A stretch of DNA of 44,655 nt, taken from assembly GCA_009840285.1 (NCBI GenBank), contig VXOF01000094.1:1-44655 (forward strand). The letters are read 5' to 3'. Of the stretch, positions 1 through 44,655 are shown one piece after another. The notes beneath the pieces are model-generated. The model was not told the origin of the DNA and ran no database searches. It was given only the letters and a program-made list of their open reading frames with translations. The stretch's first letter is position 1; every line of letters starts with the position of its first letter. A program made the position numbers and the translations under genes. This DNA comes from Nitrospira sp. SB0662_bin_26. Its GTDB lineage: Bacteria > Nitrospirota > Nitrospiria > Nitrospirales > UBA8639.

Positions 1-59
1 CGGTGCGGGAAGGGGGCCGGACGGTGGGCGCCGGCGTCGTGACCGAAATCCTCGCGTAA
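1..59 (+). CDS. tuf: Elongation factor Tu, C-terminal end (partial)
   Basis: The window opens inside a reading frame (first full codon at 3) that ends with a TAA at 57-59. The visible residues are V-R-E-G-G-R-T-V-G-A-G-V-V-T-E-I-L-A, the conserved C-terminus of EF-Tu, the GTPase that delivers aminoacyl-tRNA to the ribosome. Its position directly before rpsJ is the classical str-to-S10 operon junction. Only the last 18 codons are present, so nothing can be said about the rest of the gene. Confidence 0.9.
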   Translation, partial: VREGGRTVGAGVVTEILA

Positions 60-76
60 GTTAAGGAAGGAATCCA

Positions 77-394
77 GTGGTGGTAAGTGTCGATCAACGT
101 ATTCGTATCCGGTTGAAGGGGTTTGATTATCGGATCCTCGATCAATCGGCAAGGGAAATCGTGGATACCGTCAAACAAACGGGCGCGCGCGTTGCCGGTC
201 CCATTCCGCTTCCCACCCGGATTGAAAAGTTTACGATTCAGCGATCCACTCATACGGATAAGAAGTCTCGCGAGCAATTTGAAATCCGTACGCATAAACG
301 TTTGTTGGATATTCTTGAGCCCACCCCGGAAACCATGGATGCGCTCATGAAATTGAGCCTGGCCGCCGGTGTGGACGTGGAGATCAAACTGTAG
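77..394 (+). CDS. rpsJ: 30S ribosomal protein S10
   Basis: A protein of 105 residues, the usual S10 length, with the family signature around [20 protein letters not shown] and a C-terminal VDVEIKL. S10 is part of the 30S head and, as NusE, also joins NusB in transcription antitermination. It starts at a GTG with an AAGGAAGGAA ribosome-binding site at about 63-72. It lies 17 nt after tuf and 35 nt before rplC, so it is first in the S10 operon, probably co-transcribed with tuf. No long leader that could carry an L4-type attenuator fits before it. Confidence 0.95.
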
Positions 395-429
395 TGTAGC
401 GTCGTCGACGAGGATTTGCAGGGTGTTGC

Positions 430-1053
430 ATGGTTAGCGGGTTGATAGGAAAAAAGTTGGGCATGACGCAGATCTACGACGAACATCGTCGTCTGCATCC
501 CGTGACGGTGATTGAGGTGGGACCGTGCCGCGTGACGGCCGTGAAGACCAAAGATCGACATGGGTACGATGCTGTGCAGCTTGGATTTTCTGAGGTCCAG
601 GATCGGAAACTCACCAAGGCACAAGTGGGGCATCTTCGTGCTTCCGGGCAAGAGAAATTGTTCAGGTATTTGCGGGAGTTTCGTTGCGTTCCGGCTTGTC
701 AGGTAGGGGACGCCGTGACGGCCGACCTTTTTGAAAAAGGTGAAATGGTGCACGTCCAGGGAACCTCAAAGGGAAAAGGATTTCAGGGCGTCATGAAGCG
801 TCACAATTTCGGGGGCGGTCCGGCCAGTCACGGTTCCATGTTCCATCGTGCGCCGGGGTCCATCGGGTGCAGTTCGTATCCCTCGCGCGTGTTGAAAAAC
901 AAAGCGTTGCCCGGACAAATGGGTAACAAGCGGGTCACGGTGAAAGGATTGACTGTGGTCGACACTCGACCGGAGGAAAATCTCGTCCTCATCAGAGGAG
1001 CCGTTCCCGGTCCCGTGGGAGCTGTGGTCCTTATTCGAAAGGCAGGGGGGTAA
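430..1053 (+). CDS. rplC: 50S ribosomal protein L3
   Basis: Codes for 207 residues, the normal bacterial L3 length. The start [17 protein letters not shown] is the family signature, and the segment [23 protein letters not shown] is the 23S-binding loop with the glutamine that is methylated in other bacteria. L3 is one of the two proteins that initiate 50S assembly. The ATG at 430 begins precisely at the conserved N-terminus. rplD follows after 9 nt, in the usual S10 operon order. Confidence 0.95.
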
Positions 1054-1062
1054 CGCGTCGGC

Positions 1063-1686
1063 ATGGCCTCGATAGAAATCGTAGACCAAACGAAGAAGGC
1101 CGTCGGTTCCGTTGAGTTGAGCGAGGCCGTATTCGGCTTTCAACCTCATGGGTCACTGGTTCATTCCGCGGTGGTCATGCAGCTGGCGTCGCTTCGGCAA
1201 GGCACCGCAAGCTCGAAGGGTCGCAGTGAAGTCAGTGGGACAGGCAAAAAGCCGTGGAGGCAAAAACACACGGGTCGGGCTCGAGCGGGTTCGAATCGTT
1301 CACCGGTGTGGCGTCACGGTGGGACGGTATTCGGTCCGCAGCCTCGAAAGTATCGTTCCGCCATGTCGAAGAAAATGTATCGAAAGGCCATGCAAAGTGC
1401 TTTGTCTGCAAAGATGGCGGCCGGGGAGCTTCTGGTTCTTTCCGAACTGTCGCTTCCGGAACCCAAGACCAAATTGATGGCCAAGACGGTGAAACAATTG
1501 GGCGCGACGGGCCCCGTCCTGTTCGTCGTGGGGAAAAACAGCGATGCCGTGTTTCGCGCAACAAGGAACTTGGCTCAAGTGAAGGCCGTGTCGCCCGAAG
1601 AGTTGACGGTGTACGACGTGCTTCGCTACCGGACGCTTGTGGTGTTGAAGGCCGAATTGTCCAGCGTGCAGGAGTTGTGGGCATGA
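1063..1686 (+). CDS. rplD: 50S ribosomal protein L4
   Basis: Codes for 207 residues. The conserved core GTGKKPWRQKHTGRARAGS lies at about residues 62-80, followed by W-R-H-G-G-T-V-F-G-P, the extended loop that lines the peptide exit tunnel. L4 binds 23S rRNA domain I. In some bacteria it also represses its own operon; no matching leader structure is seen here. Its TGA overlaps the ATG of rplW by four bases (ATGA), which indicates translational coupling. Confidence 0.95.
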   Translation: MASIEIVDQTKKAVGSVELSEAVFGFQPHGSLVHSAVVMQLASLRQGTASSKGRSEVSGTGKKPWRQKHTGRARAGSNRSPVWRHGGTVFGPQPRKYRSAMSKKMYRKAMQSALSAKMAAGELLVLSELSLPEPKTKLMAKTVKQLGATGPVLFVVGKNSDAVFRATRNLAQVKAVSPEELTVYDVLRYRTLVVLKAELSSVQELWA

Positions 1687-1976
1687 AACGCGATCCCTAT
1701 GACGTGTTGGTGAAGCCGTTGTTGACCGAGAAAATCACGGGGCTTCAAGAGTCCGCCAACCGTATCGCCTTTGTCGTGCAGAACGACGTGAATCGAATCG
1801 AGGTTCGTCAGGCAGTGGAGTCCGTGCTCAAAGTCAAAGTGAAGTCCGTCAATATCATGAACGTCTTGGGCAAGAAGAAACGTCAGGGGCGCTATCTTGG
1901 GAAACGGGCCGACTGGAAAAAAGCCATCATCACCTTACATGAGGGCGAGAAGGTAGAACTCTATGAAAGCGCTTAG
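1683..1976 (+). CDS. rplW: 50S ribosomal protein L23
   Basis: Codes for 97 residues beginning MKRDPYDVLVKPLLTEKIT, the L23 signature, with the central VNIMNVLGKKKRQGR loop. L23 sits at the tunnel exit and is the docking site for trigger factor and SRP. The ATG at 1683 overlaps the rplD stop, so coupling decides the start; longer open frames upstream are only read-through inside rplD. The TAG at 1974-1976 touches the left arm of a palindromic element that separates this gene from rplB. Confidence 0.95.
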   Translation: MKRDPYDVLVKPLLTEKITGLQESANRIAFVVQNDVNRIEVRQAVESVLKVKVKSVNIMNVLGKKKRQGRYLGKRADWKKAIITLHEGEKVELYESA

Positions 1977-2099
1977 CAGCACGTTGAAAAAAGCCGCCGG
2001 CGGCGTTCTCGGTTCTTTGTCGTGCTCACGCACTTCTACGTACGATCCACGCGCCAATGGCCCTGCGGCCTTGCCGGACAACATTTTTGAACGTGCTGC
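1976..2099 (+). repeat. Palindromic intergenic element between rplW and rplB
   Basis: About 124 bp bounded by inverted arms. The left arm GCAGCACGTTGAAAAA (1976-1991) mirrors the right arm TTTTTGAACGTGCTGC (2084-2099) with one mismatch. Inside are the self-complementary block GCCGCCGGCGGC and short GC-rich inverted segments. There is no coding potential. The sequence fills a junction that is usually only a few bases long. The layout (A-run, gccgcc-ggcggc, central spacer, ctgcggcc-ttgc, T-run) resembles palindromic intergenic repeats I recall from Nitrospira genomes, but I cannot run the comparison. Orientation is arbitrary. Confidence 0.65.
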
Positions 2100-2167
2100 C
2101 TTGCTAAGGGTGGATTAACCGTTGCCTGTTCTGTGGATTGAGCTGGAGAAAAGAGGGGTCGCACATT

Positions 2168-2995
2168 ATGCCGACTAAACCTTATCGTCCAACGTCGCCG
2201 GGCCGGCGCGGGATGACGGTTATCAAGGACAAGGCGCTGTCCAAAGAGCAGCCTGAAAAAAGCCTGACAACGTCTCTGCCTCGCTCCGGCGGACGAAACA
2301 ATTTCGGGCGGATTACGACGAGATTTCGTGGCGGCGGGCATAAGCGTTTATATCGTGTCATTGATTTCAAGCGGAATAAAATCGGGGTGCCGGGCAAAGT
2401 CGTCAGGGTGGAGTACGATCCCAATCGTTCGGCTCGTATCGCATTGATCGTGTATGCAGACGGGGATAAGCGATATATCCTAGCGCCCGTCGGATTGTCG
2501 GTCGGAGATCCGATTCAGGCCGGTCCCGGTTCGGACATTCGTCCGGGCAATGCGCTCCCTTTGTCGTTGATGCCGCTTGGTACGACTATTCATAACATTG
2601 AACTCAAGCCGGGGAAGGGCGCCCAGGTCGCGCGGAGTGCCGGTGCGTCGTGTCAGGTGATGGGCCGGGAAGGTCAATACGTTCAGGTCCGTCTGGTCTC
2701 GGGTGAGATGCGTCGGATTTTGGGCACGTGTATGGCGACCGTGGGACAAATCGGGAACCTCGATCACGAGAACGTTTCAGTGGGCAAGGCCGGTCGTTCG
2801 AGGTGGAAGGGAAAGCGCCCTCACGTCCGAGGCGTCGTGATGAATCCGGTGGATCATCCGCATGGGGGCGGCGAAGGGAAGTCCGGACAGGGAAACCCTC
2901 ATCCCGTTTCTCCCTGGGGGGTTCCGACCAAAGGCTTCAAGACCCGGAAGAAGAAGCAGTCTTCGAAATTCATTATCTCCAGAAGGACGAAATAA
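2168..2995 (+). CDS. rplB: 50S ribosomal protein L2
   Basis: Codes for 275 residues from ATG 2168, the normal L2 length. Visible signatures are [19 protein letters not shown] near residues 43-61 and the C-terminal [18 protein letters not shown], which contains the catalytic-site histidine of the peptidyl-transferase neighbourhood. The frame stays open up to a TTG at 2138, but GAGGGG at 2153-2158 sits nine bases before ATG 2168 and [14 protein letters not shown] is the usual N-terminus. L2 is needed for subunit association. Confidence 0.95.
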
Positions 2996-3010
2996 GGAGA
3001 AGCAGCGTCG

Positions 3011-3298
3011 ATGCCGCGTTCGATTCATAAGGGACCGTTTGTCGATACCCACCTTTTGGAAAAGGTGGAACAAATGAACGAGTCTCGCGATCTGAAAATC
3101 ATCAAGACCTGGTCGCGTCGTTCCACGATTATTCCTGAAATGATCGGTCATACATTCGCGGTGCACAACGGGAAGAAATTTATTCCGGTCTACGTGACGG
3201 AAAATATGGTTGGCCACAAACTCGGAGAATTTTCTCCGACCCGGTTCTTTAAGGGGCATGGAGCCGCCAAATCGGAAAAAGCCGTTCCATTGAAGTAG
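3011..3298 (+). CDS. rpsS: 30S ribosomal protein S19
   Basis: Codes for 95 residues starting [19 protein letters not shown] and containing [19 protein letters not shown] and the C-terminal [12 protein letters not shown], all diagnostic of S19. S19 forms a head complex with S13 and contacts the A-site tRNA. It follows rplB by 15 nt, with AAGGAGAAGCAG upstream as ribosome-binding site, in normal S10 operon order. Confidence 0.95.
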
Positions 3299-3330
3299 CA
3301 CGGGTACGAGGGCAGTAGGGAAGGGGTCTC

Positions 3331-3678
3331 ATGGCCGAAGCAAAGGCAGTCTTGCGCTACGTGAGAATGACGCCGCGAAAAGTGCGCATGGTCGTCGATC
3401 TGATCCGCGGGCGTGGCGTGTCCGAGGCGTTGACGGTACTCAAGTATTTGCCCAGGGCCGCGGCTCCGGTTGTGGAAAAGGTGTTGCATTCCGCGGTTGC
3501 GAATGCCGGACAACAGGAGTTGGGGGAGGCCGAATCGTTGAAGGTCTCCAGAGCCTATGTCGATGGCGGTCCGGTGTTAAAGCGGTTTCGAGCCAGGTCC
3601 ATGGGCAGGGCAAATCCCATCCATAAGCGGACCAGTCACGTGACGATAGCCGTTTCTCCGACGAAAGAGGATTCCTAG
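3331..3678 (+). CDS. rplV: 50S ribosomal protein L22
   Basis: Codes for 115 residues. The start MAEAKAVLRYVRMTPRKVR and the C-terminal RARSMGRANPIHKRTSH hairpin, the tunnel-constriction loop where macrolide resistance changes occur in other species, identify L22. The tip carries the ordinary sequence with no insertion. It sits in operon order between rpsS and rpsC. Confidence 0.95.
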   Translation: MAEAKAVLRYVRMTPRKVRMVVDLIRGRGVSEALTVLKYLPRAAAPVVEKVLHSAVANAGQQELGEAESLKVSRAYVDGGPVLKRFRARSMGRANPIHKRTSHVTIAVSPTKEDS

Positions 3679-3729
3679 AGGAAATCATTGCCGACCATTT
3701 CCGTTGGCGGAGTGAGGAAAAACCGGAGC

Positions 3730-4395
3730 ATGGGACAAAAAACGCATCCATTTGGTTTTCGGCTGGGGTACACCAGGACGTGGAATTCCCGGTGGTATGC
3801 CAAAAAAGATTTTGTGAAGCTGCTGCATGAGGACGTCGAGATTCGCAATACGGTCAAATCCCGCTTGTTTCACGCCGGCATTTCACGGGTCGAGATCGAA
3901 CGTTCCGGGAATCAGGTGAAGGTGATCATTTACACGGCCCGTCCCGGCATTATCATCGGGAGAAAGGGCGCGGAAGTCGATAAGTTGAAAGCGATGCTGG
4001 AGCAACGGTATGGCCGGGAAGTCTACGTGACGGTCAAGGAAATCAAAAAACCGGAATTGGACGCGCAGTTGGTTTCTGAAAACATCGCCTTGCAATTGGA
4101 GAAACGCGTTTCATTTCGTCGCGCCATGAAAAGAAGCGTGGCCTCGGCGCTTCGCTTGGGTGCTCAAGGCGTTCGGGTTTCGTGCGCCGGACGGTTGGGC
4201 GGTAATGAAATCGCCCGGACGGAATGGTATCGGGAAGGTCGGGTTCCGCTTCATACGCTCAGGGCGGACGTGGATTATGGGTTTGCAGAAGCCCATACAA
4301 CCATGGGGATTATCGGGGTGAAGGCGTGGATTTACAAAGGGAACGCCGAGTTGCCGAGCGCGGCGAAAGACGAAGCGTCGTTGAATTTGCTGTAG
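3730..4395 (+). CDS. rpsC: 30S ribosomal protein S3
   Basis: Codes for 221 residues from ATG 3730 ([18 protein letters not shown], the family start). The KH domain shows [11 protein letters not shown] around residues 75-85, and the C-terminal domain shows the S3 block [19 protein letters not shown]. The frame is open back to a TTG at 3688 that has its own AGAGG. That would add a 14-residue tail not usual in the family, so the ATG with TGAGGA about 11 nt upstream is preferred. S3 sits at the mRNA entry channel. Confidence 0.94.
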
Positions 4396-4464
4396 AGCGG
4401 CGACGCGTACCGTACGGATGAGAATGATTGCTGTGAATATACATCATCTTCATGGGCTCAAGAT

Positions 4465-4884
4465 ATGTTAGCTCCGAAAAAAGTTAAATTTCGGAAAGTG
4501 CAGAAAGGCAATATGCGGGGGAAGGCCTACCGTGGCGGTGACGTGTCTTTCGGGCAGTTTGGGCTCAAGGTGCTGGAGCCCGGGCGGATCACGGCGCGGC
4601 AAATCGAGGCGGCGAGAATCGCGATGACGCGCCACGTCAAGCGTGGCGGGAGAATCTGGACCCGCATCTTCCCTGATAAACCCGTTACCAAAAAGCCGGC
4701 GGAAGTTCGAATGGGGAAGGGCAAAGGGAGCCCCGAGTTCTGGGTAGCCGTGGTGAAGCCCGGTCGCATTCTCTACGAGATGGATGACGTGTCGAGAAGC
4801 GTCGCGGAAGAGGCGTTTCGTTTGGCCGGTCACAAGCTGCCGTTGGCGACAAAGTTTGTCGCCCGAGGCGAATATCCCGTCTGA
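4465..4884 (+). CDS. rplP: 50S ribosomal protein L16
   Basis: Codes for 139 residues beginning [19 protein letters not shown], with [20 protein letters not shown] and [19 protein letters not shown], the L16 signatures. L16 organises the A-site and is needed late in 50S assembly. The gene follows rpsC after 69 nt, a slightly wide gap containing the small inverted repeat CGTAC-c-GTACG. No clear Shine-Dalgarno is visible before the ATG, unlike its neighbours. Confidence 0.95.
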
Positions 4885-4893
4885 GGCGCATTG

Positions 4894-5106
4894 ATGGACG
4901 TCAAAGAATTGCAAGGCATGGAACCGGAAGAATTGGTCGGAAAGGTGCATGAGTTGAAGCAGGAATTGTTTCACCTTCGCTGCCAGCATGCCCTTGGACG
5001 AATTGAAAATCCGATGAAAATTCGCCAGGTGCGAAAGGACGTGGCCAGAGCCAAGACCGTCCTTCATGAAAAACGATCGTCGGGGCAATCGGAAGGCGAG
5101 GGTTGA
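4894..5106 (+). CDS. rpmC: 50S ribosomal protein L29
   Basis: Codes for 70 residues, MDVKELQGMEPEELVGKVHE onward, two long helices with the L29 motif L-F-H-L-R-C-Q-H-A-L-G-R-I-E-N-P. L29 lies near the tunnel exit beside L23. A TTG directly before the ATG (4891) is possible, but TGAGG at 4882-4886 is spaced better for ATG 4894. The C-terminal tail (SSGQSEGEG) is a few residues longer than in many L29 proteins. Confidence 0.93.
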   Translation: MDVKELQGMEPEELVGKVHELKQELFHLRCQHALGRIENPMKIRQVRKDVARAKTVLHEKRSSGQSEGEG

Positions 5107-5112
5107 CGAAAC

Positions 5113-5382
5113 ATGACTGTAAGACGACAGCGGGCGTCGTATGGACGCGTGATCAGCGATAAAATGGAAAAAACGGTCGTCGTGGCGGTCCCGAGATTGG
5201 TGTCGCACGCGTTATACGGAAAAGTGGTGCGACGTCTCACCAAACTGAAAGCCCATGACGAAAAGAATGAATCCCGAATCGGCGATCGTGTGAAAATCGT
5301 GGAGACGCGCCCGCTCAGCAAGGATAAACATTGGCGGGTGGCGGCTATTCTTGAGCGGGGCGAGCAGAACCCGTCGCCGTAA
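5113..5382 (+). CDS. rpsQ: 30S ribosomal protein S17
   Basis: Codes for 89 residues, an OB-fold protein with the motifs [16 protein letters not shown] and the C-terminal [15 protein letters not shown], specific to S17. It binds 16S helices 7 and 11 early in 30S assembly. It lies 6 nt after rpmC, with GAGGG at the end of that gene serving as its ribosome-binding site. Confidence 0.95.
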
Positions 5383-5412
5383 ACGGCGGCCCGGAAATGG
5401 CGTGGTGTTCCG

Positions 5413-5781
5413 ATGATTCAAAATTATAGTTACCTTGACGTCGCGGATAATTCCGGCGCGAAGAGCGTGCGGTGCTTTCACGTGTTGGGTGGGACCCGCC
5501 GGCGGTATGGAGGCATCGGCGACATCGTGGTCGTGTCGGTTCGAGAGGCCATACCCAAAGCCTCCGTCAAGAAAGGCGACGTGGTCAAAGCGGTGATCGT
5601 GCGAACGAAAAAAAGCCGGCGTCGCGAGGATGGCTCCTATATTCGCTTCGATCGTAATGCGTGTGTGCTGGTGAATAATCAAGGTGATCCCGTGGGCACG
5701 AGAATCTTCGGGCCTGTTGCTCGGGAATTAAGGAAAAAGAAGTTCATGAAAATCATTTCTCTTGCTCCGGAGGTGTTGTAG
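5413..5781 (+). CDS. rplN: 50S ribosomal protein L14
   Basis: Codes for 122 residues, exactly the conserved L14 length, beginning [17 protein letters not shown] and ending [10 protein letters not shown]14 lies at the intersubunit face and forms bridges with 16S helix 14. It is first of the spc-operon set, though nothing between rpsQ and rplN suggests a separate promoter (30 nt gap). Confidence 0.95.
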
Positions 5782-5786
5782 GACAC

Positions 5787-6149
5787 ATGGGCGGCCGAAT
5801 TGCGACGAGAAGCCCTTCGGTAACTAAATCGCGTATTCGCAAGGGCGATACGGTGATTGTGATTGCCGGACGGGAGAAAGGAAAAATGGGCAAGGTCTTG
5901 CACGTGAATCCACGGACAAGCCGGGTGACGGTGGAAAAAATCAACGTGATTAAACGGCACACGAAGCCTTCCCAAAAAATGAAGCAGGGCGGCATTTTGG
6001 AGCGCGAGGCGCCCTTGGCGATTTCAAACGTCATGGTGTATTCCCAGGCCTTGGGGAAACCTTCGCGGGTCGCCATCAAGCGATTGGATGATGGGCGTCG
6101 GGTTCGGGTCTTGCAGAAAAGTCCGGACGACGTGTTGGATAAGGTGTGA
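5787..6149 (+). CDS. rplX: 50S ribosomal protein L24
   Basis: Codes for 120 residues. The KOW motif [21 protein letters not shown] lies at about residues 17-37, followed by [10 protein letters not shown]24 starts 50S assembly by binding 23S domain I. The N-terminus has about 15 extra residues ([15 protein letters not shown]) before the usual K-I-R-K-G-D start. The stop TGA shares its A with the ATG of rplE. Confidence 0.94.
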
Positions 6150-6742
6150 TGGCCAAGAAAGAAGCCAAACCGGCAGCCAAGTCGAAGGCGGCGCAGAACG
6201 GACCTCCGCCGCGGTTAAGGGATCTCTACCGGAATGAAGTGGTCCCTCGGATGATGAAGGAATTCTCGTATGCCAATCCGATGCAAGTGCCTCGCGTGGA
6301 ACGGGTGGTGCTGAACGTCGGTATGGGAGAAGCCATTCAAGACGTCAAGCTGTTGGATAGTGCCGTGGCCGAATTGGCCTTGATCACGGGGCAGAAGCCC
6401 GTCGTGACCAGGGCGAAAAAAGCCATCGCCGGTTTCAAGGTGCGACAGGGGATGCCGATCGGAGCTAAGGTCACGCTTCGCGGAAGCCGGATGTATGAAT
6501 TTCTGGATCGTTTGCTGAACGTCGGCCTGCCCCGGATTCGGGATTTTCGGGGAGTTTCCCCCAAGGCGTTCGATGGCCGTGGTAACTATACGTTCGGGTT
6601 GAAGGAGCAGTTGACCTTTCCTGAAATCAAATATGACGACGTGGCAGCCATCCACGGGATGGATATTACCATTGTGACGAGCGCTCAGCGAAATGACGAG
6701 GCTAAATCCCTGCTGACTCACCTGGGCATGCCGTTTCGTTGA
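6149..6742 (+). CDS. rplE: 50S ribosomal protein L5
   Basis: Codes for 197 residues against about 179 in most bacteria. The difference is an N-terminal Lys/Ala/Pro-rich tail, [21 protein letters not shown]. The body has [34 protein letters not shown] and [18 protein letters not shown], all L5 signatures. L5 binds 5S rRNA and contacts P-site tRNA. The ATG overlaps the rplX stop (TGATG), giving coupled translation; a GTG one codon earlier is possible but unnecessary. Confidence 0.95.
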
Positions 6743-6769
6743 ACCTCAGTGATTGAGACGGAGGCTTGC

Positions 6770-6955
6770 GTGGCAAGAAAAGCATTACGGAACAAGCAGG
6801 CGGCTGAGCCGAAATTTCCCGTCCGGCGATATAATCGCTGCCCTCTCTGTGGTCGCGTGAGGGCCTTTTTGCGCCGCTTCCACATGTGCCGGATTTGTTT
6901 TCGGCTGCATAGCCTGCGCGGAAACATTCCGGGGGTCACCAAGTCGAGTTGGTAG
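6770..6955 (+). CDS. rpsN: 30S ribosomal protein S14, zinc-binding type
   Basis: Codes for 61 residues from GTG 6770, exactly the length of type Z S14. The four zinc-ligand cysteines are C24, C27, C40 and C43 (C-P-L-C ... C-R-I-C), and the C-terminus I-P-G-V-T-K-S-S-W is typical. GGAGG at about 6760-6764 is correctly spaced for this GTG; the longer open frame upstream would add seven residues without family support. S14 is a late-assembling head protein. The zinc form makes the ribosome a zinc store. Confidence 0.95.
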
Positions 6956-6992
6956 CCCGGTGCCAGACTGCGGATGATAAGGGTATGACGTT

Positions 6993-7397
6993 ATGAGTAT
7001 GACGGATCCAATTGCCGATCTTTTTATTCGCATCATGAATGCCATTCGACGGGGGCATGCGACGGTCAATGTTCCCGCCTCCAAGTTGAAGGGCAACGTG
7101 CTGGCCGTCTTTAAGGCCGAGGGCTTTATTCAAGACTTCTCGCCCACCACACTCGATGGGCATCCGGCCCTTCAGGTCGTGTTGCGGTATGTCCCCGGGC
7201 GGGAAAAGAAGCCCGTGATCGAGCGGATCAAGCGGGTCAGTAAGCCGGGCAAGCGCGTGTACGTCGGTGTTGCTTCCATTCCGCGAGTGCGGGGCGGGTT
7301 GGGGGTCGCGGTGCTTTCGACCTCGAAAGGGGTCATGACCGATCGGCAAGCCAGACAGCAGAGCATCGGAGGAGAGGTCTTGTGTCACGTGTGGTAG
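6993..7397 (+). CDS. rpsH: 30S ribosomal protein S8
   Basis: Codes for 134 residues, beginning MSMTDPIADLFIRIMNAIRR, with the C-terminal RNA-binding block G-V-A-V-L-S-T-S-K-G-V-M-T-D-R-Q-A-R and final G-G-E-V-L-C-H-V-W. S8 binds 16S helix 21 and, in enterobacteria, represses the spc operon. No S8-type mRNA binding site near rplE was recognised here. AAGGG lies about nine bases before the ATG. Confidence 0.95.
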   Translation: MSMTDPIADLFIRIMNAIRRGHATVNVPASKLKGNVLAVFKAEGFIQDFSPTTLDGHPALQVVLRYVPGREKKPVIERIKRVSKPGKRVYVGVASIPRVRGGLGVAVLSTSKGVMTDRQARQQSIGGEVLCHVW

Positions 7398-7442
7398 AGC
7401 CGGCACGAACCGGCTCATCTCAACGAAGCAGTCAGGTCAACG

Positions 7443-7982
7443 ATGTCTAGAATTGGGATTAAACCCATCGCGCTGGCCTCCACCGTCGAAGTGAAGGTGG
7501 ACGGGGGCTCCGTCTCCGTGAAGGGACCGTTGGGCCAATTGGGGTGGGAACTCGCCGACGAGATTGACGTGACCATCAACGAGGGAGCGATCCAGGTGGG
7601 ACGACGGGGGAATGCGCCTCGTGTCAAAGCCCTCCATGGGCTGACCCGCGTTGAATTGGCGAATTTGGTCGAGGGCGTGACTAAGGGGTTCGAACGCACC
7701 CTGGAATTGACGGGGGTGGGGTATCGGGCGCAAGTGCAGGGTCAATCGCTGACGTTAAACGTCGGGTTTGCGCATCCCGTGACCTTGTCGATCCCGGAAG
7801 GCGTGCAGGCGTCGGTTGAGAAACAAACCATGATCTCCGTCAAGGGCATTGATAAACGGCTCGTGACCCAGACAGCTGCCAATATTCGACGCGTGAGACC
7901 TCCCGACGTCTATAAGCAAAAAGGCATTAGGTATACGGGTGAGGTTCTGATTAAGAAAGCCGGAAAAGCCGGGAAGAAATAA
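7443..7982 (+). CDS. rplF: 50S ribosomal protein L6
   Basis: Codes for 179 residues with the two repeated L6 folds. The start is MSRIGIKPIALASTVEVKV, and the C-terminal block R-R-V-R-P-P-D-V-Y-K-Q-K-G-I-R-Y is the L6 family signature. L6 lies near the sarcin-ricin loop and the factor-binding site. Gene order with rpsH upstream and rplR three bases downstream is canonical. Confidence 0.95.
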   Translation: MSRIGIKPIALASTVEVKVDGGSVSVKGPLGQLGWELADEIDVTINEGAIQVGRRGNAPRVKALHGLTRVELANLVEGVTKGFERTLELTGVGYRAQVQGQSLTLNVGFAHPVTLSIPEGVQASVEKQTMISVKGIDKRLVTQTAANIRRVRPPDVYKQKGIRYTGEVLIKKAGKAGKK

Positions 7983-7985
7983 CGT

Positions 7986-8351
7986 ATGAATCTCAAGACG
8001 CAACGTCGCCGGTTGAAACGGCGCAAAACACGGGTCAGAAAAAAAGTTCACGGTACGTCTCAACGGCCAAGACTGACCGTATTTCGAAGCAATGCGCACA
8101 TTTACGCCCAAGTCGTTGATGACGTCGCGGGTCTCACCTTGGCTGCCGCGTCATCCATGGACGCGAGTCTGCGCGAAACCGTGAAGTCCGGTTCGTCGAA
8201 GGAGGCCGCGCAAGCCGTCGGGAAACTGTTGGCCGAACGGGCCAAGGCCGCGAATGTGACCGACGTCGTGTTCGATCGGAATGGGCGACTGTACCATGGG
8301 CGGGTCAAAGCATTGGCCGACGCGTCCCGTGAAGTAGGTCTGGCCTTTTAA
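7986..8351 (+). CDS. rplR: 50S ribosomal protein L18
   Basis: Codes for 121 residues. The basic N-terminus ([14 protein letters not shown]) leads into [17 protein letters not shown], and the C-terminus [16 protein letters not shown] is diagnostic. L18 binds 5S rRNA together with L5 (encoded upstream) and anchors it in the central protuberance. Confidence 0.95.
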
Positions 8352-8369
8352 CGAAGAGGATGGCATTCG

Positions 8370-8867
8370 GTGCAACCAGTCAACCCTGAAGAATTGAACC
8401 TCAAGGACAAGTTGATTTCGATTAACCGGGTGGCGAAAGTCGTCAAAGGAGGAAAGCGGTTTTCCTTCAGCGCGCTGGTCGTGGTCGGGGATGGGCAGGG
8501 ATGGGTTGGCATTGGCAAGGGCAAGGCGACCGAAGTGCCGCCGGCGATTGCCAAAGCCGTTGGCCGGGCAAAAAAACAACTGCTTCAAGTGCCTTTGAGG
8601 AACGGCAGCATTCCCCATGATGTGCACGGGCGTTTCTGTGGAGAACACGTGTACATGAAACCGGCGAAAGCGGGAACGGGAATCATCGCGGGCGGGGCGG
8701 TTCGGGCCATTTTGGAAGTACTTGGAGCCCACAATATCATTGCGAAAACCTTGGGCCGCGGCAACCCTTATAACGTGGTACAGGCCACGTTGGCCGGCTT
8801 GTCCCAACTCAAGGGCCCGGAAGACGTCAAGCAACTCCGTCAGGTCTCGAATGAGTCGTCACTCTAA
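8370..8867 (+). CDS. rpsE: 30S ribosomal protein S5
   Basis: Codes for 165 residues from a GTG. The dsRBD-like first half carries [16 protein letters not shown], the S5 signature loop linked to translational accuracy. The second half has [17 protein letters not shown]5 lies on the 30S solvent face at the mRNA entry. The ribosome-binding site GAAGAGG is about ten bases before the GTG. Confidence 0.94.
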
Positions 8868-8888
8868 TGTGGTGTGAGGAGTAGTGTT

Positions 8889-9080
8889 GTGTCTCAATCT
8901 TCTGATCAGCTTTCCATTACGTTGAAGCATAGTCCCATCGGACGACCCTACAAACAGCGCCTGTATTTACAAGGGCTCGGTTTACGAAAGCTCCATCAAA
9001 CGGTGCAGCGCCCCAAGACGCCCCAGGTGTTGGGGTTGATCCGAAAGGTCAAGCACCTCGTTGAGGTCAACGATCAATGA
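8889..9080 (+). CDS. rpmD: 50S ribosomal protein L30
   Basis: Codes for 63 residues from GTG 8889. The core L-K-H-S-P-I-G-R-P-Y-K-Q-R and L-G-L-R-K-L-H-Q-T-V identifies bacterial L30. GAGGAG at 8876-8881, seven bases upstream, fixes the start; an earlier GTG at 8874 lies within or before that site and lacks one of its own. The stop overlaps the rplO ATG by four bases (ATGA). Confidence 0.93.
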   Translation: MSQSSDQLSITLKHSPIGRPYKQRLYLQGLGLRKLHQTVQRPKTPQVLGLIRKVKHLVEVNDQ

Positions 9081-9520
9081 AACTCCATCAATTGCAGCCG
9101 GCGCCGGGTTCCAGGAAATCGAAAAAACGGTTGGGGCGAGGTCCGGGCTCGGGGTTGGGCAAGACAGCCGGCAAGGGGCATAAGGGTATGCTCGCCCGTT
9201 CCGGGCGGGCGAACGTTGCGGGATTTGAAGGTGGTCAAATGCCGCTCGCACGGAGGTTGCCCAAACGAGGATTTCACAATCCGTTTCGTACCGAATACGC
9301 CGTGGTCAATCTCAAAACTCTTGCCGCCCTCGACCAGAACGTGACCCCGCAAGTCCTATATGAGAAGCGGATTGTCAAGAAGCAGTCAAAGCCCATCAAG
9401 ATTCTTGGTGTGGGAGAGCTGGACAAGCCCATGACTATTGAAGCGCATAAATTCAGTCAGTCGGCTCTTCGGAAAATTGAACAGGCGGGCGGACAAGCCA
9501 AGGTCATCGGCCGTGCTTGA
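9077..9520 (+). CDS. rplO: 50S ribosomal protein L15
   Basis: Codes for 147 residues. The glycine-rich N-terminus ([21 protein letters not shown]) and the signature [18 protein letters not shown] are diagnostic for L15, a late 50S assembly protein that threads into 23S rRNA. It starts inside the rpmD stop and its own TGA overlaps the secY GTG, so three genes are translationally chained. Confidence 0.95.
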
Positions 9521-10826
9521 ACGGCTCATTACGAGCTTCCAGAACATCCTCAAAATACCGGAGTTACGTAGCCGTGTCCTGTTTACGTTGGCAATGTTGG
9601 CTGTGTACCGGATTGGAGCTCATATTCCGACTCCGGGGATCAACAATGATGAATTGGCGCAATTCTTATTGGATCAAGGCGGAGCCCTTCTCGGGTTCCT
9701 GGACATTTTTTCCGGAGGTTCGCTATCACGGTTAACGATTTTTGCGCTGGGCATCATGCCCTACATCAGTGCGTCGATTATCCTGCAACTCTTGACCGTG
9801 GTAATCCCGCATTTATCGAAACTGGCCAAGGAGGGTGAACGAGGAAGAAAGACGATCATTCAATATACCCGCTACGGCACCATCGGGATTGCCCTGATCC
9901 AGGGATTCGGGATTGCCTTGGGGCTCGAAGGCATGAACGGCGGTCAATACGTGTTGGAGCCGGGCTGGCCGTTTCGGTTCATGACCGTGATTACCTTGAC
10001 CGCAGGCACCGCGTTTCTCATGTGGTTGGGTGAACAAATTACCGAGCGCGGAGTCGGGAACGGCATCTCGCTGATTATTTTCGCCGGGATTGTCGCCCGT
10101 CTTCCAAGCGCGGTTGCCCAAACCTTTGAAATGTACCGGGTCGGAGAGCTGAGCCTGCTCTTCCTGATCCTGTTGGTCGTGAGTATGTTGGCCGTGATCA
10201 CGGCCATCGTGTTCCTGGAAAGCGGAAGACGACGGGTGCCGGTTCAATATGCCAAACGGGTTGTCGGCCGCAGGGTGTACGGGGGACAAAGCACTCATAT
10301 CCCCTTGAAAATCAATACGGCAGGCGTGATCCCGCCGATTTTTGCGTCTTCGATTATTGCGTTTCCGGCCACGATTACCTCATTTATTCAGGTGCCGTGG
10401 GTGCAAGTCTTGGGGGCGCATTTGGCTCCGGGATCGGTCGTCTATACGTTGATGTACGTGGGGCTGATTATATTCTTCTGTTTTTTCTATACGGCTGTCG
10501 TGTTGAATCCGGTCGATATGTCGGACAACATGAAAAAGTACGGAGGGTTTATTCCCGGCATTCGACCTGGTCAGCGAACGGCCGATTACATTTATCGGGT
10601 TCTGACCCGTATTACGTTCGCCGGTTCCATTTACCTGGCGATCGTCTGCGTGATTCCGGAATTGTTGATATATAAGTTGAACGTGCCCTTTTATTTCGGA
10701 GGCACGTCGTTGTTGATTGTCGTGGGGGTCGGGTTGGATACCGCCCAGCAAATCGAGTCTCATATGTTGATGCGGAATTATGAAGGCTTCTTGGCCAAGG
10801 GACGGTTGAAAGGCCGGAGCGGATAG
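9513..10826 (+). CDS. secY: Protein translocase subunit SecY
   Basis: Codes for 437 residues with ten predicted transmembrane helices. It is the channel of the SecYEG translocon in the inner membrane. The N-terminal [19 protein letters not shown], the plug-region [19 protein letters not shown] and the conserved [18 protein letters not shown] are all present. GTG 9513 overlaps the last codons of rplO; the open frame extends further upstream but only antiparallel to family expectation. Coupled to the ribosomal genes as in most bacteria. Confidence 0.95.
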
Positions 10827-10832
10827 CACGCC

Positions 10833-11480
10833 ATGCGACTCGTTTTTCTCGGTGCGCCCGGGGTGGGCAAGGGCACGCAGGCCGAAATGGTGGCGGCCAA
10901 ACAGGCGATACCGAAAATTTCCACGGGGGATTTATTGCGAACGGGTGTGGCCCAAAAGACGCCGCTGGGGCTTGAAGCGCAGCAGTACATGACGCGAGGG
11001 GAACTTGTGCCCGACAACGTGGTGATCGGCCTCGTCGCGGAAAAAATCGCGTCCTCCGAATGTGAAAAGGGATTTATACTTGATGGATTTCCGCGAACCA
11101 TTCTTCAGGCAGACGCCTTGTCGGGCATTCTTCAAGGGCAGGAGGTGACGCTGGATCGGGTCATCTATTTCGTGATCCCTCGAGAGGAAGTGGTGAAGCG
11201 GTTGAGCGGACGCAGAAGTTGTTCGGCCTGCTCGGCGGTGTATCACGTCGATTACGTGCCGCCCAAGCAGGAGGGGCGCTGTGACGAGTGTGGGGCGGCT
11301 CTCGTTCAACGTAGCGACGATAAACGGGAGACGGTGGAATCGAGGCTGGTGGTGTATGAAGAGCAAACGGCTCCCTTGATTGATTACTATCAAGAGAAAC
11401 ACGTACTGACCGAATTGGATGGCACGGGATCCGTTGAAGAGGTCCAGGAACGGTTGTCGGCATTGTTGTCCGGGGCATAG
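10833..11480 (+). CDS. adk: Adenylate kinase
   Basis: Codes for 215 residues, the long form. It interconverts ATP + AMP and 2 ADP in the cytoplasm. The P-loop G-A-P-G-V-G-K-G-T-Q lies at residues 7-16, then S-T-G-D-L-L-R and D-G-F-P-R-T. The LID domain (about 125-165) carries four cysteines, C130, C133, C150 and C153, the structural zinc site seen in Gram-positive and many other bacterial adenylate kinases but not in enterobacteria. It follows secY by six bases, the usual spc-operon position. Confidence 0.95.
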   Translation: MRLVFLGAPGVGKGTQAEMVAAKQAIPKISTGDLLRTGVAQKTPLGLEAQQYMTRGELVPDNVVIGLVAEKIASSECEKGFILDGFPRTILQADALSGILQGQEVTLDRVIYFVIPREEVVKRLSGRRSCSACSAVYHVDYVPPKQEGRCDECGAALVQRSDDKRETVESRLVVYEEQTAPLIDYYQEKHVLTELDGTGSVEEVQERLSALLSGA

Positions 11481-11486
11481 CGCTTC

Positions 11487-12260
11487 ATGATCATGCTCAA
11501 GACCGAGGAAGAAATTGCGCTGATGGCCCAAGCCTCGAAGATCGTGGCTGAAGCGCATCAGGTGCTGCAACAGGAGGTCAGACCCGGCGTCACTACGTCA
11601 TATTTGGACGAACTGGCAGAGACGTTCATTCGTGACCATGGGGGCGTTCCGGCCTTCAAGGGGTACCGTGGTTTCCCCAACACCCTCTGTGCCTCGGTGA
11701 ATCATGAAGTGGTTCATGGAATTCCCTCTAACCGGGAGTTGAAGGAAGGGGACATCGTCGGGCTTGACTTGGGAGCGATTGTTCAGGGATTTTATGGCGA
11801 TGGGGCCGTGACGGTGCCCGTGGGTCCGGTGTCGGACGACGTCGAAACCCTGCTCAAGGTGACGGAAGCGGCGATGCATAAAGGGATCGATCAGGCCCGG
11901 GTCGGCAACCGGCTGTCCGACATCGGGCATACGATTCAAAATTACGTGGAAGCACACGGGTTTTCCGTCGTGAGGGATTTTGTGGGGCATGGGATCGGCC
12001 GGCAACTTCATGAGGAGCCGCAAGTTCCCAATTATGGACGTCCGGGGCAAGGCTCGCGTCTTCAGTTCGGAATGGTGTTGGCCATCGAGCCCATGGTGAA
12101 CGTCGGGGGGCCGCAGGTGAAAGTGTTGGACGACCAATGGACCGCCGTCACGAAAGACGGGAGCCTGTCCGCGCATTTTGAACATACCGTGGCGGTCCAA
12201 CCCGAAGGGCCACCCGTGATTCTGACGACGGTCAAGGAGCAGGTCAGCGTCAATTCATAG
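11487..12260 (+). CDS. map: Methionine aminopeptidase, type I
   Basis: Codes for 257 residues of the pita-bread fold and removes initiator methionine from nascent chains. Visible metal ligands are the two aspartates in G-L-D-L-G-A ... F-Y-G-D-G-A, the histidine of G-H-G-I-G-R, the glutamate of A-I-E-P-M-V-N and the glutamate in F-E-H-T-V-A-V. The substrate histidine lies in N-H-E-V-V-H-G-I-P. There is no N-terminal zinc finger, so it is the type Ia form. It begins six bases after adk. Confidence 0.95.
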   Translation: MIMLKTEEEIALMAQASKIVAEAHQVLQQEVRPGVTTSYLDELAETFIRDHGGVPAFKGYRGFPNTLCASVNHEVVHGIPSNRELKEGDIVGLDLGAIVQGFYGDGAVTVPVGPVSDDVETLLKVTEAAMHKGIDQARVGNRLSDIGHTIQNYVEAHGFSVVRDFVGHGIGRQLHEEPQVPNYGRPGQGSRLQFGMVLAIEPMVNVGGPQVKVLDDQWTAVTKDGSLSAHFEHTVAVQPEGPPVILTTVKEQVSVNS

Positions 12261-12278
12261 CGACGCGGTTTCAGGCTG

Positions 12279-12497
12279 ATGGCAAAGGAAGACGTCATTG
12301 AAGTCCAAGGGGTGATCATGGAAACGTTGCCCAATGCCATGTTTCGAGTTCAATTGGAGAGTGGGCACAAGATTTTGGCGCATATTTCAGGGAAGATGCG
12401 GATGCATTTTATTCGCATTCTTCCGGGCGATAAAGTGACCGTGGAGTTATCTCCGTATGACCTCACGAGGGGACGGATCACCTATCGCTTCAAATAG
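12279..12497 (+). CDS. infA: Translation initiation factor IF-1
   Basis: Codes for 72 residues, the invariant IF-1 length, an S1-type OB fold with [27 protein letters not shown] and the C-terminal [15 protein letters not shown]-1 occupies the ribosomal A site during initiation. It lies between map and rpmJ, as in many spc/alpha clusters. Confidence 0.95.
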
Positions 12498-12515
12498 CGA
12501 GGAGAGGCAGCTCTC

Positions 12516-12629
12516 ATGAAAGTCAAATCGTCAGTCAAACCGATGTGTTCAAAATGTATTGTCTTCCGACGACGAGGTGTCGTTCGGGTCCGATGCAGTA
12601 ACCCTCGCCACAAGCAGAGACAAGGGTAG
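12516..12629 (+). CDS. rpmJ: 50S ribosomal protein L36, zinc-binding type
   Basis: A 37-residue gene that is easily missed because of its size. The protein starts [14 protein letters not shown] and ends R-H-K-Q-R-Q-G. Ligands of the zinc ribbon are C11, C14, C27 and H32, so this is the C+ form. GAGGAGAGG at about 12498-12506 lies 10 bases upstream of the ATG. L36 is a late-assembling 50S protein. The gene sits between infA and rpsM as expected. Confidence 0.95.
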
Positions 12630-12664
12630 AGCGGAAGGCCTCATCAGGTGAAGAAGGAGGAGAC

Positions 12665-13033
12665 ATGGCTCGGATAGCAGGCGTCGATCTGCCCGTTGGC
12701 AAACGCATTGAGATAAGCTTGACCTATATTTACGGGATCGGGCCGTGGAGCGCGAGGCAGATTTTGCAGAAGACCGGCATTGATTCCGCCGTGCGCGTCA
12801 AGGATCTTCGTGAGGAAGACATTGTCAAACTTCGTGAGACGATCGATAAAGATTACACCGTCGAAGGGGATCTTCGAAAGGAAATCACTCTCAGCATCAA
12901 ACGACTGATCGATACGGGAACCTATCGAGGGCTTCGTCATCGCAGGGGGCTTCCCGTCCGCGGTCAACGAACCAAAACGAATTCACGAACCCGGAAAGGG
13001 AAACGGGCGTCGATCGGCCGGTCCAAAAAATAA
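12665..13033 (+). CDS. rpsM: 30S ribosomal protein S13
   Basis: Codes for 122 residues: [20 protein letters not shown], the helix-two-turn-helix region, and the basic tail [20 protein letters not shown]13 contacts P-site tRNA and the 50S bridge B1a. A strong AAGGAGGAG lies just before the ATG. It is first of the alpha-operon genes, though no separate promoter is evident in the 35 nt after rpmJ. Confidence 0.95.
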
Positions 13034-13053
13034 ACAGCCATCCAGGTGACAGC

Positions 13054-13437
13054 ATGAGCGTAAAAAAAGGTCGGAAAAAAGAGAAAAAAATCGTGCAAAT
13101 GGGTATTGCCCATATTCAGGCGTCTTTCAACAATACACTGGTCACCATTACCGACATGAGCGGCAATACGGTCTCGTGGTCGAACGCGGGCGGTCTGGGC
13201 TTCAAGGGCGCCAGAAAGAGTACGCCCTTTGCGGCGACGCGCGTGGGGGAAGCGGCCGGCCGAAAAGCCATGGAGCAGGGTATGCGCCAGATCGACGTAT
13301 ACGTCAACGGCCCGGGATCGGGGCGTGAGTCGGCGGTGCGCGCGCTGCAGTCCGTGGGGCTACGCGTGAATTTGATTCGTGACGTGACGCCCATTCCCCA
13401 CAATGGATGCCGGCCCCCGAAACGGCGACGGGTGTAA
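13054..13437 (+). CDS. rpsK: 30S ribosomal protein S11
   Basis: Codes for 127 residues with a basic N-terminus, then [18 protein letters not shown] and the C-terminal signature [19 protein letters not shown]11 lines the platform next to the E site. It lies 20 nt after rpsM and 70 nt before rpsD. Confidence 0.95.
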
Positions 13438-13507
13438 GCGGTGATGGACTCAACCTTCAGACGTGCCAACGTGGACTCTGAAGTTTCGAAAGTGAGAGGC
13501 TAGAGAC

Positions 13508-14134
13508 GTGGCAAATTATCGTGGTCCAGTATGCAGGATTTGTCGAAGGGAAGGCGTCAAACTGTTCCTCAAGGGAACACGTTGCATGACCGACAAGTGT
13601 GCGATCGAACGTCGAAGTTATCCTCCGGGGCAACATGGGCAATCTCGTCCCCGTGTGACGGATTACAGTATGCAGCTACGTGAAAAGCAGAAATTGCGCC
13701 GGATGTATGCCGTCCAGGAACGTCAGTTTCGCGGGATCTTTGAGCGGGCCGAACGTCAGGATGGGGTGACGGGTGAGAATCTTCTGGCGTTGCTTGAGCG
13801 GCGTTTGGATAACGTCGTCTACCGGATCGGGCTGGCGTTTTCGCGCAAGCAGGCTCGCCAATTGGTCAATCATGGTCATATCTTGGTCAATGGCCGGAAA
13901 ACCGACATTCCTTCGTATACGACGGCCGTGGGAGACGTGATTCAAGTCAGGCCGCGGAGTGCGGAATTGGTGGCGATTAAAGCGGCAGCGGATGCCGCCG
14001 ACAACCTGCCGGCTGTCACCTGGATCGACTGTGACCGTGATGCGTTGAAAGGGACGGTTCGAGCATTTCCGACGAAAGAGGACATCGGGGCCCCGGTCAA
14101 TGAACAGATCATTGTCGAATTATATTCTCGCTAA
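13508..14134 (+). CDS. rpsD: 30S ribosomal protein S4, zinc-binding type
   Basis: Codes for 208 residues. The N-terminal zinc finger has C9, C12, C26 and C31 (C-R-I-C ... C-M-T-D-K-C), so this is the C+ version. The S4 RNA-binding domain follows at about 95-155 ([13 protein letters not shown] ... [14 protein letters not shown]). S4 nucleates 30S assembly and in some species represses the alpha operon. An S4-type pseudoknot was not identified. Confidence 0.95.
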
Positions 14135-14161
14135 CAGGAACGAGTTGGCGAGCCGGATATG

Positions 14162-14177
14162 AGCCGATATCTCGGCT
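14162..14177 (+). other. Small hairpin between rpsD and rpoA
   Basis: A perfect inverted repeat, AGCCGA-TATC-TCGGCT, sits in the rpsD-rpoA spacer about 28 nt before the rpoA start. No T-run follows, so it is not an intrinsic terminator. It could be an mRNA processing or stability element in the leader of rpoA, but its role cannot be read from sequence alone. Confidence 0.35.
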
Positions 14178-14205
14178 ATGACAGATTGAGGTGAAAGGGG
14201 GCGTA

Positions 14206-15201
14206 ATGAACAAAGGGATCAAGGATTTTCAGTTGCCGATGCGACTGGAATTGGAAAAGGAAACAGCCTCGCCCACCTATGGAAAGTTTACGGCAGAGCC
14301 CTTTGAACGCGGGTTTGGGACTACGGTCGGGAATTCGCTGCGACGCGTGTTGTTGTCCTCGTTAACCGGGGCGGCTGTGACCTCCGTCAAGATCGAAGGG
14401 GCGTTTCATGAATTTTCCACCCTTCCCGGCGTGACGGAAGATGTGACCATTATCATCTTGAACGTCAAGAATCTCCGGTTGAAGCTGCATACCGACAAAT
14501 CAAAGGCGATGCGGTTAAAGAAGAAAGGGCCGGGTGAAGTCAGTGCCGCCGATATTCAGCATGACGCGGATATCACTATCTTGAATCCGGAACTGCATAT
14601 CGCGACGTTGGACAAAGACGGGATGCTCGACATCGAGTTGATCGTCAAGCCGGGTCGCGGGTACGTACCGGCGGAACGCAATAAAGAAGAAGGGCTGCCC
14701 ATTGGCGTCATCCCGGTCGACTCGATTTTTTCCCCGATCAAGCGCGTGAACTTTCACGTGGAAAATGCTCGGGTCGGCCGTGTGACCGATTATGACAAAT
14801 TGAATCTTGAGATTTGGACCGACGGAAGTATCACCCCACAAGAAGCCGTGTCCTCATCGGCGTCTATTCTTCGTGAACATTTGGCCATTTGCATCCCCAG
14901 CGAAGAAATGAAAGAAGTGGAGCATGATTCCGCTTACGAGGAAACGCAAGCCGAATTGAATAAACATCTGGCTCGAAGCGTCAATGAACTGGAACTTTCC
15001 GTGCGTGCGGCGAATTGTCTGAAAAATGCGAATATCAAGACGATTGAAGACCTCGTGCAGAAGACGGAAATCGAGATGCTGAAGACCAAAAATTTCGGGA
15101 AAAAATCTCTCAATGAAATCAAGGAAGTGTTGGCTGAAATGGGATTGAGCTTGGGCCTCAGACGAGAAAACCTGGTGCAGACCAACAACCAATCTCATTA
15201 G
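14206..15201 (+). CDS. rpoA: RNA polymerase subunit alpha
   Basis: Codes for 331 residues. The N-terminal assembly domain has [20 protein letters not shown], the alpha-dimer signature. A linker follows, then the C-terminal domain (about 255-320) with [16 protein letters not shown] and [11 protein letters not shown], which contacts UP elements and activators. ATG 14206 is chosen over the GTG at 14191: the sequence AAAGGGGGCG lies just before it and [11 protein letters not shown] fits family N-termini. Usual place between rpsD and rplQ. Confidence 0.95.
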
Positions 15202-15233
15202 GTTCCTTAATATATTATCAAGAGAGCCACGGC

Positions 15234-15641
15234 ATGCGACATCGAAAAAAAGGCAGACAATTGGGGCGAAATACCAAACATCGACACGCGATGTTTCGGA
15301 ACCTCGTCACCTCGTTACTGGAACACGAACGTATCGAGACCACGGAGGCCAAAGCGAAAGAGCTTCGCGGCCTCACTGAAAGAATGATCACCCTGGGGAA
15401 AGAGGGTTCTCTGCATGCGCGCAGGCAAGCCTTGAATTTCATCAGAAGCAAAGACGTTGTCTCGAAATTGTTCAGCGACGTTGCCGGACGATTCAGCCGC
15501 CGGTCCGGAGGATACGTCCGGATCATTCCAACGAGACGTCGCCCCGGAGATGCCGCGGAGCTTGTGGCTGTTGAGTTGATCGAACGTGGGCCGGTGAGTG
15601 AGACCGTCGATGAACCGGTGATCGAAGACAAGGCGTCATAA
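15234..15641 (+). CDS. rplQ: 50S ribosomal protein L17
   Basis: Codes for 135 residues beginning [17 protein letters not shown], with [18 protein letters not shown], the L17 signatures, and an acidic C-terminal tail ([13 protein letters not shown]) slightly longer than average. L17 lies beside the tunnel exit. It is the last gene of the ribosomal cluster; a weak inverted repeat TCTCAC ... GTGAGA (15662-15685) without a T-run follows. Confidence 0.95.
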
Positions 15642-15762
15642 GCATTTTTGCAGTCCTTCCTTCTCACGTGTCCGGCCTTGTGAGAGTCCCTGACGCGTGA
15701 ACCTACTCCCCACAGACTTTCCGTTTATAGGCACGCATCGACGCATCTCAACGGCCGTTTAG

Positions 15763-15791
15763 TTTACTTGGTTGGGGGCGTATGGTATTGT
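15763..15791 (+). promoter_or_regulatory. Candidate sigma-70-type promoter before lptC
   Basis: TTTACT (15763-15768), a 17-nt spacer and TATTGT (15786-15791), with TG one base before the -10, i.e. an extended -10. It lies about 40 bases before the lptC start, within the 190-nt gap that separates the ribosomal cluster from the LPS-transport genes. This is the only spacer in the first 20 kb large enough for an independent promoter. Matches are 4/6 and 4/6, so it is a suggestion only. Confidence 0.35.
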
Positions 15792-15831
15792 GTTTCAGGT
15801 TCCTTCCAAGCCATCATTGACGTGCTAACCT

Positions 15832-16398
15832 ATGTTTCGCTCATGGATTCGATGGATTCTAAGGGGGATGACCCTGTGTTTGGCGGGCTTTCTCGGGTAT
15901 GTCCTCATGCAGCAAATGCAGGCCAATCATCCTCTCCCGGTCATGACGGAACCGGTCTTTGAAACGGCCGATGCAGGCATAGAGGGTTTCGTGTACCGGC
16001 AAACCGCGGACGGGCGGGTCCAGTGGGAAGTGGAAGCGCAAAAAGCGGAAAGCGATGAGTCCGAACAACACGTCGTGTTGAAACGTGTCCAGGTTCGCTT
16101 GTTCGGCAGGGCGGGGCAAGACATGGAGTTGGAGGCTGACGAAGGAACGATCAATACAGCCAGCGGCGATTTTGAACTACGTAACGAAGATGAATTGATT
16201 ACGATTGATTTGGTCAATGGCTATACAATCCTGACCCCCCACGTACACTGGGTGGATGCCGAGCAGACCATCAGTACGGATAGGCCGGTAACGATACACG
16301 GTCCGGGATTGATCATAACGGGTAGCGGGTTGGTGGCAGAGTTGAAAACGGAAAAATTAGGAGTTCTCGATAATGTCCACGTTCACATTACGTCTTGA
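15832..16398 (+). CDS. lptC: LPS export protein LptC
   Basis: Codes for 188 residues. One N-terminal transmembrane helix (about residues 8-26) is followed by a periplasmic beta-jellyroll (about 40-185) with the LptC pattern F-V-Y-R-Q-T-A-D-G-R-V-Q-W-E-V-E-A-Q-K-A and the later L-T-P-H-V-H-W. It relays LPS from the LptB2FG transporter to LptA across the periplasm. The 3' end overlaps lptA by 26 bases. Sequence divergence is typical of the family; neighbours make the assignment safe. Confidence 0.85.
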   Translation: MFRSWIRWILRGMTLCLAGFLGYVLMQQMQANHPLPVMTEPVFETADAGIEGFVYRQTADGRVQWEVEAQKAESDESEQHVVLKRVQVRLFGRAGQDMELEADEGTINTASGDFELRNEDELITIDLVNGYTILTPHVHWVDAEQTISTDRPVTIHGPGLIITGSGLVAELKTEKLGVLDNVHVHITS

Positions 16399-16894
16399 AT
16401 ACGGTCATTCGATCTTCATCGGATTGCTGGTTTTTGGCCTCGTGTCGGCGCAGGCAATCCCTTGCACCTTTGCCCAGCAAAAAGAGGAAACAACGATTAC
16501 ATCGGAGACCATGACTGTCCAAGGAAAATCCAGACAGACGATCTTTGAAGGAACGGTGGTCCTCAAGAAAGGAAATTTCATCATGCGGTCCGAACACATG
16601 GTGGTGACGTTCAAGAAGGGCGCGCAAAACGGGAGCCGGAAAACGGAAGGGGGGACCACAAGTCAGGTTGACCGCATCGAGGCAAACGGCAAAGTCGTCA
16701 TTGAGAAATCTGATGGGAGGGCGACGTGCGGGCGCGCGTTGTATTACAAGGATGAAGAAAAACTCGTGCTGACGGAGTCGCCGGTGGCCTGGCAAGGTGG
16801 GACCAAGATCAAGGGAGCCCAAATGACCATGTTTTTAAAAGAAGAACGAAGCGTCGTCGAGGGCGGATCCCACGTGGTGATCCTCGAAGAGTAG
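16373..16894 (+). CDS. lptA: LPS transport periplasmic protein LptA
   Basis: Codes for 173 residues. A signal peptide (hydrophobic segment about 14-29, cleavage near T-F-A-Q-Q) precedes an OstA/LptA jellyroll with [22 protein letters not shown] and repeated beta-strands ending in [10 protein letters not shown]. It forms the periplasmic bridge carrying LPS to LptDE. It starts inside lptC with TTAGGAG about nine bases upstream. A CxxRALYY motif sits late in the fold; only one cysteine is in the mature part. Confidence 0.85.
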
Positions 16895-16938
16895 CGGCCC
16901 CCAGGCCGTGGACCATCGTTGACCTGTTACAGCCCGTC

Positions 16939-17667
16939 ATGGCGCACTCCAGGCTTTCCGTCAAGGAACTACGCAAGAGTTTCAAAGGCCGGGATGCCGT
17001 GCGAGGCGTCTCGTTGAATGTCGAGTCAGGAGAAATTGTCGGCTTATTGGGGCCGAATGGAGCAGGGAAAACGACCATTTTCGACATGGTGGTTGGTCTT
17101 TGCGAGCCTGATCATGGGCAGATCCTCCTAAATCAGGATCCAATCACGGCCCTGCCGATGTACCAGAGGGCGCGTCGAGGCATTGGTTATCTCCCACAAG
17201 AAGCGTCGGTCTTCCGTCGATTATCCGTACAAGACAATATTTGTGCCGTTCTGGAAACCCTGGACATTTCCCGGGATGAGCGTCAGTCACGCTTGGAAAG
17301 TCTATTGAACGAACTCGGGTTAGGCCATATTCGAAACAGCAAAGCCTTCACGCTGTCCGGTGGCGAGCGTCGTCGATTGGAAATTACGAGGGCTCTGGCC
17401 ACGACGCCCCGGTTCTTGTTGTTGGATGAGCCCTTTGCCGGGATAGATCCCATTGCGGTCGCCGACCTCCAAAAAATCATTCAGTCCCTGAAAAGAAAGA
17501 ACATCGGTATCCTGACGACGGATCACAGCGTGCAAGAAACGCTTTCCATAACCGATCGGGCGTATATCATTAATGAAGGAACGATCCTCGAGGCAGGCAC
17601 GCCGGAAGCCATTGTCAGGAGCCCCAAGGTCAGAGAAATCTACTTAGGCGAACGCTTTCGGCTCTGA
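16939..17667 (+). CDS. lptB: LPS export ABC transporter ATPase LptB
   Basis: Codes for 242 residues. Walker A G-P-N-G-A-G-K-T is at about residues 36-43, Q-loop in [12 protein letters not shown] signature [10 protein letters not shown], Walker [13 protein letters not shown] and the switch histidine in T-T-D-H-S-V-Q-E-T. The E-A-S-V-F-R-R-L pattern is specific for LptB among ABC ATPases. It powers LPS extraction from the inner membrane. Partners LptF and LptG are not in the window. Confidence 0.95.
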
Positions 17668-17695
17668 ACGTTTCAAGCGGCCCCACCTAGCGGCG

Positions 17696-19222
17696 ATGGA
17701 CCTCAAACTCGATCTTCGGCTCAGTCAGAAGTTGGTGATGACGCCCCAACTTCAACAAGCCATCAAGCTCTTACAGTTATCCAGACTGGAATTACAGCAG
17801 GTCCTCTCTCAACATATACTGGAGAATCCGCTCCTTGAGGAGTTGAGTGCTGAGGCGGACGAAGGTGATGCGCCAACGCCGGAAGAGGTGGTCGCCGGAG
17901 AAACAGAAGAAGTCAGCGGGAGCGCCGCAACCGTTGATCGTGACACAGGTGGCGAGATCGAATCAGGCGACGTTCATGAATTTTCCGAACCGCTCTCGCC
18001 GGGGGGGTGGGAAGACTATTTTGAAAGTGATTGGCGCCCAAGGCGTGGAGAAGCCGGAACGTTTCAGGAAGGAGATTTTCCTTCTTATGACCAAACGCTG
18101 ACCAAACCGGCTACGTTAGAAGATCACCTGCTGTGGCAGTTACGGCTTTCTTCCGAAGATGAAGAAGAAAAAGCGATCGGTCATATGCTCATCGGCAATC
18201 TCGATGAAGACGGGTACCTTCGAACGTCGATAGAGGAAGTTGCCGAAGAAGCGCAGGTTTCCGTCGCCAGGGTGGATTCCGTGTTATCCTTGATTCAAAC
18301 GTTCGATCCGCTCGGGGTCGCGGCCCGGGACCTGCAAGAATGTTTATTGATTCAACTTCGCCACCTGCATAACCCCGTCGGCAACGGATACGTGCATGGC
18401 GGGACTCGCCAGGCATCACTGCTTGAACTGATTATCAAGGGCCATCTGCACGATCTCCAGAAAAAGCGATATTCCTCGGTTGCCAAAGCCGTCGGGAGGT
18501 CCGTCGAAGAAATTGTGGAGGCCGTGCATATTATTGAAGGGCTGGAACCGAAACCGGGTCGTCCCTATGGTTCCGACAATAACCAGGTGATCGTGCCGGA
18601 CGTATTTGTCTTCAAGGATGAAGACGAATGGCGGGTAGTCCTCAATGACGATGGGATGCCCCGTGTGCGTCTCAGTCCGTATTATACGGAAATGTTAGGA
18701 ACGAACCGTGGAGGTGGAGACACAACGAAGGCGTACTTGGAGGAGAAATTGCGGGGGGCGCAGTGGATTATCCGCAGTCTTGAGCAGAGGAACAAAACGA
18801 TTTTGAAAGTGGTCGAAAGTCTAATCAAATTTCAGGAGGCCTTTTTGGAAAAAGGCATCCAGCACTTGAAACCGCTTGTCCTGAAGCAGGTGGCCGAAGA
18901 CGTGGCCATGCATGAGTCGACTATCAGTCGGGTCACGACGAATAAATACATGTATTGTCCCCAGGGCATGTTGGAACTGAAATTTTTCTTTAACGCCGGC
19001 ATTCAGCGTGCGGAACCGGGTGCTGAAGATTTATCTTCGATCACCGTTCGTGAGTTGATCCGCGAAATGGTTGGGCAGGAAAATCCTGGGAAACCTTTGA
19101 AAGATCAGGAAATTGTCTCGAGGTTACGCGCCAGGGGAATTGTCATTGCCAGGCGGACGGTCGCCAAATATCGGGCTGAACTCAACATCGCCCCGGCCAG
19201 CCAGCGGAAGCGGATGTATTGA
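17696..19222 (+). CDS. rpoN: RNA polymerase sigma-54 factor
   Basis: Codes for 508 residues. Region I (1-50) is Gln/Leu rich (L-V-M-T-P-Q-L-Q-Q-A-I-K-L-L-Q). Region II is acidic (55-110). The core-binding region has I-G-N-L-D-E-D-G-Y-L, and the C-terminal RpoN box A-R-R-T-V-A-K-Y-R is at about 483-491. It directs activator-dependent transcription from -24/-12 promoters, classically of nitrogen and pilus genes. The lpt-rpoN-rapZ linkage is conserved, but hpf and ptsN, often found between rpoN and rapZ, are absent. Confidence 0.95.
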   Translation: MDLKLDLRLSQKLVMTPQLQQAIKLLQLSRLELQQVLSQHILENPLLEELSAEADEGDAPTPEEVVAGETEEVSGSAATVDRDTGGEIESGDVHEFSEPLSPGGWEDYFESDWRPRRGEAGTFQEGDFPSYDQTLTKPATLEDHLLWQLRLSSEDEEEKAIGHMLIGNLDEDGYLRTSIEEVAEEAQVSVARVDSVLSLIQTFDPLGVAARDLQECLLIQLRHLHNPVGNGYVHGGTRQASLLELIIKGHLHDLQKKRYSSVAKAVGRSVEEIVEAVHIIEGLEPKPGRPYGSDNNQVIVPDVFVFKDEDEWRVVLNDDGMPRVRLSPYYTEMLGTNRGGGDTTKAYLEEKLRGAQWIIRSLEQRNKTILKVVESLIKFQEAFLEKGIQHLKPLVLKQVAEDVAMHESTISRVTTNKYMYCPQGMLELKFFFNAGIQRAEPGAEDLSSITVRELIREMVGQENPGKPLKDQEIVSRLRARGIVIARRTVAKYRAELNIAPASQRKRMY

Positions 19223-19299
19223 GTCTGCCCCGCTGTGTTGTCTTCTCACCCCGCCCGCTTGCCGTGTATCCCTTCCACAAAGACGCCGCTGAGGTCGCC

Positions 19300-20190
19300 G
19301 TGACTGATACTGCACCGGAACGTGCGCTACATCTCGTGATCGTCAGTGGTTTGTCCGGTTCCGGAAAAACCCAAGCACTGAAATGTCTCGAGGATATCGG
19401 GTTCTTCTGCGTCGACAACCTCCCGCCGGCGCTGTTCCTGTCGTTTGCAGAATTCTGCAGTCAGCGTAGTCACACGGTTCGAAAGATAGCCTTGTGCATT
19501 GATATTCGTGAACGCGAATTTTTTTCGGATTTTTCCGAAAATCTTGATCGGCTTCAAGCGAACGTCTCCGTCGTGGAACTGGTGTATCTGGAAGCAAATG
19601 ACGTGGTCCTGACTCGTCGATTTTCCGAATCCCGTCGACCCCATCCGCTCCTCCCCCGGCAGCCCGTGCTTGAAGGGATCCGGCTTGAACGGCAGCGTCT
19701 TGGTGAATTACGTGCTCGTGCCGATCGGATTCTGGATACGTCAGAGTTGACCGTGCATGAACTTCGCGATTGGATGGTGCAGCAGTACGGCGACCATGAG
19801 CACCGGCACTCGATGAAGATATTCGTGCTCACGTTCGGTTACAAGTTTGGCGTGCCTTACGAAGCCGACCTCGTGTTTGACGTCAGATTTTTGCAAAATC
19901 CGCATTTCGTTCCCGAGTTGAAGCCGTTGACGGGAAATGAACAAAATATCCAGCAGTACGTGCTCGGGAACAAAGAAGCACAAGATTTTCTCGAACATAT
20001 GAGGAATTTTCTCGCCTTTCTCCTTCCGCTGTTCGAGCGAGAACGACGGAGCTATTTGACCATCGCCATTGGTTGTACGGGCGGAAGGCATCGTTCCGTC
20101 GCGATTGCCAACAAGGTGAAGGAACTGTTCGGGTTGTTGGGCTATAACGTGACCCTCAGTCACCGGGACTTGGATCGTTCGGAATATTGA
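19300..20190 (+). CDS. rapZ: RNase adapter protein RapZ (YvcJ family)
   Basis: Codes for 296 residues from GTG 19300. The P-loop G-L-S-G-S-G-K-T is at about residues 18-25, then F-F-C-V-D-N-L-P-P, and the C-terminal domain has G-C-T-G-G-R-H-R-S-V at about 258-267. RapZ proteins bind nucleotides and, in enterobacteria, guide RNase E to the sRNA GlmZ in amino-sugar control; no such sRNA is visible here. The frame is open to a TTG overlapping the rpoN stop (19219), but TGAGG at 19290-19294 favours 19300 and gives the usual length. Confidence 0.9.
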   Translation: MTDTAPERALHLVIVSGLSGSGKTQALKCLEDIGFFCVDNLPPALFLSFAEFCSQRSHTVRKIALCIDIREREFFSDFSENLDRLQANVSVVELVYLEANDVVLTRRFSESRRPHPLLPRQPVLEGIRLERQRLGELRARADRILDTSELTVHELRDWMVQQYGDHEHRHSMKIFVLTFGYKFGVPYEADLVFDVRFLQNPHFVPELKPLTGNEQNIQQYVLGNKEAQDFLEHMRNFLAFLLPLFERERRSYLTIAIGCTGGRHRSVAIANKVKELFGLLGYNVTLSHRDLDRSEY

Positions 20191-20327
20191 CGGACCGTTC
20201 TTCAGGCTTGGAGCTTTTCCTCACTGCAGGTCCTTCCTTTCCCGGATACCACATGGACAGATTGCGATAACCGTCACGAGTCCCTTAATGAGAAATCGCA
20301 CCGGCTGGTGAGTCGAATCGCTATTGT

Positions 20328-20356
20328 TTGACGCTCAATGGATAACAGTGTAGGTT
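20328..20356 (+). promoter_or_regulatory. Candidate promoter upstream of pilM
   Basis: TTGACG (20328-20333), a 17-nt spacer and TAGGTT (20351-20356) in the 230-nt gap between rapZ and pilM. The -35 is good and the -10 is poor. No -24/-12 sigma-54 promoter was found in this gap, although rpoN lies just upstream and pilus genes often use it. Apart from this the gap shows no coding potential or terminator. Confidence 0.25.
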
Positions 20357-20420
20357 TAATCCTTTGTGCGGAACCCCAGGGATTGTGCCTCCGGCGGCGA
20401 ACCGTCGCCATTGACAGCCG

Positions 20421-21476
20421 ATGACGAAACGACTCCGGAAATGGGCCGAGGTGTTCTCACGACCGCAGACCCGTGTCGGATTGGACATCGGGTCTTCCAC
20501 GATCAAGCTGATTCAGCTTGAGCAACGTGCCGGCCGGTATCGTCTCAAACGATTTAGCGTGCGTCGTCTTGAATCAACGGTTGTGGAAGAGGCGTCAATC
20601 CACCAATCCTCCGGACTCAAAGCCGTACTCAGCGATCTGGTTCACGAATGCGGTCTCCTCGGCAGTCCCGTGGCCATCTCCGTATCCGGACCCTCGGTGA
20701 TGGTCAAGCGGATACGCGTGTCCGGTGTCACGGAAGATGCCCTTGATGAATATTTGACGTGGGAAGGTCATCAATACATTCCTTATGACATGAATGACAT
20801 TTATTTTGATTATTGGATTCTGCCTCAGCCTCGGCCTGCCCCGAAGGAGTTGGAACTGGTGCTGGTGGCCGCCAAACAGCAGGTGGTTGAAAGCCGAAGA
20901 ACGTTGTTGGAAGAAATTGGGGTTCATCCGATCGTGTGTGACGTCGATGGCCTCGCGTTGCTGAAGACGATTATGCGAACACGCCGGGCCTCCAGGGGAC
21001 AGTCGTTTGCCGTTGCCAACGTGGGAGCCGGTGGAATGAACATCATCTTTGTTGCCGATGAACAGCCCCTCGTGATTCGAGACGTCATGTATGAAGACAC
21101 GTCATCACACCAGAATGCCGGGGACGCGGTAGCCGTCGAAGGCTCGGTTTGGCAGGGCTCATTTCAGGCCAGGACCGATTCCCCTGAGAATCGATCGGCA
21201 AGGGCGGAAAACGTCAGGGAAATCAAATGCTGTTTCGAATCTGTTCTTGAGCGCTACCCTAAACTCGAGGTGGAAAAGCTGTTTCTGTGCGGAGGGCAAT
21301 CGAATGATCCACAATTGCGAACTGAGTTGCAGGACGCGTTGGGAATTCCGGCTCTCCCGTTCAATCCTTTTGAGGAAATCGAATGTTCGGCTGATCGCCG
21401 GGACCGGCTGTGGGCGTCGGCCCATCTCGGAGGGGTGGCCGTCGGGTTGGCCCTTCATCAGGACAACCATGGTTAG
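20421..21476 (+). CDS. pilM: Type IV pilus assembly protein PilM
   Basis: Codes for 351 residues of the actin-like/FtsA fold. Phosphate-binding blocks are G-L-D-I-G-S-S-T-I-K-L-I (about residues 19-30) and V-A-N-V-G-A-G-G-M-N-I (about 195-205), with the third at L-F-L-C-G-G-Q-S. PilM is cytoplasmic and binds the short N-terminal peptide of PilN, linking the pilus platform to the motor ATPases. The start lacks a strong ribosome-binding site. It overlaps pilN by eight bases. Confidence 0.9.
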   Translation: MTKRLRKWAEVFSRPQTRVGLDIGSSTIKLIQLEQRAGRYRLKRFSVRRLESTVVEEASIHQSSGLKAVLSDLVHECGLLGSPVAISVSGPSVMVKRIRVSGVTEDALDEYLTWEGHQYIPYDMNDIYFDYWILPQPRPAPKELELVLVAAKQQVVESRRTLLEEIGVHPIVCDVDGLALLKTIMRTRRASRGQSFAVANVGAGGMNIIFVADEQPLVIRDVMYEDTSSHQNAGDAVAVEGSVWQGSFQARTDSPENRSARAENVREIKCCFESVLERYPKLEVEKLFLCGGQSNDPQLRTELQDALGIPALPFNPFEEIECSADRRDRLWASAHLGGVAVGLALHQDNHG

Positions 21477-22035
21477 CATTAATTTATTGAGAGGTCAGCG
21501 ATACGATGAGCGTCAGGCACGGAAGCGCGCCAGGTTGGAGTTGTGTGCGGGGATCTGCGTCATAGCGAGCGTCTGCGCGTTTTGGGGATGGATCGCCATC
21601 GATGTCACTAAGGCAACGCAACGGCTTGAACGGGAAACACAAACCAAACAGGCCCGTGTCGCGTTGCTGCAAACAACCCGGCAGGAGGTTTTGGCGCTGG
21701 AAGAACGACGACAAGCCATGACGGCCCGACAGGAAAGAGTCAATGCCTTGACGAGTCCGTTGGATAGCCCCATTCGCCTGCTGTCGATCATCAGCAGGGT
21801 GGTTGATCCTCTGGACGTGTGGTTGCTGCACCTTCAGGCAAAGGACGACAAGGTCGTGTTGTCAGGTGTTGCCCGGTCTCTTCAGGACGTGTTGAAACTG
21901 GCAAAGGATTTCGAAAAGGAGCTTGGGCCGGCCGACGTCCTCGACGCCGGGCCTCACGCGCAACTGCCGGATCTCTTTCAATTCTCAATGAATGTATGGA
22001 TGGACTCGCCGAATCATGGTCGAACGAATTCTTGA
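21469..22035 (+). CDS. pilN: Type IV pilus assembly protein PilN
   Basis: Codes for 188 residues. The N-terminal M-V-S-I-N-L-L-R-G is the cytoplasmic I-N-L-L peptide that docks into PilM. One transmembrane helix (about 27-45), a coiled-coil segment rich in Gln/Arg/Glu (50-85) and a periplasmic ferredoxin-like domain follow. The motif is decisive for the start at 21469; the same frame is open further upstream only within pilM. It overlaps both neighbours, so pilMNO are translationally coupled. Confidence 0.88.
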   Translation: MVSINLLRGQRYDERQARKRARLELCAGICVIASVCAFWGWIAIDVTKATQRLERETQTKQARVALLQTTRQEVLALEERRQAMTARQERVNALTSPLDSPIRLLSIISRVVDPLDVWLLHLQAKDDKVVLSGVARSLQDVLKLAKDFEKELGPADVLDAGPHAQLPDLFQFSMNVWMDSPNHGRTNS

Positions 22036-22630
22036 TTGGGTGGAAGACACGCCTAAGAGCCATAAGACCATGCTTCTGCTGCTCTGCGCAGGGTTGACGT
22101 CGATCATCCTGTTTCAATTCGTGGTGGAGCCTCAACGAGCGCGTGCCCGGGCGTTTCAACAAACCATTCGATCCCTCGACCACCAACTCGCAACATCAAA
22201 ACCGGATCGAAAGGTGGAAACGCTCAAAAAGGAAATCGGCAGCCTGACGAGCTGGCTCACCGGAGAGAAGAAACTCTTGGCGATCCCCATGGATCATATG
22301 CTCGCGGGTATTGTGGACAAAGCGCAATCGGTTGACGTGGCACTCAGGTCCTGGGAGTCCGAAGAGCCCGTGCCACTGCCGGAAACGAACCTGCATCGCG
22401 TCACGATTCGGCTCCGAGTCGAGGGAGGGTATCATGCGCTTGCCCGCTTTCTCGAAGAGATTCAAACGCTGCCGAATACGTTGCCGTTGAAGTCGCTGGA
22501 CTTTCACGCACAGGATCGGAGCGAGGCAAACCCTGAGCATCCTATTCAAGCCTCCATTGAATTGACGGGTTTTGAGGCGGCTGAGGTCGAACAAAGGGAG
22601 GAGTCTATTGCCGGAACAATCACGGGGTAG
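22016..22630 (+). CDS. pilO: Type IV pilus assembly protein PilO
   Basis: Codes for 204 residues. A short cytoplasmic tail is followed by one transmembrane helix (M-L-L-L-L-C-A-G-L-T-S-I-I-L), a coiled coil (about 45-90) and a periplasmic ferredoxin-like domain ending near R-F-L-E-E-I-Q-T-L-P. PilO pairs with PilN in the inner-membrane alignment complex. ATG 22016 lies within pilN; an upstream ATG at 21992 is in frame but would add residues from within the PilN body. Confidence 0.85.
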   Translation: MVERILDWVEDTPKSHKTMLLLLCAGLTSIILFQFVVEPQRARARAFQQTIRSLDHQLATSKPDRKVETLKKEIGSLTSWLTGEKKLLAIPMDHMLAGIVDKAQSVDVALRSWESEEPVPLPETNLHRVTIRLRVEGGYHALARFLEEIQTLPNTLPLKSLDFHAQDRSEANPEHPIQASIELTGFEAAEVEQREESIAGTITG

Positions 22631-22642
22631 AGGCGTAGCCTC

Positions 22643-23104
22643 ATGATGCGTGTTGTTTTAGTGCTCATGTGCTTCCTGTGCGGGAGCGTTGCCGCAGTTC
22701 AGGCAGGATCGGGTGAGCAGGTTGTGGCGAACACACAAAAGCCTTTAGCCACGTTCAGTTATAGCTCGAATCACTATCGCGATCCTTTCGTTCCGACAGC
22801 AGTGACCCGAACGCCGGAGGTGTCTGCCGTGCAGGCAGTGGACGCAAGCCCTCAAACCGTGACGGTCGTGGGAATCATTTCCTCCGCTCAAGGTCGTTGG
22901 GCCGTGCTGGAATTCGAGGGCGGGGAGCGACTCATCGTCATGCCGGGACAAACCATTTCCGCGTATTCCCGAATCGTGAAACGCATCACGGAGCAAGGGG
23001 TGACTCTTTCGGCGATAGGGGCGACAGAGGCTCAATCGGAGAAAACGTATTGGCTGGACCAAGAACCGGATATCGGAGAACCCCGTTCCGGTGGCAATTC
23101 CTGA
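22643..23104 (+). CDS. pilP: Type IV pilus assembly protein PilP
   Basis: Codes for 153 residues. A signal peptide with two cysteines in its core (V-L-M-C-F-L-C-G-S-V-A-A-V-Q-A) might be a lipobox variant, but no clear L-x-x-C site with A/G/S before the cysteine is ideal. N-H-Y-R-D-P-F-V-P precedes a beta-domain with V-G-I-I-S-S-A-Q-G-R-W-A-V-L and an SH3-like end, the PilP pattern. PilP normally contacts the secretin PilQ, whose gene is expected next but is replaced here by aroC. Confidence 0.75.
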   Translation: MMRVVLVLMCFLCGSVAAVQAGSGEQVVANTQKPLATFSYSSNHYRDPFVPTAVTRTPEVSAVQAVDASPQTVTVVGIISSAQGRWAVLEFEGGERLIVMPGQTISAYSRIVKRITEQGVTLSAIGATEAQSEKTYWLDQEPDIGEPRSGGNS

Positions 23105-23128
23105 ACACTCAGATGGATAAGGTGCAAC

Positions 23129-24289
23129 ATGTTGCGTTATTTGAATGCCGGTGAATCCCATGGCAAGGGATTGATGGCCGTGTTGGAAGGGGTCCCGGCC
23201 GGGCTTCCGCTCACCGCGGAAATGATCAATCAGGATCTGGCAAGGAGGCAGGGCGGGTATGGTCGCGGAGGCCGGATGCGAATTGAGAAAGATCAGGTGG
23301 AATTCTATTGCGGCGTCCGAAAAGGGAAAACGTTGGGCAATCCGTTGGGCCTCCTGGTTCGCAATCGGGATTGGGAAAATTGGCAGGAGATCATGGCGGC
23401 TGAACCGGGGCCCCCGTCGGAAGAACGCGTCGTCACCCGCCCGCGACCCGGGCATGCCGATTTGGTGGGGGCCATCAAATACAACCATCGGGACATTCGC
23501 AACGTACTCGAAAAGGCCAGTGCGAGGGAAACGGCCATCCGGGTGGCTCTCGGCGGCGTGGCCAAGGCCCTCTTGTCGCAATTTGATATGCGGGTGGTCA
23601 GTTACACGACCCGCATCGGCTCCGTGGCGATTTCGCCGGTTGACGATCCTCTGGCAGCGTATGAATTGGCTGAGCAGTCTCAGGTCCGGTGTCCCGATCC
23701 CGAAGCGAACGAAAAGATGATCGAACAAATTCAATCGGCGAAACGGAACGGTGACTCATTGGGCGGCGTCTTCGAAGTGGTCGTCACCAATCCCCCAATC
23801 GGGTTGGGCAGTTACGCGCAGTGGGACCGGCGTCTAAGCGCGCGGTTGGCCATGGCGGCCATGAGTATCCAAGCCATGAAAGGCGTGGAAATCGGCATGG
23901 GGTTTGAGTCCGCATGTCGCTTGGGATCTGAAGTGCATGACGATATTTATCCCGGTGAAATCAAGCCCGGCTTTGCTCGAAGGACCAATCGTGCCGGTGG
24001 CTTGGAAGGCGGCATTACGAACGGACAACCTGTTGTCCTGCGGGTTGCCATGAAACCGATTGCCACCCTGTATCAACCGAAGAACAGCGTGGATATTCAA
24101 ACCAAAAAACCCTTCGAAGCCACGGTGGAACGTTCTGATATCTGTACGGTGCCCGCGGCCGGCGTGGTAGGGGAAGCCGTCATTGCGTATGAAATGGCTA
24201 ATGCCATGTTGGAAAAGTTCGGCGGCGACAGCGTCGATGAAATGAAACGAAATTTCGACGCGTATCAGGAATACGTGAAGAATTTTTAG
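23129..24289 (+). CDS. aroC: Chorismate synthase
   Basis: Codes for 386 residues. It converts 5-enolpyruvylshikimate-3-phosphate to chorismate with reduced FMN. Signatures: G-E-S-H-G-K-G-L near the start, R-R-Q-G-G-Y-G-R-G-G-R-M, R-P-G-H-A-D-L-V-G-A-I-K-Y and the C-terminal F-G-G-D-S-V-D-E-M-K. The length matches the longer bacterial form. It follows pilP by 24 nt and precedes aroB by 63 nt, so it may share the pilus transcript. Confidence 0.95.
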   Translation: MLRYLNAGESHGKGLMAVLEGVPAGLPLTAEMINQDLARRQGGYGRGGRMRIEKDQVEFYCGVRKGKTLGNPLGLLVRNRDWENWQEIMAAEPGPPSEERVVTRPRPGHADLVGAIKYNHRDIRNVLEKASARETAIRVALGGVAKALLSQFDMRVVSYTTRIGSVAISPVDDPLAAYELAEQSQVRCPDPEANEKMIEQIQSAKRNGDSLGGVFEVVVTNPPIGLGSYAQWDRRLSARLAMAAMSIQAMKGVEIGMGFESACRLGSEVHDDIYPGEIKPGFARRTNRAGGLEGGITNGQPVVLRVAMKPIATLYQPKNSVDIQTKKPFEATVERSDICTVPAAGVVGEAVIAYEMANAMLEKFGGDSVDEMKRNFDAYQEYVKNF

Positions 24290-24352
24290 CCTCTTGACCC
24301 AACTTCAATCGATGGTATCGTTCAACCGGAAAAGCCGAGTGCAGGGCTGCTC

Positions 24353-25444
24353 ATGACTCGCTCTCATGAAATCGTCAAAGTTGGTCTCGGCAAGCGAAGC
24401 TACGACATCGTGATCGCTCCCGGCAGCCTTCACCGGATGGGAAAGTACTTGCATGCATTGGGACTGTCAGGGAAAGTCGGCGTCGTGACCAATCCGACGC
24501 TGGCAGGTTTGTATGGGGCATCGCTCAAACAGGCGCTGGTCAAAGCGGGCTTCACCTGTCACGTGATCAGCATTCCGGAAGGTGAGCGGACCAAAACGCT
24601 CCGGTGGGCCTCGTTCATCATCGACGAATTGGTCGCGCATCGATTCGAACGCCGGTCCGCGCTTGTGGCGTTGGGTGGAGGGGTCATTGGCGATATTACG
24701 GGCTTTGCCGCGTCGATGTATCTTCGAGGCATCCCTTTCATTCAAGTGGCGACCACGCTGGTGGCCCAAGTAGATTCCAGCGTGGGTGGGAAAACCGGGG
24801 TCAATCATCCGTCGGGGAAGAATCTGATCGGCGCGTTTTACCAGCCGGCGCTCGTGGTGTCCGATACGAATACGTTGCGAACCCTACCCAGGCGCGAGTG
24901 GGTAGCCGGATTGGCCGAAGTGATTAAATATGGGGTCATTTCCGATAGAAAATTTTTCGCGTTTTTGGAAGACCGAATGGAACACATTCTCGATATGCGG
25001 GAAACAGATGTCCAAACGGTCGTGAAGCGTTGTTGTGAGATCAAAGCGAAGGTCGTGGGCAAGGATGAACGGGAATCGGGTCTGCGCCGCATTTTGAATT
25101 ATGGACACACGATCGGTCACGCGTTGGAATCCCTGAGCCGGTACCGAAAATATATCCATGGCGAGGCCGTGGGAATCGGTATGGTGCATGAAGCCCTCCT
25201 GGCCCATCATTTGAAGTTGTGCTCGCCGTCCGTGGTAGACAGGCAACGGACCCTGATACAGAGAACGGGCCTTCCCGTGCGCATGCCGGCCCACAGTTTT
25301 TTGAAATTCTGGGGGGCTATGGGCCATGATAAAAAAGTAGCGGGTGGAACCATCCATTGCGTACTGCCCCGCTTGATCGGTCATGTTCAAGTCATGCCGC
25401 TGGACCCACGCGCTGTGAGACGGTGGTATGCGCTGCTTGGGTGA
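24353..25444 (+). CDS. aroB: 3-Dehydroquinate synthase
   Basis: Codes for 363 residues. It converts DAHP to 3-dehydroquinate using NAD and a divalent metal. Signatures: E-G-E-R-T-K-T-L, the nucleotide-binding G-G-G-V-I-G-D-I-T-G-F-A-A, Q-V-D-S-S-V-G-G-K-T-G-V-N and the metal-ligand block N-Y-G-H-T-I-G-H-A-L-E. The shikimate pair aroC-aroB replaces the more usual aroK-aroB behind a pilus operon; no shikimate kinase is in the window. Confidence 0.95.
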   Translation: MTRSHEIVKVGLGKRSYDIVIAPGSLHRMGKYLHALGLSGKVGVVTNPTLAGLYGASLKQALVKAGFTCHVISIPEGERTKTLRWASFIIDELVAHRFERRSALVALGGGVIGDITGFAASMYLRGIPFIQVATTLVAQVDSSVGGKTGVNHPSGKNLIGAFYQPALVVSDTNTLRTLPRREWVAGLAEVIKYGVISDRKFFAFLEDRMEHILDMRETDVQTVVKRCCEIKAKVVGKDERESGLRRILNYGHTIGHALESLSRYRKYIHGEAVGIGMVHEALLAHHLKLCSPSVVDRQRTLIQRTGLPVRMPAHSFLKFWGAMGHDKKVAGGTIHCVLPRLIGHVQVMPLDPRAVRRWYALLG

Positions 25445-25507
25445 TCAAGGCCTTCTCGTCCAAGCCTTCTTCCTTCGAGGACAGCGGGAGACACGGGGAA
25501 TCTTGAG

Positions 25508-26794
25508 ATGACTCCGAAAAAGAAAACGCCCACGAGGAAATCCCCGAGGCGGTCCAAGCCTGACGTCAAGGCCGTCCTTCGCGAAAGAACGCGGGAAGTC
25601 GAAGTGCTGTACCGGATCAGTGAGTCGATCAGCAGCACGCTCGATTTGGAAGCCGTGCTCAAACAGATTGTCGAGGTTGTGGTCGAAGTGACGAAAGCTG
25701 ATTCCTGTTTATTGTATCTCGTCTCGGAGAATCGGGATGAACTCGTCTTGCGATCATCCAAAAATCCCCATCCCAAACTCATCGGCCGGATTTCCGTGGG
25801 GTTGGGAGAGGGGATTACGGGCTGGGTGGCCCAGGAAAGGGTGCCGGTGGTCATTCCTCGTCACGCGAGCGATGATCCGCGGTTTAAGTTATTTCACAAT
25901 CTGCCGGAAGACCGGTACCAGGCGTTCGTCTCGCTTCCTGTGGTGACCAAGGGCAATATGATCGGGGTCATTAACGTGCAACACAAACGGGCGAGGCGGT
26001 ATCAGGACGCCGAGCTGGCGCTGTTGTCGACCATGGCAAACCAGGTCGGGGGCGCCATTGAGAACGCTCGCTTGTATGATGAAATGAAGCGGCAAACGTT
26101 ACAACTGGAGACCCTGTCCCAGGTTTCGGAAACCGTCGCTTCCAACCGCGTGATCGAGGAAGTTCTGCAATTGATCGTGATGACGACGGCGCAGATGATG
26201 GATTCGACGATCTGTTCGCTGATGTTGGTTGACGGGGAGAACCAACGGTTGCGTATTGCGGCGACCCAGAGTCTGAGCGAAGCCTATCGCCGGAAACCGC
26301 CGCTCAAGATCGGCCAGAGTATCAGCGGGCGGGCGGTCAAGGAACAACGGCCGATTTACGTGTCCGACGTGAAGAAGGAGAAAGAGTTCTTTTACCAGGA
26401 TCTGGCCAAACGGGAGTCGTTGTGCTCGCTGTTGTCGGTACCCATGATGAGCAAGGAAAAGGTTATCGGCGTGCTCAATACCTATACCTCCACGTTGCAT
26501 ACGTTTGACGACAAGGAAATAAAAATCATGCAGGCCATAGCCAACCAGGCGGCGGTGGCGATTGAACATACTCGTCTCATGGAAAAATCATTCGAAATGC
26601 AGGAAGCCCTGACTGTCAGGAAACTTGTCGAACGAGCCAAGGGTTACCTCATGCATTCCCGCAAATTGTCGGAAGCCGATGCGTTCAGGTTGCTCCAGCG
26701 TCAAAGCATGAACATGCGAAAATCCATGCGGGAGATTGCCGAAGCCATCATTCTGGCCGGAGAATTGGACGGTGGATCCATGGATCAGCAGTGA
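25508..26794 (+). CDS. Double-GAF ANTAR-domain regulator (putative RNA-binding antiterminator)
   Basis: Codes for 428 residues. A basic N-terminus (K-K-K-T-P-T-R-K-S-P-R-R) is followed by GAF domain 1 (about 40-185), GAF domain 2 (about 210-355) and a C-terminal ANTAR domain (about 368-420). The ANTAR part carries V-R-K-L-V-E-R-A-K-G-Y-L-M and E-A-D-A-F-R-L-L-Q-R-Q-S-M. ANTAR domains bind twin RNA hairpins with hexanucleotide loops and stop intrinsic terminators from forming. There is no kinase or receiver domain, so signal input is presumably a ligand or partner sensed by the GAFs. The next gene, nadE, has just such a terminator in its leader. Start ATG follows GGGGAATCTTGAG. Confidence 0.88.
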   Translation: MTPKKKTPTRKSPRRSKPDVKAVLRERTREVEVLYRISESISSTLDLEAVLKQIVEVVVEVTKADSCLLYLVSENRDELVLRSSKNPHPKLIGRISVGLGEGITGWVAQERVPVVIPRHASDDPRFKLFHNLPEDRYQAFVSLPVVTKGNMIGVINVQHKRARRYQDAELALLSTMANQVGGAIENARLYDEMKRQTLQLETLSQVSETVASNRVIEEVLQLIVMTTAQMMDSTICSLMLVDGENQRLRIAATQSLSEAYRRKPPLKIGQSISGRAVKEQRPIYVSDVKKEKEFFYQDLAKRESLCSLLSVPMMSKEKVIGVLNTYTSTLHTFDDKEIKIMQAIANQAAVAIEHTRLMEKSFEMQEALTVRKLVERAKGYLMHSRKLSEADAFRLLQRQSMNMRKSMREIAEAIILAGELDGGSMDQQ

Positions 26795-26822
26795 GCATCG
26801 ATCAGTGGTCCATCCTGTTCCC

Positions 26823-26852
26823 TTGACAGGCCATCCGAATCGCTGGTACAAG
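26823..26852 (+). promoter_or_regulatory. nadE: Candidate promoter of the nadE leader
   Basis: A perfect -35 TTGACA (26823-26828), an 18-nt spacer and TACAAG (26847-26852), preceded by TG at -15/-14 (extended -10). Transcription would begin near 26859, giving a leader of about 77 nt before the nadE ATG that contains both alternative hairpins described separately. It starts 28 bases after the stop codon of the GAF-ANTAR gene. Confidence 0.5.
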
Positions 26853-26887
26853 CTCAAGAGACGACTCATATATGCTTGACGGTTGTC

Positions 26888-26903
26888 GGGACAAAGGCGT
26901 CCT
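26888..26903 (+). promoter_or_regulatory. ANTAR-type hairpin (P2-like) with AAAGGC hexaloop
   Basis: GGGAC (26888-26892) pairs with GTCCT (26899-26903; outermost pair G-U) around the six-base loop AAAGGC. Loop position 1 is A and position 4 is G, the consensus of ANTAR target hairpins. The 3' strand of the stem is part of the left arm of the following terminator, so the two structures exclude each other. A second hairpin with an A1/G4 hexaloop (P1), expected 1-16 nt upstream, was looked for and not found. Confidence 0.5.
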
Positions 26904-26932
26904 CCCCGGAAGGGAAGAGGGCGTTTTTTTTT
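26897..26932 (+). terminator. Intrinsic terminator/attenuator directly before nadE
   Basis: GCGTCCTC-CCC (26897-26907), a GGAA tetraloop (26908-26911) and GGG-AA-GAGGGCGT (26912-26924) form an 11-bp stem with a two-base AA bulge and two G-U pairs. Nine T residues follow (26924-26932). The nadE ATG is three bases after the T-run, so any transcript that reaches nadE must pass this signal. An alternative stem GACG ... CGTC (26878-26901, enclosing TTGT-CGGG-ACAA) would also compete with it. Confidence 0.85.
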
Positions 26933-26935
26933 GCG

Positions 26936-28714
26936 ATGCGAACTTGCCGAATTGCCATGGTTCAAATGAATCCCGTCGTGGGCGACGTGGATGGGAACGT
27001 GCGTGCGATAGGCAAATGGGTGAAATCCGCTCGTCAGGATGGAGCGGATATCGTCGTCTTCCCGGAATTGGCCATCACCGGTTATCCACCGGAAGATCTG
27101 GTCTTACGTCCGAGTTTTCTCCGCGACACGGCTCATGCTCTCCAATGGTTGACGACTCAGTGTCGGGACCTCACCGTGATCGTCGGATTTCTTGAAGAGG
27201 GAGGAAGGACCCGTCCGCGGGAAGGGGTATCCTTCGTCGTTCCCTCTGGGCACCGGCAGGTATTCAATGCGGCCGCGGTGATTCATAACCGACGGGTCGC
27301 GGCCACCTGTCAAAAAACGTTCTTGCCAAATTACGGGGTGTTTGACGAAAGCCGGTATTTTTCGCCTGGCCAAAAAGCCTTGGTCTGCCAAATCCGGGGA
27401 GTGCGGTTCGGCGTGAACATTTGTGAGGATATCTGGTACGCCGGTGGGCCTACCCGCGATCAGGTAGCCGTCGGCGGCGCGCAGTTGATCCTGAATATCA
27501 ACGCCTCCCCCTATCACGTGGGCAAGGTCAGAGCGCGGCAACGCATGTTGGCGGAGCGGGCCAAGCAGAATAACGTGGTGGTGAGTTATACCAACATGGT
27601 CGGAGGACAGGACGAAGTCGTCTTCGATGGCAACAGTATGATCGTCGATCGAATGGGAACGGTCGTCACGCGGGCCGGAGCTTTTGAAGAAGAGCTGCTG
27701 GTGGCCGACCTGTCTTTCGATGAGGAAGCGCGTCCGGCGAATCGAAAAACACGGGTTGGGCAACAGTATCCTGTTAAGCGAGTCAGACTGTCTTCGGTGG
27801 AGCGACGGAAACCGAAAAAGCCGGTGCCGTTGAAAAATCGAGACTTGCCGCACGATGTGGAAGAAATCTATCAGGCTCTGGTGACGGGGGTTCGCGACTA
27901 CGTGAGGAAGAACGGTTTTCGGCACGTGCTAGTCGCCGTCAGTGGAGGGATCGATTCGGCCTTGACGGCGGTGATTGCCGCCGATGCCCTCGGTTCCGAC
28001 CGGGTGACGGGGGTGTTCATGCCCTCACCGTTTACCTCGCGGGAAAGCCGCAGCGACGCCAGAGCCTTGATGAAGGCTCTCAACGTCGAGTTATTGACCC
28101 TTTCGATTACACGTCTCTGGAAACAATACGTCCAGGCCTTGTCTCCAACGTTCGGAAAACGCGCGTCCGATGTCACGGAAGAAAATCTCCAGGCGCGTAT
28201 CCGTGGCACCCTTGTCATGGCCCTGTCCAACAAGTTCGGCCACTTGGTCCTGACCACCGGCAACAAGAGCGAAATGAGCGTCGGGTATGCCACCTTGTAT
28301 GGAGATATGGCCGGCGGTTTTGCCGTGATCAAGGACGTCCCCAAAATCCTGGTTTATGACCTGGCCCGGCATCGGAACTTGAAGGCCGTAGATGCCCATG
28401 GCAAGGGTGTGATTCCTCAGCGGGTCATCGACCGCGCGCCATCGGCCGAGCTCAAGCCCGGGCAAACCGACCAGGACGCCTTGCCGCCCTATGAAGTCCT
28501 TGACCCCATCCTGGAAGCGTACGTCGAACAAGAACGTTCTCTTCAAGAAATCGCCGGCAAAGGTTTTCCTTTGCAAACCATCAAGCGCGTGATGGCCATG
28601 GTGGACCGCAGTGAATATAAACGTCGTCAGGCTCCGATCGGGATCAAAATCACGCAAAAAGCACTGGGGAAGGATCGGCGGATGCCGATCACCAATCGAT
28701 ACGTCAAGCGTTGA
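26936..28714 (+). CDS. nadE: Glutamine-dependent NAD+ synthetase
   Basis: Codes for 592 residues. The N-terminal nitrilase-fold glutaminase shows the triad glutamate in F-P-E-L-A-I-T-G-Y-P-P (about 44), lysine in K-T-F-L-P-N-Y (about 126) and cysteine in V-N-I-C-E-D-I-W (about 162). The C-terminal ATP-pyrophosphatase domain has S-G-G-I-D-S-A-L (about 335-342). It amidates deamido-NAD to NAD using glutamine nitrogen. M-R-T-C-R-I-A-M-V-Q-M-N-P-V-V-G-D fits the family start. No ribosome-binding site lies between the T-run and the ATG; GAGG in the terminator stem is too far (about 15 nt). An in-frame TTG at 26876 is an unlikely alternative. Confidence 0.93.
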   Translation: MRTCRIAMVQMNPVVGDVDGNVRAIGKWVKSARQDGADIVVFPELAITGYPPEDLVLRPSFLRDTAHALQWLTTQCRDLTVIVGFLEEGGRTRPREGVSFVVPSGHRQVFNAAAVIHNRRVAATCQKTFLPNYGVFDESRYFSPGQKALVCQIRGVRFGVNICEDIWYAGGPTRDQVAVGGAQLILNINASPYHVGKVRARQRMLAERAKQNNVVVSYTNMVGGQDEVVFDGNSMIVDRMGTVVTRAGAFEEELLVADLSFDEEARPANRKTRVGQQYPVKRVRLSSVERRKPKKPVPLKNRDLPHDVEEIYQALVTGVRDYVRKNGFRHVLVAVSGGIDSALTAVIAADALGSDRVTGVFMPSPFTSRESRSDARALMKALNVELLTLSITRLWKQYVQALSPTFGKRASDVTEENLQARIRGTLVMALSNKFGHLVLTTGNKSEMSVGYATLYGDMAGGFAVIKDVPKILVYDLARHRNLKAVDAHGKGVIPQRVIDRAPSAELKPGQTDQDALPPYEVLDPILEAYVEQERSLQEIAGKGFPLQTIKRVMAMVDRSEYKRRQAPIGIKITQKALGKDRRMPITNRYVKR

Positions 28715-28785
28715 CTGACAATGTTCAAGCCGGTATACGAGGAAATCAGGAGCGTGGTGTACGGCAACGGCACGGGAGTACGTCT

Positions 28786-31509
28786 GTGAATCAGGAACAC
28801 ATGGAACAAACAGCGGATTTGTCTCAATCGGGTGCGCCCTCCACGCAAGCCGTTCTCGATGCGCGCCGTGAAGGCATGCTCGGGCGATTGCGCGAAGGGG
28901 CGTCCGGGACGGAAGTCGTCTCGGATTTTACCTCCCTCGTGGATACGGTCCTGATCGGCAGATATCGAAGCGTGATGAGGCAGCGGAGCGGCGATGCGCC
29001 CTCGGGCATGCAGCACTGTTGCCTGGTGGCCGTGGGGGGATACGGTCGACGTGAACTGGCTCCATATTCCGATATCGACGTCATGATGCTCTATCGCGTC
29101 GGCGGTGGCACGGTCGTCCAAGATCTCTCCAGGCAGATCTTTCATCATTTATGGGATTTGGGCTTTCAGGTGGGTCATAGTGTCCGGTCGATTCACGATT
29201 GCATGGTCGTGGCGGAGGGGGATTTGTCGGCCAAAACCGCGTTGATGGAGTCACGGTTTTTAGTCGGCAACCCGGTCGTCTTTCAAGAATTTCAGCGACG
29301 GTTTGCCAAGCGCGTGCTGGGAAGACGAGTAGGGAATTTCATCCGCGAGAAACTCGAAGAGCGGGAACAGGACTATGCCAAATTCGGAGAGACCGTGTTT
29401 CTCCTGGAACCGAATGTCAAGAAAAGCAAGGGGGGGTTAAGAGACGTTCACTTGCTGCAATGGGTCGGCATGGCCCGGTACCAGGCCGTCACGTTGCAGG
29501 AGTTGGTCGACCGTGGAGTCTTGGCGCATCAGGATTATACGGCTTTGCTCGAAGCGAGAGAGTTTCTGTTCAAAGTGCGTGCCTTGCTCCATTTGGGCGC
29601 GGGTCGCGCCCAGGAAATTTTGTCGTTCGACGAACAAGTGCGCATGGCCGAGGAGTTCGGTTATCGCGATGAATCGCATCTGCTGGGTGTGGAACAGTTC
29701 ATGCAGCAATACTATCGCCTCACTACCGGCATTCATCAACGTGCGATGCGATTCGTGGAGCGTGCAGATTCCACAAATCTCTGGACTCGCCTCAGGCGAC
29801 TGTGGCCGGCTCCGTTGATCGACGGCTTTTTTCAAACGGTTGGCGGGAGGTTGTCCATCCATGACGACAAGCTCATGCAGGTCCTTGATGATCCGGAGCA
29901 TCTCTTGAGCCTCTTTCAGGTCGCACAAAAACAAGGAGTGCCGATCGACGGCCGGGTGCTGGAAGAGATTCACCGTCACATGGAAGGCATGCCCGACCGC
30001 CTGTTCGCGACCCCATCCGTAAGCCGGCGGTTTCGCGAATTGTTGTCCGGCCCCAAGGCGGTTGCCGAAACTTTGATGTTGATGCATCAGGCTCGGGTTC
30101 TGGAAAAACTCGTTCCCGCTTTTGGCCGTGTTCGTGGACTCATGCAATTTAATCAATACCACAAATATACGGTGGATGAGCATAGCCTGCTGGCCGTCAA
30201 GAAAGTTGAGTCTTTGGGAAAACAGTCCGGAATGTTGGGAAAGGTGTACCAGGAGATTGAGGCGAAGGACCTCCTGCATTTGGCCGTGCTGCTTCATGAC
30301 GTGGGGAAAGGCCTTCCTGAAGATCACAGCGAAGTCGGGAAAAAGATTGCCCAGGAGGTGTCCGTCAGATTGGGACTCGACGAACAGGAATCCCAAACCC
30401 TTGAGTTCCTCGTCCATGCACACCTGCTGATGGCGAATACGGCCCTACGACGGGACCCCCATGATGAAAAAGTACGGCTGACGTTCTGTCGAGCCGTGGG
30501 CAGTCCCGAACGATTGAAACAACTCCTGCTCTTGACTGCCGCGGATATTGCCGCGGTGGGCCCGGACATGCTGACCAAATGGAAAGAAGCGCTGCTGATT
30601 GAACTCTATGACTTGGCGCTTCCTGAAGTGTCCGGGGCCAGTGAACGGGTGGAATCCGCGATTGACGTCGAGCACGTCACCGACGACGTCCTGGCGGCTT
30701 GGGAACGGCAGTCTCCCCGTGTCGAAGCCGGCGGACAATCAGCCGGGAGCCACGGCATTCCGAATCGTGAGTGGGTCAAGGGCCAATTGGAAGCCTTTCC
30801 GGTGCGCTACCTGTCCGGAACGGCCAGGGATCGAATGATCGCCCACCTTTCCGCCATCCGGTCTTTGACCCCGGAACGTCCCAGGGTCGAATCCACCTAC
30901 AACCGCGAACTGAAGGTGTGTGAGTATTCGCTCATTGCCTTCGATTCCGTGGCGTCCGGGATATTTATGAAGATGACCGGCGTGCTGGCCGCGAAAGGCC
31001 TGCGGGTGCTTGATGCTCAGATTGTCACAAGACCGGACGGCATCGTGCTGGATACGTTCCTGGTTAAGGATCATGATTTCAGCGGCGAACCCACGTCGGC
31101 CCGGTTGGAAAAAGTGGGGAAGGCCATTGTCAGTGTGTTGCAGGGAGAACTCTCGATCGAGGCGTTTATGGCACGGAATCGACGCGTGTCTTTTCGCAGC
31201 CACATGCCGATCCGCCGGCACCGTACCGAAGTCAAAATCCACAATGAGATGTCGGACCACTTTACCGTGATCGAGGTGTTTGCCGATGACAAGCAGGGCC
31301 TGCTGCATGAGATCGCCGATACTCTGTATGATCTCGAACTCTCGGTGCATTCGGCCAGAATCGGGACGCGCCTGGATCAAGTCGTGGACGTGTTTTACGT
31401 CACCGAACGAAACGGCAACAAGGTTCAGGACGCCCGGACATGCGAATCCATTCAAACAAGGCTGCAAGATCAGGTCGATCGTTTCCTGGATGCCGACGAT
31501 TCACGGTGA
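28786..31509 (+). CDS. glnD: PII uridylyltransferase / uridylyl-removing enzyme
   Basis: Codes for 907 residues from GTG 28786. The nucleotidyltransferase motif G-G-Y-G-R-R-E-L-A-P-Y-S-D-I-D is at about 84-98, G-G-L-R-D-V-H follows, the HD domain has H-D-V-G-K-G at about 504, and two C-terminal ACT domains lie at about 715-790 and 825-900. GlnD senses glutamine and uridylylates PII proteins. GGGAG at 28774-28778 supports 28786; ATG 28801 with AGGA is a near alternative, and the frame is open to a TTG at 28711 overlapping nadE. Linkage to glutamine-consuming nadE fits a nitrogen-status module. Confidence 0.92.
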   Translation: MNQEHMEQTADLSQSGAPSTQAVLDARREGMLGRLREGASGTEVVSDFTSLVDTVLIGRYRSVMRQRSGDAPSGMQHCCLVAVGGYGRRELAPYSDIDVMMLYRVGGGTVVQDLSRQIFHHLWDLGFQVGHSVRSIHDCMVVAEGDLSAKTALMESRFLVGNPVVFQEFQRRFAKRVLGRRVGNFIREKLEEREQDYAKFGETVFLLEPNVKKSKGGLRDVHLLQWVGMARYQAVTLQELVDRGVLAHQDYTALLEAREFLFKVRALLHLGAGRAQEILSFDEQVRMAEEFGYRDESHLLGVEQFMQQYYRLTTGIHQRAMRFVERADSTNLWTRLRRLWPAPLIDGFFQTVGGRLSIHDDKLMQVLDDPEHLLSLFQVAQKQGVPIDGRVLEEIHRHMEGMPDRLFATPSVSRRFRELLSGPKAVAETLMLMHQARVLEKLVPAFGRVRGLMQFNQYHKYTVDEHSLLAVKKVESLGKQSGMLGKVYQEIEAKDLLHLAVLLHDVGKGLPEDHSEVGKKIAQEVSVRLGLDEQESQTLEFLVHAHLLMANTALRRDPHDEKVRLTFCRAVGSPERLKQLLLLTAADIAAVGPDMLTKWKEALLIELYDLALPEVSGASERVESAIDVEHVTDDVLAAWERQSPRVEAGGQSAGSHGIPNREWVKGQLEAFPVRYLSGTARDRMIAHLSAIRSLTPERPRVESTYNRELKVCEYSLIAFDSVASGIFMKMTGVLAAKGLRVLDAQIVTRPDGIVLDTFLVKDHDFSGEPTSARLEKVGKAIVSVLQGELSIEAFMARNRRVSFRSHMPIRRHRTEVKIHNEMSDHFTVIEVFADDKQGLLHEIADTLYDLELSVHSARIGTRLDQVVDVFYVTERNGNKVQDARTCESIQTRLQDQVDRFLDADDSR

Positions 31510-31560
31510 AGCATGATGAGGCGAGAAGCGTTGCGCAACGAATAAATTAAACGGTCGATA

Positions 31561-32580
31561 TCAGCCGTAACTGGCCTGCAACCGGGGCGTTCCTTCGCGA
31601 AGACTGGAGAAGATCATACGGCCCGCGTTCGTTTGAATGACGCTGGTGACGACGACTTCGACGTGTTTTCCGATCCATCGCTTGGCATGATCAACTATAA
31701 CCATGGTTCCATCATCCAGGTGCGCCACGCCCTGTCCCACCTCTTTCCCTTCCCGAAGCAAGAAGACCTTTAGGGACTCTCCAGGCAGGACGGCCGGTCG
31801 CATTGCGTTCGACAATTCATGTGTATTTAAAATCGATATGCCTTGGACGGAAGCCACCTTATTGAGATTCATGTCGGTAGTCACGATTTTCGCGTTGTGG
31901 AGTTTTGCCATCGCCACCAATTTGTTGTCGACATCGGAAAACTGAGGAAAATCGACATCAACGATCTGGACGTTGCTGGTCTCAATGTTTGTGAGTTCAT
32001 GGAGAATGTCGAGGCCACGCTTCCCACGAATGCGTCTATGGCTGTCAGAGGAATCCGAGATACGCTGTAGTTCGTGGAGAACGAATTGCGGGATGAGGAG
32101 TGGTCCTTCCAGAAATCCCGTCCGGGATAAATCTGCGATGCGTCCATCGATAATGGAGCTTGTATCGAGGATTTTGGGTTGCTGCGTTTGCGATGAGGAG
32201 TCAGTGCCGTACGAGACAGGATCAAAAGAGAATCTCCTTCCCATTCTGATGCCCAGCATGAGGCCGAGGGAGCAGAAACCGACCATGGTGGAAGCGGTGA
32301 CGAAGGGAACAACCTCAGGACGTTGGAGAAAAATCTGTTGGCTGAGAAAGCTTGTTATCCCACTTAAGCAAATTCCAATCGAAAAACCGGTAAAACCACC
32401 CAGCGCCTCATGGAATTGCAGGGAAAACATCATACGTTCAAATCTGAGTACGCTTATGCCTAGCAGTCCGAGCAAAAGGCCGCCCAAGAGGCCGTAGGTG
32501 AACGTTTCCGGTCCGTAGCTTGACCCTAAGGTAAATCCTAATAGAATACTTCCGATGATGAAGAGGGTTCGTACAACCAT
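31561..32580 (-). CDS. Membrane-anchored PIN-TRAM protein (YacL family)
   Basis: Codes for 339 residues from ATG at 32580. Four transmembrane segments (about 3-22, 33-52, 66-86, 98-118) precede a PIN nuclease-fold domain (about 135-265) with I-L-D-T-S-S-I-I-D-G-R-I, E-L in V-L-H-E-L-Q-R-I and D in V-T-T-D-M-N-L, the acidic metal site. A TRAM domain follows (about 275-335). Such proteins are predicted membrane-bound ribonucleases; the substrate is unknown. The start is set by AAAGGA eight bases upstream; a TTG 20 codons earlier is possible. Convergent with glnD, with no strong terminator in the 51-nt gap. Confidence 0.85.
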   Translation of the reverse strand: MVVRTLFIIGSILLGFTLGSSYGPETFTYGLLGGLLLGLLGISVLRFERMMFSLQFHEALGGFTGFSIGICLSGITSFLSQQIFLQRPEVVPFVTASTMVGFCSLGLMLGIRMGRRFSFDPVSYGTDSSSQTQQPKILDTSSIIDGRIADLSRTGFLEGPLLIPQFVLHELQRISDSSDSHRRIRGKRGLDILHELTNIETSNVQIVDVDFPQFSDVDNKLVAMAKLHNAKIVTTDMNLNKVASVQGISILNTHELSNAMRPAVLPGESLKVFLLREGKEVGQGVAHLDDGTMVIVDHAKRWIGKHVEVVVTSVIQTNAGRMIFSSLREGTPRLQASYG

Positions 32581-32652
32581 AAGACCTATCCTTTCTTGCC
32601 AGTTCGCAAACGGAATGTGAACAGATCGCGTCCGGGCCAAGCCGTTCTTGTT

Positions 32653-33369
32653 TCACATGATGCCGTGGATGAGTTTTGCGGACTCGAAAATATTATCGAC
32701 TGTAGAGGTCGAATCTGATTTCAACACGAGACCATCTTCCCTCCATGGGTAATTGACCAATGTTTCCAGGAAGACGTCTTGGAACCACTCGATAAAAAGA
32801 TTGACCAATTTAGGATCGAATCTGGACCTGGACAGAGTGCGAAGAATTCGCACCACAGCCGTGGCCTGAGCGGAAAGTGAGTCGGATTTCTGTGTAAGTA
32901 ATTGGTCGACCGTATCGGCCAGTGACAGAATCCTTGCGCCCATGGGGATCTGTCGCCCGCGTAACCCAAAGGGGAAACCCATTCCGTCCCATCGTTCGTG
33001 ATGGAGTGCAATCAGGGTTGCAACGTTCTGTAACTCCGGCCAGGGACGGAGCATATCGGCACCGGCCCGAGGGGTGCATTCCGTCATGAGGTAATCGCCG
33101 ATGATGGAGATGCCGTTCTGCAGGATCACTCCATTAGGCAAAGACATTTTCCCGATGTCATGGAGGAGTGCCGCATGGTAAAGATCTTCCAGGTCGTTGT
33201 TTGTGAGATTTTCGAGCCGGCCGAGTACCCGAGAATAGGAAGCCGTTCGTATCCCGTGTTCGAGTAACGCGGGATCGTGACGTCGCATGGCGTTGACGAG
33301 ATACTCAATCGTATCGCAGTCAGACAACCTTTCCCAGATGGGGGTAATAGTTTTACTTGCATCTCCCAT
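32653..33369 (-). CDS. HD-GYP-like phosphodiesterase domain protein
   Basis: Codes for 238 residues. The HD pair is in A-A-L-L-H-D-I-G-K-M, followed by H-H-E-R-W-D-G-M-G-F-P and R-I-L-S-L-A-D-T-V-D. This is the HD-GYP pattern, except that the GYP triad reads G-F-P. HD-GYP proteins hydrolyse cyclic di-GMP. There is no receiver or other sensor domain, only about 40 residues before the HD core. A C-terminal extension of about 60 residues after the core is not recognised. AGAGGC precedes the ATG. It is 72 nt upstream of the PIN-TRAM gene, probably the same transcript. Confidence 0.8.
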   Translation of the reverse strand: MGDASKTITPIWERLSDCDTIEYLVNAMRRHDPALLEHGIRTASYSRVLGRLENLTNNDLEDLYHAALLHDIGKMSLPNGVILQNGISIIGDYLMTECTPRAGADMLRPWPELQNVATLIALHHERWDGMGFPFGLRGRQIPMGARILSLADTVDQLLTQKSDSLSAQATAVVRILRTLSRSRFDPKLVNLFIEWFQDVFLETLVNYPWREDGLVLKSDSTSTVDNIFESAKLIHGIM

Positions 33370-33386
33370 GTTTTGCCTCTGAATTT

Positions 33387-33683
33387 CTAGGGCCGAGGAA
33401 AAACGCGTCTGCTTGGCGCCTTATTGTTTTTTGGGGCAGCGCTCGTACGAGTATTTGAAAACAGGGAAGAAAAAAGGAGAACTCGCCCGCAACGCTTGCA
33501 TTTCAATTCCAATCCTCGAGGTCCTAACCTGGCAAGCAATTGTCCGCAAAGACAGCGTCTTTCACTCAGATTTTGTGAAGGGATGGATTCTTTAGTCATC
33601 GTTGAGGAGAAGATTGGTTGGTTCATTGAATGTTTCTGTTTGTTTTGCTTCGACAATGATGTGCTATTGTCGGGGAAGAACAT
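33387..33683 (-). CDS. Small Com-type zinc-finger protein (putative)
   Basis: An ORF of up to 98 residues. The central block R-R-C-L-C-G-Q-L-L-A-R-L ... L-E-L-K-C-K-R-C-G-R-V has the C-x-C-G-x(n)-C-x-x-C-G spacing of the Com family, named for the phage Mu translational regulator of mom. The start is unclear: ATG 33683, 33626 or 33599 are possible, none with a good ribosome-binding site. The residues after the finger are basic and low in complexity. It ends 17 nt before the HD-GYP gene and may be co-transcribed with it. No other phage-like gene is near. Confidence 0.5.
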   Translation of the reverse strand: MFFPDNSTSLSKQNKQKHSMNQPIFSSTMTKESIPSQNLSERRCLCGQLLARLGPRGLELKCKRCGRVLLFSSLFSNTRTSAAPKNNKAPSRRVFPRP

Positions 33684-33692
33684 GAGAACAGC

Positions 33693-33722
33693 GCGGAACT
33701 GAGGTTTTCACCTCAGTTCCGC
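33693..33722. repeat. Perfect 12-bp inverted repeat
   Basis: GCGGAACTGAGG and CCTCAGTTCCGC flank a six-base spacer, TTTTCA on the + strand. It lies between the secreted repeat protein and the Com-like ORF, just after another hairpin terminator. No T-run follows on either strand, so it could be an operator, a second terminator stem, or an RNA structure at the 5' side of the Com-like transcript. Confidence 0.7.
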
Positions 33723-33725
33723 ATG

Positions 33726-33750
33726 AAAAACAGCCTTAGTTATTTGGCTG
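33726..33750 (-). terminator. Intrinsic terminator of the Lys/Glu-rich protein gene
   Basis: Read on the - strand: CAGCC, a ten-base loop and GGCTG followed by TTTTT. The stem overlaps the last codons and the stop (TAA at 33742-33740) of the small exported protein gene, a compact arrangement. Two flanking G-T pairs could lengthen the stem. Confidence 0.6.
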
Positions 33751-33988
33751 CCGGGGCTTTTTCGCTGCCCTCGGCCTTCTTTTCCCCCTCGGCTTTCGTA
33801 TCGTCGGAAGCCTTGGTCTCACCTTCGCCATCGGCTTTCTTTTCGCCTTCGGCTTTCATCTCGCCGGAAGCTTTCGTCTCGGCCGCCTTTTCATCAGCCA
33901 ATGCTATTCCTGAAACACCGACGACCAGTACGAACGCCAGCAAGCCAAAAATTACGCAAAATCGTGTGAGTTGGTGAATGTATTGCAT
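33740..33988 (-). CDS. Small exported Lys/Glu/Ala-rich repeat protein, unknown function
   Basis: Codes for 82 residues. A signal peptide (hydrophobic 12-31, cleavage after G-I-A-L-A) leaves a mature part of about 50 residues made almost only of K, E, A, G, S, D and T. It contains two tandem 20-residue units, E-T-K-A-S-G-E-M-K-A-E-G-E-K-K-A-D-G-E-G and a close copy (residues 37-56 and 57-76). It is likely disordered in the periplasm. A strong AGGAGG at 33996-34001 favours ATG 33988 over the adjacent TTG. No family recognised. Confidence 0.75.
   Translation of the reverse strand: MQYIHQLTRFCVIFGLLAFVLVVGVSGIALADEKAAETKASGEMKAEGEKKADGEGETKASDDTKAEGEKKAEGSEKAPAAK
33761..33880 (-). repeat. Two tandem 60-bp coding repeats
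   Basis: Units 33821-33880 and 33761-33820 align over their whole length (roughly three quarters identical by eye) and encode the two 20-residue Lys/Glu-rich units of the small exported protein. This points to an internal duplication followed by divergence. Confidence 0.75.
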
Positions 33989-34030
33989 CAATGTTCCTCC
34001 TTCTGAGAGATCCGTGTGGTTGATAAGGCC

Positions 34031-35704
34031 CTAACTTTTCTCGGCCAGCCGTACCGGCCCTTTTAGCCGTTCAGTGACTTGTTGAATGGATTGGTCAAGC
34101 CACTGCTCGATGACCGGAGAGAGAAATCCTTTTCCATTGAGTTCGAAGTCAAGGCCGTCTAACATTTTTGAATACTGTCCGGAACCGTAAAGACGATTCG
34201 AGATGACCAGCACTTTTCCAGTCTTGCTGCTTTCTTCGATGAATTCGCGTACTTCTTTGACGGCTTTTTCTCGTAACTCAGGCCAGTCTTCCCGGACCGT
34301 CATGGCCTTGATGGTTTTCAGTTTCGCGCAATGCGGATCCTGTCGGAGCTTCTCGATGTTGGCGTTGATGACCGACAACCATGCCTGGTTGTCCTCGTCG
34401 GTTTTTGTACCATGCGCGAGAAGAATGACGGTTTCCTCTGAAGGGTTTTGACTGATCTCCATGATCCGTTCATGCAAGACTTGTGCAATGTCGGCACCTT
34501 GCTCATAGCCACCGAAAGTGGAAAAAATGGCGGCGCTTCGAATTTGTGCGGGTGGGGTGCGGCCTTGCTGTAATTCATGGACATATTCGTCAGAAAGACC
34601 AAGAATATAATCCGTTTTGGCCTTCATGTGTTCGACGAGTCCATACATCCTTCCGAAGACAATTTTCTTCACACCGCGTTGTTCAAGACGAGACACGGCT
34701 TGTTGAATGATGGCTGAATCGCCCATGCCGTATGCCATTTCGATTTGATAGCGGTTGGTCAGCGGCGCAACGACTTCTTCAATGGCATCATTGTACGGCT
34801 GGATTGAGCCGTGAGGCATGATCACGACCCCGATTTCACCGGGGGCCACGTCACTCAAGTACTGATTCGCGGTTTTTTTGAGCCACACCAGCAGGTTCGA
34901 ATGAGGAGTGATCTCCGAGGGTTGAAACACCACGTTCAGCTTCTGAAATTTACGTTGTATCCAGTTTGTCATGGCCATCATGTGATCGAATTTGACGCCG
35001 ATGAACGCCGGGACCACCAAGGTGCGTCCCTGCCTGGCGGCCTGTTTTGTGATGTGCGCGGTTATCCCGTCATTTGTTTCTCGGGCGTTTTCAGCATCAC
35101 GGTGATAATAGACGACGATTTCACTGTCTCGAAACTCCCTGTATCGTTGGATGTACTCAAGGATCCGCGCTAAATCCTTTTTAATAGCCTGTTCACTTTG
35201 TTCATCACGGGCACCAATGCCGATCAGGATGAGTCGTTCGTCTTCGGGAGATTGGCTGATATCCTGGACGCGGTCGAGGAGGATTTGTCCGATCAGATAG
35301 CTTTCGGACATGCTCGGAGCCCATTCGACGGTCAGGCCGTCGGCATGGGCAGGCAAAAGGTTACGGATTGCTTGAAGTTGTGGGTCGGCATCGGAGAGGA
35401 ATAGAGGAATGACAACGACGGATTTTGCATTCAAGGCACGCAATTGCTTGAAAGCGTTTTTGACGTACGCCGTATACGCTGTGCCATGGTTTCCATACGT
35501 GTCGCCGACAAATGCCAGGGCTGCCGGGTAGTGAAGTTGAAATTGCTCGAATAGCTTCTTGGTTTCCTGATTCCCGAGAAATCCTCGGTCCGGTGCAACC
35601 ACCAGAAAGCCGGGCTGAGTTTGTGCGAAAACCGTGACGGGACCAAAGTTCACCATCGTCAGTAGAAGCAGAGCGATCCACAGTTTGTTCATTGGATGTT
35701 TCAT
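34031..35704 (-). CDS. Exported protein with four CbiX/CbiK-like chelatase repeats
   Basis: Codes for 557 residues. A signal peptide (about 5-28, A-Q-T-Q-P after it) is followed by four related alpha/beta units. Their first strands read F-L-V-V-A-P-D-R-G (about 33), L-I-L-I-G-I-G-A-R (about 163), V-V-I-M-P-H-G-S (H about 297) and V-I-L-L-A-H-G-T (H about 430). Class II chelatases (CbiX, CbiK, SirB) use a histidine in exactly this H-G-S position, so repeats 3 and 4 keep the metal-site histidine and 1 and 2 have lost it. AAGGAGG lies three bases before ATG 35707 and six before ATG 35704. Downstream of a haem-type TonB receptor, it may insert or remove metal from a tetrapyrrole in the periplasm. 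Confidence 0.75.
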   Translation of the reverse strand: MKHPMNKLWIALLLLTMVNFGPVTVFAQTQPGFLVVAPDRGFLGNQETKKLFEQFQLHYPAALAFVGDTYGNHGTAYTAYVKNAFKQLRALNAKSVVVIPLFLSDADPQLQAIRNLLPAHADGLTVEWAPSMSESYLIGQILLDRVQDISQSPEDERLILIGIGARDEQSEQAIKKDLARILEYIQRYREFRDSEIVVYYHRDAENARETNDGITAHITKQAARQGRTLVVPAFIGVKFDHMMAMTNWIQRKFQKLNVVFQPSEITPHSNLLVWLKKTANQYLSDVAPGEIGVVIMPHGSIQPYNDAIEEVVAPLTNRYQIEMAYGMGDSAIIQQAVSRLEQRGVKKIVFGRMYGLVEHMKAKTDYILGLSDEYVHELQQGRTPPAQIRSAAIFSTFGGYEQGADIAQVLHERIMEISQNPSEETVILLAHGTKTDEDNQAWLSVINANIEKLRQDPHCAKLKTIKAMTVREDWPELREKAVKEVREFIEESSKTGKVLVISNRLYGSGQYSKMLDGLDFELNGKGFLSPVIEQWLDQSIQQVTERLKGPVRLAEKS

Positions 35705-35953
35705 CATGAACCTCCTTATTAATGAAATAGCGACTCAATTTCAATATTCAAATGATAGCAGGTCGCTTGATGGAGGTACATGTTCATTTGCCTGAAAAAG
35801 ATGTCTGATTACCGGTTATGGCAAATGTGCGGCCAAGTCGAAAACAGGGGGATTGCTCAACAAAGTATGCTGCAGGGGAAATCGAGAGGTTTGCTGCCTC
35901 GCTATGGAAGAATGCTGTCGGATTTTATTCGGCGAAGTGCGTGCCGCACAGCA
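35705..35953. other. Intergenic region upstream of the chelatase-like gene
   Basis: A 249-nt gap between two - strand genes. Apart from the AAGGAGG ribosome-binding site of the chelatase-like gene and AT-rich sequence around 35725-35760 that could hold a promoter, nothing convincing is seen: no strong hairpin with a T-run, no clear Fur box and no coding potential. Confidence 0.5.
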
Positions 35954-38900
35954 TCATGGTTGTTGTTTATCGGGTTCCATCCAGGTAAGGATTTCCTTGA
36001 GATTTGCCCGGGCATCCCGATGATCGGGGGCGGCTTTCAGGATGTCCTGATAATGCGTGACGGCTTCCCGGTATTCGCCGGTTTGGGCCAGACTATTGGC
36101 TAAATTGAATCGGGCGGAAATCGATTTGGATTCACGCTTCAGCACTTCGCGGAACAACCTGGCCGCGGATTGATAGAGCCCCATTTGATAACGGGTCAAC
36201 CCCAGGTTGAACCAAACGGACGATATCTGGACCCATTCGGGGTCCAGACGGATGACGGATTCATAGAAATCCGCCGCTGCCTGATAATTTCTCTGTTGCG
36301 CGTGGCTCAAGGCCAGGTCGAACCTGACGTTGAGGTTCTGGGTGTTGACTGCCAGGGCCTTGTGCAGCCAGGGGATTGCGTCGTCGTATTGTTTTTCGAG
36401 AACCAGTGCGTGACCTTTGGCTGCCCAGGTCTGTTCCAGAAAGGTTCGGGTTTGATAGTTCGACGGCTGGAGTTCCCAAGAGTGGGCATACAGTTCAATA
36501 GCCTCCTCCGTGCGATTTTCCGCACGCGCCACGATGCCTTTCATCAGGAGTTGCGACGAAGTAGAGACTCGCGCCAATCGATCGCGCAAGTCGTCGTTCG
36601 AGAATGGGGCGACGTACACGACCTCGGTGAGGGAACGAAAGTGAGGGAGGAGGCTTGTCAACGTCTCTGCCGCCAAAGTTACCGTATTCAACGCGTTGAA
36701 GGCCAGGGGAGTCGAGTATTCGATGTAGCGGTTGTCATCGGTATTTAGCGGCGCATCACGCGTCCATTCCCGAAGTGCTTGGCCATGGCTGACGAACAGG
36801 CCCAGCAGATTATAGGGATCCGAATCAATCCCGGGCATGCCGCCCAATGGATCGTGGACTTCGTATCGTTCCAGGAAGCGTTGCAGGGGAACGTGGAGGG
36901 GATCGAGTCCGCCCAGAATCAACAGGTATCCGCCATTCAACCACAGGGAAGTCACCGGGAATACGGAGTGAAAGGTTCGGACCAGGGTCCGCAAATCGTC
37001 AGTGCCCAACTGGTTGATGGTGATCCATTGGGCCATGAGGCCGCCAGGAGCCAATTTGGCTCGACATTGCCGGTAATGTTCCTGGGTGTACAGGCTGCCG
37101 ACTCCGGTTTGGTAGGGGAAGAACAGTTCTTGCACGATGAGGTCGTACGCGTTACGTGTCAACCTGATGAAGTTGCGGCCGTCCTGTTCGACGACCCGGA
37201 CTTTGTGATGCTCGAGAACGCGAGTGTTCGCTTGGGCAAAGAAACGTTTTGCCGCTTCAATGACGCCACGAGAGATTTCGATGACGGTGACTTCTTCGAC
37301 TTCCTCGCGCAAGGTTGGTGAAAGAGTAATGCCCGTGCCTAATCCCACCACGAGCACGCGCCGGGGATCGGGGTGCAGGAAAAGCGGTAGATAGCCCTGA
37401 ATGCGCTGAACGCGAATCTCTTTGGGGGCGCTGCCTCCTTCCTGTCGCAGTCGGCTCGTGAGCAACTTGCGGGCCAGGGTTGCGTTGTCTTCATAGACCT
37501 CCGTGACCCCCAGCGCGTCTTCACGGTGATAGAGCACCCGTTGGGAATCCCCGGCGGCCGCGTGCCGGAAGGTGAGGTCTGCGTCGGATGCAAGCCAAGC
37601 CAGGATGCCGAGAAGAAACAGAAAGGTGAACCCTTTGCCCCATAGGTCGGGGACCCCGGCATGGTGTCGCCCGGTCTTGCCCCGCGCGGATGACAAGGGA
37701 ATACGCCACACAAGGAACGCCAGCGTGCCGACAAGACTGGCTGAGAGCAAGAGCCAGGTATGGGTCAACCCTAAAATGGTAAGAAGCCCGAAGGTCGTGA
37801 GCACGGCTCCGATCAAGGCGCCCCAATTATGCCACGCATATAACCGTCCCAAGGGAGAAATGACGGTCTCCTGTGCTTGACCGGGTAGCGGTGATGTCGC
37901 AAGGTCGCAGAGACTGCAGAATGCCATACCCAATCCGAACATGGGCACACCGAGAATCGTCAGGGCCAACAGAGCGTCGCCGAACAGGATTTGCGCGGTC
38001 GTCAACTCGTGCGGGCGCAGTTCTTGGAGGGTGCGATCAAACAGAGAGGCAATGTCACCCGCAATAGGCATGACCGTGAGTTGGGCGATGAGGGCGATGA
38101 AGAGTCCACACATGAACGGCGCGGACCGGTCCCGGACCCTATCTCTAAGCACGAGGTACAGACCCGAACCGAGTCCCATCATGAGCAACACCGTGGACAA
38201 GAGGATTCCTTCCGCGTAGGCCGTGACGTTCACGATGAGCCAGACGTATTGCGCGCCGATGATCTCCAGCGAAATCACGAGAAAACCGACGACTGCGCCA
38301 AATATTTGCAGGGCCGATAAAGACAATGGAGCGAGTGCGGCGGAGTGCGGCGTACCGCGTTTGCGAGGAGGCGAGGTTTCTTCCTTCATCGATTGAGCAT
38401 GGCCAGGCGCCCGGTTGCCTGCGAGGAAGGCGGCCAAGGCGAGGACGAGGTTCGTCGTCCCGAGTGCCAGCGAGGTCCGCTGTAACCCCAGCGCGGGAAT
38501 CAGACCAAGCGACGCGAGCGATCCCAATCCTGAGGCCAGGAGCCCGACGCAGTAAAGGAGACCTGGTTTGGTTGTATGTGAACGGGTCGCGCATCGTGTG
38601 AGCAAGGATGCGAGCACGGGAAAGTTCATCCCATGCAGGGTGGTGACAGGCAGGAGGAGTAGGCCGACGTAGAGGCCTCTGACCAAAAGATGCCTGAGCC
38701 CTTCGGTTTCCGGTGCAACCAGCACGTAGAGATGGTCACCCCAGTACAGGAACAAAGGAAACGCAATGCCCAGGAGACCCATCAGGGTTTGTAAGAGAGC
38801 GACGAGACGATAGGTGGAGCGGCTGCCGTGATGGTCCTCGGAGGTGCCCTTCCATCGGGCGATGACGTAACTGCCCAGGCCCAACCCGGCCATGAACGTG

Positions 38901-39028
38901 GCTAAGACAACGCCGAAGGCGGTCACCGTCATGCCGATGGAGGCGGTCAACAGCTTGATCCACACCACCTCATAGGCAATGCCGGCAAGAGAATGAACGG
39001 CGTACAGGAGCAGAATCAGCGTGCTCAT
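35954..39028 (-). CDS. Membrane protein fused to spermidine-synthase-like and TPR domains
   Basis: Codes for 1024 residues. About 1-485 are roughly a dozen hydrophobic helices. About 490-770 are a Rossmann methyltransferase fold of the spermidine synthase type, with V-L-V-V-G-L-G-T-G-I-T-L (about 553-564), D-G-R-N-F-I and D-L-I-V-Q-E-L-F-F-P. From about 830 to the end are five or so TPR units (for example W-F-N-L-G-L-T-R-Y-Q-M-G). Fused membrane/spermidine-synthase proteins are widespread, and their substrate is mostly unknown. There is no clear ribosome-binding site before the ATG. The TPR tail suggests partner binding. Confidence 0.8.
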   Translation of the reverse strand: MSTLILLLYAVHSLAGIAYEVVWIKLLTASIGMTVTAFGVVLATFMAGLGLGSYVIARWKGTSEDHHGSRSTYRLVALLQTLMGLLGIAFPLFLYWGDHLYVLVAPETEGLRHLLVRGLYVGLLLLPVTTLHGMNFPVLASLLTRCATRSHTTKPGLLYCVGLLASGLGSLASLGLIPALGLQRTSLALGTTNLVLALAAFLAGNRAPGHAQSMKEETSPPRKRGTPHSAALAPLSLSALQIFGAVVGFLVISLEIIGAQYVWLIVNVTAYAEGILLSTVLLMMGLGSGLYLVLRDRVRDRSAPFMCGLFIALIAQLTVMPIAGDIASLFDRTLQELRPHELTTAQILFGDALLALTILGVPMFGLGMAFCSLCDLATSPLPGQAQETVISPLGRLYAWHNWGALIGAVLTTFGLLTILGLTHTWLLLSASLVGTLAFLVWRIPLSSARGKTGRHHAGVPDLWGKGFTFLFLLGILAWLASDADLTFRHAAAGDSQRVLYHREDALGVTEVYEDNATLARKLLTSRLRQEGGSAPKEIRVQRIQGYLPLFLHPDPRRVLVVGLGTGITLSPTLREEVEEVTVIEISRGVIEAAKRFFAQANTRVLEHHKVRVVEQDGRNFIRLTRNAYDLIVQELFFPYQTGVGSLYTQEHYRQCRAKLAPGGLMAQWITINQLGTDDLRTLVRTFHSVFPVTSLWLNGGYLLILGGLDPLHVPLQRFLERYEVHDPLGGMPGIDSDPYNLLGLFVSHGQALREWTRDAPLNTDDNRYIEYSTPLAFNALNTVTLAAETLTSLLPHFRSLTEVVYVAPFSNDDLRDRLARVSTSSQLLMKGIVARAENRTEEAIELYAHSWELQPSNYQTRTFLEQTWAAKGHALVLEKQYDDAIPWLHKALAVNTQNLNVRFDLALSHAQQRNYQAAADFYESVIRLDPEWVQISSVWFNLGLTRYQMGLYQSAARLFREVLKRESKSISARFNLANSLAQTGEYREAVTHYQDILKAAPDHRDARANLKEILTWMEPDKQQP

Positions 39029-39049
39029 GGGAACAGGAGAGGGGCTATC

Positions 39050-39078
39050 ATTGCATGTTAGCGGGGTCAGGAGTTCAA
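39050..39078 (-). promoter_or_regulatory. Candidate promoter of the membrane/TPR fusion gene
   Basis: On the - strand, TTGAAC (39078-39073), a 17-nt spacer and TGCAAT (39055-39050). It lies just after the terminator of the receptor gene and about 20 nt before the start codon, consistent with a separate transcript. Both hexamers match consensus in four positions. Confidence 0.3.
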
Positions 39079-39086
39079 AGAAACAA

Positions 39087-39111
39087 GAGAGGCCGACGAA
39101 GTCGGCCTCTC
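39087..39111 (-). terminator. Terminator of the TonB-dependent receptor gene
   Basis: A perfect 11-bp stem, GAGAGGCCGAC and GTCGGCCTCTC, with a three-base loop. On the - strand it is followed by TTGTTTCTTT. It lies 67 nt after the receptor stop codon and separates that gene from the downstream membrane/TPR gene. Confidence 0.75.
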
Positions 39112-39177
39112 GGACGTGACTCCCGCAGGGGGAAGGAGGAGCAGCAGCAGAGAGTCACGGGTTGGAACACGTTGACG

Positions 39178-41526
39178 CTAGGGCAGATTCAGGGAGTACC
39201 AAAACGATATCTTGGGATTGACTCCCGCTTCTGGAAGGGATGACAAATGTCGTCGGTAATTCCTGTCCGTCAGGTTATCCACCCCGAGGTTGACTCGAAA
39301 CCCTTGGAGCCACGACTTCGGAAGTTCGGGGAGCAACGCCCTGGCTGGTTGCACATTGGCCCAGATGTCGAAGAGCACGTAGCCGGGGGTTGGGGTCCCA
39401 GCCACGAAGGGATCATCGGAGACCGCCACGCGATTCTGGTCATCTACGATTTGCGAGCGGGCGCCTAGGTTCAATCCCCAAGCATCGTAGAAATAGTCGA
39501 TGCCCAGCACGCCACGATTTGGGGGAATGTTGCTTATTGGCCGCCCGTTGGTTTTATCCGTACCGTGCGTGAACGTGTAGTTCCCTGACACGACGATATT
39601 CTCATGCGCGCGCCATTGAAACTCGGCTTCTACTCCGTGGATCAAAGCATCAGGCACGTTCCTGAACGTTTGGATACTTGGCTGTCCCGGCTGAAGGAGT
39701 GTGCCCAAGTGGAATCCCGGCCTCGCGGAAGTGCCAAAACTTATCCAGGGACAAGCCATCTGTCCCTGTCTGAAATTTGGGGTTTCAGTATTGCACACTT
39801 GCGGTCTGCCCGGCCCTCCGGAGACAAAATCAATAAAATCCCTGAATTTGTTTCTGAAGTAAGTCCCCTTGAAAATGAGCTGATCCTTGTCGGAAAGCAC
39901 TTGGGGTAAGTTCAGGCGGAAGCCGGCGTCGATATTCCGGCTGCGTTCCGGTTTCAGATCGGGATTCGGCCGGAACACGCTGCCGGGCAAATGTGTGCCG
40001 GAGATAAAGAGTTCCCCGAACGTGGGTTGACGGAATCCATGGGCATAGTTTGCCGTGAGGAACAGGAAGTCCGTGACCTGGATGACCGTACCGATTTTCG
40101 GGTTGAGAACCCCCACGGATTTAGTTTCCCGCCCGGCCGCTCTATTCTCCCAATTATCCCATCGTAGCGCGGGAATGAGGGTAACGCGATCCATGATCGT
40201 CATCTCATCCTGAATGTACAGGGCGAAGGTGTCGGCTTCTGCAGCAGGGAAAAAAGTTTCGGCTCCCAGAGGAGTGGTTCCGGCAGTCAGGCCGGCAGGA
40301 ATAGGGGTAGTGAAATACGGCGGCACGAAGCCGCAGCGGGGAGGAAGCAATCCCGCCCGTGGATTACAGGGTTGGCCCGGGGTATAAACAAAGAATTCAT
40401 TGGTATAACGACTCCCCTGGCTCTTTTGCGTGTTCCGGAAATATTCCGAACCGAAGGTCACGATGTGGTGGTGCGTCGAAGGATCGCCGAAGTTCATGGA
40501 ATTCCTGAGATCATATCCAAAGGTATCGAACCCGAAATCGTCTCGTTGCTCGGGGTCGGTAATCCGGCTTTCCGTGACGTCTAACGTCGTCAGATAGACG
40601 AACCCCCGGAGGTCCAGGTAGGGGTTCGCCGGATCATTATGCGTGTATCCCAGGCGGTACGTGATTTGACGGTTCACCCGGTCCGCAATGGAACTTTGTT
40701 GGGTGGGCATACTATTGGCCTGGAAGGGGATCTGTGCGGCTTGTCGAGTGGCTTGAACGGAAAATTCAGCTTCATCATACTGTGTTGGTCTCCACACGAT
40801 CTTACTTAAATTGGCCGCGGTGTCTTGGGCGGAATTGGATAAACGGTCCAAGTCCCCGCCGAGGCGAACGTTCTCCCCGGCCCGGAAAGTGCCGCTGGTC
40901 ATGACTGCGACCTGATTGGTGAGGCGGGCCGATAGGGTGGTGGTGGAGAGCAGCTCTTCATTGGCGTATTGGTAGCCGAACTTTTGCCGTATGCCGTACT
41001 TCATGTCCGGAGCCAGATAGTCCGAGGGATCCTTGGTTTCCATGGCCACGACCCCGCCCACGGCCTGGCTGCCGTACAGGGCCGATCCCGGTCCCCGAAT
41101 GACCTCGACCTGTTTGAGTTGATCCATATCGATAAAGGTGCGGCCCTTGTGCCCGGATTGGAATGTGAGCCGCATGCCGTCCAGCAGCGTGAGGACGCGA
41201 TCGCCGGATAGTCCTCGAATGTTCGGGCCCTCCGCCATGGTCCGTGGCCCCCCGCCCGTCGTCACGCCAGGTTCGTAGCGCAGGACGTCGTCCAGGCTTT
41301 GCGCCTGGCGTTGTTGAAAATACTCCTGGGTCAGGACGCTGACTTCGCCCGGCGTCGTCAACGTGTCTCGTTCGGTTTTGGTCGCGCTGATCGTCACCTG
41401 CTCGAGTCGCAATTTGACTCTCTGTGGCTGTGAATCCTCTTTGTTTCCAGCGTTTTGAGCATGCGCCTGCGCCGTAAAAAGCCCGGACAGCAGAAGGACG
41501 GCCAGCAGACAATATGTTCTGGTCAT
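39178..41526 (-). CDS. TonB-dependent outer-membrane receptor, haem-type
   Basis: Codes for 782 residues. A signal peptide (1-23) precedes a TonB-box-like V-T-I-S-A-T-K-T-E, a plug (about 55-165, with L-D-D-V-L-R-Y-E-P-G-V and V-E-V-I-R-G-P-G-S-A-L-Y-G) and a 22-strand barrel. Near 497-525, F-R-Q-P, then a histidine in G-T-H-L-P-G, then N-P-D-L-K-P-E match the FRAP-His-NPNL arrangement of haem/haemoglobin receptors. The C-terminus Y-S-L-N-L-P lacks the usual final aromatic. A Fur box overlies its promoter. Iron or haem uptake is likely, though ligand specificity is inferred. Confidence 0.85.
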   Translation of the reverse strand: MTRTYCLLAVLLLSGLFTAQAHAQNAGNKEDSQPQRVKLRLEQVTISATKTERDTLTTPGEVSVLTQEYFQQRQAQSLDDVLRYEPGVTTGGGPRTMAEGPNIRGLSGDRVLTLLDGMRLTFQSGHKGRTFIDMDQLKQVEVIRGPGSALYGSQAVGGVVAMETKDPSDYLAPDMKYGIRQKFGYQYANEELLSTTTLSARLTNQVAVMTSGTFRAGENVRLGGDLDRLSNSAQDTAANLSKIVWRPTQYDEAEFSVQATRQAAQIPFQANSMPTQQSSIADRVNRQITYRLGYTHNDPANPYLDLRGFVYLTTLDVTESRITDPEQRDDFGFDTFGYDLRNSMNFGDPSTHHHIVTFGSEYFRNTQKSQGSRYTNEFFVYTPGQPCNPRAGLLPPRCGFVPPYFTTPIPAGLTAGTTPLGAETFFPAAEADTFALYIQDEMTIMDRVTLIPALRWDNWENRAAGRETKSVGVLNPKIGTVIQVTDFLFLTANYAHGFRQPTFGELFISGTHLPGSVFRPNPDLKPERSRNIDAGFRLNLPQVLSDKDQLIFKGTYFRNKFRDFIDFVSGGPGRPQVCNTETPNFRQGQMACPWISFGTSARPGFHLGTLLQPGQPSIQTFRNVPDALIHGVEAEFQWRAHENIVVSGNYTFTHGTDKTNGRPISNIPPNRGVLGIDYFYDAWGLNLGARSQIVDDQNRVAVSDDPFVAGTPTPGYVLFDIWANVQPARALLPELPKSWLQGFRVNLGVDNLTDRNYRRHLSSLPEAGVNPKISFWYSLNLP

Positions 41527-41623
41527 GCCTCTCTCCTTTTGTTGTAAAAATGAGCACGGAGGGTGCGGCTGTGCTCTTTCCGGCGACGACAGGAAAATAT
41601 CAGTCCATTAACAATTTTGACAT

Positions 41624-41638
41624 GCATAATCATTTTCA
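41624..41638. promoter_or_regulatory. Fur box before the TonB-dependent receptor
   Basis: Read on the - strand, TGAAAATGATTATGC matches the 7-1-7 Fur consensus (TGATAATnATTATCA) at 11 of 14 informative positions. It lies about 100 nt before the receptor start and just downstream of a good extended -10, where repressor would block initiation. Iron-dependent repression by Fur is the natural reading. Confidence 0.6.
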
Positions 41639-41645
41639 ATTTATG

Positions 41646-41654
41646 ATCATAGCA
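41646..41654 (-). promoter_or_regulatory. Extended -10 promoter element of the receptor gene
   Basis: On the - strand the sequence is TGC-TATGAT, an extended -10 with five of six matches to TATAAT. The -35 region (TTTCAA, 16 nt upstream) is weak. The predicted start falls at the edge of the Fur box. The same bases are part of a palindrome TATGATCATA (41642-41651), which may be a further half-site. Confidence 0.45.
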
Positions 41655-41768
41655 TAACCGGGATTTTTTGAAATGTTCATTGACCGGAAATTCATGTCCA
41701 TTCGCCGGAAAAACTTCTTTGGCGATGGTTTATTTCATGGGGCAGGCGTGAAAATGCCTATTCGCTCT

Positions 41769-42215
41769 TTAGTATTGGAGGGAAAGGGTCACTGATAAAC
41801 CCTGAGGGGAAAGCTCGAAGGATGTCTCTTGAAAGGTAGGAGGACCCATGACAAGCGGGTTCAGGCTCAGCCCATACCCTTCCGACGGCCACATGCCGAG
41901 GACTCGATTGAGCCTGTTGTCTTCGTTCTCATCATGGTATGCCATGATCGCGTAGGCTCCAGGGGGAAGGTCCGTGAATTCCACAACGGCTGTTCCCTCA
42001 TTGGCCTTCGTTGTCTGAACCCTAAAGTACCGCTCCTCATCGGGAAACGTATCAGGCGTATTGAAAAGAAGCACGCGGACGGGCTGTGAGTCGTTACGGA
42101 CTTTCTCTACTGTGACGTGGAGCGTGGCGGCATGGCCGGTGGCAGCGGCCAACAGGCCAACACCTGCCCCACAGCACATGAGCCACCGCCACTTGATTAT
42201 GCCGCGGGTGTTCAC
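41769..42215 (-). CDS. Exported DUF2141 family protein
   Basis: Codes for 148 residues from a GTG. A signal peptide (about 12-29, ending A-T-G-H-A-A) leads into a beta-sandwich with V-R-V-L-L-F-N-T-P-D-T-F, D-L-P-P-G-A-Y-A-I-M-A-Y-H-D-E-N and P-S-E-G-Y-G-L-S, the DUF2141 pattern. The function of the family is not established. It is 28 nt after exbD, so it is part of the TonB/ExbBD transcript. An internal ATG 12 codons in is an alternative start with a shorter signal sequence. Confidence 0.75.
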   Translation of the reverse strand: MNTRGIIKWRWLMCCGAGVGLLAAATGHAATLHVTVEKVRNDSQPVRVLLFNTPDTFPDEERYFRVQTTKANEGTAVVEFTDLPPGAYAIMAYHDENEDNRLNRVLGMWPSEGYGLSLNPLVMGPPTFQETSFELSPQGLSVTLSLQY

Positions 42216-42243
42216 AGGGACGACTGCGCTGTTCTACGAGTCG

Positions 42244-42618
42244 TCACTGCTGTTCCACGGCAAGACTGATCTTCGTCAAGCCCGCGCCTCTCACGTCATC
42301 CACGACGTCGACGAATCGCTCGAGTTGAATCATGCGATCGGCTCGAACGAGGACCAGCGTTTCAGGCGAGAACTGCTGCAATTCGCCGAATATCGCTTCC
42401 TGCGGAAGCTGGGCGCCATCCAGAAAGATCTCCCCTGAGGACGTTATCGTAATCGTAATTGGCTCGCTCGGCGTGGCGCTTGTGGCATCGGCTTGAGCAA
42501 GATCCACGGGAATCTGTCCGGTTGAAATGAAGGTCGCCGTCGTCAAGACGATGACCAGCAGGACCAGCATCACGTCGACTAGGGGAATGACGTTGATCTG
42601 GTTCAGTTCATGATCCAT
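42244..42618 (-). CDS. exbD: Biopolymer transport protein ExbD/TolR family
   Basis: Codes for 124 residues. A single transmembrane helix (about 12-32) contains the essential aspartate in I-P-L-V-D-V-M-L-V-L-L, followed by a periplasmic domain ending L-V-R-A-D-R-M-I-Q-L-E-R-F-V-D-V. ExbD and ExbB use proton flow to energise TonB. Overlaps exbB by 11 bases. The adjacent tonB and receptor favour ExbD over TolR. Confidence 0.88.
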   Translation of the reverse strand: MDHELNQINVIPLVDVMLVLLVIVLTTATFISTGQIPVDLAQADATSATPSEPITITITSSGEIFLDGAQLPQEAIFGELQQFSPETLVLVRADRMIQLERFVDVVDDVRGAGLTKISLAVEQQ

Positions 42619-43033
42619 TGAGGGCCTTGTATTGTGTCATTAACTCCGCCACGCGGCGGCGTAGCGCGTTGTTCAAGACGACACAGGGAATGGCGACGAG
42701 CAACCCGACCGCCGTGGCCTTCAGGGCCAGGCTCAACCCGACCATGATGGCGCTCACCTCGATTGTCTTGGTTGTGCCCATGGTGTGGAAGGTGACCATG
42801 ATTCCGAGGACAGTGCCCAACAGCCCGATATAAGGCGCGTTCGCGGCCACGGTGCCGATGACGACTAATCGTTTGGTCAGGGATATCTCCAGCTGCTGCA
42901 CGTTGGCGAATTGAGTCAGGGCCGTGCGCCGGTAAAAGAGCCACCGTTCGAGGGCAACGGCAACGGCCCACATGCTCAGCAGCAGGAGGAGTCCAATAAT
43001 TCCATAGTCAATGATAGTGTGTAAGGCGGTCAT
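42608..43033 (-). CDS. exbB: Biopolymer transport protein ExbB/TolQ family
   Basis: Codes for 141 residues, at the short end for the family. Transmembrane helix 1 is at about 9-28, and helices 2 and 3 lie around A-P-Y-I-G-L-L-G-T-V-L-G-I-M and A-L-K-A-T-A-V-G-L-L-V-A-I-P, the MotA/TolQ/ExbB proton-channel signature. It lacks an N-terminal periplasmic extension. It forms the pentameric channel around ExbD. Located between an unknown exported protein and exbD in a tonB operon. Confidence 0.88.
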   Translation of the reverse strand: MTALHTIIDYGIIGLLLLLSMWAVAVALERWLFYRRTALTQFANVQQLEISLTKRLVVIGTVAANAPYIGLLGTVLGIMVTFHTMGTTKTIEVSAIMVGLSLALKATAVGLLVAIPCVVLNNALRRRVAELMTQYKALNGS

Positions 43034-43067
43034 GCGGTCACGTTCTCCTTTGTATTCCCTTCATGGC

Positions 43068-43529
43068 TCAAGGGGCTTTTGCCGCTCGTTGCGCCTGGGA
43101 TTTTTTGGAAAAAGTCATGGACCGCAGGCTCTTCATGGGAATGCGGATCTCACCGAAATCGGATTGTCCGATCAGCGTGACTTCCTTCGCCAAGGGGAAT
43201 TCACCGGATTTGCCGTTTAACAGCTTGATGGTCAGGGCTTGGCGACCTTTAGCCGGGTGATCGGGTTTCACCAGGATTTTCGCGATTTGTTGAAATTTGA
43301 CGTTAATGGTGGCGGCGCCGTGTTTAACCGGAACGTGCCTGATTTCATGTGGGACAAAGGTCGTCTCATCGATTTTTTCTTCCCAGTATAACCGGGCATT
43401 GGAGACCGATAGTTGGATGCCTTCGGCATCGGTGGTTTCAGCCGTAAACACATTGCTCTGGGCCAGGACACAGGTGGGAAACACGATCGTCAAGGCCAGA
43501 AGTAAAGCTGAGAGATGAGGGCGAATCAT
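43068..43529 (-). CDS. Exported protein of unknown function in the tonB-exbBD operon
   Basis: Codes for 153 residues. A signal peptide (about 5-23, V-L-A-Q after it) is followed by a mainly beta protein. Near its C-terminus L-I-G-Q-S-D-F-G-E-I-R-I-P-M-K-S-L-R-S-M-T-F resembles the short G-x-x-x-I-P-x-x-x-I-x-S-I-x-F strand motif of small Sm-like or SH3-like barrels, followed by a basic tail. I do not recognise a family. GGAGAA precedes the ATG. Its place between tonB and exbB implies a role with the TonB system, e.g. ligand binding or complex assembly. Confidence 0.7.
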   Translation of the reverse strand: MIRPHLSALLLALTIVFPTCVLAQSNVFTAETTDAEGIQLSVSNARLYWEEKIDETTFVPHEIRHVPVKHGAATINVKFQQIAKILVKPDHPAKGRQALTIKLLNGKSGEFPLAKEVTLIGQSDFGEIRIPMKSLRSMTFSKKSQAQRAAKAP

Positions 43530-43565
43530 AATGCATTCTCCTTTGTGATGATGTTTTCTGAGGAC

Positions 43566-44655
43566 TCAATTCCTTTTTAAATTGAAGGCAATGGGAATAA
43601 CGAGTTGTTCAATCTCGATGGATTCAGGCGGTTTCGTCGTTTCCAACACCTTTTGCAGCGTGACGATGGCGGCCTTGTCCAGGATTTCGTACCCCGAGGG
43701 TTGTGAGACTTTTAAATCGTGTACGATTCCGGTTTTCGATAGGGCGATCGCGACGTGAGTCGTTCCGGAATACCCCAGACGTTTGGCCAGCCGCGGGAAC
43801 GTAAGCGTTCGGGCGACTTTCTCGCGAAGGAGTTTACTGAAAGCCAGGAGCTCGGGGGAAAACCCACCTGACGAAGCGGATCTAGAAGTAGTTGCGGGGC
43901 GGGCTTTTCTTGTTTGGCGGGTGTAATTGATCGTGGTGCGTGTCTGCACGACGGGACTGCCCAAGGAGAGCGATGCCTGTTGCCGTGCGCGTTTGGAAAA
44001 AACATGCTTTACCGCCGTATATGATTTTCCGTTTGTCACGTGTTGTTTCATCACTTCCGTTGTCGGAGCGTGGACTTTCTTCTCCACATGGGAAGGCATG
44101 GTATTCACGTATTGCCGAACTGGTGTCGTCATGGATTGAGGGGCGTTAGTGACATGGTTGCGGATAACCGGGTCCCGGGGCTTCGCCTTGTTGGTTGTCG
44201 ACTCCACGTGAATCGGTTTCTTGCGAGAAGGCGAGGCGTGAACCTTGGGAGCCTCATGTTGGCGTATCATGCCGGTGTATTGTGGCATCGGTTGAGACGC
44301 GATCACTCCGCTACTGACCGTAGGCTGAGCGGCTCTTTGGGGGACCGTCGCTGGTTGAGCCGTGAGCGTGTGCGAGACGGGTTGAGAAGAGATCGCTCCG
44401 TTCCTGACTGTCTTGGGTTGGGCCACGGATGTTGGCGTGGCGTTCGTGATTTGAACCTTTAGTAGAGGAGCAGGCTTCGATGGAGCTTGCACAACCGTTT
44501 GCGGAGAGACTTTTTGTCTGGGCTGCGTCTGCGTGTGCGGCTTCGATTGGGTCGGTTCCCTGGGAATAACTTCGGGCTGCACCTGTTTCGGTGTGAGAGT
44601 CGGTGTCGGAGGCGACTTCTTCATGGTCTGACGATGGGTGGGAGTAGTGTGGGTG
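43566..44655 (-). CDS. tonB: TonB protein (5' end beyond the window)
   Basis: The C-terminal domain (last 95 residues or so) has F-P-R-L-A-K-R-L-G-Y-S-G-T-T-H-V-A-I-A-L and Q-P-S-G-Y-E-I-L-D-K-A-A-I, the TonB_C pattern that binds receptor TonB boxes. Before it lies a linker of at least 250 residues rich in Pro, Thr, Gln, Lys and His. An internal ATG at 44624 exists, but the frame remains open to the window edge (T-H-T-T-P-T-H-R-Q-T before it) and the expected N-terminal membrane anchor is not in view, so the gene is treated as truncated by the window. Confidence 0.82.
   Translation of the reverse strand, partial: THTTPTHRQTMKKSPPTPTLTPKQVQPEVIPREPTQSKPHTQTQPRQKVSPQTVVQAPSKPAPLLKVQITNATPTSVAQPKTVRNGAISSQPVSHTLTAQPATVPQRAAQPTVSSGVIASQPMPQYTGMIRQHEAPKVHASPSRKKPIHVESTTNKAKPRDPVIRNHVTNAPQSMTTPVRQYVNTMPSHVEKKVHAPTTEVMKQHVTNGKSYTAVKHVFSKRARQQASLSLGSPVVQTRTTINYTRQTRKARPATTSRSASSGGFSPELLAFSKLLREKVARTLTFPRLAKRLGYSGTTHVAIALSKTGIVHDLKVSQPSGYEILDKAAIVTLQKVLETTKPPESIEIEQLVIPIAFNLKRN

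Follow-up and report, generated by a model that had tools for sequence, protein, structure and literature searches.

A predicted ANTAR-dependent attenuator in the nadE leader of a Nitrospirales bacterium and its place in a predicted nitrogen regulon of the order

The NasR/nasF leader of Klebsiella, like the NasT systems, places nitrogen assimilation genes under attenuation by an ANTAR protein, and the nitrate sensor of NasR is a NIT domain. How nitrogen assimilation is controlled in Nitrospira and its relatives is little known, and these bacteria are genetically hard to manipulate. In the eut leaders of Enterococcus faecalis the EutV target is a hairpin with an A1/G4 hexaloop whose 3′ arm is also the left arm of a terminator (PMC3369931, PMC8934654). 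Both hairpins of the eut leader are required in vivo, and a single hexaloop has been proposed as the minimal motif (PMC8934654). Predicted ANTAR regulons with several leaders per genome have been described in other phyla, in Desulfotomaculum and Pelobacter (PMC3369931) and in actinobacteria (PMC8164766), with nitrogen functions among the Desulfotomaculum and Pelobacter targets. The main text of PMC3369931 names neither Nitrospirae nor nadE, and our literature search found no paper that ties ANTAR or antitermination to Nitrospira regulation or to NAD synthetase.

Here we describe the leader of nadE, the gene for glutamine-dependent NAD synthetase, in the window, by which we mean the whole 44,655-nucleotide stretch of DNA that was analyzed. 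Like the eut leaders, it has an A1/G4 hexaloop hairpin built into a terminator; as with NasR, the predicted targets are nitrogen assimilation genes; and as in the predicted regulons of other phyla, there are several ANTAR-type leaders per genome. The regulator differs from EutV in having a GAF-GAF-ANTAR architecture without a receiver domain, and from NasR in its two GAF domains. Unlike eut, the targets are nadE and nitrogen genes, the window copy has no P1 hairpin, and the distance between P1 and P2 varies among relatives; unlike the NasR regulon, this one includes nadE-glnD, amtB, cyanase and a nitrite transporter. We consider it highly probable that the nadE leader attenuates transcription in an ANTAR-dependent manner and is served by the same protein that would run a nitrogen regulon across the order, and the earlier reading of the locus as an ANTAR-controlled attenuator is largely supported.

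The window derives from a bacterium of the order Nitrospirales. Among named organisms, the closest relatives of its ANTAR gene occur in Nitrospirales and Nitrospira genomes of the same genus, at 93-96% protein identity, and with identities of about 70% the protein family extends as far as Nitrospira moscoviensis, Ca. N. defluvii and N. lenta. A spacer of 141 nt (26795-26935) separates the ANTAR gene from the nadE ATG at 26936, and glnD comes next (Table 1). A glnD gene comes after nadE at 23 of 30 nadE loci, in the window's genus and much of its family, and the two genes are probably co-transcribed.

Table 1. Features of the nadE locus in the window, and further elements of the same genome
Feature	Position	Strand	Basis or remarks
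GAF-GAF-ANTAR protein, 428 aa, presumed antiterminator	25508..26794	+	Pfam GAF_2, GAF, ANTAR
nadE promoter: TTGACA 26823-26828, 18-nt gap, extended -10 TG-G-TACAAG 26844-26852	26823..26852	+	sequence; same-genus conservation
P1-equivalent region: GACGAC...GTTGTC long-loop hairpin, not an A1/G4 hexaloop	26860..26887	+	fold -6.4 kcal/mol, z -1.9
P2 candidate antiterminator hairpin GGGAC-AAAGGC-GTCCU, A1/G4 hexaloop 26893-26898	26888..26903	+	fold, conservation, R1 model
Intrinsic terminator: stem 26893-26928, U tract to 26932	26893..26932	+	fold; covariation
nadE, glutamine-dependent NAD synthetase, presumed regulated gene	26936..28714	+	NAD_synthase + CN_hydrolase
glnD, PII uridylyltransferase	28801..31509	+	GlnD_UR_UTase, HD, ACT
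Element before sigma-54 activator	L239:343-392 = G000:C80:53742-53791		P2 7-nt loop AATGAAC, canonical P1
Element before porin-like gene	own genome C17		P1 loop starts with G; gene without Pfam match, function from sequence only
Element before porin-amtB pair	own genome C109		P2 loop starts with G; gene names from near-identical G010 counterpart

The preliminary description had placed a TTGACA/extended -10 promoter, an A1/G4 hexaloop hairpin (AAAGGC) and a strong terminator in a 141-nt spacer between a GAF-ANTAR gene and nadE with glnD. All of these are present: the spacer sequence and Pfam bear out the arrangement of genes, sequence and same-genus conservation the promoter, and sequence and folding the hairpin. 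Folding likewise confirms a terminator that shares the 3′ strand of P2 and ends three bases before the nadE ATG. The extended -10, TGGTACAAG, lies 18 nt past TTGACA, and both TTGACA and TTGGTACAAG are kept in same-genus leaders. A generic promoter and terminator scan with strict patterns flagged neither signal of the nadE leader, the promoter because its -10 is weak, and both were therefore judged by sequence, folding and conservation. P2 folds at -5.6 kcal/mol and the terminator at -20.2 kcal/mol (z -3.0), and GTCC(T) is common to the P2 3′ arm and the terminator left arm. When both strands of the window are scanned, this is the sole case of a hexaloop hairpin that overlaps a terminator, and 40 dinucleotide shuffles yield none. 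Our covariance model of P2 plus terminator (R1) scores the leader at 54.9 bits (E 7e-11), the window row being a member of its seed; a second, weak match in the window (43351-43378, E 0.08) was taken as chance. The leader thus carries the P2 of the Ramesh 2012 definition, an A1/G4 hexaloop on a stem of at least 3 bp overlapping an intrinsic terminator, and also the single A1/G4 hexaloop hairpin competing with a terminator of the NAR 2022 redefinition. At 26917-26938 only 3 nt, and no Shine-Dalgarno sequence, lie between a U9 tract and the nadE start; many relatives have a similar layout, and translation initiation of nadE may be unusual.

The gene directly upstream encodes an ANTAR protein, as had been stated: its PF03861 match has an E value of 3e-19 and 68.8 bits against a curated cut-off of 27.3, and it is the only such match in the genome, adjacent to nadE. 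We aligned the domain with the PDB proteins Rv1626, EutV and NasR using HMMER, setting the EutV numbering by matching the residues named in PMC8934654. In the 2022 structure of EutV, Tyr164 stacks with G4 of the hexaloop, Arg142, Lys149 and Glu160 contact it, and Met172, Asn173, Arg175 and Arg177 also matter (PMC8934654). R371, K372, K378, E389, F393, M401, N402 and R404 of the window protein align with EutV R142, K143, K149, E160, Y164, M172, N173 and R175; seven of these are identical and the eighth, Y164, is replaced by Phe (F393). EutV R168 and R177 correspond to Q397 and S406. Most of the EutV residues that contact G4 and the RNA backbone are thus kept.

The leader was compared with the nadE leaders of 98 relatives, most of which have an orthologue of the ANTAR protein at 60-96% identity. 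Almost every member of family f1, and many members of families f2 and f3, have P2 and the terminator ahead of nadE, so that hexaloop and terminator, whose lack of conservation in orthologous spacers would have spoken against the earlier reading, prove to be conserved across the order. Across 40 leaders the hairpin letters GGACAAnGGCGTCC are conserved at 97-100% at most positions, as are positions 2-6 of the P2 left arm, while each of the 25 bases upstream of the hairpin is conserved at about 30-55% and the flanks at about 40%. Covariation in the aligned spacers, the check proposed with that reading, is found in part. In the terminator, 7 of 12 pairs have double-sided changes (39 leaders) and 94.6% of cells are paired, compared with 50-61% when the arms are slid; P1 covaries as well, in relatives that have it. 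No covariation was detected in the P2 stem of the nadE leaders, because that stem is nearly invariant.

A terminator directly after the ANTAR gene, and a good one, might simply end that gene's transcript, or attenuate nadE independently of ANTAR, with the hexaloop incidental. The nadE leader of G009 (L042), in which promoter and P2 are gone and only the right arm of the terminator and the U tract are left, fits this, the terminator remnant having outlived P2. However, where the ANTAR gene is elsewhere or has been split off by inserted sequence (G001, G005, G011, G013 and G008), promoter and element remain with nadE, and the element therefore belongs to nadE as its leader and does not form the end of the ANTAR gene. 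Moreover, the left arm GGAC of P2 is excluded from the terminator stem by folding, so the terminator alone fails to explain why that arm is conserved. Similar hexaloop-terminators also stand before unrelated nitrogen genes, and loss of the element tracks loss of the ANTAR gene, as described below. We regard a plain or ANTAR-independent terminator as very unlikely. In six f2 nadE leaders (L125, L127, L131, L133, L140 and L149) the hexaloops mostly start with G and there are two tandem terminators, one overlapping each hairpin.

Element and regulator appear and vanish together, as a search with the R1 model shows. Exactly one ANTAR-domain protein is encoded in 83 of the 98 genomes and none in the other 15; R1 matches (E ≤0.01) were found in 81 of the 83 and in 0 of the 15. 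The Fisher p of 7e-16 takes no account of phylogeny, and the 15 genomes represent few independent losses: they comprise family f4 and some members of genus g12, in which the rest carry gene and element alike. The completeness of the genomes also varies. Some R1 seed sequences were drawn from the tested genomes, although the choice of seed excluded no ANTAR-less genome. Of the two ANTAR genomes without a match, G002 has lost its nadE element and G058 has a divergent relative of the element in its leader. Points against ANTAR control of nadE are that G002 and G007 retain an ANTAR gene after losing the element at nadE, and that no more than a terminator remnant survives in G009. Single exact-motif matches in ANTAR-less genomes (L076, L081) lack a terminator and seem fortuitous.

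Sampled across the phylum, 54 genomes have an R1 match at E 0.001, and 53 of these carry an ANTAR gene. The remaining genome, G222, encodes no ANTAR protein and contains an orphan dual hairpin and terminator (L264, G222:C17:157078-157124, minus strand) after a ureD-like gene; this element is probably a relict. Two genomes, G248 and G261, have an ANTAR gene and no detected element, and like G222 they count against the proposed link. Outside the order, an ANTAR-nadE gene pair occurs in a class-level relative (L275, G278) with no RNA element detected between the genes, and the pairing of the genes may be older than the leader.

The window's genus is a variant in which the P1 hexaloop has been lost at nadE while P2, terminator and promoter remain. 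Most other lineages have, upstream of P2 and usually 20-45 nt away, another hexaloop hairpin, P1, with loops such as AACGAC, AATGAC, AACGGC and AAGGGC and stems that include GGGAAC/GTTTCC, GGAGAC/GTCTCC, CAGGC/GCCTG and GGCGAC/GTTGCC. This stem covaries strongly: 92% of cells are paired versus 38-57% when slid, a percentage biased upward by preselection of candidates for at least 3 inner pairs, and 36 cells are doubly changed versus 10 in shuffles, pair-type variety being much less affected. The dual motif of Ramesh 2012, with its upstream P1 hexaloop, occurs in the majority of other genera and, within the window's own genome, in the other three elements, with some loop variants, and is lacking at the window's nadE. 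A canonical P1 (A or G at position 1, G at 4) is absent before nadE from the window and from ten same-genus leaders, in keeping with the earlier report that no upstream P1 hairpin could be found; the sole P1-like match in the genus (L006) was rejected as lying upstream of the promoter. In its place is a long-loop hairpin (GACGAC/GNTGTT) with 82% of cells paired in the genus, one pair mismatched in 10 of 11 leaders, and weak covariation.

A weak, genus-specific hairpin between promoter and P2 could suggest that something else acts on the leader, such as a riboswitch-like sensor, an RNA thermometer or another antiterminator. This is extremely unlikely, as an Rfam search of the leader at gathering and permissive thresholds returned no relevant family, and the structure is that of an ANTAR target, its presence following that of the ANTAR gene. 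The preliminary description had left a choice between a variant single-hairpin target and a coincidence; a variant fits the genus, given its dual-hairpin relatives, and coincidence is excluded in practice. A different possibility is that the regulon is real and that the nadE copy in this genus is decaying, an ANTAR-unresponsive, constitutive partial terminator now that P1 is gone. All 11 genus members lack a canonical P1, the eut system needs both hairpins in vivo (PMC8934654), and in the sister genomes G002, G007 and G009 the element is gone or damaged. Yet P2 (with its G4 and left arm), promoter and terminator are nearly unchanged in those 11 genomes while P1 diverged, and a single hexaloop is the minimal motif under the NAR 2022 redefinition (PMC8934654). 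We think such decay improbable, and prefer a working attenuator. The genus with the decayed P1 offers a natural test of single-hexaloop antitermination, a point on which the 2022 structure and the in vivo findings for eut differ.

Our model of this attenuator is as follows. Transcription would be expected to start near 26859-26861, about 75 nt 5′ of the nadE ATG. In the default state the transcript would fold into the conserved strong terminator and transcription would stop just before nadE. When the GAF-GAF-ANTAR protein is active, its ANTAR domain would bind the P2 hexaloop hairpin, as EutV and NasR bind theirs. Bound P2 would block the terminator, whose left arm is the P2 3′ arm, and RNA polymerase would then read into nadE and probably glnD, again by analogy with EutV and NasR. 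The targets suggest that the signal, received through the GAF domains, is probably nitrogen shortage. With P1 decayed in the window's genus, P2 would have to work by itself or together with a non-canonical hairpin upstream.

The element is predicted to belong to an order-wide ANTAR regulon of nitrogen-acquisition genes that includes nadE(-glnD). In family f3 (Nitrospira proper), dual hairpins with terminators stand before formate-nitrite transporter genes followed by cyanase, often as two successive elements, and elements also precede amtB, a nirA-like nitrite reductase gene, porin genes and a sensor-like gene; in f1 they precede a formate-nitrite transporter gene and an NMT1-like gene (nitrate/cyanate transport type). 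The window's own genome has three further elements, each with a P1 hexaloop hairpin (Table 1). ANTAR control of nadE and glnD, as first suggested, is supported by conservation, covariation and co-occurrence as part of this predicted regulon, with binding and antitermination inferred by analogy with EutV and NasR.

Such a regulon gives a concrete regulator, an RNA code and a list of targets in a group whose cultured species include Ca. N. defluvii and N. lenta, and it ties NAD synthetase, a user of glutamine, to nitrogen control. The full proposal, that one orphan GAF-GAF-ANTAR antiterminator runs a lineage-wide nitrogen regulon of nitrite oxidizers and couples NAD synthesis to nitrogen status, and that in one genus a single hexaloop, without P1, is enough for the nadE leader to work, seems to us about evenly balanced between right and wrong. 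With nitrite as sole nitrogen source, N. moscoviensis highly expresses cyanase and two of its three ammonium transporters (PMC6606698), a pattern compatible with the predicted ANTAR control; at the locus around the ANTAR gene of this species, no element was found adjacent. Four Nitrospira operons of formate-nitrite transporter and cyanase genes have two hexaloop-terminators in series (L064:1500-1656, L066:1359-1515, L077:1469-1636 and L080:1391-1665).
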